Shown here: positions 1-64,000 of the stretch, piece after piece
Position numbering within the stretch: position 1 is the first letter of the stretch
How the letters are laid out: each line of letters starts with the position of its first letter
Assembly (NCBI RefSeq): GCF_001543895.1
Contig: NZ_JYIJ01000015.1
Span: 1 to 64,000 of the forward strand
Direction: 5' to 3'
From: Carbonactinospora thermoautotrophica
GTDB lineage: Bacteria > Actinomycetota > Actinomycetes > Streptomycetales > Carbonactinosporaceae
Length of the DNA stretch: 64,000 nucleotides
The notes under the pieces: generated by a model
What the model was told of the DNA's origin: nothing
Databases searched by the model: none
What the model saw: only the letters and a program-made list of their open reading frames with translations
Program-made: the position numbers and the translations under genes

Positions 1-543
1 CCAGGGCGCCCGAACCTGACGACTGGCCCGGACAGACCAAAAAGTAGGGACCACTAACAACCCCCGGAATCAATCATCTAGCACCGACGCCTCATGGCGG
101 GGCCGGGTGGATGTCCCCGGTCCAGTCTTCGCGTGTCCGGACTCGTTCGCATGCCGCGCGGTTCCCGCCTCGGGGCGGACGCGCAGCCGGCGAGCCGCCA
201 CGCTGCCTTGGGCGGATCCACGCGCGGGGCCGGCGCCCGCCAGTTGGCGGGCACGTCCGCGACGCCGACGCTCAGTGCCACGGCGTCGAACGGCCCGGTC
301 CGGGACATCCAGATGTGCTCCCTCCGCGGCTGCGGCAACGCCGGCGCGGTCAGAATCGCGTGAACACGACGAAAACCAGCGCCGTCGCGGGCGAAACCTC
401 GGCGACTCGCACTAATGTCGCAGTTGAGGCCGTGCGTATCGCGCCCGCGACCGCGGGCGGTGTGCCATGTGGATCTCGACCGGGAGTAAGGAAATTCTCG
501 CTACCGCGGGGGACGGTAGCAAGCGGGAGCAACAGGAGTCAAA
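1..543. other. No supported gene at left edge
   Basis: GC-rich stretch before the first convincing gene. Open frames exist on both strands but all are rich in Arg, Pro and Ala with no recognisable motif, as expected from chance in high-GC DNA. It may hold the truncated end of a gene lying outside the window and the promoter of the CGNR gene. Confidence 0.4.
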
Positions 544-1107
544 GTGGAATTCGGCCATGACACCGAGTGTGCGCTCGGCACGGTCGTCGACCTTGTGAAC
601 ACCTCTCCCGAGATCAACGGGGAGGAGTTGCTTCCAGACATCGCCGCCCTGCGCGAGTTCGTCGACCGCCACCGGATCAGCGAGGTCGACGAGCTGACCG
701 AGGCCGACCTGGTCGCCGTGCGCGCGCTGCGCGACCGGTTCCGCCAGATCTTCCAGATCCGCGAGCAGGAGGCCGCGGTCGAACTGGTCAACGCGATCGT
801 GGCCGATGCGCGGACGACGCCGCGGCTCACCAACCACGACGGGTACGACTGGCACATCCACTACTTCGCGCCCGGGGCGACGCTCAGCGAGCACCTGGCC
901 GCCGACTGCGGCATGGCGCTGGCATTCGTGCTGGCCGCCCAGGAGCTGGACCGGTTGCGCACCTGCGAGGCACCCGGCTGCGAGCGGGTGTTGGTGGACC
1001 TGTCCCGCAACCGCTGCCGCCGGTATTGCGACAGCCGTACCTGCGGCAACCGCCTGCACGTGGCTGCCTACCGCGCCCGCCGCCGCGCGGCGCTGGCCGA
1101 GTCCTGA
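544..1107 (+). CDS. CGNR zinc-finger (ABATE-domain) regulator
   Basis: 187-residue protein. The N-terminal two thirds match the general pattern of the stress-associated ABATE domain. The C-terminus has a four-cysteine zinc finger (C141, C146, C162, C167) that ends in the diagnostic CGNR tetrapeptide at 167-170, followed by a basic tail (YRARRR). The family is common in actinomycetes and is thought to bind nucleic acid as a transcription factor; targets are unknown. The GTG start gives the natural N-terminus MEFGHDTECALG. It stands alone, tail to tail with the pabBC pair. Confidence 0.85.
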   Translation: MEFGHDTECALGTVVDLVNTSPEINGEELLPDIAALREFVDRHRISEVDELTEADLVAVRALRDRFRQIFQIREQEAAVELVNAIVADARTTPRLTNHDGYDWHIHYFAPGATLSEHLAADCGMALAFVLAAQELDRLRTCEAPGCERVLVDLSRNRCRRYCDSRTCGNRLHVAAYRARRRAALAES

Positions 1108-1345
1108 CCGGCACGCGGCACCGTCCTCCACCGAAGCGGCCCGCTCCGGCCATCGCGGCGTCGTGCCCGGGCGCGGTCTGGGTCGTGCTACCCGACCCAG
1201 CACGGGTCGACCGGCTGCGGCTTCCAGGCGCGCGGCATCGCGCCCGGCGTGTCCCGCAGCGGCAGGGGGCCGACCAGGCGGCCGGTGGAGCGTATCCAGG
1301 CTCCGCAAGGTCGGTCCCGCGCGCCCCGGGCGGGGCGCGGCGTCG

Positions 1346-2170
1346 TCACGGGTCGGGGTCCTCAGCGGCGTGCTGGGCGAACACCTTCATCGCCTTGGCG
1401 GTCACCGGGCCCGGCGCACCCGGCAGCTCCCGGTCGTCCACCCGGTGGACCGCCTGCACGTCCCGGGTGGTTGAGGCGAGGAAGATCTCCTCAGCCTCCT
1501 TCAGCGCGCTCATGGGCACGTCGCGCTCTTCCGCACCGCACCAGGCGATGACGAGGTCACGGGTGACGCCGGCCAAGCACCCGGCGGACAGCGGCGGGGT
1601 GACCAGCCGCCCGTCGAGGACGAGGAAGATGTTCGACCCGGTGCCCTCGCACACGTTGCCCAGGGTGTTCGGGAAGATCGCCTCGCTGGCGCCCTGGGCG
1701 CGGGCGCGGGCCAGGGCGATCACGTTCTCCGCGTACGAGGTGGTCTTGAGCCCGGCGGTGGCGCCGCGCTCGTTGCGCGGCCAGGGCACGGTGACGATCG
1801 CCGTGGTGGCCGGGTGAGGCTGGAGCGGGGCGAGGGCGACGATCATGGACGGGCCGCTGTCGCCGCGCTCGGAGCCCAACGGGGACACCCCGCCGGTGTA
1901 GGTGATGCGGAGCCGGCCCAGCGGCGTGCGCTCGTTCGCGGCGAGCACGTCGGCGCAGGCGCGGCGGACCCGCTCCAGGTCCGGTTCGGGCAGGCCCAGG
2001 CCACGCGCGGAGTGCGCGAGACGCCGCAGGTGCCGGGTGAGCGCGAAGGGCTGGCCGTCCACCACCTTGACGGTCTCGAAGACCCCGTCGCCCACGGTCA
2101 GCCCATGGTCGAACACCGAGATCCTGGCGTCGGCGGCGTCGGTGAGCATCCCGTTGACCCAGACCTTCAC
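1346..2170 (-). CDS. pabC: Class IV aminotransferase, likely aminodeoxychorismate lyase
   Basis: 274-residue PLP enzyme of the branched-chain aminotransferase/ADC lyase fold. Visible hallmarks are the N-terminal VFDHGLTVGDGVFET block, a Lys in GLKTTSYAENV that is the expected PLP Schiff-base residue, and the GTGSNIFLV phosphate-binding segment. It would release pyruvate from 4-amino-4-deoxychorismate to give p-aminobenzoate for folate. Its GTG start overlaps the stop of the upstream pabB gene by 4 nt, so the two are translationally coupled. A D-amino-acid or branched-chain aminotransferase is possible by fold, but the neighbour favours PabC. Confidence 0.85.
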   Translation of the reverse strand: MKVWVNGMLTDAADARISVFDHGLTVGDGVFETVKVVDGQPFALTRHLRRLAHSARGLGLPEPDLERVRRACADVLAANERTPLGRLRITYTGGVSPLGSERGDSGPSMIVALAPLQPHPATTAIVTVPWPRNERGATAGLKTTSYAENVIALARARAQGASEAIFPNTLGNVCEGTGSNIFLVLDGRLVTPPLSAGCLAGVTRDLVIAWCGAEERDVPMSALKEAEEIFLASTTRDVQAVHRVDDRELPGAPGPVTAKAMKVFAQHAAEDPDP

Positions 2171-3192
2171 GTGCCCTCCTCGCGTCCTGATCCGGCGACG
2201 GCCAGCAGGCGCGCCGCCTTGAGCTCGGTCTCGGCCCACTCCCGCGCGGGGTCGGAGCCCCAGGTGATGCCCGCGCCCGTACCGAAGCACAGCCGGTCCT
2301 CGGCGATCCAGAAGGTCCGGATGCCGACCGCGAGCACGCCCTGTCCACGGTCTGCGTCTACCCACCCCACGGCGCCACAGTACGGCCCGCGCGGTACTGG
2401 TTCGAGCGCTTTGATCACGCGGAGCGCGCTCGACTTGGGCGCGCCGGTCACCGAGCCGGGCGGGAACGTCGCGGCGATCAGCTCCGGCCAGCCCACGCCA
2501 GGCCGCAGCCGGCCCCGCACGGTGGAGACAAGGTGCACCAGCCCCGGGTGCTGCTCCACCACGCAGAGCGCCGGCACCTCGATCGAACCGATCCGGCAGA
2601 CCTGGCCGAGGTCGTTGCGGACCAGGTCGACGATCATGACGTTCTCGGCGTGGTCCTTGGGCAGCAGGTCGTCCGGGGTCCGCCCGGTGCCTTTGATCGG
2701 GCTGGACTCGACCAGGTCGCCGTCGCGGCGCAGATACAGCTCCGGGGAGGCGGACGCCACCCGTACGCCGTGCCTGGGCAGGCTGACCACGCCCGCATAC
2801 GGGGCCGGGTTGCCGCGGGCCAGCGCGGCGCCCAGCCCGAGCACGTCCGCCGCGGCGGGATCCGGCAACGGAGCGGACAGCACCCGGCACAGGTTGGCCT
2901 GGTACACCTCTCCCTCGGCGATGGCCTTGCGGATCAGCTCCACGGCGGTCAGGTAGCTGTCTCGGTCCAGCGAGCTGGACCACGTGTTCGGCCGGGGCCC
3001 GCGCCAGGAGGGAGCCCGCAGTGGGCCGGCCGCCAGGACGCGGTCGAACCGCGCGCACACGGCCTCGCCCTCGAACGCGACGACGACCGCCCAGAAACCG
3101 CGGCTGTCCAGCGCGGACACATCACTGGTCACGTCGCGCAGGCCGACGGCCAGGCGGCCGGCGAAGTAGGCGACAGCGGGCTGCTCGGTCAT
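2167..3192 (-). CDS. pabB: Chorismate-binding aminodeoxychorismate synthase component I
   Basis: 341 residues, at the short end for the anthranilate synthase/PabB family because only the catalytic chorismate-binding domain is present. Characteristic family segments are visible: SPIKGTGRTP, NVMIVDLVRNDLGQVC, and TFPPGSVTGAPK near the C-terminus. The PIKGT lysine is typical of aminodeoxychorismate synthases that form a covalent Lys intermediate. The enzyme needs a glutaminase partner (PabA), which is not encoded nearby. Start chosen at ATG with a GAAGGTG ribosome site upstream; it forms a two-gene operon with pabC. Confidence 0.87.
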   Translation of the reverse strand: MTEQPAVAYFAGRLAVGLRDVTSDVSALDSRGFWAVVVAFEGEAVCARFDRVLAAGPLRAPSWRGPRPNTWSSSLDRDSYLTAVELIRKAIAEGEVYQANLCRVLSAPLPDPAAADVLGLGAALARGNPAPYAGVVSLPRHGVRVASASPELYLRRDGDLVESSPIKGTGRTPDDLLPKDHAENVMIVDLVRNDLGQVCRIGSIEVPALCVVEQHPGLVHLVSTVRGRLRPGVGWPELIAATFPPGSVTGAPKSSALRVIKALEPVPRGPYCGAVGWVDADRGQGVLAVGIRTFWIAEDRLCFGTGAGITWGSDPAREWAETELKAARLLAVAGSGREEGT

Positions 3193-3508
3193 AGCTGGAG
3201 CACCTTCAGAGGATCCGGTCGTCCCGACCGGGCCGGCGGCGCCGGCCGCGGCTCGCCGCCCTGGGCGTGCCCACCCAGGTCCGCACCACCCGTGCGGGCG
3301 GCATGCCGGACAGGGCGTCGCCGGAGCGGTGACGTACGCATGGCGCGACAATAACCCCACCGGGACGTCCGGCTGGAATATCCGGACCGTCGTGAGCGCT
3401 GGACACGATGACCACCCGCGCGAGGTGTCGATTTCGACCCACGCGCAGGAATCGGCTAAAGTTCTGACCGCACGCCGGAACGCGCGGGAAGCGCGAAACC
3501 GGGGTCGC

Positions 3509-3581
3509 GCGGACGTGGCTCAGTTGGTAGAGCATCACCTTGCCAAGGTGAGGGTCGCGGGTTCGAGTCCCGTCGTCCGCT
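3509..3581 (+). tRNA. tRNA-Gly (GCC)
   Basis: Cloverleaf read by eye: 7-bp acceptor stem GCGGACG/CGTCCGC, D arm, anticodon stem TCACC/GGTGA with loop TTGCCAA (anticodon GCC at 3542-3544), and T arm with GGTTCGAGTCC. CCA is not encoded. First of three clustered tRNA genes. Confidence 0.95.
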
Positions 3582-3627
3582 CGGAGATGGGGGCCTGCAG
3601 GGGCCTCGCCCACTGTGGGCCTCCCTC

Positions 3628-3698
3628 GGTGGAGTGGCCGAGAGGCGAGGCAACGGCCTGCAAAGCCGTGTACACGGGTTCAAATCCCGTCTCCACCT
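3628..3698 (+). tRNA. tRNA-Cys (GCA)
   Basis: Acceptor stem GGTGGAG/CTCCACC, anticodon stem ACGGC/GCCGT around loop CTGCAAA (anticodon GCA at 3660-3662), T arm GGTTCAAATCC. The gene sits 46 nt after tRNA-Gly and 19 nt before tRNA-Val, so the three are probably cotranscribed. Confidence 0.95.
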
Positions 3699-3717
3699 CT
3701 GGAGCCTTGAGCTCAAC

Positions 3718-3789
3718 GGGCGATTAGCTCAGTGGGAGAGCGCTACCTTGACACGGTAGAGGTCACTGGTTCAATCCCAGTATCGCCCA
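3718..3789 (+). tRNA. tRNA-Val (GAC)
   Basis: Acceptor stem GGGCGAT/ATCGCCC, anticodon stem CTACC/GGTAG with loop TTGACAC (anticodon GAC at 3750-3752), T arm GGTTCAATCC. Last gene of the Gly-Cys-Val cluster. Its 3' half is repeated about 1.9 kb downstream, which marks it as an integration target. Confidence 0.95.
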
Positions 3790-3812
3790 CAGCACGTTTA
3801 CGCAGGTCAGAG
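3747..3812 (+). repeat. Attachment-site-like repeat inside tRNA-Val (proximal copy)
   Basis: From the anticodon loop of tRNA-Val through its 3' end and into the start of the terminator, this segment is repeated at 5636-5700 with a handful of mismatches and one single-base gap. Duplication of a tRNA 3' half is the classic result of site-specific integration by a tyrosine recombinase, where the incoming element restores an intact tRNA. No integrase gene remains. Confidence 0.75.
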
Positions 3813-3840
3813 CCCCGGTCACCGGGGCTCTGACCTTTCT
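3805..3840 (+). terminator. Rho-independent terminator of the tRNA cluster
   Basis: A perfect 15-bp inverted repeat (GGTCAGAGCCCCGGT at 3805-3819 with its complement at 3821-3835) with a minimal loop, followed by TTTCT. It closes the tRNA transcript. A diverged equivalent hairpin (GCCCTGTCCCGG / CCGGGCAGGGC) follows the distal tRNA-Val fragment at 5701. Confidence 0.85.
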
Positions 3841-3863
3841 CGCGGACTCTCCCCCACCCGCGA

Positions 3864-3883
3864 AGTCAGCAGGAGATCAGCAG
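3864..3883 (+). repeat. Arm-type repeat, left copy
   Basis: The sequence AGTCAGCAGGAGATCAGCAG is itself a tandem of two TCAGCAG units 10 nt apart. A near-identical tandem (AGTCAGCAGAGAGTCAGCAA) lies at 5511-5530 near the other end of the element. Paired short repeats at both ends of a tRNA-integrated element resemble integrase arm-binding sites; that role is inferred. Confidence 0.5.
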
Positions 3884-4417
3884 AGCCGCCGAGGGCCGCC
3901 CTCACCCGAGCGAAGTAGCCGGCCGGCGCGTGCGTGTACCGGTCACGGTCAAGGGCGGCCCGTCGCCGGGCCGTCTCGGCTGCCGGCACGCCTCACACCA
4001 CGACCCGCCGTCCACCCGACAGCCGATCTTCGGGGCCGCCGCCTCCGCGCCAAGGCCAAGCCGCTTGCGGTCGGCTGCGGCCGAGCCTTGACGCTCCGGC
4101 TCCGGCCCTACGATCCAGCACTTGTCGGGTGGACGGCATGGCAGCGGCTCCCGGCCAACTCATGATCAAGCCACCTACACTGAGGAGCAAACCGAACCGC
4201 TGGCTGGCGTGACTCCCGGAGAGGCTGAAACCGGCATGGGCCACGACGTTGTCCTCCAGGCCAGGTGCGCGCGACACGTTTCCGCAGCTCAAGGCCCTGG
4301 CCACACGTACTGTGGCCTGGATCACGCCCTCACCGTCTCTCCCCGAGGGAGGTGCGCGCGTTGATCTCCATCACCGCAGCTCACAGCTACCGAAAACGAC
4401 GAAGGGTTCCGCCTGAC

Positions 4418-4443
4418 CGCCCGCACGAGAGGGCATAGAAACG
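4418..4443 (+). repeat. 26-nt direct repeat flanking the IS, left copy
   Basis: Nearly identical (25 of 26 positions) to 5385-5410, on the far side of the insertion sequence. Looser similarity extends a further ten bases upstream (TTCCGC in both). It is far longer than a normal IS5 target duplication, so it predates or is independent of the IS insertion. Confidence 0.75.
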
Positions 4444-4471
4444 TGTTCTGACCGCGATTGTGGGGATTCCT

Positions 4472-5361
4472 AAAGGCTGTCACGTAACTGGTCTTCTGGG
4501 TTGCGTGCGATGCTGGCCGGCGCCTGCTCCGATCAACCAGTGAGGGCGAGGTTGTGCAGGAAGGCGATGCCGGCGGCGGTGTCGCGCAGGGTATGGGCCT
4601 TGCGCCGGTAATCGCGCAGGATCTTCCAACACTTCATCCTCGCCAGGGTGTGCTCGATCCGAGCCCGGACGCTGCGATGGACCGCGTTGAGCTCCTCCTG
4701 CCACTCCGGCAGGGGCGTGCCGTCCCGGGGCCTACGGTAGGGGATGATCACGCCCGGGTTGCCCTGATAGCCCCCGTCGGCCATGACAGGCCTGCCAGCC
4801 AGGACCTGGTCAATGCCGGACTCGCGGTAGGCCCGGCAGTCGTTGCGGTTGCCCGGCTGGGGGTCCCCGACGGCGACGACCAGGCGGGTGTCGGCGTCGA
4901 TCGCGACCTGGAGGTTGGTCGAGTACCGGTAGTTCTTGCTGCGCTCCGCCAGGCGGCGATCCCGGGTGGGCACCAGGGTGCCGTCCACGATGCACACCTG
5001 ATCGACGCTGCGGCGCCGGGCCGGGGCCAGGGCCAGCAGCGGCCCCACCGTCTCCACGACCCGGTGCGCCGCGGCATGGGAGATCCCGAACAGCGGGCCG
5101 ACCTGCCGCAACGTCAGGTTCGTGCGCCAGTACACCGCGACCAGCAACACCCGATCCGCCAGACACAATCGCCACGGCCGGCAGGCGCGACCGTCGGCGA
5201 TCCTGTCCCCGCCCCGCTCGGCCACGGTACGCACCAGCTTGCGGAACTGCCGGGGTGTCAACCCGGTGAACGGAGTGATCCACCCCGCCTGAGCAGCAGA
5301 GATCACCTGACCCATACCCCGACCAACGGCCGACACCGCCCCGAGTTACGAGACAACCTTT
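4472..5361 (-). mobile_element. IS5-type insertion sequence, about 0.89 kb
   Basis: Single transposase gene bounded by imperfect terminal inverted repeats. The left end reads CTAAAGGCTGTCACGTAACT (from 4470) and the reverse complement of the right end reads CTAAAGGTTGTCTCGTAACT, matching at 18 of 20 positions. The element looks intact, with the transposase frame open. The exact ends and target duplication are ambiguous by a few bases because CTAA is shared with both flanks. Confidence 0.85.
4533..5336 (-). CDS. IS5-family DDE transposase
   Basis: 267-residue transposase of the DDE_Tnp_4 type. An N-terminal helix-turn-helix-like region (LTLRQVGPLFGISHAAAHRVV, about residues 75-95) precedes the catalytic core. 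Acidic residues expected for metal binding are seen in CIVDGTLVP, in GNRNDCRAYRES and VMADGGYQG, and in VRARIEHTLARMK (Glu). Full length for the family with no frameshift, so it may be functional. It cuts and pastes the surrounding 0.9 kb element. It is the only open mobility gene in the tRNA-Val island; no integrase accompanies it. Confidence 0.92.
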   Translation of the reverse strand: MSAVGRGMGQVISAAQAGWITPFTGLTPRQFRKLVRTVAERGGDRIADGRACRPWRLCLADRVLLVAVYWRTNLTLRQVGPLFGISHAAAHRVVETVGPLLALAPARRRSVDQVCIVDGTLVPTRDRRLAERSKNYRYSTNLQVAIDADTRLVVAVGDPQPGNRNDCRAYRESGIDQVLAGRPVMADGGYQGNPGVIIPYRRPRDGTPLPEWQEELNAVHRSVRARIEHTLARMKCWKILRDYRRKAHTLRDTAAGIAFLHNLALTG

Positions 5362-5384
5362 AGTGTGACTCTGATTCCGCTAAA

Positions 5385-5410
5385 CGCCCGCATGAGAGGG
5401 CATAGAAACG
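5385..5410 (+). repeat. 26-nt direct repeat flanking the IS, right copy
   Basis: Right-hand partner of 4418-4443 (one T/C difference within the core GAGAGGGCATAGAAACG region). It begins about 24 nt outside the right end of the insertion sequence, whereas the left copy ends about 28 nt outside the left end. Confidence 0.75.
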
Positions 5411-5510
5411 GGGGAACGCCGAGCCGACATGAGGCATTGGCCTGGGGTCCACAAGCGCCTGACGGAGCGCGGTCCCCAGGCCACTCGCTCGAATGGAGCC
5501 CGCGTTCGAC

Positions 5511-5530
5511 AGTCAGCAGAGAGTCAGCAA
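5511..5530 (+). repeat. Arm-type repeat, right copy
   Basis: AGTCAGCAGAGAGTCAGCAA, the counterpart of 3864-3883, lying about 105 nt inside the distal tRNA-Val fragment. A third, looser unit (CTCAGCA) follows at 5532. The spacing relative to the tRNA fragment fits an integrase arm site. Confidence 0.5.
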
Positions 5531-5635
5531 CCTCAGCATGATCAATCGACAACGGGCGACATCAGATGACGTATCGAGCTACCAGCGACGTGCGGAAACG
5601 CACTGCCCGACACCCGGTAACAGCCGGAACGCGGT

Positions 5636-5700
5636 CTTGACACGGTAGCGGTCGCTGGTTCAATCCCAGTATCGCCCTCACATGTTTGCGCAGGTCAGAG
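5636..5700 (+). repeat. Distal tRNA-Val 3' fragment (attachment-site remnant)
   Basis: Carries the anticodon loop, anticodon 3' strand, variable region, T arm and 3' acceptor strand of tRNA-Val (differences AGGTCA versus CGGTCG in the variable region), then the same downstream GCAGGTCAGAG. No 5' half is present, so it is not a functional tRNA. A terminator-like hairpin follows at 5701-5728. It defines the outer boundary of a roughly 1.9 kb integrated remnant. Confidence 0.8.
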
Positions 5701-5919
5701 GCCCTGTCCCGGTTATCCGGGCAGGGCTTCAGGCTTCTAGCCCTGGGCTTGGCCCTAGGAGGTCTAGGGCCAGCCGGCGCGGCACCCGGCGCAGCCGCTG
5801 AGAGCCTCAGACCACCCCGGTCCACCAGACGGACAGCGCCAGGCCGGACCGGGTGTGGTGCAAATCAACATCAACATGAACACCACCAGCGGGCAACCCG
5901 TCTCATCCACGGATCCCGA

Positions 5920-6270
5920 CCAGGGCGGGAAAGGAGCTACTGGGCGTACTGGGTGGGTGAGATCCCGGGCCTTCAGCCTGACAACGGATTGATGGTGATC
6001 GACGGAACGAGCTGGCGGGGGACGTGACTGCTTCACCACCTGACCGAGCGGCTGAGTTCAGCTCACGGTTTCGCGGACTTGTACGTTCACCCGATCTGGG
6101 CTCTGCTCGCATGCCGGAAAGGGTTCTTGCATGGTTATCCCCGGCTGACCCACCAGCTTCAGGAGAGGATGGAAAAGCTGCTGGACAGGCGGGGTATCTC
6201 GCCCCAGTCTCGGAGGGAGTTGGAGTCGCTGCATTACATGCTTCGGCTCAGCGACGTGCCCGGCAGGTGA
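5920..6270 (+). pseudogene. Possible gene remnant with an in-frame stop
   Basis: One reading frame encodes a protein-like stretch (for example VGEIPGLQPDNGLMVIDG), hits TGA at 6025-6027, and continues in the same frame with LLHHLTERLSSAHGFADLY and then RRELESLHYMLRLSDVPGR before a stop at 6268-6270. The residue mix is more balanced than the Arg/Pro-rich shadow frames elsewhere. There is no good start codon or ribosome site. I read it as the decayed 3' part of a gene next to the tRNA-Val insertion. Family unknown; it may instead be a short gene starting near 6079. Confidence 0.35.
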
Positions 6271-6300
6271 CAGCGCTGCGAAGGATCGAAGGATGACGGT

Positions 6301-6885
6301 ATGGCGGACGAGCAGATGCGCGGGGTGGCCAGCTTCCTCTACGAGATGGGGATGCTCAAGCGCGCCAAGCGAAGCGGATGGTGGATCGTCGGGGTGAAGG
6401 ACCCCGAGACCATCGCCGAGCACAGCTTCCGCACCGCGATCATCGGCGCCCTGCTGGCGAGCCTGGAGGGGGCCGACCCCGCGCGGACCGCGCTGCTTTG
6501 CCTGTTCCACGACACACAGGAAACCCGGGTAGGAGACATCCCGCACATCGGGCGACGCTACCTGGACGCCGCCCCGAACGGCGTGGTCACCGAGGATCAG
6601 ATGGCCGAGGCCCCGCCCGCCGTGGCCGAACTGGTCCGCCGCACCGTCGCAGAGTACGAGGCCAACGAGTCGCGGGAAGCGATCGTCGCCCACGACGCGG
6701 ACAAACTGGAGTGCCTGATCCAGGCATTGGAATACCGCGAGCAAGGCTACGCCAACGTCCAGCCGTGGATCGACAGCTCATACGCCGAGCTCAAGACCGG
6801 GTCCGCGCGGGCACTCGCGGATGCCGCCTTGAAGATGGGCTCACTGGAGTGGCAGGACACCTACCTCCGCGGCCCTGGCGACTGA
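6301..6885 (+). CDS. HD-domain phosphohydrolase (HDDC2/YfbR-like)
   Basis: 194 residues. The HD-superfamily metal ligands are visible: H41 in AEHSF, H70-D71 in LFHDTQE, and D134 in HDADKLE; E74 matches the catalytic acid position described for YfbR-type 5'-nucleotidases. Such enzymes dephosphorylate deoxynucleoside 5'-monophosphates in the cytoplasm. The start is an ATG spaced from a weak purine-rich stretch (AAGGATGACGGT). It stands alone. Specific substrate cannot be read from sequence. Confidence 0.85.
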   Translation: MADEQMRGVASFLYEMGMLKRAKRSGWWIVGVKDPETIAEHSFRTAIIGALLASLEGADPARTALLCLFHDTQETRVGDIPHIGRRYLDAAPNGVVTEDQMAEAPPAVAELVRRTVAEYEANESREAIVAHDADKLECLIQALEYREQGYANVQPWIDSSYAELKTGSARALADAALKMGSLEWQDTYLRGPGD

Positions 6886-7185
6886 CCGACGTCCTACCCG
6901 CTACCCACATCCGCCCGTCACACCGGTGGTCTTGCCTACTTGTCGTCGAGGACAGGGAAGGCGCGTTCCTCGCTTTGGGTGTTTCACGCGCCGGTCGGAT
7001 GCCTTGTCAGCTGGTGTCAGTCAGGGGACGCGGTGTCCGCGCCGAGGGCTTCGGTGGCGCCTCCGTCCCTGGGCTCGGCGCATCGGCGGAGGCCCTGCGT
7101 GGCCTGCTCGCCGATCATCGTCGGCTGGGCGCCGGATTTGGACGCCACGACCTGGGCCCGGTGCCGGTGGCGCCGCGGGAACGGA
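6886..7185. other. Gene-free spacer
   Basis: 300 nt between convergent genes for the HD hydrolase and the PfkB kinase. Open frames in it are compositionally like chance frames and have no family signature. Nothing further can be supported. Confidence 0.4.
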
Positions 7186-8328
7186 TCACGCCGACTCCTC
7201 GGTGATCGACAGGCCGTACCCGCCGGTCGGGTACGCGCGGGCCCGATCGGCGATCGCGGACTCAGGCAGGTAGGGCTCGAGGAACCGGTACTCCTCGGTC
7301 AGGCCGTGTCGGGCGAACCACTCGCCGATCTCGTGCCAGCACGGTGCGCCGAGCGACCCGCTGTGGTGCCGGACGGACAGCCCCGCGCACAGGTTGGCGA
7401 ACCGTACCCGCTCCCGCAGCGACCAGCGGGCCAGCGACGCGAAGATGTACGCGGCGGCGAAGACGTCGCCGGCGCCGGTGGGGTCGAGCGCGTCGATCCG
7501 CAGCGCCGCCTCGAACACCCGTTCCCCGGTCACCCGGTCGGCCGCGAACGCACCCTGGGAACCGCACTTGACCACGACGACGGGCACTCGTTCGAGCAGC
7601 GCGTCCAGCGCGGCCTGCGGGGTGCCGGCACGGGTGTAGGCCATCGCCTCGAGCGCGTTGGGCAGGAAGACGTCGACCTCCGCGAGGCCGGCCAGCGTGT
7701 CCTGCGACCATTTCCCGGTCTCGTCCCAACTCACGTCGGCGAACACCAGACCCCCGTCGGCGCGCAGCTCACGGGCCCAGGCGGGCAGCTCGCGCGCCAG
7801 GTGCACGTAGCAACAGCGCGCCCGCCATCCCCGCGGCACGAGATCGTCCACCGGGAAGGGCAGCGGCTCCCCGTAGCTGACCATGCTGCGGTCGCCGCTG
7901 TGGGCCAGTGACACGGTGACCGGGGTCGGCCAGTTCCGCACGCGGCGTGACGCCGAGAGGTCCACCTGCTCCTGCTCGGCCAGCGTCCGCCACAGGTACG
8001 CCCCGAACATGTCGTCGCCGAACGCGGCCGCGAGTCCCACCGTGAGGCCGAGCCGGCTCATCGCCACCGCGATGTTGGCGATGCCGCCGGGCGCCGAGCC
8101 CAGGCCGCGGGTCCAGGTCTCGGTCCCGGGGGTCGGCGGCCCCGCCAGGCCGGTGAAGATCATGTCCATGAACACTGGTCCGGCCAGCGCGACGTCGAGG
8201 GTGCCGTCCCGGTCGCCTGTTGCCGCGCGCAACCGCTCACCGGCGTCCGCCCGCTCCTCGCACGGATCCTCGAGCGCATCCCCGTAGGGTCCCGGGAGAG
8301 GTGGAACAGGGAAGGTGACCACGCGCAT
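7186..8328 (-). CDS. PfkB-family carbohydrate kinase
   Basis: 380 residues; ribokinase-like fold. The N-terminal region holds a sugar-binding GGIANIAVAMSRLG motif, and the C-terminal PfkB signature DPTGAGDVFAAAYI carries the catalytic Asp and the anion hole. It would phosphorylate a sugar or sugar-like alcohol using ATP. The first about 45 residues precede the usual start of the domain, so translation may begin further in. It diverges from a GH4 glycosidase gene, suggesting joint use of one carbohydrate. A LacI-type palindrome overlaps the region just ahead of its start. Exact sugar unknown. Confidence 0.85.
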   Translation of the reverse strand: MRVVTFPVPPLPGPYGDALEDPCEERADAGERLRAATGDRDGTLDVALAGPVFMDMIFTGLAGPPTPGTETWTRGLGSAPGGIANIAVAMSRLGLTVGLAAAFGDDMFGAYLWRTLAEQEQVDLSASRRVRNWPTPVTVSLAHSGDRSMVSYGEPLPFPVDDLVPRGWRARCCYVHLARELPAWARELRADGGLVFADVSWDETGKWSQDTLAGLAEVDVFLPNALEAMAYTRAGTPQAALDALLERVPVVVVKCGSQGAFAADRVTGERVFEAALRIDALDPTGAGDVFAAAYIFASLARWSLRERVRFANLCAGLSVRHHSGSLGAPCWHEIGEWFARHGLTEEYRFLEPYLPESAIADRARAYPTGGYGLSITEESA

Positions 8329-8622
8329 CTCCCAAACGTTTCAACAGCTCATCCGCGTGGCAGCGGCCCGGACCCGGGCACAGGGCTACGCGGATTCGCG
8401 CGATAGTCGCCCCACGGACCGGGCTCAAGGTTTCCCTACCGCGTGCGACACGTCATCAGATCTCTGCGTGGAAGAGTAGTGGAAGAGTAACAGTCTTGCC
8501 CTAAATTGCGTGCTATCGCCGCTGGCCAGCACGAAAAGTGTCGGTCCGGCTCGCGGGTGCGGCCGGACGGGTTGGACGCCAGCGCGAGTTCACGCACCGC
8601 CGCGCGGGAAGGCACTGCAGGC
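8329..8622. other. Divergent promoter region, kinase/GH4
   Basis: 294 nt between the divergent PfkB and GH4 genes. It holds the AAACGTTT palindrome and a short tandem repeat, GTGGAAGAGTA twice at about 8469-8490. No coding region is supported; both promoters must lie here. Confidence 0.5.
8332..8345. promoter_or_regulatory. LacI-type operator candidate
   Basis: CCAAACGTTTCAAC contains the perfect palindrome AAACGTTT (8334-8341), the centre typical of LacI-family operators. It lies a few bases upstream of the assigned kinase start in the kinase/GH4 intergenic region. No LacI regulator gene is in the window, so the link is inferred. Confidence 0.4.
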
Positions 8623-9972
8623 ATGAGGCTGACGGTTCTGGGGGGCGGCGGCTTCCGCGTTCCCCTCGTCTACCAGGCGCTCCTCGAGGGGCACGGTGAC
8701 GTGGGCATCGAGGAGGTCGTGCTCCACGACGTCGACGCGCGCCGCCTGGAGGCCATCGGCAGCGTCCTGCGCCAGCTGGCCGAGCAGGCCGGGCGAGCAC
8801 CCCGGGTGACGGCGACGACCGACCTGGAGGCCGCCGTGCTCGGCGCCTCCTTCGTGTTCAGCGCGATCCGGGTGGGTGGCCTGCAGGGGCGCGTGATCGA
8901 CGAACGGGTCGCTCTGGACCACGGCGTGCTGGGCCAGGAGACGGTGGGCCCGGGTGGCCTCGCGTACGGCCTGCGGACCGTCCCGGTCATGACGCGGATC
9001 GCCGAGACGGTCGCGCGGCTGGCCCCGGACGCGTGGCTGATCAATTTCACCAACCCCGCCGGGATGGTCACCGAGGCGCTGTCTCGCGTGCTGGGGGACC
9101 GCGTCGTCGGCATCTGCGACACGCCCCAGGGCCTGTGCCGCCGGGTCGCCCGGGCGCTCGGCGAGGACCGGATGTGGTTCGACTATTTCGGCCTCAACCA
9201 CCTCGGCTGGCTCCGCTCAGCACGAGCGCGAGGGCGCGACCGGCTACCGGAGCTGCTGGCCGACGAGGCCCGGCTCACCTCGTTCGAGGAGGGGCGCCTT
9301 TTCGGAGTGCGGTGGATCCGCGCGCTGGGCATGATCCCCAACGAGTACCTGTACTACTACTACAACAACGCCGAGGCGGTGCGGGCCATCAGCGAGGCGG
9401 GCACCACCCGCGGCGAATTCCTCCTCGCTCAGCAGGAGAGCTTCTACGAGTCGGTGCGGGCGCACCCCGAGCACGCCCTCGCCGAGTGGCGGCGGGTCCG
9501 TCACGAGCGCGACCGGACGTACCTGGGGGAAGGGCGCACCGCCGCCGGGCTCGGCGAGCGGGACTCCTGCGACGTGGAGGGCGGCGGCTACGAGGAGATC
9601 GCGCTCGCGCTCATGGCCGCGATCGCCCAGGACCGGGGGGACGTCCTGATCCTCAACGTGCGCAACCGCTCCGCGATCCCGTCCCTCGACGCGGACGCGG
9701 TCGTGGAGGTCCCCTGCTACGTGGACGCCAACGGGCCGGTCCCGGTCGCCGTCGGCGAGGTGCCCCAGTACGCCGCCGGCCTCATGAACCAGCTGAAGGC
9801 GGTCGAGCGCGCCGTCATCGACGCCGCGCTCACCGGATCGCCGGACACGGCGTTGGACACGGCGTTCCTAGCGCTGGGCCTGCACCCGCTGGTGCCGTCG
9901 ACCGTGACCGCGGGGAAGATCCTCGACGGGTACGTCGAACAGCACCCGCAGCTGCGCACCCGGTTCACCTGA
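8623..9972 (+). CDS. Glycoside hydrolase family 4 (6-phospho-glycosidase type)
   Basis: 449 residues. GH4 enzymes use NAD and a divalent metal to cleave glycosides by oxidation-elimination. Seen here: an N-terminal Rossmann loop (LTVLGGGGFRVP), NFTNPAGMVTEA, CDTPQGLCRR with the metal-binding Cys, and GLNHLGW with the metal-binding His. This set is typical of 6-phospho-beta-glucosidases, so the substrate may be a phosphorylated disaccharide. ATG start chosen, because the upstream in-frame extension is compositionally unlike the family. The divergent PfkB kinase could handle the released sugar, which is inference. Confidence 0.88.
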   Translation: MRLTVLGGGGFRVPLVYQALLEGHGDVGIEEVVLHDVDARRLEAIGSVLRQLAEQAGRAPRVTATTDLEAAVLGASFVFSAIRVGGLQGRVIDERVALDHGVLGQETVGPGGLAYGLRTVPVMTRIAETVARLAPDAWLINFTNPAGMVTEALSRVLGDRVVGICDTPQGLCRRVARALGEDRMWFDYFGLNHLGWLRSARARGRDRLPELLADEARLTSFEEGRLFGVRWIRALGMIPNEYLYYYYNNAEAVRAISEAGTTRGEFLLAQQESFYESVRAHPEHALAEWRRVRHERDRTYLGEGRTAAGLGERDSCDVEGGGYEEIALALMAAIAQDRGDVLILNVRNRSAIPSLDADAVVEVPCYVDANGPVPVAVGEVPQYAAGLMNQLKAVERAVIDAALTGSPDTALDTAFLALGLHPLVPSTVTAGKILDGYVEQHPQLRTRFT

Positions 9973-10045
9973 CCTCGCCGGGGCGGCGTCGCGCGCCCGC
10001 CCCGCAGTGGCGCGCCCTGGCCGAGACGAGCAGGCCCGAGGACGA

Positions 10046-10080
10046 CGTCCGGCCGCCCGGGAGGGGCGGGCGGCCGGACG
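10046..10080. terminator. Bidirectional hairpin between GH4 and lsr2
   Basis: CGTCCGGCCGCCCG at 10046-10059 pairs perfectly with 10067-10080 across a 7-nt loop. It sits between two convergent genes and could stop transcription from both sides; there is no strong T-run. Confidence 0.65.
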
Positions 10081-10137
10081 CGAGGTCCGGGCGGCGGGGT
10101 TTCCCCGCTGTCCCGCGGAGCCGGTGCGACCTGCTGT

Positions 10138-10464
10138 TCAGGCGTTGGAGTGCGCGGCCTGGTACTTCGCCAGGATGGCCGCTGGGATGCGACCGCGCTC
10201 GGGGCAGTTCAGGCCCTGGGCGAGCGCCCACGCCCGAACGGTCTTCGAGTCCGGCCCCACGTTCATCCGCCGGTACGGCTTGCCGTTACGTGCTAGCCGG
10301 CGGGCGTTGGCGATGTAGGGCGAGAGCAGGTCACGAAGTTCCTTCGCGTTCTTCTCGTTCACATCGATCTCGTATTCGGTCCCGTCAAGACCGAAGTGAA
10401 TCGTCTCACTCGCCTCGCTGCCGTCGAGATCATCGATAAAGGAGACGATGGTACGTGTAGCCAT
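10138..10464 (-). CDS. lsr2: Lsr2-family nucleoid-associated protein
   Basis: 108 residues, normal size for Lsr2. The N-terminal dimerisation half (IVSFIDDLDGSEASETIHF) and the C-terminal DNA-binding half with the minor-groove RGR clamp (R90-G91-R92 in CPERGRIPAAIL) are both intact. Lsr2 coats AT-rich DNA and silences acquired genes in actinomycetes. ATG start preceded by AAAGGAACAG. The gene is monocistronic, with its promoter in the 145-nt gap upstream. It may be relevant to silencing of the lower-GC spots in this window, such as the SDIMO promoter. Confidence 0.95.
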   Translation of the reverse strand: MATRTIVSFIDDLDGSEASETIHFGLDGTEYEIDVNEKNAKELRDLLSPYIANARRLARNGKPYRRMNVGPDSKTVRAWALAQGLNCPERGRIPAAILAKYQAAHSNA

Positions 10465-10609
10465 CCGCCTCTGTTCCTTTCTCCGGGGGCCGCAGGAGGT
10501 ATCGCGGGGATTACCCGAGAGCATACACATTCGGGTTGGTCGAATTTTATCCGCGACCGCCTCGACTTCATCTGCTCGACCGAAGGATATCCATCGGGTT
10601 CGCAGCTGA

Positions 10610-12475
10610 CTAGTCAAGGGCCCGCAGGAATCGAGCCACGACCGGAGCGGCGTCCCTACCGCCCGAGCCACCGTCCTCAATGAGCAGCGCGAAGGCCAGA
10701 TCCCCACGATAGCCAATCACCCAGGCGTGGGTGCGAGGCGGGTTCTCGTCGCCGTACTGCGCGGTTCCGGTCTTCACCGCCGGTTCACCGGGAAGATCAC
10801 GCAACTGGGCACCCGAGCCCTCGGTGACGACGGCACGCATGAGCGCCCTCAGCTGGTTCACCACTTCGGGCGACAATTTCGTCGGCGCCTGGTAGCGGCG
10901 TTCCGTATTCGGCACGATGATCGGCTGGCGGAACTCCCCCGCCTGAACCGTCGCCGCCACCGCGGCCATGACCAGCGGGCTGGCTTCGACCTTGCCCTGG
11001 CCAATCATGTCCGCGGCCTTCTCCGCCTCGCTCTTGGCCGGCGGAACGCTGCCATCGAACGACGGCAGCCCGACGTTCCACTCCCCGCCGATTCCGAACG
11101 CCTTCGCCTGCTCGGTCAGCGTGTTGTCCTTCAGCTTGTCCCGCTGGGAAATGAACGCGTTGTTACATGATTTGGCGAAATCGGTCCGGAATGGCACCGG
11201 AGGAAGCGCGGAGTCGTTCTCGTTGTAGAACGTCTTCCCCTGCACGTTCGTGGTCTTCGGGCACTCGACCGGGTCCTCCGCCCGCAAGCCGGACTGGAGC
11301 AGGGCCGCGGTCGTGACGACCTTGAACGTGGATCCCGGCGGGTACTTGCCGACGAACGCGCGGTTGAACGCCACCGGCCCCGGCCCGTTGGCCACGGCCA
11401 GGATCTCACCGGTGCTCGGCTTGACCGCCACCAGGGACGCCGGCTTGTCCACCCCGGCGAGCGCCTGCTCGGCGGCGGCCTGCACGGCGTGGTCGAGCGT
11501 GGTCTTGAGCGGCTCTCCGGGCTTCGCGGTGAACTCCCACAGAGTCTCAACGGGCTCCTTGGTATCCCGCCGGACCAGCTCGATCTCGCCGCCGGGCGAA
11601 CCGGCCAACTGGCGCTGGTAGGCATACGAAAGCCCTGACGTGCCGACCGGGTCGCCGGGCATGGCCGACTCCCCGGCGTTTGCCAGCGTCTCCTTGGTCG
11701 CCGGGCCCACCGTGCCCAGGACGGCCCGGGCGAAGCTCGGCGTTTCCGCGAGCGGCCGGGTGTCCTCCCGGGTCACGATCCCCGGCAGGTCGCCGACCGT
11801 GGCCGCCGCCTGCTGGTAGGCGGCCTGCCGCACGGTGATCACCTCGACGAACTCATCCGGCTTGGCCTGCCGGACCCGGGCCTGGAGCTTGGCGGGGTCG
11901 ATCTGGAACGCCCGCTGCAGCGCGGCGTACGCGGCCCCGGGGTCGACGAGCTTGGCGGGCCAGACGCCGACGGTCACGACCGGCTGCTCGGTGAGCAGCG
12001 GCTTGCCGTGGCGATCCAGGATCGGCGCCCGCTCAGGCAGTTCCCGGATCCGCCGGAGCCGGGTCTGGTCGGTGAGTTTCGGGTGCACGACCGCCGGCGA
12101 CCAGCGGACGAGCCACCGCTCCCCGTCCTTCTTCTCCACCGGCACGGCCGAGTCATACGCCCAGTCGCCCAGACCGCGCAGCGTCATCCGGACGTGAAAG
12201 GGCACGATCACCTCGCCGTCCCCCTGCCCGGGCTTCGGGTCGAGCTTCAGTTTCGTGACGCTCAGTGCTTTTTCAACTTCGTCGAGTGCCGACTTCGCCG
12301 CCGCCGGGTTATCGGTGAGGCCCGCGGCTTTCGCGTTGTCCCCGGATTGCCAGGCGTCGAGGAAGGCTCGTGCGGCCTCGGTCGCGCGGTCTCGGTCTTC
12401 CCCAAGCGAGCATGCGACCGCTCCGGAGACCAGCAGGCTGAGGACGACCGCCACCCGTGCGGAGCGTGGTTTCAC
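10610..12475 (-). CDS. Lipoprotein penicillin-binding transpeptidase with NTF2-like domain
   Basis: 621 residues. A signal peptide ends in a lipobox-like VACS (Cys22). An NTF2-like MecA_N domain follows (about 30-145), then a dimerisation region, then the transpeptidase domain with the three active-site motifs STFK (382-385), SCN (436-438) and KTGT (568-571). It would cross-link peptidoglycan outside the membrane as a class B PBP. The MecA_N architecture is shared with PBP2a-like proteins and with many actinomycete PBPs of low beta-lactam affinity. Single gene with its own promoter, divergent from whiB. Confidence 0.9.
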   Translation of the reverse strand: MKPRSARVAVVLSLLVSGAVACSLGEDRDRATEAARAFLDAWQSGDNAKAAGLTDNPAAAKSALDEVEKALSVTKLKLDPKPGQGDGEVIVPFHVRMTLRGLGDWAYDSAVPVEKKDGERWLVRWSPAVVHPKLTDQTRLRRIRELPERAPILDRHGKPLLTEQPVVTVGVWPAKLVDPGAAYAALQRAFQIDPAKLQARVRQAKPDEFVEVITVRQAAYQQAAATVGDLPGIVTREDTRPLAETPSFARAVLGTVGPATKETLANAGESAMPGDPVGTSGLSYAYQRQLAGSPGGEIELVRRDTKEPVETLWEFTAKPGEPLKTTLDHAVQAAAEQALAGVDKPASLVAVKPSTGEILAVANGPGPVAFNRAFVGKYPPGSTFKVVTTAALLQSGLRAEDPVECPKTTNVQGKTFYNENDSALPPVPFRTDFAKSCNNAFISQRDKLKDNTLTEQAKAFGIGGEWNVGLPSFDGSVPPAKSEAEKAADMIGQGKVEASPLVMAAVAATVQAGEFRQPIIVPNTERRYQAPTKLSPEVVNQLRALMRAVVTEGSGAQLRDLPGEPAVKTGTAQYGDENPPRTHAWVIGYRGDLAFALLIEDGGSGGRDAAPVVARFLRALD

Positions 12476-12767
12476 CGGATCCCCTTCCGCCCAATCATCC
12501 TGGCGTAACGCTACTCGCCTGGGGCATGCATCCGGGGTACTCCGGTCCGGTGTCGTTCCGATGATCTCGACTCACCGGAGTGGGCAAGGTCACAGGCGGA
12601 GCAAAAAGGTTTGTCAATCACCGGGGGTAGGCGAAAACCACATGACCGGGCTCACTGCCGAACCGCGGAATGCGGAACAACAGGGGACTCCGGAACGTTG
12701 GCTTCCAAGCGGTCGCGATGCGACTCGCCACGTACGGGAAAGACCAGGCCGGGGGAGGTGAGAGAAG

Positions 12768-13064
12768 ATGGCCAGGAGGCGACGTAATGCGCAGCCCATT
12801 CCCACGTGGAGCTGGCAGGAGCAGGCAGCCTGCAGGGGCATGGACCTAGGGCTGTTCTTCGGCCCTGACGGCGAACGGCAGCCGGAACGCGAGAAGCGCG
12901 AGGCGGCTGCCAAGAAGGTCTGCTTCAGCTGCCCGGTACGCCTGCAGTGCCTTGAGCATGCCCTCACCTACCCGGAGAACTACGGCGTGTGGGGCGGCAT
13001 GACCGAGGACGAGCGAGCCGCCGAGCGGCGACGCCGTCGGCGGCTGGCTTCGGCTGCTGCATGA
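12768..13064 (+). CDS. WhiB-family iron-sulfur regulator
   Basis: 98 residues. Four cysteines in WhiB spacing (C22, C52, C55, C61) would hold a [4Fe-4S] cluster. The GVWGG turn (73-77) and an arginine-rich C-terminus (ERRRRRR) that binds DNA follow. WhiB proteins act with sigma factors as redox- or NO-sensitive regulators in actinobacteria. A strong ribosome site, GGGGGAGGTGAG, precedes the ATG. Subfamily not assigned. Confidence 0.93.
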   Translation: MARRRRNAQPIPTWSWQEQAACRGMDLGLFFGPDGERQPEREKREAAAKKVCFSCPVRLQCLEHALTYPENYGVWGGMTEDERAAERRRRRRLASAAA

Positions 13065-13076
13065 GGCTTCGACACA

Positions 13077-13117
13077 GGGGCGTTCCCGCCGGCACGGGAG
13101 CGCCCCTTCTCTTTTTT
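13077..13117 (+). terminator. Rho-independent terminator after whiB
   Basis: GGGGCGTTCCCG (13077-13088) pairs with CGGGAGCGCCCC (13095-13106), one G-T pair, followed by TTCTCTTTTTT. A textbook intrinsic terminator, unusual in such a GC-rich genome. Confidence 0.85.
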
Positions 13118-13201
13118 CTAAATTGTGCGCGCGCCGCGGAACGGTTCGGTCACGCGGCGCGCCCCCTTGCTCGTTACCTCAGAGTAACTTAGCGTGGTCC
13201 T

Positions 13202-14845
13202 ATGGCCACGCATGAAGTCACCAACCAGCCACCGCCGCTCGTGGACCACGACATGTTCAGCGGCGACGCCGCGCTGGTCGAGGCCGTCCGTCACCACACG
13301 TCCCAAACCGACGGCGAGCACGCGGTGCACCGGCTCGCCGAACTGGGCCGCCTGGCCGGCAGCGCCGAGGCGCAGCGGTGGGGGGCGGAGGCGAACGCCT
13401 ACCCCCCGGTGCTGCGCACCCATGACCGGTACGGACACCGCGTCGACGAGGTGGAATTCCACCCGTCGTGGCACCGTCTCATGGACGTGGCGATCAGCTT
13501 CGGGCTCGCCGGCGGGCCGTGGCGGGAGGACGGCAAGGTCTCCCACGTGATGCGGGCCGCCGGGTTCATCGTGTGGAGCCAGGTGGAGGCCGGCCACGGG
13601 TGCCCGGTGTCGATGACGTACGCGGCGGTGCCGGCGCTCCGCACCGACCCGGCGATCGCCGCCGAGTGGGTGCCGCGGCTGACCAGCACCACGTACGACT
13701 TCGGGCTGCGCCCGCCGACTGAGAAGGCCGGCTGTATCGCCGGCATGGGCATGACCGAGAAACAGGGCGGCTCGGACGTGCGGGCCAACACCACGCGGGC
13801 CGAACCGCTCCAGGCCGAGGGGGAGTACCTGCTCACCGGCCACAAGTGGTTCTGCTCGGCCCCGATGAGCGACGTGTTCCTCGTCCTGGCGCAGGCGCCG
13901 GGCGGGCTCACCTGCTTCGTCGTTCCGCGCGTGCTCCCGGACGGAACCCGCAACGTGTTCCGTATCCAGCGGCTCAAGGACAAACTCGGCAACCGGTCCA
14001 ACGCCTCCAGCGAGGTCGAGTTCGAGGGCACGTGGGCGCGCCGGCTCGGCCCGGAGGGACGCGGCGTCCCGACCATCATCGAGATGGTCGCGATGACCCG
14101 GCTGGACTGCGTGCTCGGCTCGGCCGCGCTCATGCGGCAGGCGGTCGCGCAGGCGATCCACCACTGCAGGTACCGGCACGCGTTCGGCTCGGCGCTCGTC
14201 GACAAGCCGCTCATGCGGAACGTGCTGGCGGATCTCGCGGTGGAGTCCGAGGCGGCGACCACGCTGGCGATCCGGCTGGCCGCGTCCTTCGACCGCGCCG
14301 GCGACGAGCAGGAGCGGGCGTTTCGGCGGATCGCGCTGCCGGTGAGCAAGTACTGGGTGACCAAGCGCTGCCCGGGCCACGTGGCCGAGGCGCTGGAGTG
14401 CCTGGGCGGCAACGGATACGTCGAGGAGAGCGGGATGCCCCGGCTGTACCGGGAGGCGCCGCTCAACTCCATCTGGGAGGGCTCCGGCAACATCAACGCC
14501 CTGGACGTGCTGCGGGCGCTGCGCAAGGAGCCGGGCTGCCTGGACGCGTTCCTGGCCGAGGTCGGCGCGGCGCGCGGCGCAGACCGGCGGCTCGACCAGG
14601 CGGTGCACGGGCTGCTCACCTCGCTGTCGGACCTGGAGGGGGTCGAGGCCCGGGCGCGGCGGCTGGTCGAACAGATGGCGCTGGTGCTCCAGGGGTCGCT
14701 GCTGGTGCGGTACGCGCCGCCGGGGGTGGCGGACGCGTTCGTGGCGAGCCGGCTCGGCGGCGACTGGGGATACGTGTACGGGACGCTGCCCCGGGAGGTG
14801 GACACGGCCGCGATCGTGACGCGGGCGGCTGCTGCATTCGGGTGA
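13202..14845 (+). CDS. AidB-like acyl-CoA dehydrogenase
   Basis: 547 residues, the size of AidB-type members, with the acyl-CoA dehydrogenase fold. Seen motifs are AGCIAGMGMTEKQGGSDVR (flavin-binding region) and the AidB-type signature REAPLNSIWEGSGNINALDV near the C-terminus. AidB-like flavoproteins are linked to DNA alkylation protection or to branched-chain acyl-CoA oxidation; sequence does not decide. Monocistronic, after the whiB terminator; followed by a regulator gene. Confidence 0.87.
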   Translation: MATHEVTNQPPPLVDHDMFSGDAALVEAVRHHTSQTDGEHAVHRLAELGRLAGSAEAQRWGAEANAYPPVLRTHDRYGHRVDEVEFHPSWHRLMDVAISFGLAGGPWREDGKVSHVMRAAGFIVWSQVEAGHGCPVSMTYAAVPALRTDPAIAAEWVPRLTSTTYDFGLRPPTEKAGCIAGMGMTEKQGGSDVRANTTRAEPLQAEGEYLLTGHKWFCSAPMSDVFLVLAQAPGGLTCFVVPRVLPDGTRNVFRIQRLKDKLGNRSNASSEVEFEGTWARRLGPEGRGVPTIIEMVAMTRLDCVLGSAALMRQAVAQAIHHCRYRHAFGSALVDKPLMRNVLADLAVESEAATTLAIRLAASFDRAGDEQERAFRRIALPVSKYWVTKRCPGHVAEALECLGGNGYVEESGMPRLYREAPLNSIWEGSGNINALDVLRALRKEPGCLDAFLAEVGAARGADRRLDQAVHGLLTSLSDLEGVEARARRLVEQMALVLQGSLLVRYAPPGVADAFVASRLGGDWGYVYGTLPREVDTAAIVTRAAAAFG

Positions 14846-14900
14846 TCGATTCACCCGTTCAGGGGAATCAGAGCCCATGTCCACTTGCCTTTGACCGCTT

Positions 14901-14943
14901 AAGGGATCTGGCTTGATAGGGATCACTGTCCGATTGATCCCTT
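14901..14943. promoter_or_regulatory. Triple GGGATC element before the HTH regulator
   Basis: AAGGGATC (14901-14908) and TAGGGATCA (about 14918-14926) are direct copies, and TGATCCCTT (14935-14943) is an inverted copy. Spacings are about 17 nt between repeat starts. Located 60-100 nt before the large HTH gene, so it could be its own operator. Function inferred. Confidence 0.35.
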
Positions 14944-15002
14944 CATGCGCCGTGGCCGTGTGCTGTCGGCGTCGTCGATCCTGAAAGGCGAAGGTAAGCC
15001 CC

Positions 15003-16799
15003 ATGACGGTGCACCACGGCAACGGGGAACGCGACGGGCAGACCCCGGTGCCGAATCACCAGCTCCGGGCCCTGCGACAGCAACGGAACTGGAGCCAGCA
15101 GGAGTTCGCCGAGGCGATCCGTGACCAGGCGATGGCCATGGGTCTCAACCTGGCGTGCGACGAGAAGCGGGTCGGCCGGTGGGAGCGCGGGGAGGTCCGC
15201 TGGCCGAGCCCGGCGTACCGGCGCGTCCTGCAGGCGGTGCTCAACGTGCCCGTGAGCGAGATGGGGTTCGTACCGCCGGCAGGCGACGGCTCCGGCGATC
15301 CCGCCGAGCCGGACACGGCCACGCCGCCGGAGGGCGCGCCGGTCATCCCGCCGCAGGCGGTGCCCGCTACCCCACCCGGCGGGGTAACGGCCGTGCGACG
15401 CCACGCCGCGAACGTGCCGCCCGCGGACGGCGTCCCGGGCACCGCTCCTCCCGGCGCCGCTCCCCTCGGCCCGGGGACGCCGGCGGGCGGGGTCCCGGTG
15501 ACCCCGATCACGGGCGTCCCGGTCCTCAGCGGGGTCGCCTACCCGATCGCCCAACCGCCCCTGGGGTACCCGGCCGCCGGGCATCCCGCGCCGGGCCCCG
15601 GCGACGCCGCGGTACCGCTCGCCGGGGAGGGGCTGGAGATGCTGGAGACGCTGGAAGCGTTCGAACTGATCCGGCGGCTGGAGGCGTCCGACGTCGGCGG
15701 GGGCATGCTCGAGGCGCTGTGTCTGAAGGTGGACCGGCTGTGCCGGGACTACCCGCACCTGGACGCGCAGGCCCTGCGCGTCCAGGCCGCGCCGCACCTG
15801 CGGTACGTGATCAACCTGCTGGACGGCCGGCTCACGCTGGCCCAGCACCGTGAGCTGCTGGTGATCGGCGGCTGGCTGTCCGCCCTGCTCGGCTGCGTCT
15901 ACTACGACATGGGACACCGCGAGGCCGCGCTGGCCAGCTGCGAGGCCGCGTTCCGCTTCGGCGACCAGGCCGGGCACCGGGAGCTGATGGCCTGGTCGTA
16001 CGAGATGCGCGCCTGGTTCGCCCTGTCCGAGGGCCGCTACCGGGAGGTCATCGAGCTCGCCCGCGCCGGCCAGGAGACGTGCCGCGGCGACTCGAACGCA
16101 CGCGTGCAGCTCACCCTCCAGGAGGCCAAGGGCTGGGCGCGGCTGGGTCGGGAGCAGGAGGCCCGGGAGGCCATGGAGCGCGGCTGGGCCGCGCTGGAAC
16201 GGCTGCCCGTCCCCGAGCACCCCGAGCACCACTTCGTGTTCGACCGGACCAAGTACGACTTCTACGTCGCCTCCTGCTTCCAGTGGCTGGGCCGGGACGA
16301 CCAGGCCGAGCGGTTCGCCGCGAAGGTGTTCGCGGACTGCGAGAGCCGACGGCCGGGCTGGCCGATGCGGTACGCCGAGACGAAGATCGGGCTTGGCGTC
16401 ATCGCGGCCAGGCGCGGCGACTTGGAGCAGGCGGTCGCGAACGGCCTGGAGGCCCTGGGGATCGAACGCAAGTCCGGGCCGTCTCTCATGGCCCGGGCCC
16501 AGGAGCTGCTCGTCGTACTGAACGACCGGTACCCCAAGGAGCGGCTCACCGCGGAGTACCGCGAGCGGTACCTGGCCGCGCGTCAGGAGTTCGACCGGCC
16601 GCTGCCCGAGCTGGACCTGGACGCCTTCGGGCACCGGCCCTCGGTTGCGAACGCTCCCGTCCGACCCGACACTGACGGTGTGATCTGTCCGGCTTGCCGT
16701 GAACGTCGACACGAGGACTGCCGGGGCGGCACCTGGTGCGACTGCCAGCACCGGACCTCTCGCGAGGTGGAGCCCGCCACCGGAGCGGCCGGCGAGTGA
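15003..16799 (+). CDS. Large XRE-type HTH protein with TPR-like region
   Basis: 598 residues. An N-terminal helix-turn-helix (about 20-80: LRALRQQRNWSQQEFAEAI ... KRVGRWERGEV) is followed by a Pro/Gly/Val-rich linker (about 95-205). A helical region of about 330 residues follows, with TPR-like repeats (MGHREAALASCEAAFRFG; LGREQEAREAMERGWAAL). The tail is a Cys-rich knuckle (CPACRERRHEDCRGGTWCDC). Actinomycete regulators of this layout often control developmental or secondary-metabolite genes; targets are unknown here. ATG start with a GAAGG site upstream. The terminal Cys/His cluster could bind zinc. Confidence 0.75.
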   Translation: MTVHHGNGERDGQTPVPNHQLRALRQQRNWSQQEFAEAIRDQAMAMGLNLACDEKRVGRWERGEVRWPSPAYRRVLQAVLNVPVSEMGFVPPAGDGSGDPAEPDTATPPEGAPVIPPQAVPATPPGGVTAVRRHAANVPPADGVPGTAPPGAAPLGPGTPAGGVPVTPITGVPVLSGVAYPIAQPPLGYPAAGHPAPGPGDAAVPLAGEGLEMLETLEAFELIRRLEASDVGGGMLEALCLKVDRLCRDYPHLDAQALRVQAAPHLRYVINLLDGRLTLAQHRELLVIGGWLSALLGCVYYDMGHREAALASCEAAFRFGDQAGHRELMAWSYEMRAWFALSEGRYREVIELARAGQETCRGDSNARVQLTLQEAKGWARLGREQEAREAMERGWAALERLPVPEHPEHHFVFDRTKYDFYVASCFQWLGRDDQAERFAAKVFADCESRRPGWPMRYAETKIGLGVIAARRGDLEQAVANGLEALGIERKSGPSLMARAQELLVVLNDRYPKERLTAEYRERYLAARQEFDRPLPELDLDAFGHRPSVANAPVRPDTDGVICPACRERRHEDCRGGTWCDCQHRTSREVEPATGAAGE

Positions 16800-16923
16800 G
16801 CGCGCGCGACCGGGCACGCACCTGCTGAGGTCGCCCGGGGCCTGCTCACTGTGTGGATATTCACATCTCACATCGCGGACGGCCGTTGGACGAGCGCCGC
16901 GGTTCCATGTCACTCTTTCGAAC

Positions 16924-17013
16924 ATGCACCGCGCTGGATTCCTGCTCGTCGGCCGCCCGCACGTGGACTTCGGCCGTATGTCCAGCGCGTTCTGTTGTAT
17001 GCCGGTTCGCTGA
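16924..17013 (+). CDS. Polycysteine leader peptide of the sulfur operon
   Basis: A 29-codon gene: MHRAGFLLVGRPHVDFGRMS, then SAFCCMPVR and stop. The RxHVDxxRxxSAxC pattern is that of the actinobacterial leader peptides found ahead of sulfur-metabolism operons. Cys-Cys codons near the end would make ribosomes stall when cysteinyl-tRNA is scarce, as established for mycobacterial polycysteine leaders. It ends 117 nt before the sulfite reductase start, leaving room for the attenuation structure. Few bases precede the ATG that resemble a ribosome site, so it may be leaderless or weakly initiated. Confidence 0.8.
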   Translation: MHRAGFLLVGRPHVDFGRMSSAFCCMPVR

Positions 17014-17130
17014 CCCGCTGCCCTTGTCTCCACCCGCCGGGCGCGCGGTCCCGCCGGCCAGCTTCCTGCGCCACCCGCCAGCCGCCGCGTGTCCGTGCGT
17101 CCATCGCCACCCGTCGGAGGACGCCCCCCA
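17014..17130 (+). promoter_or_regulatory. Candidate cysteine attenuator region
   Basis: GC-rich spacer between the leader peptide and sulfite reductase, with potential pairing between CGCCGGGCGCGCGG-like and CCGCCGGCC-like segments. In known cases ribosome stalling at Cys codons changes access to the downstream ribosome site, here GGAGGACG at 17116. The exact fold was not computed. Confidence 0.45.
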
Positions 17131-18819
17131 ATGGCGCCAGCAACGACTCCACCAGACTCGCCCACCCGCAAGATCACCCGACACCGCGGTGAGGGCCAGT
17201 GGGCCCTGGGTCACCTTGAGCCGCTGAACGCCAACGAGCGGCTCAAGAAGGACGACGACGGCCTCAACGTCCGGGACCGGATCATCAACATCTACCAGTA
17301 CCGCGGGTTCCACGGGATCGACCCGCAGGACCTGCGCGGCCGGTTCCGCTGGTGGGGCCTGTACACCCAGCGCCGCCCCGGCATCGACGGCGGCAAGACC
17401 GCGGTGTTGGAGCCGGAGGAGCTGGAGGACGAGTACTTCATGCTCCGCGTCCGGCTGGATGGCGGCCAGCTCACCCTGGACCAGCTGCGTGTGATCGCCG
17501 AGGTCTCCACCGCGTACGCGCGGGACACCGCAGACGTCACCGACCGGCAGAACATCCAGCTCCACTGGGTACGCATCGAGGACGTGCCCACGATCTGGGA
17601 GAAGCTGGAGTCCGTGGGGCTGTCCACCGCCGAGGCGTGCGGCGACTGCCCACGGGTGATCCTCGGCTCCCCGCTGGCCGGCATCGCGGCGGACGAGATC
17701 ATCGACCCGACCCCGGCGATCGAGGAGATCAAGCGGCGCTACCTGCGCAACAAGGAGTTCTCGAACCTGCCGCGCAAGTACAAGACCGCGATCACCGGGT
17801 CGCCCCGGCAGGACGTCGTCCACGAGGTCAACGACATCGCGTTCGTCGGCGTCGTCCACCCCGAGCTGGGGCCCGGCTTCGACGTCTGGGTCGGCGGCGG
17901 GCTCTCGACCAACCCCAAGCTCGCGGTCCGGCTCGGCGCGTTCGTGACGCTGGAGGAGGTGCCGGACGTCTGGGCGGGGATCACCGGCGTCTTCCGCGAC
18001 TACGGGTACCGGCGGCTGCGCAACCGGGCCCGGCTGAAGTTCCTGGTCCAGGACTGGGGTGCGGAGCGGTTCCGGCAGGTTCTGGAAAACGAGTACCTCA
18101 AGCGCAAGCTCACCGACGGCCCCGCCCCGCCCCCACCGACCGGGTCGCCGGACCACGTGGGCGTGCACCGGCAGAAGGACGGCCGGTACTACATAGGTTT
18201 CGCCCCGCGGGTCGGCCGACTCTCCGGCACGCTGCTCGCCAAGATCGCCGACCTGGCCGAGGCGCACGGCAGCGGACGGATACGCACCACCCCGCACCAG
18301 AAGATGATCATCTTGGACGTGCCCGAGGAGCGGGTCTCCTCGCTGGTCGAGGGGCTGGAGGCGCTGGACCTGCGCGTGACGCCCAGCCCGTTCCGGCAAG
18401 GCACGATGGCCTGCACCGGGATCGAGTACTGCAAGCTCGCGATCGTCGAGACCAAGGCGCGTGGCTCGTGGCTGATCGACGAGTTGGAGAAGCGCCTGCC
18501 CGACTTCGACCAGCCGATCACGATCAACCTGAACGGCTGCCCCAACTCCTGCGCCCGCATCCAGGTCGCCGACATCGGACTGAAAGGCCAGCTCGTCACC
18601 GGCCCGGACGGGCGACAGGTCGAGGGCTTCCAGGTGCACCTGGGCGGCGGCCTGGGCGAGCAGGCCGGGTTCGGCCGCAAGCTGCGCGGCCTGAAGGTGA
18701 CCGCCGAGGAGTTGCCCGACTACATCGAGCGGGTGCTGCGCCGGTTCGACGCGCAGCGCGCCGAGGGTGAGACCTTCGCCCAGTGGGTCGCCCGCGCCGC
18801 CGAGGAGGATCTCCGGTGA
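17131..18819 (+). CDS. sir: Ferredoxin-dependent sulfite reductase
   Basis: 562 residues, the one-chain siroheme/[4Fe-4S] type. The cluster and siroheme ligands C428, C434, C470 and C474 are in ACTGIEYC and GCPNSC with the correct C-x5-C...C-x3-C spacing. It reduces sulfite to sulfide with electrons from ferredoxin, the last step of sulfate assimilation. ATG start chosen 8 nt after GGAGG. First structural gene of the sulfur operon. By sequence alone it could be nitrite reductase, but the neighbours fix it as sulfite reductase. Confidence 0.92.
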   Translation: MAPATTPPDSPTRKITRHRGEGQWALGHLEPLNANERLKKDDDGLNVRDRIINIYQYRGFHGIDPQDLRGRFRWWGLYTQRRPGIDGGKTAVLEPEELEDEYFMLRVRLDGGQLTLDQLRVIAEVSTAYARDTADVTDRQNIQLHWVRIEDVPTIWEKLESVGLSTAEACGDCPRVILGSPLAGIAADEIIDPTPAIEEIKRRYLRNKEFSNLPRKYKTAITGSPRQDVVHEVNDIAFVGVVHPELGPGFDVWVGGGLSTNPKLAVRLGAFVTLEEVPDVWAGITGVFRDYGYRRLRNRARLKFLVQDWGAERFRQVLENEYLKRKLTDGPAPPPPTGSPDHVGVHRQKDGRYYIGFAPRVGRLSGTLLAKIADLAEAHGSGRIRTTPHQKMIILDVPEERVSSLVEGLEALDLRVTPSPFRQGTMACTGIEYCKLAIVETKARGSWLIDELEKRLPDFDQPITINLNGCPNSCARIQVADIGLKGQLVTGPDGRQVEGFQVHLGGGLGEQAGFGRKLRGLKVTAEELPDYIERVLRRFDAQRAEGETFAQWVARAAEEDLR

Positions 18820-18865
18820 GCGAGCGAGCCACCGGCGAGCCCGCGAACCCGGACGGGGATGTCGC

Positions 18866-19012
18866 ATGAGCACGCGAGCGGAGGCCTTCTACTGCCCGTA
18901 CTGCGGGGACGAGGACCTGCGCCCCCATGACGCCGGTCACGGCGCCTGGTTCTGCGGCGCCTGCGCCCGCGCGTTCACGGTGCGGCTGCTCGGCGTGGGA
19001 GTGAGCACGTGA
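18866..19012 (+). CDS. Small zinc-ribbon protein of the sulfur operon
   Basis: 48 residues with two CxxC pairs (C10/C13 in CPYC, C30/C33 in CGAC), the shape of a rubredoxin-like or zinc-ribbon knuckle. Genes of this kind sit between sulfite reductase and cysH in many actinomycetes and are often mislabelled as insertion element proteins. It could be an electron carrier or a stability factor for sulfite reductase; function is not known. Its stop overlaps a possible GTG start of cysH. Confidence 0.75.
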   Translation: MSTRAEAFYCPYCGDEDLRPHDAGHGAWFCGACARAFTVRLLGVGVST

Positions 19013-19053
19013 GCGAGCAGCCGCGGGACCGACGAGCGAAGCAAGGAGCTGGG

Positions 19054-19779
19054 GTGAGCGAACGCAGAACCATCGAAGAACAGGAGCGCGTTGCCAGCGC
19101 GGAGCTGGAGGCGCTCGCCCGGCGCGCTGGTGAGGAGCTGGAGGAGGCGAGCGCGGAGGAGATCATCCGCTGGGCCGTCGACCAGTTCGGCGACCGGCTG
19201 TGCCTGGCCTCCTCGATGCAGGACGCCGTGCTGGTGCACCTGGCGTCGCGCGTGCGCCCCGGCATCGACGTGCTGTTCCTCGACACCGGCTACCACTTCG
19301 CGGAGACGATCGGCACCCGGGATGCGGTCGAGGCCGTGTACGACGTGAACCTGATCACGGTTCGGCCCGAGCTGACCGTGGCCGAGCAGGACGAGCGGTA
19401 CGGCCCCCGGCTGTACGAGCGCGACCCCGACCGGTGTTGCGCGCTGCGCAAGGTCGCACCGCTGAACAAGGCGCTGGAGCCGTACGACGCCTGGCTCACC
19501 GGGTTGCGCCGCGCCGAGTCGCCTACCCGGGCGAACACCAAGGTCGTGGACTGGGACGCCAAGCGCGGCAAGGTCAAGATCGCGCCGATCGCGCGGTGGA
19601 CGGATGACGACGTCGCCGCTTACGTGGCCGAACACGGCGTCCTGCTGAACCCCCTGCTCATGGACGGGTACGCCTCGATCGGCTGTGCCCCGTGCACGCG
19701 GCGGGTCGCGGCGGGTGAGGATCCCCGCAGCGGCCGGTGGGCGGGGTTCGCCAAGACCGAGTGCGGGATCCACACGTGA
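19054..19779 (+). CDS. cysH: Assimilatory (phospho)adenylylsulfate reductase
   Basis: 241 residues. PP-loop-type nucleotide-binding fold with SSMQDAVLVHL and LDTGYHF; catalytic Cys237 in the C-terminal ECGIHT. Two cysteine pairs, C128-C129 (CCALRKV) and C211/C214 (CAPC), are the [4Fe-4S] ligands that mark the APS-reductase subgroup. It forms sulfite from activated sulfate using thioredoxin or a similar thiol. Start placed at GTG 19054 after AAGGAG; an in-frame GTG at 19009 that overlaps the previous stop is the alternative. Confidence 0.9.
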   Translation: MSERRTIEEQERVASAELEALARRAGEELEEASAEEIIRWAVDQFGDRLCLASSMQDAVLVHLASRVRPGIDVLFLDTGYHFAETIGTRDAVEAVYDVNLITVRPELTVAEQDERYGPRLYERDPDRCCALRKVAPLNKALEPYDAWLTGLRRAESPTRANTKVVDWDAKRGKVKIAPIARWTDDDVAAYVAEHGVLLNPLLMDGYASIGCAPCTRRVAAGEDPRSGRWAGFAKTECGIHT

Positions 19780-19792
19780 GGAAGGGGTACGG

Positions 19793-20362
19793 GTGAGCGT
19801 GCAGGACCGCGGCGCTGTCGATGCCGGTGATCGCGGGGCCACGGTGTGGCTGACCGGGCTGCCGAGCGCGGGGAAGACCACGATCGCGCGGGCGCTGGCC
19901 GACCGGTTGCGTTCCGAGGGGCATCGGGTGGAGGTGCTGGACGGCGACGAGATGCGCCAGTTCCTGACCGCCGGGCTGGGGTTCTCGCGCGAGGACCGGG
20001 ACGTCAACGTGCGGCGCATCGGGTACGTGGCCGAGCTGCTGGCCCGCAACGGGGTGAAGGCGCTGGTGCCGGTGATCGCGCCGTACGCCGACACCCGCAA
20101 GGCGGTGCGGGCCCGGCACGAGGAGGCCGGGGTGCCGTTCGTCGAGGTGCACGTGGCCACCCCGGTGGAGGTGTGCGCCGAGCGGGACGTGAAGGGCCTG
20201 TACGCCAAGGCCCGGGCCGGTGAGATCACCGGTATGACCGGGGTGGACGACCCGTATGAGCCCCCGGAAGCACCGGAGCTGCGGATCCCGGCGCACGCCC
20301 AGACCGTCGAGGAGTCGGTCGCCGCGGTACACGCGGCGCTGGTGGCGAGGGGATTGGCGTGA
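19793..20362 (+). CDS. cysC: Adenylylsulfate kinase
   Basis: 189 residues. P-loop GLPSAGKTT at 22-30, then DGDEMRQFLTAGLGFSREDRD (APS-binding) and KGLYAKARAGEITGMTGVDDPYEPP, all classic APS kinase segments. It phosphorylates APS to PAPS. GTG start with GAAGGGG upstream, 13 nt after cysH. It is a free-standing kinase, not fused to CysN. Confidence 0.93.
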   Translation: MSVQDRGAVDAGDRGATVWLTGLPSAGKTTIARALADRLRSEGHRVEVLDGDEMRQFLTAGLGFSREDRDVNVRRIGYVAELLARNGVKALVPVIAPYADTRKAVRARHEEAGVPFVEVHVATPVEVCAERDVKGLYAKARAGEITGMTGVDDPYEPPEAPELRIPAHAQTVEESVAAVHAALVARGLA

Positions 20363-20435
20363 CGGCGCTCGCCGTACCCCCGGACGGCCGCGCCGAGTGA
20401 ACGCGGCCGTCGCTTCTGGACACGAGGAGGTTGGC

Positions 20436-21368
20436 ATGACCGTCGCCGAACCGGTGGAGTCCCTGGCCCGCCCGGAGCCTTTGTCGCACCTGGACGCGCT
20501 GGAGGCCGAGGCGGTCCACATCATCCGGGAGGCGGTGGCCGAGTTCGAGCGGCCGGTCCTGCTGTTCTCGGGCGGCAAGGACTCGGCGGTGCTGCTGCAC
20601 CTGGCGGCCAAGGCGTTCTGGCCGGCGCCGGTGCCGTTCCCGCTGCTGCACGTGGACACCGGGCACAACTTCCCCGAGGTGATCGATTACCGGGACCGCA
20701 CCGCCGAGCGGTACGGGCTGCGCCTGATCGTGGCGAGCGTGCAGGAGTACATCGACTCCGGCCGGCTGCGGGAACGCCCGGACGGCACCCGCAACCCGCT
20801 GCAGACCGTGCCGCTGCTGGAGGCGATCGAGACCAACCGGTTCGACGCGGTGTTCGGCGGTGGGCGCCGGGACGAGGAGAAGGCCCGGGCCAAGGAGCGG
20901 GTGTTCTCGCTGCGGGACGAGTTCGGCCAGTGGGACCCGCGCCGGCAGCGCCCCGAGTTGTGGAACCTGTACAACGGACGGCACCGGCCGGGCGAGCACG
21001 TGCGCGTGTTCCCGCTGAGCAACTGGACCGAGCTGGACGTCTGGCAGTACATCGAGCGCGAGCAGGTGCCGCTGCCGAGCATCTACTTCGCGCACGAGCG
21101 TGAGGTGTTCCGCCGCAACGGCATGTGGCTCGCCCCCGGGGAGTGGGGCGGGCCGAAGGACGGCGAGCCGGTGGAGAAGCGCACCGTCCGCTACCGCACG
21201 GTGGGCGACATGTCCTGCACCGGAGCGGTGGAGTCGACCGCGCGAACGGTCGCCGAGGTGATCGCGGAGATCGCGACGTCCCGGCTGACCGAGCGGGGCG
21301 CGACCCGTGCCGACGACAGGCTCTCGGAGGCCGCGATGGAGGACCGCAAACGGGAGGGGTACTTCTGA
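20436..21368 (+). CDS. cysD: Sulfate adenylyltransferase small subunit
   Basis: 310 residues. PP-loop SGGKDS (45-50) and HVDTGHNFPEVI, and the family's FGGGRRDEEKARAKER stretch. With CysN it makes APS from sulfate and ATP, driven by GTP hydrolysis. ATG start after GAGGAGG. Its TGA overlaps the ATG of cysN (TGATG), so the subunits are coupled. Confidence 0.95.
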   Translation: MTVAEPVESLARPEPLSHLDALEAEAVHIIREAVAEFERPVLLFSGGKDSAVLLHLAAKAFWPAPVPFPLLHVDTGHNFPEVIDYRDRTAERYGLRLIVASVQEYIDSGRLRERPDGTRNPLQTVPLLEAIETNRFDAVFGGGRRDEEKARAKERVFSLRDEFGQWDPRRQRPELWNLYNGRHRPGEHVRVFPLSNWTELDVWQYIEREQVPLPSIYFAHEREVFRRNGMWLAPGEWGGPKDGEPVEKRTVRYRTVGDMSCTGAVESTARTVAEVIAEIATSRLTERGATRADDRLSEAAMEDRKREGYF

Positions 21369-22687
21369 TGGCGCAGCGAGCCGCATGGGCGGCCGAGCCG
21401 AGCACGACCGCCAGCACCGACTTGTTGCGCCTGGCCACCGCCGGGTCGGTCGACGACGGCAAGTCCACGCTGGTCGGCCGGCTGCTGCACGACTCCAAGG
21501 CGGTGCTCGCCGACCAGTTGGAGGCCGTCGAGCGGGCCTCCCGCGACAAGGGCCTGGAGGAGGCCGACCTCGCGCTGCTCACCGACGGCCTGCGGGCCGA
21601 GCGCGAGCAGGGCATCACCATCGACGTCGCGTACCGGTACTTCGCGACCGGGCGGCGCCGGTTCGTGCTCGCCGACACGCCCGGGCACGTGCAGTACACC
21701 CGCAACATGGTCACCGGCGCGTCCACCGCGGAGCTGGCCGTGGTGCTGGTGGACGCCCGCAACGGGGTGGTCGAGCAGACCCGCCGGCACCTGGCCGTGG
21801 CGGCGCTGCTGCGGGTGCCGCACGTGGTGCTCGCGGTGAACAAGATGGATCTGGTCGCCTACTCCGAGGACACCTTCGCGGCGGTGGCGGACGAGTTCGG
21901 CGCGCTGGCCGCCGCGCTCGGGGTGCCGGAGGTGACCGCGATCCCGCTGTCGGCGCTGCGCGGGGACAACGTGGTCACCCCGTCCCCGAACATGGACTGG
22001 TACGGCGGGCCGACCCTGCTGGAGCACCTGGAGAGCGTGCCGGTCAGCGTGGACCCGGCCAGCCAGCCGGCCCGGTTCCCGGTGCAGTACGTGATCCGGC
22101 CGCAGACCGACGCCTACCGCGACTACCGCGGCTACGCCGGGCAGCTCGCCTCGGGCGTGCTGCGCCCCGGGGAGGAGGTGGTCGTGCTGCCGGCGGGGCT
22201 GCGCACCACGATCGCGGGCATCGACCGGCTCGGCGAGACGGACGTGGCGGTCGCGGTCGCGCCGCAGTCGATCACCGTCCGGCTCGCCGACGAGCTGGAC
22301 GTCTCCCGCGGCGACCTGATCGCGCCGGTGGACGACGTACCCCAGGTGACCCAGGACGTCGAGGCCACCGTGTGTTGGCTGTCCGACCGGCCGCTCCACC
22401 CGGGCGCCCGCGTGCTGCTCAAGCACACCACCCGGGTGGTCAAGGCGATCGTCAAGGAGATCGACCACCGGCTCGACATCACCAGCCTGGACCGCCAGCC
22501 CGCGCCCGCGCTGGAAGCCAACGACATCGGGCGGATCGTGATCCGGACCGCGAGTCCCCTCGCGCTCGACCCGTACGTGGCCAACCGCAAGACCGGCTCG
22601 TTCCTGCTCATCGACGACCAGGACGGCCTCACCCTCGCCGCCGGCATGGTCGGCGACCCGCTGTCCGACATGGGCGCCCTGACCTGA
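21368..22687 (+). CDS. cysN: Sulfate adenylyltransferase GTPase subunit
   Basis: 439 residues, EF-Tu-like GTPase. G1 loop AGSVDDGKST (25-34), G3 ADTPGHVQYTRNM, and G4 NKMD are all present. Couples GTP hydrolysis to APS synthesis by CysD. No C-terminal kinase domain, consistent with the separate cysC. Overlaps cysD by 1 nt. Confidence 0.95.
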   Translation: MAQRAAWAAEPSTTASTDLLRLATAGSVDDGKSTLVGRLLHDSKAVLADQLEAVERASRDKGLEEADLALLTDGLRAEREQGITIDVAYRYFATGRRRFVLADTPGHVQYTRNMVTGASTAELAVVLVDARNGVVEQTRRHLAVAALLRVPHVVLAVNKMDLVAYSEDTFAAVADEFGALAAALGVPEVTAIPLSALRGDNVVTPSPNMDWYGGPTLLEHLESVPVSVDPASQPARFPVQYVIRPQTDAYRDYRGYAGQLASGVLRPGEEVVVLPAGLRTTIAGIDRLGETDVAVAVAPQSITVRLADELDVSRGDLIAPVDDVPQVTQDVEATVCWLSDRPLHPGARVLLKHTTRVVKAIVKEIDHRLDITSLDRQPAPALEANDIGRIVIRTASPLALDPYVANRKTGSFLLIDDQDGLTLAAGMVGDPLSDMGALT

Positions 22688-22751
22688 CACCACGCCGGAC
22701 ACGCGCATCCGTACCCGGCCCGCCTCGCCGGCCGACACGAGAAAGGAAGCC

Positions 22752-23861
22752 ATGCCTGCCAGCCCGATCCTCGCGCGGCTCGCGCTGCTGCCGCTGCTGG
22801 GGGTGCTGGCCGGGTGCGCGGGCGCGGCGTCGGCGGACTCCGGGCCGCTCGGCCCAGCCCGGGAGCTGCGGCTCGGGCTGTTCGCCAACGTCACCCACGC
22901 CACCCCGCTGGTAGGGCTGGCCCAGGGGTTCTACGCCCGCGAGCTGGGCACCACCCGGCTGCGGTACCAGGTGTTCAACGCCGGGCCGGCGGCGGTCGAG
23001 GCGATCTTCGCCGGAGCCGTCGACGCCGCGTACACCGGCCCGAACCCGGCGGTCAACGCGTACGTCCGCAGCCACGGCGAGGCGGTGCGGATCATCGCCG
23101 GCGCCGCCTCCGGCGGAGCCTCGCTCGTGGTCCGCCCCGGCATCGACCGGCCTGAGCAGCTGCGCGGCGCGCGGATCGCGACCCCCCAGCTCGGCGGCAC
23201 CCAGGACGTGGCGTTGCGGGCCTGGCTGGCCGAACACGGCCTGCGGACCACCATCACCGGGGGCGGCGACGTACGGATCTACCCCACCGCCAACGCCACC
23301 ACGCTGCGGCTGTTCCAGCAGGGTCGAATCGACGCCGCGTGGGTGCCCGAGCCGTGGGCGTCCCGGCTGGAGCTGGAAGCCGGCGCGAAGGTGCTGGTCG
23401 ACGAGCGGGACCTGTGGCCGGACCGGCGGTTCGTCACCACCAACCTGATCGTGTCCACCCGGTTCCTGCGGCAGCACCCGCAGACGGTCGACGCGCTGCT
23501 GCGCGGCCACGTGGCCGCCACCGCGTGGATCCGCCAGCACCCGGAGCAGGCCAAACGGGTCGTGAACGCCCAGCTCGGCGCGCTGGGCGGCAAACCGCTC
23601 GCGCCGGCGGTGCTGGACCGGGCCTGGTCCCGGATCGAGGTGACCGACGACCCGCTCGCCGTCACGCTGGCCGTCTCCGCGCGGCACGCCTACGCCGCCG
23701 GCCTGCTCTCCCAGGCCGACCTGCGCGGCATCTACGAGCTGCGCCCGCTCAACGCGGTCCTGCGGGCCCGCGGGCAACCCCCGGTCGACGACGCGGGGCT
23801 GGGTGATCGCACGCGCCGGCCCGCGCCCATCCCGTCCCACCCTGCCGGCAGATCCGCCTGA
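22752..23861 (+). CDS. ssuA: ABC transporter substrate-binding lipoprotein (sulfonate/sulfate-ester type)
   Basis: 369 residues. Signal peptide with lipobox LAGC (Cys22), so anchored outside the membrane. The mature part is an NMT1/SsuA-like type 2 periplasmic binding fold (GLAQGFYARELG; IATPQLGGTQDVALRAWL; VPEPWASRLELEAGAKVLVDE). It would capture alkanesulfonates or another organic sulfur compound and hand them to the permease encoded two genes on. Placement in the sulfur operon supports a sulfur ligand. Low-complexity C-terminal tail (TRRPAPIPSHPAG). Confidence 0.85.
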   Translation: MPASPILARLALLPLLGVLAGCAGAASADSGPLGPARELRLGLFANVTHATPLVGLAQGFYARELGTTRLRYQVFNAGPAAVEAIFAGAVDAAYTGPNPAVNAYVRSHGEAVRIIAGAASGGASLVVRPGIDRPEQLRGARIATPQLGGTQDVALRAWLAEHGLRTTITGGGDVRIYPTANATTLRLFQQGRIDAAWVPEPWASRLELEAGAKVLVDERDLWPDRRFVTTNLIVSTRFLRQHPQTVDALLRGHVAATAWIRQHPEQAKRVVNAQLGALGGKPLAPAVLDRAWSRIEVTDDPLAVTLAVSARHAYAAGLLSQADLRGIYELRPLNAVLRARGQPPVDDAGLGDRTRRPAPIPSHPAGRSA

Positions 23862-23885
23862 CCCGCTCAAGATCGAGGTGACCCC

Positions 23886-24722
23886 ATGGACCCTGCCATG
23901 ACGCTGTTCGGCTCCTCCGCGCTCGACGCAGCCACGGCGCGGGACCAGGGCCCAGCGGCCGTACGGCTGGCGGACGTGTCCAAGACGTTCGACCGCACCG
24001 GGCGGAGCACCCCGGTGCTCGTCGACATCAACCTGACCGTCGCCCCGGGTGAGTTCGTGTGCCTGTTGGGCGCCTCGGGCTGCGGGAAGTCCACGCTGCT
24101 GTCGCTGATCGCCGGGCTGGAGACGCCGACCCAGGGCGTGGTCGAGGTGGCCGGCCAGCCGGTCGACGGCCGGGGTGGCTCGCCCGCGGCGCTGATGTTC
24201 CAGGAGGCGGCCCTGTTCCCATGGCTTTCGGCCGGCAAGAACGTGGAGCTGGCGCTGCGGCTGCGCGGCGTCCCGCGGGGGCGGCGACGGGCCGAGGCCC
24301 AGCGGCTGCTCCGGCTCGTCCGCCTGGACGGCGCGTACGACAAGCGGGTGCACCAGCTGTCCGGCGGCATGCGCCAGCGGGTGGCGATGGCCCGGGCGCT
24401 CGCCCAGGAGAGCAGCGTGCTGCTCATGGACGAGCCGTTCGCGGCACTGGACGCCATCACCCGGGACGTGCTGCACGAGGAGCTGACCCGGATCTGGACC
24501 GAGACCGGCCTGTCGGTGATCTTCGTGACGCACAACGTGCGAGAGGCGGTCCGGCTCGGGCAGCGGGTCGTGCTGCTGTCCTCCCGGCCCGGGCGGATCG
24601 CGCGCGAATGGCGGGTCGACATCCCGCAGCCGCGCCGGATCGAGTCCCCGGCCGTGGCCGAGCTCGCCGCGGAGATCACCGAACACCTGCGTAAGGAGAT
24701 CGCCCGGCATGGCCGCGCCTGA
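23886..24722 (+). CDS. ssuB: ABC transporter ATPase (sulfonate type)
   Basis: 278 residues. Walker A GASGCGKST (63-71), Q-loop MFQEAALFPW, signature LSGGMRQRVAMARAL, Walker B VLLMDEPFAALD and switch His in FVTHNVREA are all intact. Closest in layout to the nitrate/sulfonate/taurine (SsuB/TauB) class. The stop overlaps the start of the permease gene by 14 nt. Confidence 0.9.
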   Translation: MDPAMTLFGSSALDAATARDQGPAAVRLADVSKTFDRTGRSTPVLVDINLTVAPGEFVCLLGASGCGKSTLLSLIAGLETPTQGVVEVAGQPVDGRGGSPAALMFQEAALFPWLSAGKNVELALRLRGVPRGRRRAEAQRLLRLVRLDGAYDKRVHQLSGGMRQRVAMARALAQESSVLLMDEPFAALDAITRDVLHEELTRIWTETGLSVIFVTHNVREAVRLGQRVVLLSSRPGRIAREWRVDIPQPRRIESPAVAELAAEITEHLRKEIARHGRA

Positions 24723-25587
24723 GAGCGGGACCGACCTGTCCAGCCTGGAGGCGGGGCTCGACGCGCTCGACACCCCCGCCGAGGCCGGCCCGTCCCGCCT
24801 GGCACGCCTCCGGCGGGCGGTGCTGCCGCCGCTGGTCGCGGTCCTCCTGGTGCTGGCCGTCTGGCAGCTCGTCGTCACGTTGCGGATCCGGCCGCCGTAC
24901 CTGATCCCCGGTCCGGCCGACGTGTGGGCCCAGCTCGTCCACCAAGCCGCGCAGGGCACGGTCGCCGAGGCGGTGTGGAACAGCCTGCGCCGGGGCACGC
25001 TCGGGTTCTGCGCCTCGGTCGTGATCGGCACCCCGCTCGGGCTGGCCGTCGCCCGGTTCCGGACGCTGCGCACCGCGATCGGGCCGGTGCTGTCCGGCCT
25101 GCAGAGCCTGCCGTCGGTCGCCTGGGTGCCCGCCGCGATCATCTGGTTCGGCCTGTCGGACGCCACCATCTACACGGTGGTGCTGCTCGGCGCCGTGCCC
25201 TCGATCGCCAACGGGCTGGTGGCCGGGCTCGACCAGGTGCCGCCGCTGTTCCTGCGCGTGGGCCGCACGCTCGGCGCGCGTGGGCTGGCCTCGGTGCGGC
25301 ACGTGCTGCTGCCCGCCGCGCTGCCCGGATACGTGGCCGGGCTCAAGCAGGGCTGGGCGTTCTCCTGGCGGTCCCTCATGGCCGCGGAGCTGATCGCGAT
25401 CTCCCCCGACCTCGGCCCCGGTCTCGGCCAGTTGCTCGAGGTGGGCCGGGAGTTGTCGGACATGAGCCTGGTCGTCGCCGCGATTCTGCTCATCCTGCTG
25501 GTCGGCATCGGCATCGAGCTGTTCGTCTTCGCCCCCGTCGAGCGGCGCATCCTGCACGGGCGTGGACTGGCCGGAGGCACCCGGTGA
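24709..25587 (+). CDS. ssuC: ABC transporter permease (sulfonate type)
   Basis: 292 residues, a BPD_transp_1 membrane protein with about six hydrophobic helices. The EAA-type cytoplasmic loop is seen around GARGLASVRHVLLPAALPGYVAGLKQ-like residues 185-210. It forms the channel for the SsuAB pair. Stop overlaps the start of the chelatase gene by 4 nt (GTGA). Confidence 0.88.
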   Translation: MAAPESGTDLSSLEAGLDALDTPAEAGPSRLARLRRAVLPPLVAVLLVLAVWQLVVTLRIRPPYLIPGPADVWAQLVHQAAQGTVAEAVWNSLRRGTLGFCASVVIGTPLGLAVARFRTLRTAIGPVLSGLQSLPSVAWVPAAIIWFGLSDATIYTVVLLGAVPSIANGLVAGLDQVPPLFLRVGRTLGARGLASVRHVLLPAALPGYVAGLKQGWAFSWRSLMAAELIAISPDLGPGLGQLLEVGRELSDMSLVVAAILLILLVGIGIELFVFAPVERRILHGRGLAGGTR

Positions 25588-26330
25588 CGCGCCGCCCGCC
25601 GCTGCTCGCGATCGCGCACGGCAGCCAGGACCCACGGCACGCCGAGACCATCGAGCGGCTCGCCGCCGCGGTCCGGCGGATCCGTCCGGATCTCACGGTG
25701 GAGACCGCGTACCTGGACCACTGCGCGCCCAGCATCGGGCAGGTGGTGGACCGGCTCGCCGCCACGGGCCACGCGGAGGTGGTGGCCGTGCCGCTGCTGC
25801 TCACCGCGGCGTACCACGCGAAGACCGACATCCCGGCCCAGCTGCGGGCCGTACGGCAACGGCACCCGCAGCTCGTAGTGCGGTACGCACGGCCGCTCGG
25901 CCCGGACCCGCTCCTGGTCGCCGCGCTGGAGCGGCGGCTGCGCGAGGCCGGGGTGTGGCCGGGCGAGCCCTCCACCACCGTGGTGCTGGCCTCCGCCGGC
26001 TCCAGCGACCCGGAGGCGACCGCCGCGCTGGCCCGGCTGGCGCGGGACTGGCAAGAGCGCGGCTGGCGGGACGTGCTGCTGGCGTACGCCTCGGCCAGTC
26101 CCCCGACCGTGGCGCAGGCGGTGACGACCGCACGGCGGCACGGCGCCCGGCACGTGGCGGTGGCCTCGTACTTCCTGGCGCCCGGGTTCCTGCCCGACCG
26201 GATCGTGGCCGGGGCACGGCAGGCCGACGTGGTGACCGAGGTGCTGGGGCCAGCGCCCGAGGTGGCGAAGCTGGTGGCGCGCAGGTACGCCGACGCGCTG
26301 GCGGCCGCTTGGACACGCAGGTCTGCCTAA
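25584..26330 (+). CDS. CbiX/SirB-like chelatase, probable siroheme ferrochelatase
   Basis: 248 residues with two tandem half-domains of the chelatase fold. The N-terminal half has AIAHGSQDPRH with the metal-binding His12 and LLLTAAYHAKTDI; the C-terminal half keeps the shape (VASYFLAPGFLPDRI) with weaker ligands. It would insert Fe2+ into sirohydrochlorin to supply siroheme to sulfite reductase, the first gene of the same operon. Cobaltochelatase activity is the alternative. Last gene of the operon. Confidence 0.85.
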   Translation: MTRRPPLLAIAHGSQDPRHAETIERLAAAVRRIRPDLTVETAYLDHCAPSIGQVVDRLAATGHAEVVAVPLLLTAAYHAKTDIPAQLRAVRQRHPQLVVRYARPLGPDPLLVAALERRLREAGVWPGEPSTTVVLASAGSSDPEATAALARLARDWQERGWRDVLLAYASASPPTVAQAVTTARRHGARHVAVASYFLAPGFLPDRIVAGARQADVVTEVLGPAPEVAKLVARRYADALAAAWTRRSA

Positions 26331-26483
26331 GTGTTTTCTTTTGCCGCTTCATCCCCTTTTACGGGATAATTCAGCTACATAAACGACCTTCACGGGGGTA
26401 GGGGCGGCAGGGCGTCTGGCGCACCGGATCCACCTCGTGCTGTCGCCAGCGTCCGAAGGCTCGGGAAGAACAGGGAAGATCTC

Positions 26484-27248
26484 GTGGCACCCACACACCG
26501 CCCGTTCCGCGTGTCCATCGCCGTCCTGCTCGCCGGCGCCGCGCTGGTCCTAGCCGGGTGCGGCGGCGATGGAGTCTCCGCGCTCTCGCCCGACGCGACC
26601 GTCCCACACGCCGCCCTGAGCGGCGGCCAGGGGCGGGACGGCTCCGGCATCCAGTACAGCAACCACAAGAACAGCGCCGGCCCGGGCGACGCCGGCCGGC
26701 TGGAGAGCGCCCTGCTGACCCGCGCGGACCTCAAGCCGCTGGCGGACTTCCGCGTCGAGGGCACCTACCTGGGCGAGCGAGGTGAGGACCGCCTGTTCAC
26801 CTGCCAGGACGGTCCGGTCCAGGCGCTGGGCTCCTCCCGGTTCGCGATCCGCGAGTTCGGCGTCCCGGACGGGGAAGACTACGACTTCACGGTGGCGTCG
26901 GTCGTCGTGCGGTTCGACGACGCCGGCGCGGCGCGGCGCGCGGCGTCGCGGGTCGAAGGCTGGCTCACCACCTGCCAGCGGCGGATGTTCCCCGGCGACG
27001 AGTCCGCGGGTACGCAGCGGCGCCAGACCGTCTCCGTGGCCGGCGGCGCGGGCACGGTCTGGACCCATCACCACACCGTCCCCGGCGCGGGGCGTCACGA
27101 GTACCTCGGCGTCGGCGCCCACGGCTCGGTCCTGGTCCTCACCGCCTGCGGGTTCACCTCCCAGGACTATCCGTTCCGGGATCCGGGCACCGACCCGGGC
27201 GGGGTGATGCTGCGCGCGGCCCTGGAGAAGGCCGCCGAGGCGGCCTGA
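26484..27248 (+). CDS. Secreted lipoprotein, sensor-domain-like
   Basis: 254 residues. Signal peptide with lipobox LAGC (Cys26). The mature part shows paired cysteines (TCQDG, TTCQRRMF, ACGFT) and a layout like the PknH-type extracellular sensor domain of actinobacteria (VVVRFDDAGAARRAASRVEGWL). Ligand and role unknown. GTG start after GGGAAGATCTC. Separate transcription unit after the sulfur operon. Confidence 0.6.
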   Translation: MAPTHRPFRVSIAVLLAGAALVLAGCGGDGVSALSPDATVPHAALSGGQGRDGSGIQYSNHKNSAGPGDAGRLESALLTRADLKPLADFRVEGTYLGERGEDRLFTCQDGPVQALGSSRFAIREFGVPDGEDYDFTVASVVVRFDDAGAARRAASRVEGWLTTCQRRMFPGDESAGTQRRQTVSVAGGAGTVWTHHHTVPGAGRHEYLGVGAHGSVLVLTACGFTSQDYPFRDPGTDPGGVMLRAALEKAAEAA

Positions 27249-27378
27249 AGGTTCGCCGGACCCGCATGCCGGCCGGGCGACACTCGCCGGGCCAGTCCCC
27301 TGAACGAGGTACGCCGAGTGGGGCGGTCGGGCCTGCCCCGCGGGACAATGCATCGCGCCCGCACCGCGAGGAGGCCGT

Positions 27379-29523
27379 ATGCACGTCTGGCCCGGCACGC
27401 CATACCCGCTCGGCGCCCACTACGACGGCACCGGCACGAACTTCGCCCTGTTCTCGCAGGTCGCAGAGCGAGTCGAGCTGTGCCTGTTCGACGAGGGGAC
27501 CGAGGAGCGCGTCCCGCTGACCGAGGTCGACGGGTTCGTCTGGCACGCGTACCTCCCCGGGGTGCGTCCCGGGCAACGGTACGGGTACCGGGTGTACGGC
27601 CGGTACGATCCGGCCAGCGGGCACCGGTGCAACCCGAACAAGCTGCTGCTCGACCCGTACGCCAAGGCGATCGAGGGCGCGATCGACTGGGACGAGTCAT
27701 TGTTCGGCTACCGCTTCGGCGACCCGGACAGCCGCAACGACGCCGACAGCGCGCCGCACACGATGAAATCGGTCGTGGTGAGCCCGTACTTCGACTGGGG
27801 CAACGACCGGCATCCGCGCACGCCGTACCACGAGACGGTGATCTACGAGGCGCACGTCAAGGGGCTCACCTACCGGCACCCGGAGATCCCCGAGGAGATC
27901 CGCGGCACGTACGCGGCGATCGGCCACCCGGTGATGATCGACTACTTCACCCGGCTCGGCGTCACCGCGGTCGAGCTGATGCCGGTGCACCAATTCGTGC
28001 ACGACCACCACCTGGTGCAGCGGGGGTTGCGCAACTACTGGGGCTACAACACGATCGGGTACTTCGCCCCGCACAACGAGTACTCCTCCACCGGGCAGCG
28101 CGGCCAGCAGGTGCAGGAGTTCAAGGCCATGGTCAAGGCCCTGCACGAGGCCGGTATCGAGGTGATCCTCGACGTGGTCTACAACCACACGGCCGAGGGC
28201 AACCACCTGGGCCCGACCTTGTCGTTCAAAGGCATCGACAACCTGGCGTACTACCGGCTGGCGCCCGACCCCCGGTACTACATGGACACCACAGGCACCG
28301 GCAACAGCCTGCTCATGCGGCACCCGCACGTGCTCCAGCTGATCATGGACTCGCTGCGGTACTGGGTGCTGGAAATGCACGTCGACGGGTTCCGGTTCGA
28401 CCTGGCGGCGACCCTGGCCCGGCAGTTCCACGAGGTGGACCGGCTGGCGGCGTTCTTCGACCTGGTGCAGCAGGACCCGGTCGTCTCGCAGGTGAAGCTG
28501 ATCGCCGAGCCGTGGGACGTGGGCGAGGGCGGCTACCAGGTGGGGAACTTCCCGCCGCTGTGGACCGAGTGGAACGGCAAGTACCGGGACACCGTGCGCG
28601 ACTTCTGGCGGGGCCAGCCCGCCACGCTCGCGGAGTTCGCGTCCCGGCTCACCGGATCCAGCGACCTGTACGAGGACGACGGGCGCCGGCCGGTGGCGTC
28701 GATCAACTTCGTCACCTGTCACGACGGGTTCACCCTGCGCGACCTGGTCTCCTACGACCGCAAGCACAACGAGGACAACGGCGAGGACAACCGGGACGGC
28801 ACCGACGACAACCGGTCCTGGAACTGCGGCACCGAGGGCGACACCGACGACGAGGCCGTGCTGGAGCTGCGTGCCCGGCAGCAGCGGAACTTCATCGCCA
28901 CCCTGATGCTGTCCCAGGGCGTGCCGATGCTCTCGCACGGGGACGAGATCGGCCGCACCCAGCGGGGCAACAACAACACGTACTGCCAGGACACCGAGAT
29001 CTCCTGGGTGGACTGGTCGCTGGCCGAGAAGAACACCGACCTGCTGGAGTTCACCCGGCGGATGATCGCGCTGCGGCGGGAGCACCCGGTGCTCCGGCGG
29101 CGCCGGTTCTTCCACGGACGGCCGATCCGCGGCCCGCTCGCCGACATCGCCTGGTTCACCCCGGCCGGGGAGGAGATGACCGACCAGGACTGGAAGACCG
29201 GGTACGCCAAGGCGCTCACGGTGTTCCTCAACGGCCAGGCCATCCACGAGCCGGACGAGCGCGGCGAGCGGATCGTGGACGACTCGTTCCTGCTGCTGTT
29301 CAACGCCCACCACGAGCGCGTGGACTTCACGATCCCGAACGGCGACCACGGCCAGGAGTGGTCGGTCACCGTGGACACCTACGACCCGGACGTGACGAGC
29401 CGGCCCAAGATCCGCGCAGGTGCCCGGCTGCCGGTCGAAGGCCGCTCCCTGGTCGTGCTGCGGCGGATCGAACGGGGCAAGCCGCGCCAGGGCGCGGTGC
29501 GGGGACAGCGGGTCCGCCCGTGA
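27379..29523 (+). CDS. glgX: Glycogen debranching enzyme
   Basis: 714 residues, the size of GlgX/TreX. N-terminal CBM48 (about 1-110), then the GH13 barrel with catalytic residues in VDGFRFDLAAT (Asp nucleophile), LIAEPWDVGEGGYQVGNF (acid Glu) and NFVTCHDGFTLRDL (Asp). It hydrolyses alpha-1,6 branches in phosphorylase-trimmed glycogen. ATG start with GAGGCCGT upstream. Found near TreZ, so the linear products could feed trehalose synthesis, but treY is missing here. Confidence 0.95.
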   Translation: MHVWPGTPYPLGAHYDGTGTNFALFSQVAERVELCLFDEGTEERVPLTEVDGFVWHAYLPGVRPGQRYGYRVYGRYDPASGHRCNPNKLLLDPYAKAIEGAIDWDESLFGYRFGDPDSRNDADSAPHTMKSVVVSPYFDWGNDRHPRTPYHETVIYEAHVKGLTYRHPEIPEEIRGTYAAIGHPVMIDYFTRLGVTAVELMPVHQFVHDHHLVQRGLRNYWGYNTIGYFAPHNEYSSTGQRGQQVQEFKAMVKALHEAGIEVILDVVYNHTAEGNHLGPTLSFKGIDNLAYYRLAPDPRYYMDTTGTGNSLLMRHPHVLQLIMDSLRYWVLEMHVDGFRFDLAATLARQFHEVDRLAAFFDLVQQDPVVSQVKLIAEPWDVGEGGYQVGNFPPLWTEWNGKYRDTVRDFWRGQPATLAEFASRLTGSSDLYEDDGRRPVASINFVTCHDGFTLRDLVSYDRKHNEDNGEDNRDGTDDNRSWNCGTEGDTDDEAVLELRARQQRNFIATLMLSQGVPMLSHGDEIGRTQRGNNNTYCQDTEISWVDWSLAEKNTDLLEFTRRMIALRREHPVLRRRRFFHGRPIRGPLADIAWFTPAGEEMTDQDWKTGYAKALTVFLNGQAIHEPDERGERIVDDSFLLLFNAHHERVDFTIPNGDHGQEWSVTVDTYDPDVTSRPKIRAGARLPVEGRSLVVLRRIERGKPRQGAVRGQRVRP

Positions 29524-29706
29524 CCGGCGACCCCGCGCCCGGCTGGCGCGTACCGGCCGGCCCGCACGGGTACGACGGCAGGTCACCGGCTCGGGCCACG
29601 GGCCCTAAGGCCGCCCTGGCGGTGCCTTTCTGCCCTGTCCGGCAGGGTCCGCACGCTGCGAGTATGGGTGAGACACACCGGGGTCGAGAACCGAGAGGAT
29701 GCCACG

Positions 29707-30750
29707 ATGAAGGCGCTCGTGTACCACGGCCCAGGTCAGCGGTCCTGGGAGGACAAGCCGGAACCGACCGTCCAGGACCCGGGCGACGCGGTGGTCCGGG
29801 TCGACGCGGTGACGATCTGCGGTACGGACCTGCACATCCTCAGGGGCGACGTGCCAGCGGTGGAGCCGGGGCGGATCCTGGGCCACGAGGCGGTCGGCAC
29901 CGTGCAGGAGACAGGCCCCTCGGTGACCACCCTCCGGCCCGGCGACCGGGTGCTCGTGTCCTGCATCTCCGCCTGCGGACGTTGCCGCTACTGCCGCGAG
30001 GGCTCCTACGGCCAGTGCATCGGCGGAGGCGGGTGGATCCTCGGCCACCGCGTCGACGGCGTTCAGGCCGAGTACGCGCGCGTGCCGTTCGCGGACACCT
30101 CCACGTACCCGCTTCCCGACAACGTGACCGACGAGGCGGCGCTGATGCTCGCCGACATCCTCCCCACCTCCTACGAGGTCGGCGTGCTCAACGGACGTGT
30201 CACGCCGGGCGACACGGTCGTCGTCGTGGGAGCCGGGCCGATCGGGCTCGCCGCGATCATGACCGCGAAGCTGTACAGCCCGAGCCGCGTCGTCGCGGTC
30301 GACCTCGCGCCCGCCCGCCTGGAGGCCGCGAAGCGCTTCGGCGCGGACCTCACGCTGGACGGGCGTGGCGACGTCGTCGGCGCGATCCAGGACCTGACCG
30401 AGGGGCTGGGCGCGGACGTGGCGATGGAGGCGGTGGGCGTACCGGAGACGTTCGAGCTGTGCACGCGCCTGGTGCGGCCCGGCGGGCGCGTGGCGAACAT
30501 CGGCGTCCACGGCAAACCCGCGCCCCTGCACCTGGAGGACCTCTGGATCCGCGACGTGACGATCACGACCGGTCTGGTCGACACGTACTCCACCCCGACG
30601 CTGCTGCGGATGCTCGCCGCCGGGCAGCTCGACACCACCCGATTCGTCACGCACCGGTTCGGGCTCGGCGAGATGCAGGAGGCCTACGAGGTGTTCACCC
30701 GATCCGGGGAGAGCAGGGCGCTGAAGGTCGTGCTGTTCCGCGCGCTCTGA
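29707..30750 (+). CDS. Zn-dependent alcohol dehydrogenase
   Basis: 347 residues, medium-chain dehydrogenase/reductase. Catalytic zinc ligands C39 and H60-E61 (GHEAVG) are in place. The structural zinc lobe has C90, C93, C96 and C104 (CGRCRYCREGSYGQC). The NAD loop is VVGAGPIGLAAI. The overall pattern is like IdhA/FDH-type or S. 'alcohol dehydrogenase catalytic' proteins of actinomycetes that act on short alcohols. ATG start after GAGAGGATGCC. Sits between glgX and treZ in the same direction but with about 190-nt gaps, so probably separately transcribed. Confidence 0.9.
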   Translation: MKALVYHGPGQRSWEDKPEPTVQDPGDAVVRVDAVTICGTDLHILRGDVPAVEPGRILGHEAVGTVQETGPSVTTLRPGDRVLVSCISACGRCRYCREGSYGQCIGGGGWILGHRVDGVQAEYARVPFADTSTYPLPDNVTDEAALMLADILPTSYEVGVLNGRVTPGDTVVVVGAGPIGLAAIMTAKLYSPSRVVAVDLAPARLEAAKRFGADLTLDGRGDVVGAIQDLTEGLGADVAMEAVGVPETFELCTRLVRPGGRVANIGVHGKPAPLHLEDLWIRDVTITTGLVDTYSTPTLLRMLAAGQLDTTRFVTHRFGLGEMQEAYEVFTRSGESRALKVVLFRAL

Positions 30751-30943
30751 CCACAACGCCCCGGATGACCGGCACACGCGACGAGGTCAGCGCGTTTCGG
30801 CAGCGGGCCACCGTCGAACACGACGGCCCGCTTGCCGTCGGCCGACGTGCCGTACGGGTGTGGAAGACCCCCGCCGCGCGCTCGCCAGCGCTGTTTGGAC
30901 CGGTGAGGATTCCGCCAAGCGATCACCGGGCAAGGACGTCTCG

Positions 30944-32659
30944 ATGAGCGGATTCAGCGTGTGGGCCCCGTACGCCGGCCAGGTGGAGATCGAGATCGGC
31001 GGCAAGCGCTACCGGATGCGGCCCGGGCGGGCCCCCGGCTGGTGGCGCGCGGAGGTGCCCGAGGCCCGGCACGGCACGGACTACGTGTTCCGGCTCGACG
31101 GCGGCGAGCCGCTGCCGGACCCGCGTTCGCCCTGGCAGCCCCACGGCGTGCACGGGCCCAGCCGGTTCGTGGACCACTCCGCCTTCCCCTGGACCGACCG
31201 GGGCTGGACCGGGCGCCCGCTGCCCGGCGGGGTCGTCTACGAGCTGCACATCGGCACGTTCACCCCGGAAGGCACCTTCGACGCCGCGATCGGGCGGCTC
31301 GACCACCTGGTGGATCTGGGCGTCACCCACGTCGAGGTGATGCCCGTGAACGCCTTTCCCGGGCGGCACGGCTGGGGATACGACGGCGTGGGCCTGTGGG
31401 CGGTCCACGACCCGTACGGCGGCCCCGACGGGTTCAAGCGGTTCGTCGACGCCTGCCACGGGCGCGGGCTCGCGGTGATCCTCGACGTGGTGTACAACCA
31501 CCTCGGCCCGGGCGGGAACTACCTGGCCCGCTTCGGCCCGTACTTCACCGACCGGGGCCACACCCCCTGGGGTCCGGCCGTCAATCTCGAAGGCTCCGAC
31601 GAGGTCCGCCGGTTCGTGGTGGAGAACGCCCTGTACTGGCTGCGCGAGTACCACGTGGACGGGCTCCGCCTGGACGCCGTCCACGCCCTGGTCGACACCC
31701 GGCGCCTGCTGGAAGAGCTGGCGGTCCAGGTGGAGGCGCTGGCCACCGCGCAGAACCGCCCGCTCACGCTGATCGCCGAGTCCGACCCGAGCGACCCGCG
31801 GCTCGTCACCCCGCGCGAGGCCGGCGGGTACGGGCTGCACGCGCAGTGGAACGACGACTTCCACCACGCGCTGCGCAGCCTGCTCACCGGGGAACGGCAC
31901 GGCTACCACGGGGACTGCGAGCCGCTGCCCGCCCTGGCCAAGGCGCTCACCGGCGGCCACGACGCCTCGACCTTCCGCGCCCGCCGCCACGGCCGGCCCG
32001 TGGACACCCGCACCACACCGGCCCACCGGTTCGTCTGCTACCTGCAGAACCACGATCAAGTCGGCAACCGGGCCGCGGGCGACCGGCTCTCCGCCACGCT
32101 GCGCCCCGAGCCGCTCAAGATCGGCGCGGCGCTGCTGCTCACCGCCCCGTTCACGCCCATGCTGTTCATGGGCGAGGAATGGGCGGCGTCGACCCCCTGG
32201 CAGTACTTCACCGACCACCCGGAACCGGAGCTGGCCCAGGCGGTCCGCGAGGGCCGGCGTGCCGAGTCCGCCGGGTGGGACCCGACCGCCGTGCCCGACC
32301 CGCAGGACGAGCGCACGTTCCAGCGGTCCAAGCTCGACTGGCGTGAGAAGGACCGGGACGAGCACGCCGCGGTGCTGCGCTGGTACCGCCGGCTGATCGC
32401 GCTGCGCCGCAGGTACCCGCAGCTCGCCGACCCCTGGCTCGACCGGGTCCACGTCGTGTACGACGAGGAGAACCGCTGGCTGGTGGTGTCCCGCGGCCGG
32501 CTCCGGGTGGCGGTCAACCTCTCCCCCGAACCCCGCAAGATCCCGCTGGACGCGATCCCGGTCGGGGTGTGCGCGGTCTCCGTCCCCGGATTCGTGTTCG
32601 ACCGCTGGGGCATCCGCCTCGCCCCGGAGTCGGTCGCCGTGGTCGAGACGCTCGGTTAG
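30944..32659 (+). CDS. treZ: Malto-oligosyltrehalose trehalohydrolase
   Basis: 571 residues. Short CBM48 at the N-terminus (SVWAPYAGQVEIEIGG), GH13 barrel with VDGLRLDAVHALVD (nucleophile), LIAESDPSDPRL (Glu) and YLQNHDQVGNR (Asp), a set specific to TreZ. It releases trehalose from maltooligosyl-trehalose. Its usual partner TreY is not in the window. ATG start chosen at MSGFSVWAPYAG; upstream in-frame codons lack family features. Confidence 0.93.
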   Translation: MSGFSVWAPYAGQVEIEIGGKRYRMRPGRAPGWWRAEVPEARHGTDYVFRLDGGEPLPDPRSPWQPHGVHGPSRFVDHSAFPWTDRGWTGRPLPGGVVYELHIGTFTPEGTFDAAIGRLDHLVDLGVTHVEVMPVNAFPGRHGWGYDGVGLWAVHDPYGGPDGFKRFVDACHGRGLAVILDVVYNHLGPGGNYLARFGPYFTDRGHTPWGPAVNLEGSDEVRRFVVENALYWLREYHVDGLRLDAVHALVDTRRLLEELAVQVEALATAQNRPLTLIAESDPSDPRLVTPREAGGYGLHAQWNDDFHHALRSLLTGERHGYHGDCEPLPALAKALTGGHDASTFRARRHGRPVDTRTTPAHRFVCYLQNHDQVGNRAAGDRLSATLRPEPLKIGAALLLTAPFTPMLFMGEEWAASTPWQYFTDHPEPELAQAVREGRRAESAGWDPTAVPDPQDERTFQRSKLDWREKDRDEHAAVLRWYRRLIALRRRYPQLADPWLDRVHVVYDEENRWLVVSRGRLRVAVNLSPEPRKIPLDAIPVGVCAVSVPGFVFDRWGIRLAPESVAVVETLG

Positions 32660-32694
32660 GGCTCCGGCGCGCCCCGCGACCGGGCGGCTGTTGG

Positions 32695-33204
32695 CTACCC
32701 CCGCGGAACCGCGAGATCCGCCAGGTGCGCGGCTCCCGGCTCCAACCGTGACCAAGACCCGTGGAAGGTGAGGACGGCCAGCCCCGAGGTGGGGAACTTC
32801 CGCCGCGCCCGGGCGAGCGGGTCGGCCTCGCCCGACCCGGCGAGCAGCAGAGCCAACTGCTGCAGGCCCGGGTTGTGCCCGACCACGACCAGGGTGCGGA
32901 CCTCGTCGTCCACCTCCCGCAGCACGTCCAGCAGGCCGCCGGCCGAGGCCAGGTACACCCGCTCGTCGTAGGCGACCGCGGGGGCGGCGTCCAGCTCGGC
33001 GGCGGCCAGCGCCCAGGTCTCCTGGGTGCGCCGCGCCGTGGAGCAGACCACCCGGTCGGGCCGAAGACCCGCCTCCCGCAGCCAGCGCCCGCCGGCCGGA
33101 GCGTCCCGGCGTCCGCGCGCGGCGAGAGGGCGTTCGTGGTCGGGCACCTCGCAGGTGTCGGCCTTGGCGTGCCGGAACAGGACCAGGCGGCGCAGCACGG
33201 TCAT
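32695..33204 (-). CDS. SixA-like phosphohistidine phosphatase
   Basis: 169 residues, histidine phosphatase superfamily. The catalytic LFRHAKAD (phospho-accepting His) and second His in VVVGHNPGLQQL are intact; STARRTQET supplies an anion contact. The short form without extra domains matches SixA. It would dephosphorylate a phosphohistidine protein or a small phosphoester. Start placed at MTVLRRLVLFRH. Confidence 0.85.
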   Translation of the reverse strand: MTVLRRLVLFRHAKADTCEVPDHERPLAARGRRDAPAGGRWLREAGLRPDRVVCSTARRTQETWALAAAELDAAPAVAYDERVYLASAGGLLDVLREVDDEVRTLVVVGHNPGLQQLALLLAGSGEADPLARARRKFPTSGLAVLTFHGSWSRLEPGAAHLADLAVPRG

Positions 33205-33242
33205 GCCCTGAGCCTGCTGAGTGACGATCCCCGGCCGCCGCC

Positions 33243-33356
33243 TCACCCCTGGTGGGCTCCCCATATGCCCAGCGCGACGAGGCCCGCGATCACCATCAGC
33301 ATCACGGCCAAGATCACCAGCAACTGCCGGCCTCCGCCCGGCCCGCTCTCGCCCAT
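33243..33356 (-). CDS. Small single-pass membrane protein
   Basis: 37 residues: MGESGPGGGRQLLVILAVML followed by MVIAGLVALGIWGAHQG. One transmembrane helix. A gene this size would be missed by most thresholds, but the composition is unlike shadow frames. Located between fabI and sixA on the same strand. Function unknown; similar short membrane proteins are common in actinomycetes. Confidence 0.5.
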   Translation of the reverse strand: MGESGPGGGRQLLVILAVMLMVIAGLVALGIWGAHQG

Positions 33357-33420
33357 GCGTACGAGTTTGGCAGAGGGTCCGGTTCGGTAGAGGATCCGGC
33401 CTGCCGGCGTTCCCCGCCGT

Positions 33421-34188
33421 TCAGCCGCCCATCGCATGGACGCCGCCGTCCACGTGGACGATCTCGCCGGTGGTCTTGGGGAACCAGTCCGACAGCAGGG
33501 CCACCACGGCACGCGCCGCCGGCTCGGGGTCCTTCAGGTCCCAGCCGAGCGGGGCACGCGTGGTCCAGGTCGCCTCGAACTCCTCAAAACCCGGGATCGA
33601 CTTGGCCGCCATGGTCCGGATCGGCCCGGCAGCGACCAGGTTGACGCGCACCCCCTTGGGCCCGAGGTCGCGGGCGAGGTAGCGGGCGCACGACTCCAGC
33701 GCGGCCTTGGCCACGCCCATCCAGTCGTACACCGGCCAGGCCACGCTGGCGTCGAAGTCCATGCCGACGACCGAGCCGCCGCGCTCCAGCAGCGGCAACA
33801 CGGCCATGGTGAGGGACTTCAACGAGTACGCCGACACGTGGAGGGCGGTCGCGACGTCCTCCCACGGCGTGTTGAGGAAGTTTCCGCCGAGCGCGGTCTG
33901 CGGCGCGAACCCGATCGAATGCACCACGCCGTCCAGCCCGTCGACGTGTTCGCGCACACGGTCGGCGAGCGTGTCCAGGTGCTCGGTGTTGGTGACGTCC
34001 AACTCGACGACCGGCGCCGGCTTGGGCAGGCGGTTGGCGAAACGCTCCACCAGGCTGAGACGCCCGAAGCCGGTCAGCACGACCTCAGCGCCCTCCTGCT
34101 GGGCCAGCCGGGCCACGTGAAAGGCGATCGAGGCGTCGGTGATGACGCCGGTGACGAGCAGGCGCTTGCCGTTCAGCAGCTCACCCAT
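33421..34188 (-). CDS. fabI: Enoyl-ACP reductase (InhA/FabI)
   Basis: 255 residues, SDR fold. NAD loop LVTGVITDASIAFHVA; catalytic Tyr154 and Lys161 in the family's Y-x6-K spacing (VYDWMGVAK), as in InhA. It reduces the enoyl-ACP double bond in fatty acid synthesis II. fabG lies just upstream, so the pair has the mabA-inhA order known from mycobacteria. ATG start. Target of isoniazid/triclosan-type inhibitors in relatives. Confidence 0.92.
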   Translation of the reverse strand: MGELLNGKRLLVTGVITDASIAFHVARLAQQEGAEVVLTGFGRLSLVERFANRLPKPAPVVELDVTNTEHLDTLADRVREHVDGLDGVVHSIGFAPQTALGGNFLNTPWEDVATALHVSAYSLKSLTMAVLPLLERGGSVVGMDFDASVAWPVYDWMGVAKAALESCARYLARDLGPKGVRVNLVAAGPIRTMAAKSIPGFEEFEATWTTRAPLGWDLKDPEPAARAVVALLSDWFPKTTGEIVHVDGGVHAMGG

Positions 34189-34206
34189 GCGTGTCGCTCC
34201 TTGCGC

Positions 34207-34920
<714 letters not shown>

Positions 34921-35092
34921 TCATCGTTCTGCGTGCAGGCGCGGCCACCGGACGTGGCCACCCCTGCACGCTATCCACTACGGCGTGCTACAGGCGAGTA
35001 GCCTCCCCCGATCGCATAGGGTCGGCTTGTGGATTCCGGCGCGCGGGACGACCGACGCCGCCGGGACCCTACCTGGGCAGGAGGAGGTCCGT

Positions 35093-36607
35093 GTGGCACG
35101 AGAAATTGACCCATCGTTCCTCGCGCTGCCGCTGCGTAAACTCGCGGACGCGGCGCTGAGCCGGGCCAAGGAACTGGGCGTGGAGCACGCCGACTTCCGC
35201 GTCCAGCGGGTACGGGACCAGGCGCTGCGGCTGCGGGACGGGCGGCTGGAAGGGTCGCTGGACAGCGAGGACGCCGGCTTCGCGGTGCGCGTCGTGTACG
35301 AGGGCACGTGGGGATTCGCCGCGGGCGTGGACTTCACCCCAGAGGCTGCCGTCCGGGTGGCCGAACTGGCCGTGGACGTGGCCCGGACGTCGCGGGCGAT
35401 CAACACCGAGCGGGTGGAGCTGGCCGACGAGCCGGTCTACCCGGACGTCACCTGGATCTCCGAGTACGAGATCAACCCGTTTGACGTACCAGACACCGAG
35501 AAGCTGGACCTGCTCGCGGACTACAGCCGTCGGCTGCTCGCCGCTGCGGGCGTGGACCACGTGGACGCGTCGCTGCTCGCGGTGCAGGAGAACAAGTTCT
35601 ACGCGGACCTGGCCGGCACGGTCACCACCCAGCAGCGGGTGCGCATCCATCCGGAGCTCACCGCGGTCGCGGTGGACGCGCAGACCGGGCAGTTCGAGAC
35701 CATGCGCACGCTCGCCCCGCCGGCGGGCCGTGGCTGGGAGTACGCGACCGGCGGCGACGGCGCGTGGGACTGGGACGCCGAGCTGGCCGAGATCCCCGAG
35801 CTGCTGGCTGAGAAGATGCGCGCGCCGTCGGTCGAGGCGGGCGTGTACGACCTGGTGATCCACCCGTCGAACCTGTGGCTCACCATCCACGAGTCGATCG
35901 GGCACGCGACCGAGCTGGACCGGGCGCTGGGGTACGAGGCGGCGTACGCAGGCACGTCGTTCGCCACGTTCGACAAGCTCGGCCGGCTGCGGTACGGCTC
36001 GCCCGTGATGAACGTGACCGGGGACCGGGTCACCCCGCACGGGCTCGCCACCATCGGATACGACGACGAGGGCGTGGCCGCGCAGCGCTGGGACATCGTC
36101 AAGGACGGCATCCTGGTCGGCTACCAGCTGGACCGGCGGATGGCGAGGCTCAAGGGGCTGGGCCGCTCGAACGGGTGCGCCTTCGCCGACTCCGCGCACC
36201 ACGTGCCCGTGCAGCGGATGCCGAACGTGTCGCTGCAGCCCGCCCCAGACGGCCCCTCGACCGAGGAGCTGATCGCCGGGGTCGAGCGCGGCCTCTACAT
36301 CGTCGGCGACAAGAGCTGGTCGATCGACATGCAGCGGTACAACTTCCAGTTCACCGGCCAGCGGTTCTACGCCATCCGCAACGGCCGGCTCGCCGGCCAG
36401 GTCCGCGACGTGGCGTACCAGGCCACGACGACGGACTTCTGGGGTTCGATGGAGGCGGTGGGCGGCCCGCAGACCTACGTGCTCGGCGGCGCGTTCAACT
36501 GCGGCAAGGCCCAGCCGGCCCAGATCGCGGCGGTGAGCCACGGCTGCCCGTCCGCGCTGTTCCGCGGGGTTCGAGTTCTCAACACGGTCCAGGAGGCCGG
36601 CAAGTGA
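35093..36607 (+). CDS. tldD: Metallopeptidase TldD
   Basis: 504 residues. The TldD zinc motif HESIGH is at 266-271. With TldE it forms a heterodimeric protease that takes unfolded peptides and is known for leader removal from microcin B17 and CcdA decay. GTG start after GAGGAGG, giving VAREIDPSFL. Stop overlaps the start of tldE by 4 nt. No RiPP precursor was recognised nearby, so the substrate is open. Confidence 0.92.
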   Translation: MAREIDPSFLALPLRKLADAALSRAKELGVEHADFRVQRVRDQALRLRDGRLEGSLDSEDAGFAVRVVYEGTWGFAAGVDFTPEAAVRVAELAVDVARTSRAINTERVELADEPVYPDVTWISEYEINPFDVPDTEKLDLLADYSRRLLAAAGVDHVDASLLAVQENKFYADLAGTVTTQQRVRIHPELTAVAVDAQTGQFETMRTLAPPAGRGWEYATGGDGAWDWDAELAEIPELLAEKMRAPSVEAGVYDLVIHPSNLWLTIHESIGHATELDRALGYEAAYAGTSFATFDKLGRLRYGSPVMNVTGDRVTPHGLATIGYDDEGVAAQRWDIVKDGILVGYQLDRRMARLKGLGRSNGCAFADSAHHVPVQRMPNVSLQPAPDGPSTEELIAGVERGLYIVGDKSWSIDMQRYNFQFTGQRFYAIRNGRLAGQVRDVAYQATTTDFWGSMEAVGGPQTYVLGGAFNCGKAQPAQIAAVSHGCPSALFRGVRVLNTVQEAGK

Positions 36608-38004
36608 GCAGTACGCACGCGATGAGGCCGCAGGAGATGGTGGAGCGGGCCCTGGAGCTGTCCAAGGCCGACGGCTGCGTCGTGATCGCCGAGGAGACCT
36701 CGAGCGCCAACCTCCGCTGGGCCAACAACACCCTGACGACCAACGGGGTGACCCGTGGCCGCCAGCTCACCGTGATCGCGACCGTGGACGGGGCGCTCGG
36801 CACCTCCTCCGGCGTGGTGTCGCGCAGCGCGGTGACCCCGGACCGGCTGGAGAGTCTGGTGCGCGCCGCGGAAGAGGCCGCGCGGGCCAACTCCCCGGCC
36901 GAGGACGCCCAGCCGCTGGTCACCGAATCGGCGTCCGCCGCGGACTGGGACACCCCGCCGGCCGAGACGTCGATCGGCGTCTTCTCCGACTTCGCGCCCG
37001 CGCTCGGCGAGGCGTTCCGGCGGGCGGCGAGCGAGGACCGGTTGCTGTTCGGGTTCGCCGAGCACGACATGGTGTCGACGTACGTGGGGTCCTCGACCGG
37101 GCTGCGGCTGCGCTACGACCAGCCGACCGGCAAGGTCGAGGTGACCGCCAAGTCCCCGGACTACGCCCGCTCGGCCTGGGCGGGCTCGGGCACCCGCGAC
37201 TTCGCGGACGTGGACGTGCTCGGCATGGACGCCGACCTGGCCCGGCGGCTGCGGTGGGCGGAGCGCCAGGTGGACCTGCCCGCCGGCCGGTACGAGACGC
37301 TGCTGCCGCCGAGCGCCGTGGCCGACCTGCTCATCTACCTGTACTGGTCGGCCGGGGCCCGGGACGCCCACGACGGCCGCAGCGTGTTCAGCAAACCGGG
37401 CGGCGGCACCCGGGTGGGTGAGCGGCTGTCGGAGCTGCCGGTGACGCTGTACAGCGACCCGAACGAGCCGGGCCTGGAGTGCGCCCCGTTCGTGGTCGCG
37501 CACGCGAGCAGCGCGATCAGCAGCGTGTTCGACAACGGGCTCCCGCTGCGCGCCACCGAGTGGATCTCGAACGGCACGCTCACCGCGCTGCTGCAGACCC
37601 GCCACTCGGCAGGGCTGACCGGGTTGCCGGTGACGCCGGGCATCGACAACCTGGTGTTCACCGGGCCGGACGGCGGGCCCACGCTGGACGAGATGGTCGC
37701 GCGGACCGAGCGCGGGCTGCTGCTGACCTGCCTTTGGTACATCCGCGAGGTGGATCCGCAGACGCTGCTGCTCACCGGCCTGACCCGCGACGGGGTGTAC
37801 CTGGTCGAGCACGGCGAGGTCACCGCGGCGGTGAACAACTTCCGGTTCAACGAGAGCCCGGTGAGCCTGCTCGGCCGGCTCGCCGAGGTCGGCCGGACCG
37901 AGCGCGCGCTGGCGCGTGAATGGAGCGACTACTTCACCCGGACGGCCATGCCCGCGGTCCGCGTGGCGGACTTCAACATGAGCTCGGTCAGCCAGGCGTC
38001 CTGA
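36604..38004 (+). CDS. tldE: TldE/PmbA-family protease subunit
   Basis: 466 residues, PmbA/TldE type, lacking the HExxxH motif of its partner as expected for the non-catalytic subunit. Seen segments: NNTLTTNGVTRGRQLTV; GGGTRVGERLSELPVT; TGLPVTPGIDNLVF. GTG start within the tldD stop; an in-frame ATG at 36622 is an alternative. Coupled translation with tldD gives equal subunits. Confidence 0.9.
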   Translation: MSSTHAMRPQEMVERALELSKADGCVVIAEETSSANLRWANNTLTTNGVTRGRQLTVIATVDGALGTSSGVVSRSAVTPDRLESLVRAAEEAARANSPAEDAQPLVTESASAADWDTPPAETSIGVFSDFAPALGEAFRRAASEDRLLFGFAEHDMVSTYVGSSTGLRLRYDQPTGKVEVTAKSPDYARSAWAGSGTRDFADVDVLGMDADLARRLRWAERQVDLPAGRYETLLPPSAVADLLIYLYWSAGARDAHDGRSVFSKPGGGTRVGERLSELPVTLYSDPNEPGLECAPFVVAHASSAISSVFDNGLPLRATEWISNGTLTALLQTRHSAGLTGLPVTPGIDNLVFTGPDGGPTLDEMVARTERGLLLTCLWYIREVDPQTLLLTGLTRDGVYLVEHGEVTAAVNNFRFNESPVSLLGRLAEVGRTERALAREWSDYFTRTAMPAVRVADFNMSSVSQAS

Positions 38005-38227
38005 GCGTTCCGCGGCGGTGCGCGGGCCCGGGCCGGCGCACCCCGCGGAACGCTGCCGCGGAGTGCCGCACCGGCAGGACCGGCAAAGTCGTCGGGAGCG
38101 CGGCGCCGGCAGGCCGTGCCTCCGGCGGAACGGCCTGCCTGGCTCACCGGCGGAGTCCACGCACCGACGGAGACGCCCGCCGGCACACCCCCGATAGGTG
38201 ACTCCGGGTAGACTGTGCGAATAATGA

Positions 38228-38244
38228 TTAGACCCGGAGTCTAA
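38228..38244. promoter_or_regulatory. TetR operator candidate
   Basis: TTAGAC-CCGGA-GTCTAA, a perfect 6-bp inverted repeat about a 5-nt centre, ends 7 nt before the TetR start. A second inverted match (GACTCCGGGT at 38200-38209 against ACCCGGAGTC at 38232-38241) overlaps it. Likely the autoregulatory site. Confidence 0.65.
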
Positions 38245-38251
38245 TGAAATA

Positions 38252-38902
38252 ATGGGCGGATCTGTCAACGACCGACGTCGCTACACCTCTCCCGCCCGCA
38301 GGGAGCAAGCCCGCAAGACCCGACGCGCCATCCTGGACGCGGCGCACCGGCTCTTCGCGGAAAAGGGTTACCTGGCCACGTCGGTGGAAGACATCGCCCG
38401 GGAAGCAGGAGTGGCCCGCCCGACCGTCTTCACCTCGGTCGGCGTCAAGAGCCAGATCCTGAAGGAGGTCATCGACCTCACGCTCGCCGGCGACGACGAG
38501 CCGGTTCCGGTTCGCGAGCGGCCCTGGTTCCGCGAAGCGCTGGAGGAGCCCGACCCCCACCGCATGCTCCGTCTGCACGCTCGGAACATGCGGATGATGT
38601 ACGCCCGCTGCGCTGACGTGTACTGCGCGGTGGAATCCGCCGCCGAGGCCGACCCCGACGTCGGGGCGCTGTGGCAGGCCATGCAGCGCTGGCGGCTGAT
38701 GGGCTCCCGTTTCGTCGCCGAGTCCCTCGCCGGCAAGACCCGGTTGCGCGACGGATACGACGCGGACACCGTGGCCGACATGCTGTGGTCGATCGCCACT
38801 CCCATGGTGTACCGCAAGCTGGTCCGTGAGCGGGGCTGGTCCCCGGAACAGTACGAACGCTGGCTCGCCGACCTGCTGTGCCGGGCTCTCCTGCCCGACT
38901 GA
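38252..38902 (+). CDS. TetR-family transcriptional regulator
   Basis: 216 residues. N-terminal helix-turn-helix (about 15-62): ARKTRRAILDAAHRLFAEKG followed by TSVEDIAREAGVARPTVF. The C-terminal ligand domain is of unknown specificity. ATG start lies immediately after a palindromic operator, so expression is probably self-repressed and the mRNA nearly leaderless. No adjacent divergent efflux or enzyme gene was found, so the regulon is elsewhere or the tldDE pair. Confidence 0.88.
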   Translation: MGGSVNDRRRYTSPARREQARKTRRAILDAAHRLFAEKGYLATSVEDIAREAGVARPTVFTSVGVKSQILKEVIDLTLAGDDEPVPVRERPWFREALEEPDPHRMLRLHARNMRMMYARCADVYCAVESAAEADPDVGALWQAMQRWRLMGSRFVAESLAGKTRLRDGYDADTVADMLWSIATPMVYRKLVRERGWSPEQYERWLADLLCRALLPD

Positions 38903-39143
38903 TCGCTCAACGCCTGCGTTCGCCCGCATTCAGGCCTGTCATTCCATCGCATACGCCGGGATCGCGGTGACCGCGATGCCGCGAGTCCAGCCGGGCCATA
39001 TCCCGGTCGGCACCGAGACGAAAGTGACGGGCGCGCCCGGGCATCCGGGCGCGCCCGTGCGCTCGGCGTGGCATCGGGGCGACCGCCCCGTCGCAAGGTC
39101 TCACCGAGTCCTGACGCGAGCCTGCCGCTTCAGGGAAAGATGG

Positions 39144-39356
39144 TCATGCGTCCTCGAGCCGGAACCCGATCTTCAGACCGACCTGCCAGTGCTCAACCTG
39201 GTCGTCCACGATCTGGCCGCGGATCTCGGTGACCTCGAACCAGTCCAGGTGCCGCAGCGTCTGCGCGGCCCGGTGGATGCCGTTGCGGATGGCCTCGTCG
39301 ACGCCGTCCGGAGACGTGCCGACGATCTCGATGACGCGGTAGGTGCGGTTCGCCAT
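39144..39356 (-). CDS. Dodecin
   Basis: 70 residues, full size for dodecin. Beta-alpha-beta-beta pattern with VIEIVGTSPDGVDEAIRNGI, the flavin-stacking Trp in HLDWFEV, and the closing EHWQVGLKIGFRLE. Dodecins form 12-mers that store flavins or, in some bacteria, CoA. ATG with GAGGAGGAAAAGT upstream. Monocistronic. Confidence 0.92.
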   Translation of the reverse strand: MANRTYRVIEIVGTSPDGVDEAIRNGIHRAAQTLRHLDWFEVTEIRGQIVDDQVEHWQVGLKIGFRLEDA

Positions 39357-39487
39357 ACTTTTCCTCCTCTACGCATGCGTGCGGGAACCAGCCTGCCCGC
39401 AGACACCAGGATCAGGTCAGGATGACCGGTGTATCGCGGCGCGTCGCCGCGCGGGTACCGTGTAGTGGGTTGCCTAGGAGGCGTTGC

Positions 39488-39805
39488 ATGAAAACCAAGG
39501 GCGCCAAGCCGGCCGTGTACCAGATCACCGGCGCCCGCAAGAGTCTGAGCGAGGATGTGGCCTACCGCCAGCGGCGGTACCTCATCTCGATGTCGATCAG
39601 AACGGTCTGTTTCGTCCTCGCCGTGGTGTTCCACGGACCGATGCGATGGATCATGTTCGTCGCGGCACTGACCCTACCTTACTTCGCGGTGGTGTTCGCG
39701 AACGGAGGCCGGGAGCGCGCGCCCGAATCCACCTCGACGTACCTGCCGATCCGGCCGGAACTGGGACCTGGTGAGAATCACGCCGAGTCTTCGCCACGGG
39801 ACTAG
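39488..39805 (+). CDS. DUF3099 membrane protein
   Basis: 105 residues with two hydrophobic helices (SMSIRTVCFVLAVVFHG; WIMFVAALTLPYFAVVFANG) after a short basic N-terminus with YQITGARKSLSEDV. The YxITxARxSLSEDxxxR pattern is the DUF3099 signature of actinobacteria. Function unknown. ATG after AGGAGG. A strong terminator follows. Confidence 0.87.
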   Translation: MKTKGAKPAVYQITGARKSLSEDVAYRQRRYLISMSIRTVCFVLAVVFHGPMRWIMFVAALTLPYFAVVFANGGRERAPESTSTYLPIRPELGPGENHAESSPRD

Positions 39806-39872
39806 CGCAGTGCGCGCTGTTTCGTGTCATACTCTCTACGCGCTCCGCATCCCCCGTCGGGGCGACTGAATC

Positions 39873-39920
39873 GCGATGCCGGATGGCTCCCCCCGTGGCT
39901 GTCCGGCATCGCTCTTTCTG
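39873..39920 (+). terminator. Terminator after the DUF3099 gene
   Basis: GCGATGCCGGA (39873-39883) pairs with TCCGGCATCGC (39902-39912), followed by TCTTTCTG. A second, partial copy of the right arm (TCCGGTATCGCTCTTTTCC) follows at 39921, giving a tandem CATCGCTCTTT/TATCGCTCTTT pattern. Confidence 0.75.
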
Positions 39921-40011
39921 TCCGGTATCGCTCTTTTCCGGGTCCGAGCCGTTAGCGGACGCGGCCGTCGCGCGATGACCGACCGGGCTTTGAAAGTGCC
40001 AGACTGGGCGT

Positions 40012-40239
40012 ATGCGGCTGGATGACCGAGGCGCGACCGGGCGGATGATCTGCTCGGCCAAAGGCTGCCGCGCCTACGCGGTGTGGGCGCTCGCCTGGAA
40101 CAACCCGAAGATCCATCCGCCGGAACGGCGCAAGACCTGGCTCGCGTGTGACGAGCACCGCCAGCACCTGGCCGACTTCCTCGACGCGCGCGGCTTTCTA
40201 AGAGAGCTCATGCCGTTGGCGGCGGAAAACGGCGAGTGA
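40012..40239 (+). CDS. Conserved actinobacterial Cys/His protein
   Basis: 75 residues with C14, C19, C46 and H49 (MICSAKGCRAYA; WLACDEHRQHLADFL), consistent with one zinc site. Short proteins with this spacing are widespread in actinomycetes, sometimes labelled as acetone carboxylase without basis. Function unknown. The start is ATG with no strong ribosome site, and the gene follows a terminator, so it may be leaderless. Confidence 0.65.
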   Translation: MRLDDRGATGRMICSAKGCRAYAVWALAWNNPKIHPPERRKTWLACDEHRQHLADFLDARGFLRELMPLAAENGE

Positions 40240-40874
40240 ACGTCGACCCCGACGCCGAGTGACGACTCCTGGCCGAGACACGCACGAGCCGAACCTCGTT
40301 CCCCGCGCATGCGTCATGGAGCGGCTCAGGCGCGGACCGGCATCGCCGGTGAGCCCTCGACGATCCCCGGGCCCAACCATCGCGGGGACTTCGGTGCCGA
40401 GCACCGGATCGTGGCCTGGGCCGCCAGCACGTCGACGCGCCGGCGCCTGGCCACCGTGGTCGATCCGGGCTCCCCGCAGGAGGTCGGACCCCATGGCGAT
40501 CACCCGGACACCGAACCGGTCACGCGATCATCGCGGAGGCGGGGCTGGATGAACTCCGACCCCGCCTCCGCCGCGTTCCGCGAGATTCTCCCCGAACTGG
40601 GGATGGGACCTCGTGGACAACGCCGCCCGAAAGTCGGTTCGCCGCCCCAGATCGACACGCCGTGCTGGCCCCGCCGAGCCCAGGCCCTACGGCCGTCTGC
40701 GACTACCTGGTACAACCTGCCCTCGGCTGCCTCACCCCGCACCAGGCCCGGCCAGCACACCGACATCACTGACGATCACGTCTCCGCCGAGGCGGAGGCC
40801 ACGTTCCTGTTGTCGGGTTCGTGGGACGCGCCGGACCCACGCTCGGCATGGCTGCCGCCTGCCGGACCCCTGAG
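40240..40874. other. Gene-poor, possibly degenerate stretch
   Basis: 635 nt between the small Cys/His gene and the acyl-CoA ligase. Several frames are open but none keeps protein-like composition over more than about 40 codons, and I see no start with a ribosome site. It could be a decayed gene at the border of the SDIMO island. Confidence 0.4.
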
Positions 40875-42458
40875 TCAGCCCCTGGAGTCAGTCATGTGTG
40901 GGACGTCGCCGGCCGCCCACTGCCTGAGCACGTTCTTCCGGATCTTTCCGGTGGAAGTCTTCGGAAGTTCCGTGAACACGACGGCCTTGGGCGCCTTGAA
41001 GCGCGCCAGGCGACTCCGGGCGTAGTCGATGAGCTCGGCCTCGGTGACCGTGGCTCCGGGAGTCCTGGTCACGTAGGCGATCGGGACCTCTCCCCAGTGC
41101 GGGTCGGGGCGCGCCACGACGGCCGCTTCGAGCACGTCCGGGTGGGTCATGAGCGCGTTCTCCACCTCAACGGACGCGATGTTCTCGCCCCCGGAGATGA
41201 TGACGTCCTTCACCCGGTCGACAAGCTGCACATAACCGTCCGGGTGACGCACCGCGAGGTCACCGCTGCGGAACCACCCGTCGGGTGCCGCAGCGCGCGT
41301 CGCTTCCGGATCGCGGTAGTACCCGACCATCACGTCGTTGCCGCGCAGGGCGATCTGACCTGTGGTGCTGGCGTCCGCGGGGACGTCGTTCCCGTTCTCG
41401 TCGAGGACGCGGATCGGCTGAGCGATGACGTTGCCGACGCCTTGGCGCGCGGTGAGGTCCGCGAGCAGCTCGACCGGCAGGTCGCTCCACTCCGGCTGCG
41501 GCTGGCAGATGACCGCCGGCCCGTAGGTCTCGGTGAGACCGTAGAGGTGGATGACGTCGATGCCGGCCTGCAACGCCCGTTCGAGCAGCGCGGGACTCGG
41601 TGGCGCGCCGCCGACGCAGGCCAGCAACCGCGGCTCCAGCGCCGAGGTGGGTGCGTGGGGGTGCGCGAGCATCGACATGAGCACCGTCGGGGCCCCGCAC
41701 AGATGGGTGACCTTGTGCGCGCGGATCAACCGCCACACCTGTTCGGGATCCACCTTGCGTAGGCACACGTGTGTGGCGCCCACGGCGGTAACCGCCCAGG
41801 GGAAGCACCAACCGTGGCAGTGGAACATCGGGAGGGTCCACAAGTAGCTGCTGCGGACGTCGAGCTTGGTGTGCAGCGCCATGGCCAGCGCCTGGAGGTA
41901 GGCGCCGCGGTGGTGGTAAACCACTCCCTTGGGCCGGCCGGTCGTCCCGCTCGTGTAGTTGATCGACAACGGCGACCGCTCGTCCGCGACCTCGACCAGC
42001 AGTGGCTCGGCGCTGGAAAGCAGCGCCTCGTACTCGCTCCCGCTGTCTCCGACGCAGACCAGTCGAGGACGCGACCGGCTGGCCTCCCTCGCTGCTTCCG
42101 CGCTCGCCGTCAGTTCGGCGTCGTGCAGGAGCACCGAGACCCCAGCGTGATCGAGGATGTACGCGAGCTCGTCGGGCGACAGCCGGATGTTCAGCGGGAC
42201 GAGGAGCGCGCCAGCGGCCGGGACACCGAAGGTCGCTTCGAGCATCATGTGGCTGTTGGGGGCGAGCACGGCCACCCGGTCACCGGGCCGTACCCCAAGC
42301 TGCGCCAGCCCTCCGGCCAGTAGCCGGACCCGTTCCCACAGGGCCGCGTAGGTGAACGTCACCTCCCCGTCCACCACCGCGGTCCGCTCGGCGAAAACGA
42401 GCGCCGACCGGCGGAGGAAATTGGTCGGAGTCAGTGGTTCGAACGACAGGTTCTGCAT
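40875..42458 (-). CDS. Acyl-CoA ligase (AMP-forming), SDIMO island
   Basis: 527 residues, ANL superfamily. P-loop YTSGTTGRPKG, the A5-type motif (LYGLTETYGP), the hinge in DGWFRSGDLAVRHPDG and the C-terminal catalytic Lys in LPKTSTGKIRK are all present. It activates a carboxylate with ATP and CoA; overall it resembles medium-chain fatty acid or aromatic acid ligases (AlkK type). ATG start after GAGGAGCG. It lies 68 nt after the Rieske gene and is likely the last gene of the SDIMO operon, so the acid may be a downstream product of the oxygenation. Confidence 0.88.
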   Translation of the reverse strand: MQNLSFEPLTPTNFLRRSALVFAERTAVVDGEVTFTYAALWERVRLLAGGLAQLGVRPGDRVAVLAPNSHMMLEATFGVPAAGALLVPLNIRLSPDELAYILDHAGVSVLLHDAELTASAEAAREASRSRPRLVCVGDSGSEYEALLSSAEPLLVEVADERSPLSINYTSGTTGRPKGVVYHHRGAYLQALAMALHTKLDVRSSYLWTLPMFHCHGWCFPWAVTAVGATHVCLRKVDPEQVWRLIRAHKVTHLCGAPTVLMSMLAHPHAPTSALEPRLLACVGGAPPSPALLERALQAGIDVIHLYGLTETYGPAVICQPQPEWSDLPVELLADLTARQGVGNVIAQPIRVLDENGNDVPADASTTGQIALRGNDVMVGYYRDPEATRAAAPDGWFRSGDLAVRHPDGYVQLVDRVKDVIISGGENIASVEVENALMTHPDVLEAAVVARPDPHWGEVPIAYVTRTPGATVTEAELIDYARSRLARFKAPKAVVFTELPKTSTGKIRKNVLRQWAAGDVPHMTDSRG

Positions 42459-42526
42459 CGCTCCTCATGTCTCCGCTGGCTTCCGTGACCTCTCGCGGGG
42501 GGAACGGTTCCCCCCGCCGGGTCCTA

Positions 42527-42838
42527 CTAGGACTCGGGAAGCAGCACTTCGATGTTGCCGTCGACTATCCGCGTCTCGACGGTAGTGAGCTGGCTGTTAC
42601 CCGGATTGATGCCCTTCCCGGTCAACGCGTCGAATTCCCACAGGTGCATCGCGCAGGTCAGCGTGCATCCGTCGAGGTCGCCGTCGCTCAGCGGCGAGCC
42701 CAGATGGGGACACCTGTCCTCGAACGCGCGAACCTCTCCGCCGACGTTGAGCAGGATCAGCTTCTTTCCCGCAACCTCGACTCCGACGAGCTCTCCCTCC
42801 CACAGGTCTTCTTCCAGCATCACTGCATGCCACGCCAC
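42527..42838 (-). CDS. Rieske [2Fe-2S] ferredoxin (TmoC-like)
   Basis: 103 residues (TmoC is about 110). Cluster ligands C43-P-H45 and C62-A-M-H65. It would carry electrons to the di-iron hydroxylase, as TmoC does in toluene-4-monooxygenase. GTG start chosen (MAWHAVMLEEDLWEG) with GGGAGA upstream. Separated from the beta-subunit gene by an AraC regulator, where tmoC normally sits between tmoB and tmoD. Confidence 0.88.
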   Translation of the reverse strand: MAWHAVMLEEDLWEGELVGVEVAGKKLILLNVGGEVRAFEDRCPHLGSPLSDGDLDGCTLTCAMHLWEFDALTGKGINPGNSQLTTVETRIVDGNIEVLLPES

Positions 42839-42953
42839 GGATTGCTCTCCCTGTTCTCTAGTTCTCCATGCGGCGCGCGATCGGTTCCGGGTGGAGCGGG
42901 CACAACCCCGCAGGCGTATACCGCGCCGCCGTCGATAACCAAAACCGCCAGTG

Positions 42954-43925
42954 CTAACTTTTCGCCCGGAGATTGAACGTTTCCACGCCCTGCAGGCGAA
43001 GAAGATAACTCCGGGGCGTCTCCCCGAAATACCTTTTGAACTCGCTGATGAAGTGCGACAGGCTCGTGTACCCGACCTTGGAGGCCGCCTCACTGACGCT
43101 GTACCCGTGGTCGAGCAGAAGATCCCGCGCCCGCTCCAGCCGCAACTGCTTGAGGAACTTGTACGGCGACGTCCCGACCGTCTGCTTGAACAAGTGAGCG
43201 AACGCGGACTCGCTCATGCACACGGCCTCGGCGATCGCGGCCACCGAGATCGGCTCATGGATCTGCTTTTTCATGTACTCGATCGCGGCGGACACCGGAT
43301 TGCGGCAAGCGTTGAACCGCGAGCTCTCGATCAGCCGATGGCGTTCTTCGGTCTGCAGCAGGCGGTAAACGATCTCACGCAGGTAAAGAGGCGCGAGCAC
43401 AGCCCGATCGGCCTCCGACTCAAGAGCGGTGAGGAACCGGTAGGTGGCACCGATGATGTGGGAGTCGAGCAACGCGACATGGGCTGCGTCGTTTCGGGGC
43501 TTGGAATGCTCCTGATAAAGCGCGGCCAACGGCCGGTGCATCGTCGACAGCACGTCGCTGACCAACGCGGGCTCGATCTGCAGGACGAAAGACAAGAACG
43601 GGCGGGCCTGCGACGCCTCGACGATCTCGACTTCGAACCGGGCCCGCCGGTTCAAGACGAGGTAGCGCATCGGGTCGTAGAGGTACTCTTCCGACCCGAT
43701 GCGTACCTTCTTCGCACCCTGAACGACCAGGCAGTAGGACAGCGAGGCGACTTCATCCCAGTGCGGCGGGACCGGGTCGGAAAACCGGTAGAAGGTGAGC
43801 CCGGGCCAACTGTGCTCGTTGGCTCCCTCCACCTCGGCGTAGCGGTCGACCAACCGGGCCACCTCACCCGCCGCGACCAGGTCATCCCGCAGGAACTGGT
43901 AGTTCTTCTCGCCGCTAGCTGCCAT
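42954..43925 (-). CDS. AraC-family activator inside the SDIMO operon
   Basis: 323 residues. N-terminal AraC_N-like effector domain (about 10-210) and C-terminal double HTH (about 220-310: SVAAIAEAVCMSESAFAHLF; YSVSEAASKVGYTSLSHF). Start ATG with AAGGGA upstream, 14 nt after the beta-subunit stop, so it is cotranscribed with the enzyme genes. That arrangement suggests positive feedback. Likely sites are the direct repeats at 49193-49246 or 49284-49309. Effector unknown, presumably substrate or product. Confidence 0.88.
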   Translation of the reverse strand: MAASGEKNYQFLRDDLVAAGEVARLVDRYAEVEGANEHSWPGLTFYRFSDPVPPHWDEVASLSYCLVVQGAKKVRIGSEEYLYDPMRYLVLNRRARFEVEIVEASQARPFLSFVLQIEPALVSDVLSTMHRPLAALYQEHSKPRNDAAHVALLDSHIIGATYRFLTALESEADRAVLAPLYLREIVYRLLQTEERHRLIESSRFNACRNPVSAAIEYMKKQIHEPISVAAIAEAVCMSESAFAHLFKQTVGTSPYKFLKQLRLERARDLLLDHGYSVSEAASKVGYTSLSHFISEFKRYFGETPRSYLLRLQGVETFNLRAKS

Positions 43926-43939
43926 TCGTCGTTCCCTTG

Positions 43940-44971
43940 CTATTCGGCGAGGCCCGCCTCGCTCAGCACTCGTCTCCTCGCCGACGCGGCAGCCTCCGCC
44001 ACGGTCCGCGCGTCGCGCCCGCTGGGGGGCAGTTCCTCGAAGAGCCTGCCGAGTGCGGCAGCCGCGGCGTCAGCCCGAGGCGTCCACCGGTCTACCCAGC
44101 GACGGAACACGTCACGGTTCGCCTCACGCTGCTCCACGGCGTAGCGGGCGAGAGCGGTGCTCCACCGGACACATCTGTCCACGTCGGTCGCGAGGTTCGA
44201 CAGTAGCAGCCACGTCAGGTCGTCGTTGTTGACATGCGCGAGATTGGCGACCTGGCGGATGAGGATCTCGTCGAGGGTGGGCCGGAGCACGAGGTTCATG
44301 GCGGTGAAGCATTCACCCCAGTCATAGGCGATGAGCAGCTTCTCCAACGCCTCCCGCGCGGGTTGCCAGGCCTCGTGTTCCTCCCAGACGCGCCGCTCGT
44401 CGGTGCCGATACCCCCGACCCCGGGGACGGCGTCCTGCAGTTGGCGGGTCCGGTAGGCCACCACCGTCACCCGGCGCAGCAGGTCGCCGCCCGCGAACAA
44501 CGCGCAGTTGGTGATGTAAGACGACGGCGCCATGTGCGCGAGGTACGCGCTACACATCTGCAGGGCGTGCCCGGGAAACCGGGTGGGGGTGAACACGGTC
44601 CCGAGGAACCGCAGCCACTCCGCAGGCAGCGACTGGTCATGCCCGGTGGTCCCGTACTCGTCCAGGACACCCTCGATGACCGTCTCCTGCTCGTCCTGCA
44701 TCGTGACGTACTTGCGGTAGGTCATCTCGTCGGGGTCCCGGAACCCGTTCCAGTCCTCCGCCTGCAGCGGCGACTTGTCCCGGTAGGTGAGGTACCACAT
44801 GTTCATCGGAGTCGTGGGGTTCGACTCCAGGGCAGTCCTCCGACCGGGACGGGTGGTGTAGTTCAGGCCGTGCGTGACGATCTCATATTCGGTGGGCAGG
44901 CGCCGAAGGTTTCCCAGCGCGCTCCACGTCTTCAGCCGCCGTTGGGGGCGCGAGGTGCTCACCTCGGTCAT
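43940..44971 (-). CDS. SDIMO hydroxylase beta subunit (TmoE-like)
   Basis: 343 residues, close to TmoE (about 330). Ferritin-like helical protein without di-iron ligands, as normal for the beta chain. Segments typical of the subunit: RRLPTEYEIVTHGLNYTTRPGR; SNPTTPMNMWYLTYRDKSPLQ-like; DPDEMTYRKYV. It pairs with the alpha chain in the hydroxylase core. ATG overlaps the stop of the effector gene (ATGA). Confidence 0.88.
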   Translation of the reverse strand: MTEVSTSRPQRRLKTWSALGNLRRLPTEYEIVTHGLNYTTRPGRRTALESNPTTPMNMWYLTYRDKSPLQAEDWNGFRDPDEMTYRKYVTMQDEQETVIEGVLDEYGTTGHDQSLPAEWLRFLGTVFTPTRFPGHALQMCSAYLAHMAPSSYITNCALFAGGDLLRRVTVVAYRTRQLQDAVPGVGGIGTDERRVWEEHEAWQPAREALEKLLIAYDWGECFTAMNLVLRPTLDEILIRQVANLAHVNNDDLTWLLLSNLATDVDRCVRWSTALARYAVEQREANRDVFRRWVDRWTPRADAAAAALGRLFEELPPSGRDARTVAEAAASARRRVLSEAGLAE

Positions 44972-45303
44972 GCTGACTCCTCCTGGATCGGGTGGGTCGT
45001 CGTGGTGGCGGACGGAGCCGCGCCGCTGCCCTTCAGCCGCCAGCGCACCTCCTCCGTGGTGACCTCGATGCGCCCCGCGAAGGCCGACATCAGCCCCTCC
45101 AGCTGCCGCATCTCGAACTCCCGCCCGAGGTGCCGCTGGATGGATTCGCGGGTCAACCGCAGTTCTCCCTCGCCGCTGACCCGGGTGTAGGCACCCCGGT
45201 CGACCACGGTGATCTCCTTGCCGGGGTTGTCGTCCATGATGGCCGCCACGATGGCGTCCACATCGTCGGACATGCGCAGGACCGGCCCCACCGGATTTTT
45301 CAT
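44968..45303 (-). CDS. SDIMO effector/coupling protein (TmoD-like)
   Basis: 111 residues (TmoD is 103). The small cofactor-free effector that docks on the hydroxylase and gates O2 activation. Family segments: VGPVLRMSDDVDAIVAAI; DNPGKEITVVDRGAYTRV; FEMRQLEGLMSAFAG. The ATG at 45303 is preferred because GGAGG is 6 nt upstream; an ATG two codons earlier sits directly on the ribosome site. Confidence 0.88.
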   Translation of the reverse strand: MKNPVGPVLRMSDDVDAIVAAIMDDNPGKEITVVDRGAYTRVSGEGELRLTRESIQRHLGREFEMRQLEGLMSAFAGRIEVTTEEVRWRLKGSGAAPSATTTTHPIQEESA

Positions 45304-45322
45304 GGTCATCCTCCGCTGAAGG

Positions 45323-45631
45323 TCACTCGGCCCAGCCGACGAACACGTTGTCGAGTGGGTTGATTCCGGCCTCGGCGACGGTGAGGTGGCCGGGGACCAC
45401 TTCGCCGTTGTGGCGGACGACCAGGGCCGCGTTTCGCGGCCGCTGGCGCCGACCCACCACGTGGTAAGCGACCTTGCGCGCGAGCTCGTCGATCGTGTCG
45501 GTGTCGAGCACGAGAACGAGCTGGGTGACGAAGTCGTTCTCGAACAAGGCGTTGATCGGAACGGGCTGCCCCTCGTCCGCAGGACCCTGGACCTGCTCCG
45601 ACCCCGCGCTCACATCCTGGATCTCGGTCAT
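45323..45631 (-). CDS. SDIMO hydroxylase gamma subunit (TmoB-like)
   Basis: 102 residues (TmoB is about 85). Ubiquitin-like small subunit; recognisable segments are FENDFVTQLVLVLDTDTIDE and HLTVAEAGINPLDNVFVG. It completes the (alpha-beta-gamma)2 hydroxylase. N-terminal extension of about 20 residues (SAGSEQVQGPADEGQ) is longer than in TmoB. AGGAG precedes the ATG. Confidence 0.85.
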   Translation of the reverse strand: MTEIQDVSAGSEQVQGPADEGQPVPINALFENDFVTQLVLVLDTDTIDELARKVAYHVVGRRQRPRNAALVVRHNGEVVPGHLTVAEAGINPLDNVFVGWAE

Positions 45632-45666
45632 CGTTGCTCCTGGCTTTTCTCCGGTCGGTGTACCGG

Positions 45667-47172
45667 TCAGGCGACGGATTGCGTCGGCTGCGACGCGTAG
45701 GGCTTGGCCCAGCTGTAGTTGTGGGCGTCGTCGCCCATGACGTCCGGAGTCAGCCCCATCCAGGCCAAGATCCCCTCCACGGTCGGCGGCTGGATCTCAC
45801 CGGCCAGCAGACGCTCGATCACGGTGGGGTCGTGCATCGTGTCCCTGTCCTCCCACCAGATCTGCCGGCAGGGGCGGGAGCAGAAGTGGTAGGTGTAGCC
45901 GTTGTGCTTGAGGGGGTAGCTGCGCACCGGGTACTTGTCGTTGTTCGGGGCGGCGGCGGTGCCGATCGGCAGGTGGCACAGGTTACACAGCCACGGCAGG
46001 GTCTCCGGGAAGGTCGGCTCCATCCGGCCGCTGTTGACGTTCTCGATGATGACGTCCCAGATCCAGCCGAAGTTCTTCTCCCAGTCCGGGTACTTCTCGT
46101 TCAGCCAGTCGCGCTCTTCGGGGGAAACGCCGCCCTGCGGCTTCCACCACACCGTGGGACGCCAGTACCACACGCCCAGGTGCAGGGAGTGGTGCCAGGT
46201 GTCCAGCCCGGCCAGGAACTCGTCCCAGTACCACGGCTTCTTCAGCCCGTAGTCTTGGATCTGGTCAAGGAACTGCTCCGCGATCCACTCCTCCATGAAC
46301 TCCTTGTAGGACTGCTTACGCATCTCCAGCGGCGTGTAGTAGTCCATTCCCGGACCGGTCAGCACCGAGAACAGCCGCGCCGAGACCCAGAACGTCTTGT
46401 CGATGATCCACTGCGCCCGCTTGGGATCGTGCTCGACGAGGATTTCCAGCGTCGGCCCGCCCTGCTGGGAGTGCCTGGCCTCGTCGGTCTGGATCGACGA
46501 GATCATGTTGGCGAAGTTGATGTCCCCCGACTCCAGCGCGTCGGCCGACAACGCCACGAACTGGACATTGGTGAACCCGGTCTCGAAGGTGAACGGGAGC
46601 TGAATCGCCACGTCCACGACGTTGGGGTTGATCATCATGCCGTCGAACGTCGCCCGCGCCGCGATGATCGCCCAGTCGTTGGTCTGGTACGCCTTGTGGG
46701 CCCAGTCGTACTGGGGGTCCTTGCCGATCAGCTCGTGGGGGAAGAACAGGCTGATCTGGGCGTGTCGAGTCTCGTCCAGTGCCCCGAAGAGCGCCACGTT
46801 GCGCCACGCCGGCGACAGTCCGAAGCGGGCCATGCGCAGTTCGGCGTACACCGCCAGGTCCTCGATGAGGGAAACAGCGCCGAAGTGCACCTTGGCGACG
46901 GACTTCCACCCCTCGTCCAGCTGGTCGAAGACCTTGGACTTCTGCAGCACCGACTTCACCGAGTAGGCGCCGGTCTCCTTCTCCCGCTGGGTCGCCACGT
47001 ACTCGGGATAGGTGACCTTGTAGGGCTCGTCCCACTTGGCCCACGCCTCACGGGGGATCTTGCCGTGACCGCACATCCACTCCGGGAAGACGGCCTCGTA
47101 GTCCACATAGGACAGCGTCCAGTCGAGGTCGCGGACGATGTCGTACCACTTCTCACGGGCCATGCGTGCCAT
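45667..47172 (-). CDS. SDIMO hydroxylase alpha subunit (TmoA-like)
   Basis: 501 residues, the same length as TmoA of toluene-4-monooxygenase. All six di-iron ligands fall at the TmoA positions: E104, E134, H137, E197, E231, H234 (DETRHAQ and DEARHSQ). T201 and F176 of the active site are kept; position 103, a Gly in TmoA, is Ile here. The C-terminus has a YHS-like knuckle with C396, C399, C431 and C435, likely a zinc site. It activates O2 for hydroxylation or epoxidation of an aromatic or alkene. Group 2 SDIMO by gene order. ATG start after AGGAGG. Confidence 0.93.
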   Translation of the reverse strand: MARMAREKWYDIVRDLDWTLSYVDYEAVFPEWMCGHGKIPREAWAKWDEPYKVTYPEYVATQREKETGAYSVKSVLQKSKVFDQLDEGWKSVAKVHFGAVSLIEDLAVYAELRMARFGLSPAWRNVALFGALDETRHAQISLFFPHELIGKDPQYDWAHKAYQTNDWAIIAARATFDGMMINPNVVDVAIQLPFTFETGFTNVQFVALSADALESGDINFANMISSIQTDEARHSQQGGPTLEILVEHDPKRAQWIIDKTFWVSARLFSVLTGPGMDYYTPLEMRKQSYKEFMEEWIAEQFLDQIQDYGLKKPWYWDEFLAGLDTWHHSLHLGVWYWRPTVWWKPQGGVSPEERDWLNEKYPDWEKNFGWIWDVIIENVNSGRMEPTFPETLPWLCNLCHLPIGTAAAPNNDKYPVRSYPLKHNGYTYHFCSRPCRQIWWEDRDTMHDPTVIERLLAGEIQPPTVEGILAWMGLTPDVMGDDAHNYSWAKPYASQPTQSVA

Positions 47173-47202
47173 GGTCGTGTCCTCCTGCTTTGCCGGTTGT
47201 TG

Positions 47203-47694
47203 TCAGTCGACCTCGAGCCAGCCGAGCTGCTGCTTCCAGTCCACGTTGTCCCAATAGGCGACGATGTCGTCGATGAGGCCCTCATCGGTGACGCGGAACA
47301 GGAACAGGTGCGGCAGGTTGAAGTACTCGCCGCGGCACGCGATCACGCCGAAGTCCTTGGCCTGGGTGCCGTTGATGTCCACCTGGACCGCGACGTTGCC
47401 CTCCTCGTCGGCCCGGACACTGTGCACCACGTTGGAGAGGTCGGGGAACGTGTCGATGAGGGTCGTCCAGATGGCCTTGCCCACTGTGCGGACCTTGCCG
47501 TCACCGTACACGACGCGCTGGCGCATCCAAACCTCGAACGGCACGTAGCGGAAATTCGCGTTGTCTGTGCACAGGTCGACCATGCGCTCCACGTCGTGCG
47601 CGCGGTAGGCGTCGAAGAACGCGATGACCGCGGATTTCGCCAGCTCAGCCCTGGAGGTACGAGTCGTGTTCTCCGCTGCGGTCGAAATGCTCAC
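47203..47694 (-). CDS. NTF2/SnoaL-like protein a of SDIMO island
   Basis: 163 residues, cone-shaped NTF2-like fold. It shares with its neighbour the pattern xINGTQAKDFGVI...YWDNVDWKQQLG, so the two are paralogues. SnoaL-like proteins are cyclases, isomerases or (limonene epoxide type) hydrolases. With an oxygenase beside it, a role in opening or rearranging the oxidised product is possible. GTG start 5 nt after GAGGAG; an in-frame GTG two codons upstream is the alternative. Lies 30 nt before the alpha-subunit gene. Confidence 0.7.
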   Translation of the reverse strand: MSISTAAENTTRTSRAELAKSAVIAFFDAYRAHDVERMVDLCTDNANFRYVPFEVWMRQRVVYGDGKVRTVGKAIWTTLIDTFPDLSNVVHSVRADEEGNVAVQVDINGTQAKDFGVIACRGEYFNLPHLFLFRVTDEGLIDDIVAYWDNVDWKQQLGWLEVD

Positions 47695-47703
47695 CGACAC
47701 TCC

Positions 47704-48141
47704 TCACCTGGCCGTGATCGTGATCTTGTCGAGTCGCTTGACGCCCAGCCGACGGTAGAGGTGGTTCTGGTCCCAGTAACCGGTGACGGCGGTGATCCGG
47801 TCGCTGTCGTCGATCTGCAGCATCCAGCCCTGGTCGATGTCGAAGTGCTTCTCCTGATTGATCACACCGAGGAAGTCGTCGGCCTGCGTGCCGTCGATGG
47901 TGATCTCAGCGACCGCGGTGTTGTCCGTGGTGACGAACAGCCGCCGCACCCGCACCAGCAGGTCGGGGAACGCCTTGGCCAAGGCCCGCAGATACTCCGC
48001 GCCTTCCTTCGCCATCGAACCGTGCACGCCCAGCGGCACCAGCGACACCGTGGCGTCGGGCGCGGTCAAAGCCAGCGTCTTGTCCACGTCGCCGGCCTGC
48101 ATCCGCTCGAAGAACTCCTGCGCGACATCGCGTGCGCCCAT
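47704..48141 (-). CDS. NTF2/SnoaL-like protein b of SDIMO island
   Basis: 145 residues. Same fold and shared motif as the next gene (TIDGTQADDFLGVI; GYWDQNHLYRRLGV). N-terminal MGARDVAQEFFERMQAGDVDK is the typical first helix of SnoaL-like proteins. ATG preceded by GGAGG located inside the end of the DJ-1 gene, 4 nt away, so translation is coupled. The pair could form a hetero-oligomer. No catalytic residue set was firmly assigned. Confidence 0.7.
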   Translation of the reverse strand: MGARDVAQEFFERMQAGDVDKTLALTAPDATVSLVPLGVHGSMAKEGAEYLRALAKAFPDLLVRVRRLFVTTDNTAVAEITIDGTQADDFLGVINQEKHFDIDQGWMLQIDDSDRITAVTGYWDQNHLYRRLGVKRLDKITITAR

Positions 48142-48145
48142 GCCC

Positions 48146-49165
48146 TCACACCTCCAGCCGCTTGAGCACGGCATCGGCCGCCGCCTCCGACGAAGCGGGG
48201 TTCTGCGCGGTGATCAGGTTGCGGTCGACGACCACGTGCGAGACCCAGGCGGCGTCCCCGTCGTCGAAGATCGCGCCCCGGTTCTTCAGCGCGCTCTCCA
48301 GGTACCACTCCATGCCCAACCGGCCGGCTTTGGTCTGGTCCTCTTCCTCGTCGGTGAACGCGGTCATCTTGTAGCCCTCGAACAGCCAGACCCCGTCCAC
48401 CACAGGCGCCGACAGCAGGGCCGCCGGACCGTGGCACAACGCGGCGATCGTCTTGTTCTCCTCGTGCAGGATCCGCAGCACCCGGCGCATGTCGGGGTTG
48501 TCGACCAGGTCGACCATCGGCCCGTGACCGCCGGGGATGAACACGCCGTCGAAAGAGCGGATCTCCTCGTCGGTCAACTCAGCGAGGCTCTTGGGGTGCT
48601 GCAGGCCGGGGATGGCGGCGAGCTTCTCCGCGACCTCCCGGGCGTTGGCGGCGCTGTCCTGCCACACCTCATCCTTGATCGCGTTGATCCGGTCCAGCGA
48701 CAGCCGTTCGGTCACCTCATCGACGCCGGCCAGCACCTCGACGAGGTCGATGTTCTTGCTCCACGCCGTCCGGGCCGCCGACTCGAGCACCTCGCGCGCC
48801 CGCAGCCGGTCCATGCCCGTCTCGACCAGCGCGTGGAACAGCCGGCGCACCGCGATGAGATTGAGGCGGATGAGGTGGTCGAGGGTCACCCGGATGTCAT
48901 CGACGTCCGGCGCGAAGCTCCGGCACACCGAGAGCATGAAATCTTCATCGTCCTGGGGGTAGTGGAAATACGGCTCCAGCCCCCACGGGTCGGGCTGCGG
49001 CTGCTTGCCGTCGGGCGTGGCGATCACCAGGTCCACCCCGGCCTGCTCGAACCTCTCGTAGGGTTCGAGAACCTCTTCCGCCCAATAACCGGTTGGATGG
49101 TCGCTGCCATCCGCCAGCTTCATCGATCGCGCACTTGACACGACCATGAGCAACTTCTTCGCCAT
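48146..49165 (-). CDS. DJ-1/PfpI-family protein with large helical insertion
   Basis: 339 residues, about 100 more than a normal DJ-1/Hsp31 protein. The core has the nucleophile elbow ALCHGPAAL (C244-H245) and PGGHGPM (211-217). An inserted, helix-rich block covers about residues 78-185 (for example LDHLIRLNLIAVRRLFHALV), absent from the paralogue at 49322-50038. DJ-1 relatives are glyoxalases, deglycases or hydratases acting on reactive carbonyls. First gene after the main regulatory repeats, hence head of the SDIMO operon. ATG at 49165 chosen (GGGAG upstream). Confidence 0.8.
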   Translation of the reverse strand: MAKKLLMVVSSARSMKLADGSDHPTGYWAEEVLEPYERFEQAGVDLVIATPDGKQPQPDPWGLEPYFHYPQDDEDFMLSVCRSFAPDVDDIRVTLDHLIRLNLIAVRRLFHALVETGMDRLRAREVLESAARTAWSKNIDLVEVLAGVDEVTERLSLDRINAIKDEVWQDSAANAREVAEKLAAIPGLQHPKSLAELTDEEIRSFDGVFIPGGHGPMVDLVDNPDMRRVLRILHEENKTIAALCHGPAALLSAPVVDGVWLFEGYKMTAFTDEEEDQTKAGRLGMEWYLESALKNRGAIFDDGDAAWVSHVVVDRNLITAQNPASSEAAADAVLKRLEV

Positions 49166-49192
49166 CAAAATCTCCCAGGTTTGGCTCTCCGC

Positions 49193-49246
49193 TGATCATG
49201 GAAAGCATGACGTCACTAGCAATTGATCATGAAAAGCGTGACGTCA
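49193..49246 (-). promoter_or_regulatory. Two 23-nt direct repeats ahead of the SDIMO operon
   Basis: Copies at 49193-49215 and 49224-49246, 31 nt apart (about three helical turns), differing at two positions. Each runs TGATCATG, then (G/A)AAAGC, then (A/G)TGACGTCA, and so contains the palindromes TGATCA and TGACGTCA. They lie 28-81 nt before the DJ-1 start. Tandem direct repeats fit an AraC-family activator, but repressor or 5'-UTR roles are possible. Confidence 0.65.
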
Positions 49247-49283
49247 TAAGCAGCCCGCAGCTCCACGAGAAGGCGCTGGAGTA

Positions 49284-49309
49284 TATCTGCGTAACTGAAT
49301 ATCTACGTA
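49284..49309 (-). promoter_or_regulatory. Second direct repeat pair, SDIMO promoter
   Basis: TATCTGCGTA (49284-49293) and TATCTACGTA (49300-49309), 16 nt apart, just upstream of the 23-nt repeats in the sense of transcription. On the transcribed strand it reads TACG(T/C)AGATA twice. The segment is AT-richer than its surroundings. Could be the activator half-sites or hold a -35/-10. Confidence 0.5.
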
Positions 49310-49321
49310 CGAAGAATTCGA

Positions 49322-50038
49322 CTAGCTCGACGCCTTCACGGAAAGCAGGTCGATGACCTTGGCGGCCAAAGGTTCGCTGGAAGCCGGGTTCTGACCGGTC
49401 ACGACCGTGCGGTCGACAACGACGTAAGGCTGCCACGGTTCGCCGGCCTCGAACACCCCGCCCTCGCTGCGCAGCCGGTCTTCCAGCAGCCAGCTGGCCT
49501 TGTCCGCGAAGCCGACCTGCCCCTCCTCCACATTGGTGAAGGCGGTGACCCGGTAGCCGTTGAACGCCCAGGTACCGTCCTCGCGCCGGGCGGAGAGCAG
49601 TCCGGCCGGCCCGTGGCAGACCGCCGACACCAGCTTCCCGTCGTCGAGCAGCCGCACGAGCAGCGCGCCCAGGTCCTCAGACCGCGCCAGGTCTTCCATG
49701 GGACCGTGCCCGCCCGGAATGAACAGGGCATCGACGGTGGCGGGGTCGACGTCCTCGAGGCGGGCCGGCTTCGCCAGTTCGGCGCTGATCTTGTCGAGAT
49801 AGGCGCGCATTTCGGCGACCTTGGCCTCGTCGCCACCGTTCATTTCCGGGGTCAAGCTCGCCGGGTCGGCAGTCGGAGCGACTCCCCCCGGCGTGGCCAC
49901 GACGACGTTCAGGCCTCGTTCGCGGAAGGCCCGATGCGGGACGACAAGTTCCTCGGTCCAGTAACCGCTGGGATGCCTGGTGCCGTCCGCCAGCGTCCAG
50001 TAATTCGAGGCCGAAACGACCATGAGAACCGTGCTCAT
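49322..50038 (-). CDS. DJ-1/PfpI-family protein, short form
   Basis: 238 residues, normal Hsp31-like length. Nucleophile C141-H142 in AVCHGPAGLL, PGGHGPM at 108-114, and the N-terminal GYWTEELVVPHRAF with the conserved Glu. A paralogue of the longer protein downstream. ATG start. It is separated from the SDIMO operon by the repeat-bearing promoter and faces the divergent ABM-reductase-VOC genes, so it may be transcribed from its own promoter in 50039-50362. Confidence 0.85.
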   Translation of the reverse strand: MSTVLMVVSASNYWTLADGTRHPSGYWTEELVVPHRAFRERGLNVVVATPGGVAPTADPASLTPEMNGGDEAKVAEMRAYLDKISAELAKPARLEDVDPATVDALFIPGGHGPMEDLARSEDLGALLVRLLDDGKLVSAVCHGPAGLLSARREDGTWAFNGYRVTAFTNVEEGQVGFADKASWLLEDRLRSEGGVFEAGEPWQPYVVVDRTVVTGQNPASSEPLAAKVIDLLSVKASS

Positions 50039-50362
50039 GCGTTGAGAAGCCTTTCTTTCTGGGGGCGAAAAAGGTGGAAATCCCTACCGGCTCGGTGTCC
50101 CGCCCTCTCCAGCGGTTTCCTCCGGTGGGCTCTCATGATGGCGTACCCGCCGCCGTAGCGCTGTCGGGTTCCTGCTTGTTTTAGGCCCGTTCCTGCACAC
50201 CTGTTTCCGGCCGTCCGTGGCGGTACGCCGGCGCCCCCCATACTGATTCGCCGTCGGGTGCCCAGCCTCGACGTTGATCGCCGTACTGCCAAGGCCCCTC
50301 TCGTGAAGGGCGGACCTGCTCGGACGCTGTCGTGTGCGGCGTGGTCCGAGCGAGGAGGATCC
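50039..50362. other. Divergent promoter region of the SDIMO island
   Basis: 324 nt between the short DJ-1 gene (minus) and the ABM gene (plus). No copy of the 23-nt SDIMO repeats is present by eye. Contains no supported gene; both divergent promoters should be here. Confidence 0.45.
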
Positions 50363-50656
50363 ATGATCGCGTTGATAGCCCGTTACCGCTGCCGGCCGGG
50401 ACGCGCCGACGAGGTCGCCGCCGCGCTGCGGGACTACGCCCCGCTCGTTCGCGCCGAACCGGGCTGCACGCTGTTTCTGGTCTACCGGCAGTCGGACGAT
50501 CCAGACGAGTTCCGGCTCGTGGAGCACTACGTGGACGACGAGGCGATGCAAGCCCACCTCAACAGCGCCCATTTCCGCGAAGTCATCGAAGGCCGCGTGG
50601 TACCGGCGCTGGAGGTGCGGGAACGCGTGATCCTCACCCCGATCGCAGGGGCGTGA
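50363..50656 (+). CDS. ABM-domain (YgiN-like) small monooxygenase or dehydratase
   Basis: 97 residues of the dimeric alpha-beta barrel type (antibiotic biosynthesis monooxygenase domain): MIALIARYRCRPGRADEVAA, PGCTLFLVYRQSDDP, FRLVEHYVDDEAMQAHLNS, HFREV. Such proteins oxidise quinols or reshape reactive intermediates without cofactors. ATG after GAGGAGGATCC. It starts a three-gene plus-strand operon and ends 4 nt before the reductase gene. Confidence 0.85.
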   Translation: MIALIARYRCRPGRADEVAAALRDYAPLVRAEPGCTLFLVYRQSDDPDEFRLVEHYVDDEAMQAHLNSAHFREVIEGRVVPALEVRERVILTPIAGA

Positions 50657-50660
50657 TGAC

Positions 50661-51881
50661 ATGATCAACACAATCGTGATCGTCGGGGCCGGCCAGTGCG
50701 GAGCCTCGGCCGCCGAGACGCTGCGCAACGAAGGCTTCGACGGCGCGCTCGTCCTCATCGGCGACGAGGGCGACCCGCCTTACGAGCGTCCCCCGCTGTC
50801 GAAGGAGTACCTGCAGGGCAAGCAAGACCGCGAGGAGCTGCTCATCCGGTCCCGGGAGTGGTACCGGGACGCCGGAATCGAGCTGCGTACCGGATCGGCT
50901 GCCACCTCCCTGGACCTCGACGCCGGTGTGGTGCGGCTGAGCGACGGCGACCGCGTCTCCTTCGATCGGCTGCTGCTCGCCACCGGCGGCCGGGCCCGGA
51001 CGCTGCCCGGCCGCTACCAGCGCGTTCGGTACCTTCGCTCGTTGGCCGACGCCGATCGCCTGCGCACGGAGCTACCCGCCGCCGGCCACGTCGTCATCGT
51101 CGGCGCGGGGTTCATCGGCGCTGAGCTCGCCGCCTCCGCGCGGTCCCTCGGCATCGACGTGACCATGCTGGAGGCACTCGAGGTGCCGCTGGCACGCGTG
51201 CTGGGTACCGAGATCGGCGCCGTCTACGCGGGCATCCACCGGGATCAGGGAGTACGGCTGCGCACCGGCGAGGGATTGGAGTCGATCACCGAATCCGCCG
51301 ACGGCACCGTCCGCGTCCGTACCACCCGCGAGCAGGTCATCGACTGCGACCTCGTGGTGGTCGGCATAGGCATCACGCCGAACAGCGAGCTCGCTCAGGC
51401 GGCGGGCATCACCACCGACAACGGGATCGTGGTCGACCAGTTCTGCCGCACCAGCGCGCCCCACGTCTACGCCGCCGGCGATGTGGCCAACCACTTCCAC
51501 CCCCTGTTCGGCCGGCGGCTGCGCGTCGAGCACTACGACAACGCGATCCGCCAGGGGGCGGCGGCGGCCCGCAACATGCTGGGCAAGGACGTCGTCTTCG
51601 ACGAGTGCCACTGGTTCTGGTCTGACCAGTACGACGTGAACCTCCAATACACCGGGCACTGCCCGCAGTGGGACGAGATCGTCGTCCGCGGCTCGCTCGA
51701 GGAGCGGCGGTTCACCGCCTTCTACCTCAACCACGGCATCGTGAACGCTGCCTTGGCGCTGAACCGGCCCAAGGACATCGTGCGCGCCAAGAAGATGATC
51801 CGCGCCCGCACCCCGGTCGACGTGGCCAAGCTCCGCGACGAAGACGTGGACCTGCGCAAGCTCCTCCAGCAGCCCGCATGA
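50661..51881 (+). CDS. FAD-dependent ferredoxin reductase (BphA4/rhodocoxin reductase type)
   Basis: 406 residues, glutathione-reductase fold. FAD loop VGAGQCGASAAETLR, NAD loop VGAGFIGAELAASA, and FAD contact YAAGDVAN; a C-terminal reductase domain (WFWSDQYDVNLQYTGHC). It transfers electrons from NADH to a [2Fe-2S] ferredoxin. No plant-type ferredoxin domain is present, unlike TmoF. As the only reductase in the island it should feed the Rieske protein encoded at 42527-42838. Confidence 0.9.
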   Translation: MINTIVIVGAGQCGASAAETLRNEGFDGALVLIGDEGDPPYERPPLSKEYLQGKQDREELLIRSREWYRDAGIELRTGSAATSLDLDAGVVRLSDGDRVSFDRLLLATGGRARTLPGRYQRVRYLRSLADADRLRTELPAAGHVVIVGAGFIGAELAASARSLGIDVTMLEALEVPLARVLGTEIGAVYAGIHRDQGVRLRTGEGLESITESADGTVRVRTTREQVIDCDLVVVGIGITPNSELAQAAGITTDNGIVVDQFCRTSAPHVYAAGDVANHFHPLFGRRLRVEHYDNAIRQGAAAARNMLGKDVVFDECHWFWSDQYDVNLQYTGHCPQWDEIVVRGSLEERRFTAFYLNHGIVNAALALNRPKDIVRAKKMIRARTPVDVAKLRDEDVDLRKLLQQPA

Positions 51882-51945
51882 CGCCCGAAAGCCACCGCAT
51901 CCGCGGTTGAGTACCCCAACACCCGAAGAAAGTCAGGAGTCGAGC

Positions 51946-52386
51946 ATGACCGAGAGCAAGACCCCGCGTCCGACGATCGGCGGTGTCCACCACTTCTCCC
52001 CGACCGTCACCGACGTCGAGGCCAGCGCCGCCTGGTACCAGCGGGTCTTCGGACTGGAGCGAGTACCCGTCCCCTTCCCGCACTACGGTTCGGAGGACAG
52101 CGGATACGCCATCCTGCTCACCGATCCCCACTCCGGCCTTGCCATCGGACTGCACCACCACGACGCCAACAAGGGGGAACCGTTCGACGAGACCCGCACC
52201 GGGCTGGACCACATCGGGCTGTCCGTGTCGAGCCGAGCGGATCTGGAAGCCTGGGCGGCGTGGTTGGACGAGCTGGGGGTTCCTCACTCGGGGATCACCG
52301 ACATGGACGAGCCGATCAAGTACTCGGTGCTCGTGTTCCGCGACCCTGACAACATTCAGCTGGAGCTTTTCACGACGCGTGACTGA
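51946..52386 (+). CDS. VOC-superfamily (glyoxalase-like) protein
   Basis: 146 residues with two beta-alpha-beta-beta-beta modules: GGVHHFSPTVTDVEASAAWY with a metal His and GLDHIGLSVSSRADLEAW, ending RDPDNIQLELF with a metal Glu. VOC proteins act as glyoxalases, isomerases, dioxygenases or thiol transferases. ATG preceded by CAGGAGTCGAGC. Third gene of the reductase operon. May detoxify or ring-open the oxygenation product; specificity unknown. Confidence 0.85.
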   Translation: MTESKTPRPTIGGVHHFSPTVTDVEASAAWYQRVFGLERVPVPFPHYGSEDSGYAILLTDPHSGLAIGLHHHDANKGEPFDETRTGLDHIGLSVSSRADLEAWAAWLDELGVPHSGITDMDEPIKYSVLVFRDPDNIQLELFTTRD

Positions 52387-52435
52387 CCTGGGTGCCTGAG
52401 AATCGCCCCAGCCGCACTCTCCAGCGCAGCTGAGG

Positions 52436-52468
52436 AAGGCCCCGCACACCCGAGCGGTGCGGGGCCTT
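52436..52468 (+). terminator. Terminator closing the reductase-VOC operon
   Basis: AAGGCCCCGCAC (52436-52447) pairs perfectly with GTGCGGGGCCTT (52457-52468) over a 9-nt loop. Marks the right border of the SDIMO island. Confidence 0.85.
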
Positions 52469-52710
52469 CGTCTACGAGGAACCCCGGCGAGGTCTGTGTG
52501 CCAGGCGTTCGGCCGGGAGTCGGGGCCGTTCAGGGCCCGCGCGCGTCCCGAAGCCTTGCGGCCAGGACGACGGAGAACGGCCCGCGGGTCCGCACCGCGC
52601 GGATCACCGGCGCGCAGCCCCTGCCGCGCATGCGCCGCCGTGGCTCCCGCGATCCGCGCGAAGGTCCCCCACGCGGCCACATCCCCGCGTCACACCCCGC
52701 CAACGGGCTG

Positions 52711-52749
52711 GACACAGCCAAAGAACAACAGCCGACACAGCCAAAGAAC
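52711..52749 (+). repeat. Tandem 16-nt repeat before moaA stop
   Basis: GACACAGCCAAAGAAC occurs at 52711-52726 and again at 52734-52749, 23 nt apart, in the 368-nt gap (52387-52754) downstream of both the VOC gene and moaA. The rest of the gap holds only the VOC-operon terminator; no gene is supported. Confidence 0.6.
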
Positions 52750-52754
52750 GAGCA

Positions 52755-53741
52755 CTAACCTCCGATCGCCGACATCGGGCGCGCTGGCTGCAGGAAGGTC
52801 GGGTCGTCGATTCCCGCGCCCGCCTTCTTGACTCGCTGGGCGCCGCGCCACAGCGCGGCGATCTCCTCGTCGGAGGCGCCCTCACGCAGCGGGGTCCGCA
52901 GGTCGGTCTCCTCGCGCGCGAACAGGCAGTTGCGGATCTGCCCGTCCGCGGTGAGCCGGGTACGGTCGCAACGCCCGCAGAAGGGCCGGGTCACGCTGGC
53001 GATGATCCCCACCCGGGCGGGGCCGCCGTTGACCAGCCACGTCTCCGCCGGGGCGCTCCCGCGCACCTCGTCGTCTGGGGTCAACTCGAAGTCGGCGCTC
53101 AACTGGTCGAGGATCTCCTGCGCGGTGACCATCGCGTCGCGCCGCCACACGTGTCCCGGATCGAGCGGCATCTGCTCGATGAAGCGCAGCTCGTACCCCC
53201 GCTCCAGGCACCAGCGCAGCAGGTCGGTGGCCTCGTCGTCGTTGATCCCACGCATCAGCACGGTGTTGAGCTTGATCGGCCGCAGGCCGGCCGCCTCGGC
53301 CGCGTCGATCCCCGCGATCACGTCGGCGTGCCGGTCCCGTCGCGACAGCGCCTGGAAGCGCGCTGGCCGCAGGGTGTCCAGGGATACGTTCACCCGTTCA
53401 AGACCGCACTCCCGAAGCGGCTCGGCCAGCCTCGCGAGACCGATGCCGTTCGTCGTGATCGACAAGCTCGGCCGCGGTTCCAGGCGCACGCAGCGGGAGA
53501 CCACGTCCAGCAGGCCAGGGCGCAGCAACGGCTCCCCACCGGTGAAGCGGACCTCCCGTATCCCCAGCGATCCCACCGCGATCCGGACCAACCGGACTAT
53601 CTCGTCATTCGACAGCAGATGCGGCTTCGGCAGCCAGTCCAACCCCTCGGCCGGCATGCAGTACCTGCAGCGGATATTGCAACGGTCGGTGAGCGACACG
53701 CGAAGATCGGTGGCTACGCGGCCGAAGGTGTCAATAAGCAT
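52755..53741 (-). CDS. moaA: GTP 3',8-cyclase (molybdenum cofactor synthesis)
   Basis: 328 residues. Radical SAM cluster C21-x3-C25-x2-C28 (CNIRCRYC), SAM loop FTGGEPLLR, second cluster in FCGRCDRTRLTADGQIRNC, and C-terminal GG needed for activity. First step of molybdopterin biosynthesis. ATG at 53741 preferred to the TTG one codon earlier. Alone here, with no other moa genes nearby. Confidence 0.95.
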   Translation of the reverse strand: MLIDTFGRVATDLRVSLTDRCNIRCRYCMPAEGLDWLPKPHLLSNDEIVRLVRIAVGSLGIREVRFTGGEPLLRPGLLDVVSRCVRLEPRPSLSITTNGIGLARLAEPLRECGLERVNVSLDTLRPARFQALSRRDRHADVIAGIDAAEAAGLRPIKLNTVLMRGINDDEATDLLRWCLERGYELRFIEQMPLDPGHVWRRDAMVTAQEILDQLSADFELTPDDEVRGSAPAETWLVNGGPARVGIIASVTRPFCGRCDRTRLTADGQIRNCLFAREETDLRTPLREGASDEEIAALWRGAQRVKKAGAGIDDPTFLQPARPMSAIGG

Positions 53742-54060
53742 CAATTGTCCTGCCCTGGGCTGGTTGACCCGACCAGCCTACGCCCGGTAACCGGCCCCAT
53801 ACCCCCATGCGGGTAACGCCGATGCTCGGCACTCCAGCCGCGCTTCCGTGTTTCCGCAGGTCACGGGTCTGTTCCTGGCGCTTCGATGTGGTCTGGACAG
53901 GCGTGGATCTCGCGCTGGTGACTCTTCGGTCAAGCGCGGAAGCGGACCCCGACGTCCCCGGTGCAGCGCCCCTGGAGTACGGGGACCCCTAACGGCGCAA
54001 TGCCCAGGGATAGCCACCGGATCTTCGGGTACCCCCTGGACGACACGAAGGGGGTGTGCG
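53742..54060. other. Gene-free divergent spacer
   Basis: 319 nt between moaA (minus) and the FAD-Rieske gene (plus). No coding region or riboswitch fold was recognised; the promoters of both genes must lie here. Confidence 0.45.
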
Positions 54061-55614
54061 GTGCCCGAACTACCGCTTGAGAACCGGCCGTACTGGATCG
54101 CGAGCACCGCCCAGTCGACGCCGTGGACTCAGCCGCAGGCGTCGCCGGGGCTGCCCGCCGTGGACGTCGCCGTCCTCGGCGCCGGGATCGCCGGGCTGAC
54201 CACGGCGTACCTGCTGCGCGAGGCCGGGCAGACCGTCGCGGTTCTTGAACCCGGCGACCCCGCCACCGGCGTGACCGAGCACACCATCGGGAAGGTCACC
54301 GCGCAACACAGCCTGATCTACCGCAACCTGGTCCGCCGGTTCGGCCGGGAGGTCGCGCAGCGGTACGGGGACAGCCAGCAGGTGGCCCTGGAGTGGCTGG
54401 CCGACGAGATCGGACGGCTCGGCGTGGTCTGCGGTTTCTCGCGCCGGGACGCGCACGTGTACGCGGAGGATCCCCGGCTGTGCGACGCGCTCCGGCAGGA
54501 GGCCCAGGCCGCGGTCGACTGCGGGCTGCCGGCGGAGTACGTCGAGAAGCTGGACCTGCCTTATCCGGTCGCCGGCGCGATCCGGTTCCGCGACCAGGCG
54601 CAGTTCCATCCACGCGAGTGGCTGCTCGCGCTGGCCGCGCGGATCCCAGGCGACGGCAGCTACCTGGTGCGGGGCGTGCGGGCGACCGGGCTGCGCGAGG
54701 GCGACCCCTGCGTGGTGGAGACGACGGCCGGGAACCTGGTCGCGCGGCACGTGGTGGTGGCGACGGACTACCCGGTGTTCGACCGGGCCGGATTCTTCGC
54801 GCGCCTGGAGCCGTACCGTGACCTGGTCGTGGCCGGGCCGGTCGAGCCCGAGCGGGTGCCGGCCGGCATGTACCTGGCGGCGGACACGAGGCACTCGATC
54901 CGCACCGCCCCGTACCAGGACGGGCAGCTGCTGCTCATCGTGAGCGGCGAGGGGTACCGGCCGGGCGCGTGCTCCGACGTCACGGCGCGCTACCGGCGGC
55001 TCGCGGAGTGGGCGGGCGCACGGTTCGGGTTGCGGCGGCTGGACTTCCGCTGGTCGGCGCAGGACAACCGGACCCTGGACCGCCTGCCGTACATCGGCCG
55101 GTACCACCCGTTCACCCGACGGGTCTGGGTGGCGGCTGGATTCGGGCAATGGGGCATGACCAACGGCACGTTCGCCGGCCTGCTGTTGCGCGACCTGATC
55201 CTGGACGGCGGCTCGCCGTGGGCCGGGCTGTACGACCCGAACCGGGTGGCGCGGTGGACGCCGGTCACCAAGCTCGTCCGCGCCAACCTGGCCGTGGGCG
55301 GGTGCTTCGTCCGCGGCCGCCTGGCGGCGCGCCGGGCGCGCCAACCGGAGGAGCTCGCGCCGGGCGAGGCCACGGTGTGCCGGGTACGCGGCCAGCTGGC
55401 CGCGGTCTTCCGGGAGGAGTCCGGCCGGCTCTGCGCGGTCTCGGCCACCTGCACCCACCGAGGCTGCGTGGTGGCGTTCAACGAAGCCGAACGGTCCTGG
55501 GACTGCCCCTGTCACGGCTCCCGGTTCGCGGTGGACGGCTCGGTGCTCCAGGGCCCGGCGGTCCAGCCGCTGCCTCGGCTCCAGTGGGCAGGGCCGTGCC
55601 TTGGGGACGGCTAG
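54061..55614 (+). CDS. FAD oxidoreductase fused to a C-terminal Rieske domain
   Basis: 517 residues. N-terminal DAO-type flavoprotein with VAVLGAGIAGLTTAYLL and EHTIGKVTAQH, then a Rieske domain with C464-x-H466 and C482-x-x-H485 (CTHRGC; CPCHGS). Architecture known from a family of glycine/sarcosine-type oxidoreductases in actinobacteria and others; no substrate is established. The single-chain flavin-Rieske pair suggests internal electron transfer. GTG start after GAAGGGGG. Monocistronic. Confidence 0.88.
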   Translation: MPELPLENRPYWIASTAQSTPWTQPQASPGLPAVDVAVLGAGIAGLTTAYLLREAGQTVAVLEPGDPATGVTEHTIGKVTAQHSLIYRNLVRRFGREVAQRYGDSQQVALEWLADEIGRLGVVCGFSRRDAHVYAEDPRLCDALRQEAQAAVDCGLPAEYVEKLDLPYPVAGAIRFRDQAQFHPREWLLALAARIPGDGSYLVRGVRATGLREGDPCVVETTAGNLVARHVVVATDYPVFDRAGFFARLEPYRDLVVAGPVEPERVPAGMYLAADTRHSIRTAPYQDGQLLLIVSGEGYRPGACSDVTARYRRLAEWAGARFGLRRLDFRWSAQDNRTLDRLPYIGRYHPFTRRVWVAAGFGQWGMTNGTFAGLLLRDLILDGGSPWAGLYDPNRVARWTPVTKLVRANLAVGGCFVRGRLAARRARQPEELAPGEATVCRVRGQLAAVFREESGRLCAVSATCTHRGCVVAFNEAERSWDCPCHGSRFAVDGSVLQGPAVQPLPRLQWAGPCLGDG

Positions 55615-56242
55615 GAGAGAGGCGCCCCGCCTGGCCGCCAGCAGCAATGCCGGCCGGCAGGTGAGGGCGCGGCGCGCATCGGGATCCCGCGCCATCGCGC
55701 GAGGCGGTTCCCCGCCGCGTTCTGGTGGACGCCAAAGAACACGAGAGAACACAGCCCCCGCCGCCCTCCCGGGCCTGTCGCGGACGAGCCGGCGGAGTCA
55801 CCCGGTCAGGAACGACCGCCGCCGATAATCGGCCTTCCGGGAAATGACTCCGGCCGCTGCGGCGACGCTGTCCCGTGCCCGTCCCAACCAGTCTTGGCAT
55901 CAGTTCTCGTTCCGTTGTTCCTTGTGCCACTATTTTGTCCGATGGGAAACAGCGGTCGGGTGACATATTCATTCGAGAGCCGGGAGGCTTCGTCGGTGAA
56001 TGGGGAGTGCACGCTGTTTGACCACCGGCTGACCGATACCGCTTGGCGAGCCAGTTCGTATCCCGATCCTGCGGACTCATCATCCGAGGGTGCGTCCCCG
56101 GGTCCCGGCACGCTTACCTCGACCGGATTCTAAGGTACTCCCGTGCCCGTTCACTCGTTCGGTACCCGAGGAACAGCGGCTCCGGACCGGGTACGGGCAT
56201 AGTCTTGCCGAGACGGCCTATTCCGAATGGGGTGGTTTCCGA
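55615..56242. other. Gene-free stretch before psiE-like gene
   Basis: 628 nt. The first half is very GC-rich, the second half clearly less so. A 64-codon frame from ATG 55941 (ending 56133) is the only one with balanced composition, but it has no ribosome site or family signature. No gene is claimed. Confidence 0.45.
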
Positions 56243-56737
56243 ATGGGTGGTGCCATGTCGAACGGGACGGATCTGGCCGTGGGCAACCGGAAACGACCGG
56301 ATGCCCTGCTGTTGCGCCTGCTCGTCGGCGCCGAGCACGTGCTCCTCTACCTGGTCTCGGTCGCGCTCCTGATTCTCGGCGGCGGCGTTCTGTTTCTCAT
56401 GATGGTCGCGGTCGTGCAAAGTCAGGAGTCCTGGACGGAACGCTTCATCGTCGTTCTCGAGGAACTGCTTCTCATCCTGATTATCGTGGAAATTTTCGTC
56501 ACGGTCCTGGCCCACCTGCAGGGAGCACGTCTTCAGCTCGAACCCTTCATTGTCGTCGGCGTCATCGCCGTGGTCCGGCACATTCTCGGGATAGTGGTCA
56601 GGCTCGCCGTGCCGATGACGCCGGCCGTGAGTCAGCAGCAGCTCATAGAACTGGCCGTCAGCGCGGGGGTGGCCTTCGTGTTGGTCGCCGCCTTGGCTTT
56701 CGCCCGCTGGTCGCAGCGGCGCTCCGATGCGACGTGA
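56243..56737 (+). CDS. PsiE-like membrane protein
   Basis: 164 residues with four predicted membrane helices (VLLYLVSVALLILGGGVLFL; FIVVLEELLLILIIVEIFVT; FIVVGVIAVVRHILGIVVRL; LAVSAGVAFVLVAALAFARW). Matches the phosphate-starvation-inducible E family, whose role is unknown. ATG at 56243 preferred, with a purine-rich GGGGTGG before it; ATG at 56255 is in frame too. Confidence 0.8.
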   Translation: MGGAMSNGTDLAVGNRKRPDALLLRLLVGAEHVLLYLVSVALLILGGGVLFLMMVAVVQSQESWTERFIVVLEELLLILIIVEIFVTVLAHLQGARLQLEPFIVVGVIAVVRHILGIVVRLAVPMTPAVSQQQLIELAVSAGVAFVLVAALAFARWSQRRSDAT

Positions 56738-57047
56738 GCCGAAAGGGCCACCCCAGACAGCCAGCGGGCGTTGTGCGGACTCGGAAGAATTTCCAGAGCG
56801 ACGAGATTTGACGAGTTCGGCCGATCCTTGGCTCGGGCGATGACGTGTTCGACGCGGGCCGGTGTTGGCTTCGGTGGTGGCTCTGTCGTCGGGGTCGTCG
56901 TCGGGGTCGTCGTCGGGGAGCTCGCGGCCTTGGGGGTCGCGGGTTCCGACGATGGCGCCGGTAGCCCGGCTCGCCGACGGTCGTTACCGGAGGGCGCAGG
57001 GAACCGCGGGAAGCCGGCCCGGTCATGGGCCGAGCCGGCTCCGCCGG
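56738..57047. other. Spacer with GTCGTCGGG tandem repeats
   Basis: 310 nt between convergent genes. It holds a short tandem array, (GTCGTCGGG) about four units at roughly 56887-56920. On the minus strand this would read as a Thr/Pro-rich linker (TTTPTTTPTTEPPPKP), but no continuous gene with a start, fold or signal peptide supports that. Confidence 0.5.
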
Positions 57048-57347
57048 TCAGGTGAAACGCTCGCAGACCTCGAGGCCGGTGGCGGCGCCGCCGCGGGCCA
57101 GGACCTCGAGCGCCCGCTGGTGGTACTGCTCGCCGCGCAGCGGATCCGGCTCGGGGAGCCGGCAGCGGCCACCCTCGACGACGTACCACTCATCGGCGTC
57201 CTTGTACTGGATATTGAGCACGATGCGGCCGTCGTGGTGCAGGTCGGTCCGCAAGGTGAGCTCGCCGGTGATCACCCCGACCTCCTCGGTCATGACCCCT
57301 CCCGGGCCGGGCGTGAAGTCATCCCACCAGCTGGCGATCGGCGTCAC
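57048..57347 (-). CDS. Conserved small protein downstream of HNH nuclease
   Basis: 99 residues; beta-rich middle (ELTLRTDLHHDGRIVLNIQY) and a C-terminal helix with a single Cys (GLEVCERFT). No domain recognised. GTG start after GGAGGTGAGCCGC. 17 nt after the secreted nuclease gene, so the two share a transcript; an immunity function for the nuclease is conceivable but unproven. Confidence 0.6.
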   Translation of the reverse strand: MTPIASWWDDFTPGPGGVMTEEVGVITGELTLRTDLHHDGRIVLNIQYKDADEWYVVEGGRCRLPEPDPLRGEQYHQRALEVLARGGAATGLEVCERFT

Positions 57348-57364
57348 CGCGGCTCACCTCCTGG

Positions 57365-57994
57365 TCAGCAGTAGTCGAGCATCGAGTACAACGCGCTCTT
57401 CTCGGAACTGGTCACAGCCAGCGACCACTTGTACTTCACATGCACCCAGGAGCGGGCGTACATGCACCAGTAACCGGTGTTGGTGGGCTTCCACTGGTCG
57501 GGGCTCTGGTCACCCTTGGCGGAGTTGCTGGTCGCGGAGACGGCGATCAGCTCCTGGCTGGCGAGGTCGTTGGCGAAGTCACGCCGCCGGGCGTCGTCCC
57601 ACAGGTCGGCGCCGGAGCGCCAGGCGTTGGCGAGCGGCACGACGTGGTCGATGGAGACCTCGCTGGCCTGATACAACCACTTCTGGTCGTACACGCTGTA
57701 CCAGCGGCCGGAGGTCGGGTAGCAGTCGGAGCCGACCTGCACGTCCACCCCGTCACGCTGGAGCACGACCTCGCGGGTGTTGCAGGTGCCGTACTGGGTG
57801 ATCCAGTGCGGGAAGCGGTCCCGGCTGTAGCCGGTCATGGAATGCGGGGTCTCGACGCGCAGGGTGGCGAGCTCGTTCCGGATGGTGGTCTCGTCGGGCG
57901 GGGTGGGCGGGTAGGCCTGGGCGGGGGTGGTCCCGGTGACCAGGCCGAGCGAGAGGCCGAGGAGCAGGGCGGACAGGACGGCGGGCAGACGCAC
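57365..57994 (-). CDS. Secreted HNH-family nuclease
   Basis: 209 residues. Cleavable signal peptide (AVLSALLLGLSLGLVTGTTPAQA). The mature protein carries the HNH core: IDHVVPLANAWRSGA (first His), SNSAKGDQSPDQW (Asn), and paired Cys (YGTCNTREV, DCYPTSG, WCMYARSW, LDYC) for disulfides. It belongs to the DUF1524/GmrSD-C-like secreted endonucleases common in streptomycetes and relatives. Likely degrades extracellular DNA. ATG start. Confidence 0.9.
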   Translation of the reverse strand: MRLPAVLSALLLGLSLGLVTGTTPAQAYPPTPPDETTIRNELATLRVETPHSMTGYSRDRFPHWITQYGTCNTREVVLQRDGVDVQVGSDCYPTSGRWYSVYDQKWLYQASEVSIDHVVPLANAWRSGADLWDDARRRDFANDLASQELIAVSATSNSAKGDQSPDQWKPTNTGYWCMYARSWVHVKYKWSLAVTSSEKSALYSMLDYC

Positions 57995-58195
57995 GATGAC
58001 CTCCAGGGGTGATCAGTCCTGGGTCTTGCGTCCGCACTTTCTCGCGAAGATCTTGCGATAAGCCGAAAATCGTATTGATCCTGGGAAATCCTTGATCCAA
58101 CAGTTCCGAAACCTCCGGCGGCCGAACCCCGGGATACACCCGCCGTCGATGGGTAAGCAGGTCGCGAACCGGAGATGGGAAGGAGTCGACCTCTG

Positions 58196-58438
58196 ATGGC
58201 CGTCTGCGAGGTTTGCGGTAACGACTACGCGATGAGCTTCGAGGTGCACGCGGCAGGGGCGGTGCACACCTTCGACAGCTTCGAGTGCGCGATCCAGCGC
58301 ATGGCCCCGATCTGTGAACACTGCAACTGCCGGATCATCGGCCACGGCATGGAGATCAACGGCCACTTCTACTGCTGCGCCCACTGCGCCCGGGCCGCCG
58401 ACAAACAGAGGGGCGAGCTGGTCCGCGACCACGCCTGA
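58196..58438 (+). CDS. Cys-rich zinc-binding protein
   Basis: 80 residues with nine Cys (C4, C7, C31, C40, C43, C45, C60, C61, C64) in CxxC-type pairs, suggesting two zinc knuckles of MYM/YHS style (HTFDSFECAI; FYCCAHC). Small proteins like this are widespread in actinomycetes and unassigned. ATG preceded by AAGGAG at 12 nt. Single gene. Confidence 0.75.
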   Translation: MAVCEVCGNDYAMSFEVHAAGAVHTFDSFECAIQRMAPICEHCNCRIIGHGMEINGHFYCCAHCARAADKQRGELVRDHA

Positions 58439-58625
58439 ACCCGGTCGACCCGGTTCTCACCACGCGAGCGCCCCACCGGGGCGTACCCGCTCACGCGGTA
58501 GGCGCGGGACGGGGGCTGTGCCGGCGAGGTCCGGACGTGCCCGGCGAGCCGTTCCGGGCATACCCCCTGGTCACGCGGTAGGTTGCCGGTTACATTGACG
58601 AGTCACCCGACGTTCGGGGGACGTC

Positions 58626-58952
58626 ATGGCTGGCAGGCGCGCCGCGCTCGGGGTATCCACGCTGCTCATCCTGCTGCTGTCCGGCTGCGCCGACTCCCGG
58701 GGGCCGAAGCCGATCTCGCACGAGCCGCCGCGCCCGGTCGCCACCTGGACGCCGGTCCCGAGCGCCACGCCGACCACGACCTCCCCCTCGCCGCTCAGCC
58801 GGTCCAGGTACGGCCCGGTCCCGCGCAGGTCGCACACCACCGGATCGAAGTCGCGTTCCCCGGGATGGGAGCCGAGCTACCCCGGCTCCCGGCCCCGGTT
58901 CTCCTCGGGTTCCCGCCCCGGGATCTCGGGCGGCCGGAGCGGTCGGCGTTAG
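58626..58952 (+). CDS. Short Ser/Pro/Arg-rich lipoprotein
   Basis: 108 residues. Signal peptide with lipobox LLSGC. The mature part is low complexity (TPVPSATPTTTSPSPLSRSR; then SGSRPG repeats), so it is unlikely to fold. It may be a cell-surface tether or a decayed gene. The signal peptide is the only strong support. Confidence 0.55.
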   Translation: MAGRRAALGVSTLLILLLSGCADSRGPKPISHEPPRPVATWTPVPSATPTTTSPSPLSRSRYGPVPRRSHTTGSKSRSPGWEPSYPGSRPRFSSGSRPGISGGRSGRR

Positions 58953-59154
58953 AGCACACCTCACGTTTCGAGCCGGTCTTCGATCCTCCGCTCCTGGAAG
59001 GGCGGACATGAGGAGGCGGCCCGCCGGTCGCTGGAGGAGGTCGCCTGCCCGTTCTCCGTCATGGCCGGAGCCCGTCGGGCGGACGCCGGCTGACGCCCGG
59101 GTGGCCGCGGACCCCGCGCTGAGCGGGGGCACCGGCGAAGGTACCGTCAGGGAC

Positions 59155-59913
59155 GTGTACCGGTTCCTGCTCGCACCCAGGTGGCTGGCTTTTCATCTCC
59201 TCGTCCTGATCGTCATTCCCACGTTCGTGAGCTTGGGCCTCTGGCAACTGGACCGCCTGCACCAGCGGCGGGAGCGGAACCAGCTGATCGAGGCCAACGT
59301 CCACGCCACCCCGGTGCCGGTGGACCGCCTGCTGGCGCCGGGGCGGCCCGTGCCCAGACAGGACGAGTGGCGCCCGGTGACGACGACTGGCCGATACGAC
59401 CCGCGGCACCAGCTGCTGGTGCGCAACCGGTCGTTGAAGGGGCGGGCCGGTTTCTGGGTGCTCACCCCGCTTGTGACCGGCGACGGGACCGCCCTGCTGG
59501 TGAACCGCGGGTGGGTACCGCTGGCCGGCACCGCGCGCGAGGCACCGCCGGTGCCGGAACCGCCGGCCGGCGAGGTCCAGGTGACCGGCCGGGTACGTCG
59601 CGCGGAGACCCCGGAGAGCACCGGCCGCGCGGAACGGTCCGGCCTGCCACCCGGGCAGGTCACGTTGGTCGACGTCCCGAGGATCGCGCAGGACCTGCCG
59701 TACCCCGTGTACGGGGGCTACGTCGAGCTGGCCGACCAGCGGCCGCCCGCGGGCGACACGCCCAAACAGATCCCCGAACCCGAGCTGAGTGAGGGCCCCC
59801 ACCTGGCCTACGCCGTGCAGTGGTTCCTGTTCGCGGCGTTCGCCCCGGTCGGCTGGTTCGCGCTGGTACGGCGCGAAGCCGAACAGCGACCCGCGGACGT
59901 GGAACGGGTATAG
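59155..59913 (+). CDS. SURF1-family cytochrome oxidase assembly protein
   Basis: 252 residues. Two membrane helices (FHLLVLIVIPTFVSLGLW near the N-terminus and AVQWFLFAAFAPVGWFALV near the C-terminus) bracket an extracytoplasmic domain with LLVRNRSLKGRAGFWVLTPL and VNRGWVP, the SURF1 core. Assists heme a insertion into cytochrome c oxidase. GTG start MYRFLLAPRWLAFHLL chosen; a longer upstream frame lacks family features. Confidence 0.88.
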   Translation: MYRFLLAPRWLAFHLLVLIVIPTFVSLGLWQLDRLHQRRERNQLIEANVHATPVPVDRLLAPGRPVPRQDEWRPVTTTGRYDPRHQLLVRNRSLKGRAGFWVLTPLVTGDGTALLVNRGWVPLAGTAREAPPVPEPPAGEVQVTGRVRRAETPESTGRAERSGLPPGQVTLVDVPRIAQDLPYPVYGGYVELADQRPPAGDTPKQIPEPELSEGPHLAYAVQWFLFAAFAPVGWFALVRREAEQRPADVERV

Positions 59914-59959
59914 GGCATCAGCGAGTGCGGCGCGATGTCAGACCCGGAAGGGTGGGGTG

Positions 59960-61774
59960 ATGGCCGGCCGGATCGAGGACTATGCGCTCATCGGTGACAC
60001 GCAGACCGCCGCGCTGGTCTGCCGGGACGGCTCGATCGACTGGCTGTGCTTCCCCCGGTTCGACTCGCCGGCCTGCTTCGCCGCGCTGCTCGGCACCGAG
60101 GAGAACGGCCGCTGGCGGATCGCCCCCGCCGCCGGCGGCATGGCCAACCGCCGCCGGTACCGGGGCCACTCGCTCATCCTGGAGACCGAGTGGGAGACCA
60201 CGGCCGGGACGGTCCGGGTGATCGACTTCATGCCGCCGCGCGGCCAGGCACCTGACATCGTGCGCGTGGTCGAGGGCCTGTCCGGCGCGGTGCCCATGCG
60301 CAGCGAGCTGCGGCCACGGTTCGACTACGGGCGCACGATCCCGTGGATCCGCAAGGTGAGCGGCCAGGTCGCGGCGGTCGCCGGCCCCGACGCGCTGTAC
60401 CTGCGCGCCGACGTGCGGTCCTACCGTGGTGAGAACTTCTCGACCGTGGCCGAGTTCACGGTCCGGGCCGGGGACCGGGTCCGCTTCGTGCTCACCTGGC
60501 ACCCCTCCCACCAGCCGGCGCCCCGCCCGGTCGACCCCGACCTCGCCTTGGCGGAGACCGAGCGGTACTGGGGGCGCTGGAGCGCGGCCTGCCGGTACCG
60601 GGTCGACTCGGGGTGGCGCGAGGCGGTGCTCCGCTCCCTGGTCACGCTCAAGGCGCTCACCTACTCCCCCACCGGCGGCATCGTCGCGGCACCCACCACC
60701 TCCCTGCCGGAGCACATCGGCGGGGTCCGCAACTGGGACTACCGGTACTGCTGGCTGCGCGACGCCACCCTCACCCTGTCCGCGCTGCTGCGCTCCGGGT
60801 ACCTCGAGGAGGCGAAGGCCTGGCGCGAGTGGCTGCTGCGCGCGATCGCCGGAAAGCCCGAGGACCTGCAGATCATGTACGGCCTGGCGGGCGAGCGGCG
60901 GCTGGCCGAGCAGGAGCTGGACTGGCTCCCCGGGTACGAGGGCTCCCGCCCGGTGCGGATCGGCAACGCCGCGGTCACGCAGTTCCAGCTCGACGTGTAC
61001 GGCGAGGTGCTGGACGCCCTGCACCTGGGCCGGCGCGCCGGCCTCCACACCAGTTGGGAGGCATGGTCCCTGCAGCAGGAGCTGATCGAGTACCTGGAGT
61101 CGTGCTGGGACCGGCCCGACGAGGGCATCTGGGAGGTGCGCGGGCCGCGCCGGCACTTCGTCCACTCCAAGGTCATGGCCTGGGTCGCGGCCGACCGGAT
61201 GGTCCGCGCGGTCGAGGAGTTCGGCCGCAGCGGCGACGTGGCCCGCTGGCGCGCCCTGCGCGAGCGCATCCACCGGGAGGTGTGCGAGCGGGGGTACGAC
61301 GCCGAGCGCAACACCTTCACCCAGTACTACGGCTCCCGCGACCTGGACGCCGCGCTGCTGCTGATCCCGCAGGTCGGGTTCCTGCCGCCCGACGACAAGC
61401 GGGTGATCGGCACGGTCGAGGCGATCCAGCGCGAGCTGAGCCACGACGGCTTCATCCGCCGGTACGCCACCCCCGGCAGCGCCCGGGACAACGTCGACGG
61501 CCTGCCCGGCGGCGAGGGCGCGTTCCTGGCCTGCACGTTCTGGCTCGCCGACGATCTCGCCCTCATGGGTCGGCTCCGCGAGGCGCGGGAGCTGTTCGAG
61601 CGGCTGCTCGACCTACGCAACGACGTGGGCCTGCTCGCCGAGCAATGGGACCCGGACCTGGGGCGCCAGGTCGGCAACTTCCCGCAGGCGTTCAGCCACG
61701 TGGCGCTGGTCAACACCGCCCACAACCTGTCCGGGCCGGAGAACGCCCGCCGCGCGCGGACCGGCAGGGGGTGA
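59960..61774 (+). CDS. Glycoside hydrolase family 15, trehalase-type
   Basis: 604 residues, full length for the actinobacterial GH15 trehalase/glucoamylase-like group: GRIEDYALIGDTQTAALVCRDGSIDWLCFPRFDSP opening (given here only as family match, residues 2-36), catalytic-domain segments RNWDYRYCWLRDATLTL and WEVRGPRRHFVHSK. Mycobacterial homologues hydrolyse trehalose. Together with treZ/glgX in this window it could close a trehalose cycle. ATG start. Followed by a flavin reductase. Confidence 0.87.
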   Translation: MAGRIEDYALIGDTQTAALVCRDGSIDWLCFPRFDSPACFAALLGTEENGRWRIAPAAGGMANRRRYRGHSLILETEWETTAGTVRVIDFMPPRGQAPDIVRVVEGLSGAVPMRSELRPRFDYGRTIPWIRKVSGQVAAVAGPDALYLRADVRSYRGENFSTVAEFTVRAGDRVRFVLTWHPSHQPAPRPVDPDLALAETERYWGRWSAACRYRVDSGWREAVLRSLVTLKALTYSPTGGIVAAPTTSLPEHIGGVRNWDYRYCWLRDATLTLSALLRSGYLEEAKAWREWLLRAIAGKPEDLQIMYGLAGERRLAEQELDWLPGYEGSRPVRIGNAAVTQFQLDVYGEVLDALHLGRRAGLHTSWEAWSLQQELIEYLESCWDRPDEGIWEVRGPRRHFVHSKVMAWVAADRMVRAVEEFGRSGDVARWRALRERIHREVCERGYDAERNTFTQYYGSRDLDAALLLIPQVGFLPPDDKRVIGTVEAIQRELSHDGFIRRYATPGSARDNVDGLPGGEGAFLACTFWLADDLALMGRLREARELFERLLDLRNDVGLLAEQWDPDLGRQVGNFPQAFSHVALVNTAHNLSGPENARRARTGRG

Positions 61775-61877
61775 GCGGCCGGCTGGACCGGCCGGGGGGA
61801 CCTAGGACCAAGGTTCCGTGGCCGGTACGGTCACCCGCCGGAGGCGGCGCGGCCCGTGCCGTTCTAGCCTGCGTGGT

Positions 61878-62405
61878 GTGACCCGGTACGACCCCCACGC
61901 CCCGCCGGCCCTGTCCGCGGAGGAGTTCAAGGCCGCGCTCGCCCAGTTCGCCACCGGCGTGGTGCTGGTGACCAGCGACGACGACGGCGAGGACGCGGCC
62001 ATGACGGCCAGCGCGTTCCTGTCCCTGTCGATCGACCCTCCGCTGGTGCTGCTCAGCGTGCGCGCCGGGTCGCGGATGCACGGCGTGCTGACCCGCCAAC
62101 CGCACTGGGCCGCCTCGGTGCTCTCCGCGGGCCAGCAGCCGGTCGCGGCCCGGTTCGCCGTCTCGCAGCGCCCGACCGACCGGTTGCTGTTCGCCGACCT
62201 CGCCCACCACCGCGGCCCGTACACGGGCGCGCTGATCCTGGACCACGCCCTGGCCGCGGTGGAGTGCCGCACCGAGCAGGTGGTCCCGGCCGGGGACCAC
62301 ACCCTGGTCATCGGCCGGGTCCTGGCCGCGGAGCGGCGCAACCCGGACGCACCGGCGCTGCTCCGCTTCCGCAGCCGGTATCGGACCCTGCCGCCGCGGT
62401 CCTAA
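61878..62405 (+). CDS. Flavin reductase-like flavoprotein
   Basis: 175 residues, split-barrel FMN-binding fold: FATGVVLVTSDDDGEDAAMTASAFLSLSIDPPLVLLSV is the signature region (residues about 24-62), then HHRGPYTGALILDHALAAVEC and the DHTLVIGRV motif. Supplies reduced flavin to a monooxygenase, or acts alone. GTG start. Its stop overlaps the converging yjdF-like stop by 3 nt. Confidence 0.87.
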   Translation: MTRYDPHAPPALSAEEFKAALAQFATGVVLVTSDDDGEDAAMTASAFLSLSIDPPLVLLSVRAGSRMHGVLTRQPHWAASVLSAGQQPVAARFAVSQRPTDRLLFADLAHHRGPYTGALILDHALAAVECRTEQVVPAGDHTLVIGRVLAAERRNPDAPALLRFRSRYRTLPPRS

Positions 62406-62818
62406 CGCCCCCGGTGGCGCGCCTTGGCTTTGGCGCGCGCGACCTCGCGCCGGTGCTCGGCTTGGGCTCGGCGCCGCTCGCGGCGCGACACCCGGGCTGC
62501 CCGCTTGGCCGCCTCGTGCTGGGCCTTGAGTGCCTCCTGCGCGGCGGTGGTGAGCGGCCGGGCGGCCATTTCCCGGGCGGCCTCGCGCGCCAAGCGCTTG
62601 GGGTTCACGGCACGCCGCCGCTGGTCGGGCACGGGCGGCGCGGTGAGCGCACGCTCCAGCAGGGGCAGGAAATCCCGGTGCACGAAGCGCAGCAGGTCGG
62701 GCCCGGTCGGCTCGGATCCGAAGACGTACCGGGCCGCGCGCACGCCGTCCGGGCCGGCGACCTCCAGGACACCGACCCAGAACTGCCCGTCGAAGAACAC
62801 CGTGAAGGTGCCCGACAT
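62402..62818 (-). CDS. YjdF-like protein (DUF2992)
   Basis: 138 residues. N-terminal beta region FTVFFDGQFWVGVLEVAG, then YVFGSEPTGPDLLRFVHRDF and a long Lys/Arg-rich helix at the C-terminus. This is the YjdF/DUF2992 pattern; in Firmicutes the gene is controlled by the yjdF riboswitch. No such RNA is apparent here. Function unknown. Confidence 0.82.
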   Translation of the reverse strand: MSGTFTVFFDGQFWVGVLEVAGPDGVRAARYVFGSEPTGPDLLRFVHRDFLPLLERALTAPPVPDQRRRAVNPKRLAREAAREMAARPLTTAAQEALKAQHEAAKRAARVSRRERRRAQAEHRREVARAKAKARHRGR

Positions 62819-62958
62819 CGTCCCTCCCGTCGATCTTCAGTTGTGATCTGGAAGGGACACGCCGGACACCCCGGGAGGGGGAGGTTACTGCGCACCCGGA
62901 CGGGTACGGCCCGGACTACCAACCGGGACTGTGTTTTCGCGTGTCCGAACCGGAGATT

Positions 62959-63906
62959 TTAAGCCAGCGCCGGCTCGCCGAGCACCAGTTTTCTGGCCTC
63001 GGCGTCCAGCTCGGCCACGACGCCCAGCGGCATGGTCAGCTGCCGTCGGCCGTGCCCGAAGTCGAACCCGTTGACGATCGGCACGCCGAGCGGGCCGAGC
63101 CGGTCCAGCAGCACCTCCGACACGCCCTCGCCGCAGTCCACCCAGGTGCCGGCCACGATCGCCGCCACCCCGGCGAACCAGCCGGCGCGCAGCAGCTGGG
63201 TGAGCATGCGGTCGATTCGGTACGGGGCCTCGTTCACGTCCTCCAGCAGCACAATGGCGCCCTCGGCGGGGCGCAGCTCGGGCGCGCCGACGCACGCGGC
63301 GAGCAGTGCCAGGTTGCCGCCGACCAGCATCCCGGAAGCGCGGCCGGGAACCAGCACCTCGGCATGCGGGACGACGATTTCCCGGACGTCGCCCGGCGTG
63401 AACAGCGTCCTCGTCAGATGGGTGATCGACGCCTGGTCCAGCTGTCCGGTGCCGAGCGCGAACCCGGCCGGCATCGGCCCGAAGAGCGTCGCCAGCCCGA
63501 GATGGTGGTGGAAGGCGAGATGCAACGCGGTGATGTCGCTGGAGCCGAGGAACACCTTGGGCTCGGCCCCGGCCATGGCCGTCCAGTCCAGGTGGTCGAG
63601 CACGCGCATCGCGCCGTACCCGCCGCGGGCGCAGACGACCGCCCTGACCGAGTCGTCGAGCCAGGCCTTCTGCAGGTCGGCCGCGCGGTCCTCGTCGGTA
63701 CCGGCCAGGAACCCGCGCTGGTCGAGGGCGTGTTCCCCGAGCACGACCTCCAGGCCGAAGCGGCGTAGCGCCTCGCACCCTCGCTCGAGACGTCGCTCGT
63801 CGACCGGTCCGCTGGGCGCCACGACGGCGACCCGGTCGCCCCGGCGCAGGCGCGCCGGCCGCTGGAGGGACGCAACCACTCGAACCCCCTGTCTGCGCAC
63901 GGCCAT
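62959..63906 (-). CDS. LD-carboxypeptidase (peptidase S66)
   Basis: 315 residues. Nucleophile Ser123 in GSSDIT, followed by a Glu in LLEDVNEAPYRID and the C-terminal His region (DFGHGRRQLTMPLG). Such enzymes trim the D-Ala from tetrapeptide stems in peptidoglycan recycling, or give self-resistance to microcin C-like compounds (MccF). The ATG start includes a 12-residue lead before the domain; an internal start is possible. Confidence 0.87.
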   Translation of the reverse strand: MAVRRQGVRVVASLQRPARLRRGDRVAVVAPSGPVDERRLERGCEALRRFGLEVVLGEHALDQRGFLAGTDEDRAADLQKAWLDDSVRAVVCARGGYGAMRVLDHLDWTAMAGAEPKVFLGSSDITALHLAFHHHLGLATLFGPMPAGFALGTGQLDQASITHLTRTLFTPGDVREIVVPHAEVLVPGRASGMLVGGNLALLAACVGAPELRPAEGAIVLLEDVNEAPYRIDRMLTQLLRAGWFAGVAAIVAGTWVDCGEGVSEVLLDRLGPLGVPIVNGFDFGHGRRQLTMPLGVVAELDAEARKLVLGEPALA

Positions 63907-64000
63907 CGGGTTCAGGCCGAACCGTACACAATGCGGGAGCTGTCGCAGTAGATAGTCGCAGTAGATACCTGCCCCGTGTCGTCAGGCGCCGGTCGCCACG

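Follow-up and report, generated by a model that had tools for sequence, protein, structure and literature searches.

Background

Direct repeats upstream of catabolic genes under the control of AraC-type proteins have precedents in CphR of Rhodococcus (PMC6205950) and in XylS (PMC5481539). In Rhodococcus sp. YH-5B, the CphR operator of cphA2A1 consists of two 15-bp units, TGCA-N6-GGNTA, located 20 bp apart at −35 to −49 and −55 to −69 and tested by mutation (PMC6205950). Class II AraC/XylS sites end near −35, as this one does (−35 to −69; PMC6205950). At the Pm promoter, two direct half-sites, each with a box A (TGCA) and a box B (GGTA) separated by N6, are bound by a dimer of the AraC/XylS family at a catabolic promoter (PMC5481539).

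The locus described here lies in a 64-kb stretch of DNA, referred to below as the window. It resembles the CphR/cphA2A1 system in having an AraC-type regulator (here a putative one), an actinomycete monooxygenase operon as its target, and a pair of imperfect direct repeats ahead of the first gene. Unlike the CphR units, those of the window are 23 nt long, 31 nt apart and of another sequence, and the enzyme is a diiron one, whereas the CphR target is a two-component enzyme (reductase plus oxygenase). The likeness to XylS/Pm lies in two direct half-sites at a catabolic promoter and, as a proposal, in binding by a dimer; the spacing and the position relative to the start codon differ, and boxes of the TGCA-N6-GGNTA or TGCA-N6-GGTA kind at 20–21 bp spacing were absent from the units as read. 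A literature search for AraC sites with three-turn spacing found none.

The operon and its upstream region

The operon is on the minus strand. Its first gene (48146..49165) encodes a 339-aa DJ-1/PfpI family protein with an extra middle domain, and is followed by genes for two NTF2/SnoaL-like proteins (a, 47704..48174; b, 47203..47700), the TmoA-like SDIMO hydroxylase alpha subunit (45667..47172; PF02332), a TmoB-like gamma subunit (45323..45631; PF06234), an MmoB/DmpM effector protein (44968..45309; PF02406), the SDIMO hydroxylase beta subunit (43940..44971; PF02332) and a regulator with AraC_N and HTH_18 domains (42954..43925; PF06719 and PF12833, both above cut-off), which is the candidate ligand of the repeats. 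A further ORF (42527..43093, minus strand) contains a Rieske ferredoxin domain at residues 88–168; its true start is probably downstream of the AraC stop codon. By reading of the translation, an AMP-dependent ligase also belongs to the operon. A FAD ferredoxin-reductase-like gene at 50661-51881, on the opposite strand, has homologs in two of the orthologous clusters described below (L034 and L057). The Group 2 (T4MO-like) SDIMO gene set is complete, with alpha, beta, TmoB-like gamma, MmoB effector, Rieske ferredoxin and FAD reductase; Pfam matches cover the SDIMO subunits and the Rieske protein, and the reductase was assigned from its ORF and homologs.

The extra stretch between the two halves of the first gene product gave a weak ADSL_C match (32.7 bits, at cut-off). 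In Rhodococcus and in MAGs, PfpI genes of this type are accompanied by two NTF2-like genes and genes for T4MO-like subunits, and a literature search found no description of the PfpI-NTF2-NTF2-TmoABDE-AraC operon type. Eight PF02332 matches on C13, C15 and C19 of the same genome correspond to four SDIMO alpha/beta pairs, two of them adjacent on C19, and five molybdenum hydroxylase large subunits are also encoded. A sub-threshold Hammerhead_II match inside the reductase coding region (50832-50900; 25 bits, gathering score 37; E 0.15) is probably due to chance.

The repeats are in a 156-nt intergenic region (49166..49321) with a GC content of 48%, compared with about 64–70% around it. Upstream is a second DJ-1/PfpI gene (49322-50038) on the same strand as the operon, and no terminator was found between it and the gene at 49165. 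The counterpart of this upstream gene is divergent in Rhodococcus, and in L034 the neighbour is the divergent reductase; because of these divergent neighbours, the gene context makes the 339-aa gene at 49165 the likely start of the operon.

The repeat pair

The two units, at 49193-49215 (TGATCATGGAAAGCATGACGTCA) and 49224-49246 (TGATCATGAAAAGCGTGACGTCA), are identical at 21 of 23 positions with a start-to-start distance of 31 nt, and TGATCA and TGACGTCA are present in both. Read on the minus strand, in the orientation of the operon, the unit is TGACGTCAYGCTTTYCATGATCA; the proximal copy (49193..49215) is TGACGTCATGCTTTCCATGATCA, with its GTCA core 46 nt before the ATG, and the distal copy (49224..49246) is TGACGTCACGCTTTTCATGATCA, with the core at 77 nt. 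Together they span 28–81 nt before the ATG at 49165. Since TGCT on the outer (upstream) side also matches between the copies, the pair forms a head-to-tail duplication of two contiguous 31-nt copies (49191..49252, minus strand) that are 25/31 identical.

At up to 3 mismatches, a motif scan of the 64-kb window returned these two units only (expected, 0.04), and in the 5.13-Mb genome they were the only perfect matches. The next-best genomic match, C17:134326 with 2 mismatches, lies within the coding frame of an ABC transporter (CbiO-like by our reading) and was ruled out as a second operator site for that reason. When the intergenic region was shuffled 3000 times with dinucleotides preserved, no pair matched at more than 18/23 positions and 21/23 was never reached. 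No other pair of this quality occurs in the window, where the 23-nt core is the best pair; Tandem Repeats Finder at score 30 left it unreported and reported the Rhodococcus pair described below. The repeat pair in front of the SDIMO operon is real and non-random. The original prediction, which described two near-identical 23-nt units 31 nt apart with both palindromes in each, an outer edge 81 nt from the first gene and a very low likelihood of chance occurrence, was accurate in all of these respects.

Comparison with orthologous operons

Five orthologous operons were compared: L034, from an actinobacterial MAG, whose AraC is the nearest ortholog of that in the window (72% identical); L035, from a MAG labelled Alphaproteobacteria (47%); L057, on the Rhodococcus koreensis plasmid NZ_CP070611 (46%); L071, from G897 and near-identical to L057; and L072, from G823 (45%). 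The upstream regions of L057 and L071 are near-identical and were counted once, giving four other lineages in all. Further orthologs were sought in samples of the phylum, family and genus, and only those in G897 and G823 were obtained. An AraC ortholog accompanies the operon in every ortholog read.

The 23-nt motif was absent from all four of these lineages (in L034, at up to 3 mismatches). Lack of conservation upstream of orthologous clusters was one half of what the original prediction had named as speaking against it, the other being failure of the AraC protein to bind, and on the first half the search went against the prediction. In a class sample of 365 genomes, no exact match was found in other genomes, and the 13 one-mismatch matches were all single, none being paired; the reversed pattern gave 0, which is a weak control for coding bias. 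With neither exact nor paired occurrences in this sample, the motif of a known regulon was rejected as a reading of the units. A DNA search of the upstream region against 40 relatives gave low-similarity matches only (best E 1.2e-6, 70% identity over about 110 nt).

Upstream of the same first gene and operon, L057 and L071 have a tandem pair (24-nt units, GCGGTCACATTCTCACCATCAACG, with a spacing of 29 nt) that ends 16 nt before the PfpI ATG. This pair shares with that of the window the location directly before the start codon and the GTCA core; it differs in the rest of its sequence, in a period two nt shorter and in the AraC gene, which is upstream of the operon rather than inside it. Elsewhere, in 471 kb of comparison DNA, the frequency of pairs of this quality is about one per 34 kb, and it is therefore unlikely that chance placed one at this position in both the window and Rhodococcus. 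The best alignment of a window unit with the Rhodococcus upstream region placed it over the repeats, in matching orientation (GTCAC-N-ATCAA), with marginal significance (p 0.06–0.1). Only GTCA and, weakly, ATCA are common to the two sets of repeats.

Several of these features would also be expected if the repeats arose by recent tandem duplication of promoter DNA and did not themselves serve in binding. In both the window (31-nt period) and Rhodococcus (29-nt period) the copies adjoin head-to-tail, as from slippage, the unit sequence differs between lineages, and a comparison of L057 with L071 shows the repeats to be conserved no more strongly than the sequence around them. But two distant genera each have an independent pair at this position ahead of the same gene, which is hard to reconcile with that background frequency, and the window copies differ mostly outside the 23-nt core (4/8 flank positions versus 2/23 core positions), which suggests selection on the core. 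We consider this explanation unlikely.

A GTCA pair 29–32 nt apart was found in three lineages, at −77/−46 from the ATG in the window, −66/−37 in Rhodococcus and −82/−50 in L034. The L034 upstream region has no tandem repeat, only this GTCA pair with its spacing of 32 nt; within the final 100 nt of the region GTCA is, besides the overlapping GGTC, the sole 4-mer repeated at 28–33 nt spacing. Shuffling gave p 0.0024 with position constrained and 0.023 without, for a post hoc comparison chosen after the sequences had been seen. L035 and L072 have neither the tandem repeat nor the GTCA pair.

Two other repeats were noted. In L072 the PfpI gene is preceded, at about 11380-11470, by two copies of AGCAGGA with a spacing of 21 nt, where the window has its 31-nt pair. 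L066 (about 12900, WAY2 plasmid) and L067 carry 20-nt direct repeats, GTCTCTGCGC-N5-GGACA, ahead of the genes of another Rhodococcus SDIMO operon that likewise has an AraC gene; these repeats are present on both plasmids, and their spacing is typical of XylS-type sites.

Candidate ligands and promoter geometry

The repeats are probably the docking site of a gene-control protein and probably a two-site operator. The original prediction took them as the best candidates for binding sites of the operon's AraC protein, a reading that is supported in part. In favour of this are the AraC_N and HTH_18 gene within the operon, the similar pair in Rhodococcus and the GTCA pair in three lineages; against it are the lack of conservation of the 23-nt sequence even in L034, a spacing of 29–32 compared with 20–21 bp in XylS and CphR, and the absence of room for a downstream promoter. 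Both recognition helices of the L034 AraC are identical to those of the window protein, so a true AraC site there would be expected to resemble that of the window; GTCA alone does so. This leaves two options, one in which GTCA is the core and the remainder of the 23 nt stems from recent duplication, and one in which another protein binds. The AraC-type protein is a plausible ligand and the leading candidate.

The proximal unit ends 27–28 nt from the ATG in the window, so that a promoter with space for a ribosome-binding site after it must overlap this unit, and the two units cannot both be class II sites, the proximal one being too close to the ATG. The position of the distal unit could suit a site abutting a −35 box; downstream of the proximal unit there is no space for a promoter. 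An XylS-like pair of activator sites fits this geometry less well than an arrangement in which the distal site is an activator site and the proximal one covers the core promoter. A consensus promoter scan requiring 9/12 matches found none; a weak promoter-like pair, TTGCTA-N16-CATGAT (8/12; 49195..49222, minus strand), overlaps the proximal unit and is conjectural.

The same overlap would suit a regulator encoded elsewhere, for example a repressor that reads the near-palindrome TCATG-N5-CATGA / GTCA-N9-TGAY and blocks RNA polymerase at the core promoter. Each window unit contains GTCA-N9-TGAY in the operon orientation, and where the proximal unit would lie, L034 has GTCAAC-N5-GTTGAC, a perfect inverted repeat. 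A 6-bp inverted repeat is, however, expected by chance in about 540 nt, the Rhodococcus repeats lack the inverted form, and no other regulator is conserved beside these operons in the loci read, which leaves a regulator of this kind doubtful.

A promoter further upstream would instead place the repeats in a long 5′ leader, as an RNA element. There is a good −10-like box, TATACT, at 49285-49280, and a 10-bp hairpin can form between the two TGACGTCA cores and their flanks, but this pairing follows from the palindromic core. The folding energy is ordinary (z −0.93 in the window; −0.05 and 0.53 in Rhodococcus) and Rfam gave no match at gathering score, making an RNA element very improbable.

Our preferred reading, somewhat short of probable, is that the PfpI gene (49165) has at its promoter an operator of two GTCA-cored half-sites, bound by a dimer of the operon's AraC protein. 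Tandem duplication of a 31-nt segment would have created it, with one half-site (GTCA-N11-ATCA) per copy on the same helix face about three turns apart, and the dimer would most likely bind both in direct orientation. If TTGCTA-N16-CATGAT is the promoter, the distal unit would occupy a class II activator position (about −36 to −58), and the core promoter would be covered by the proximal unit. The pair might then act as an on/off switch, closed without inducer and activating with it.

An improbable extension is that an AraC_N-type subfamily dedicated to PfpI-NTF2-SDIMO operons recognises GTCA half-sites in direct orientation, spaced by about three helical turns (29–32 bp) directly over the core promoter, compared with the usual two-turn upstream sites, and that tandem duplication of the promoter segment has generated this two-site operator repeatedly.

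Conclusions

The repeats represent a known kind of system with an unusual spacing, and nothing radically new. If confirmed, the operator would provide a control site and an inducer assay for the PfpI-NTF2-NTF2-TmoABDE-AraC type of SDIMO operon, as well as an example of AraC-type sites with three-turn spacing, and a reporter placed on the promoter could help to find the substrate of the SDIMO operon.
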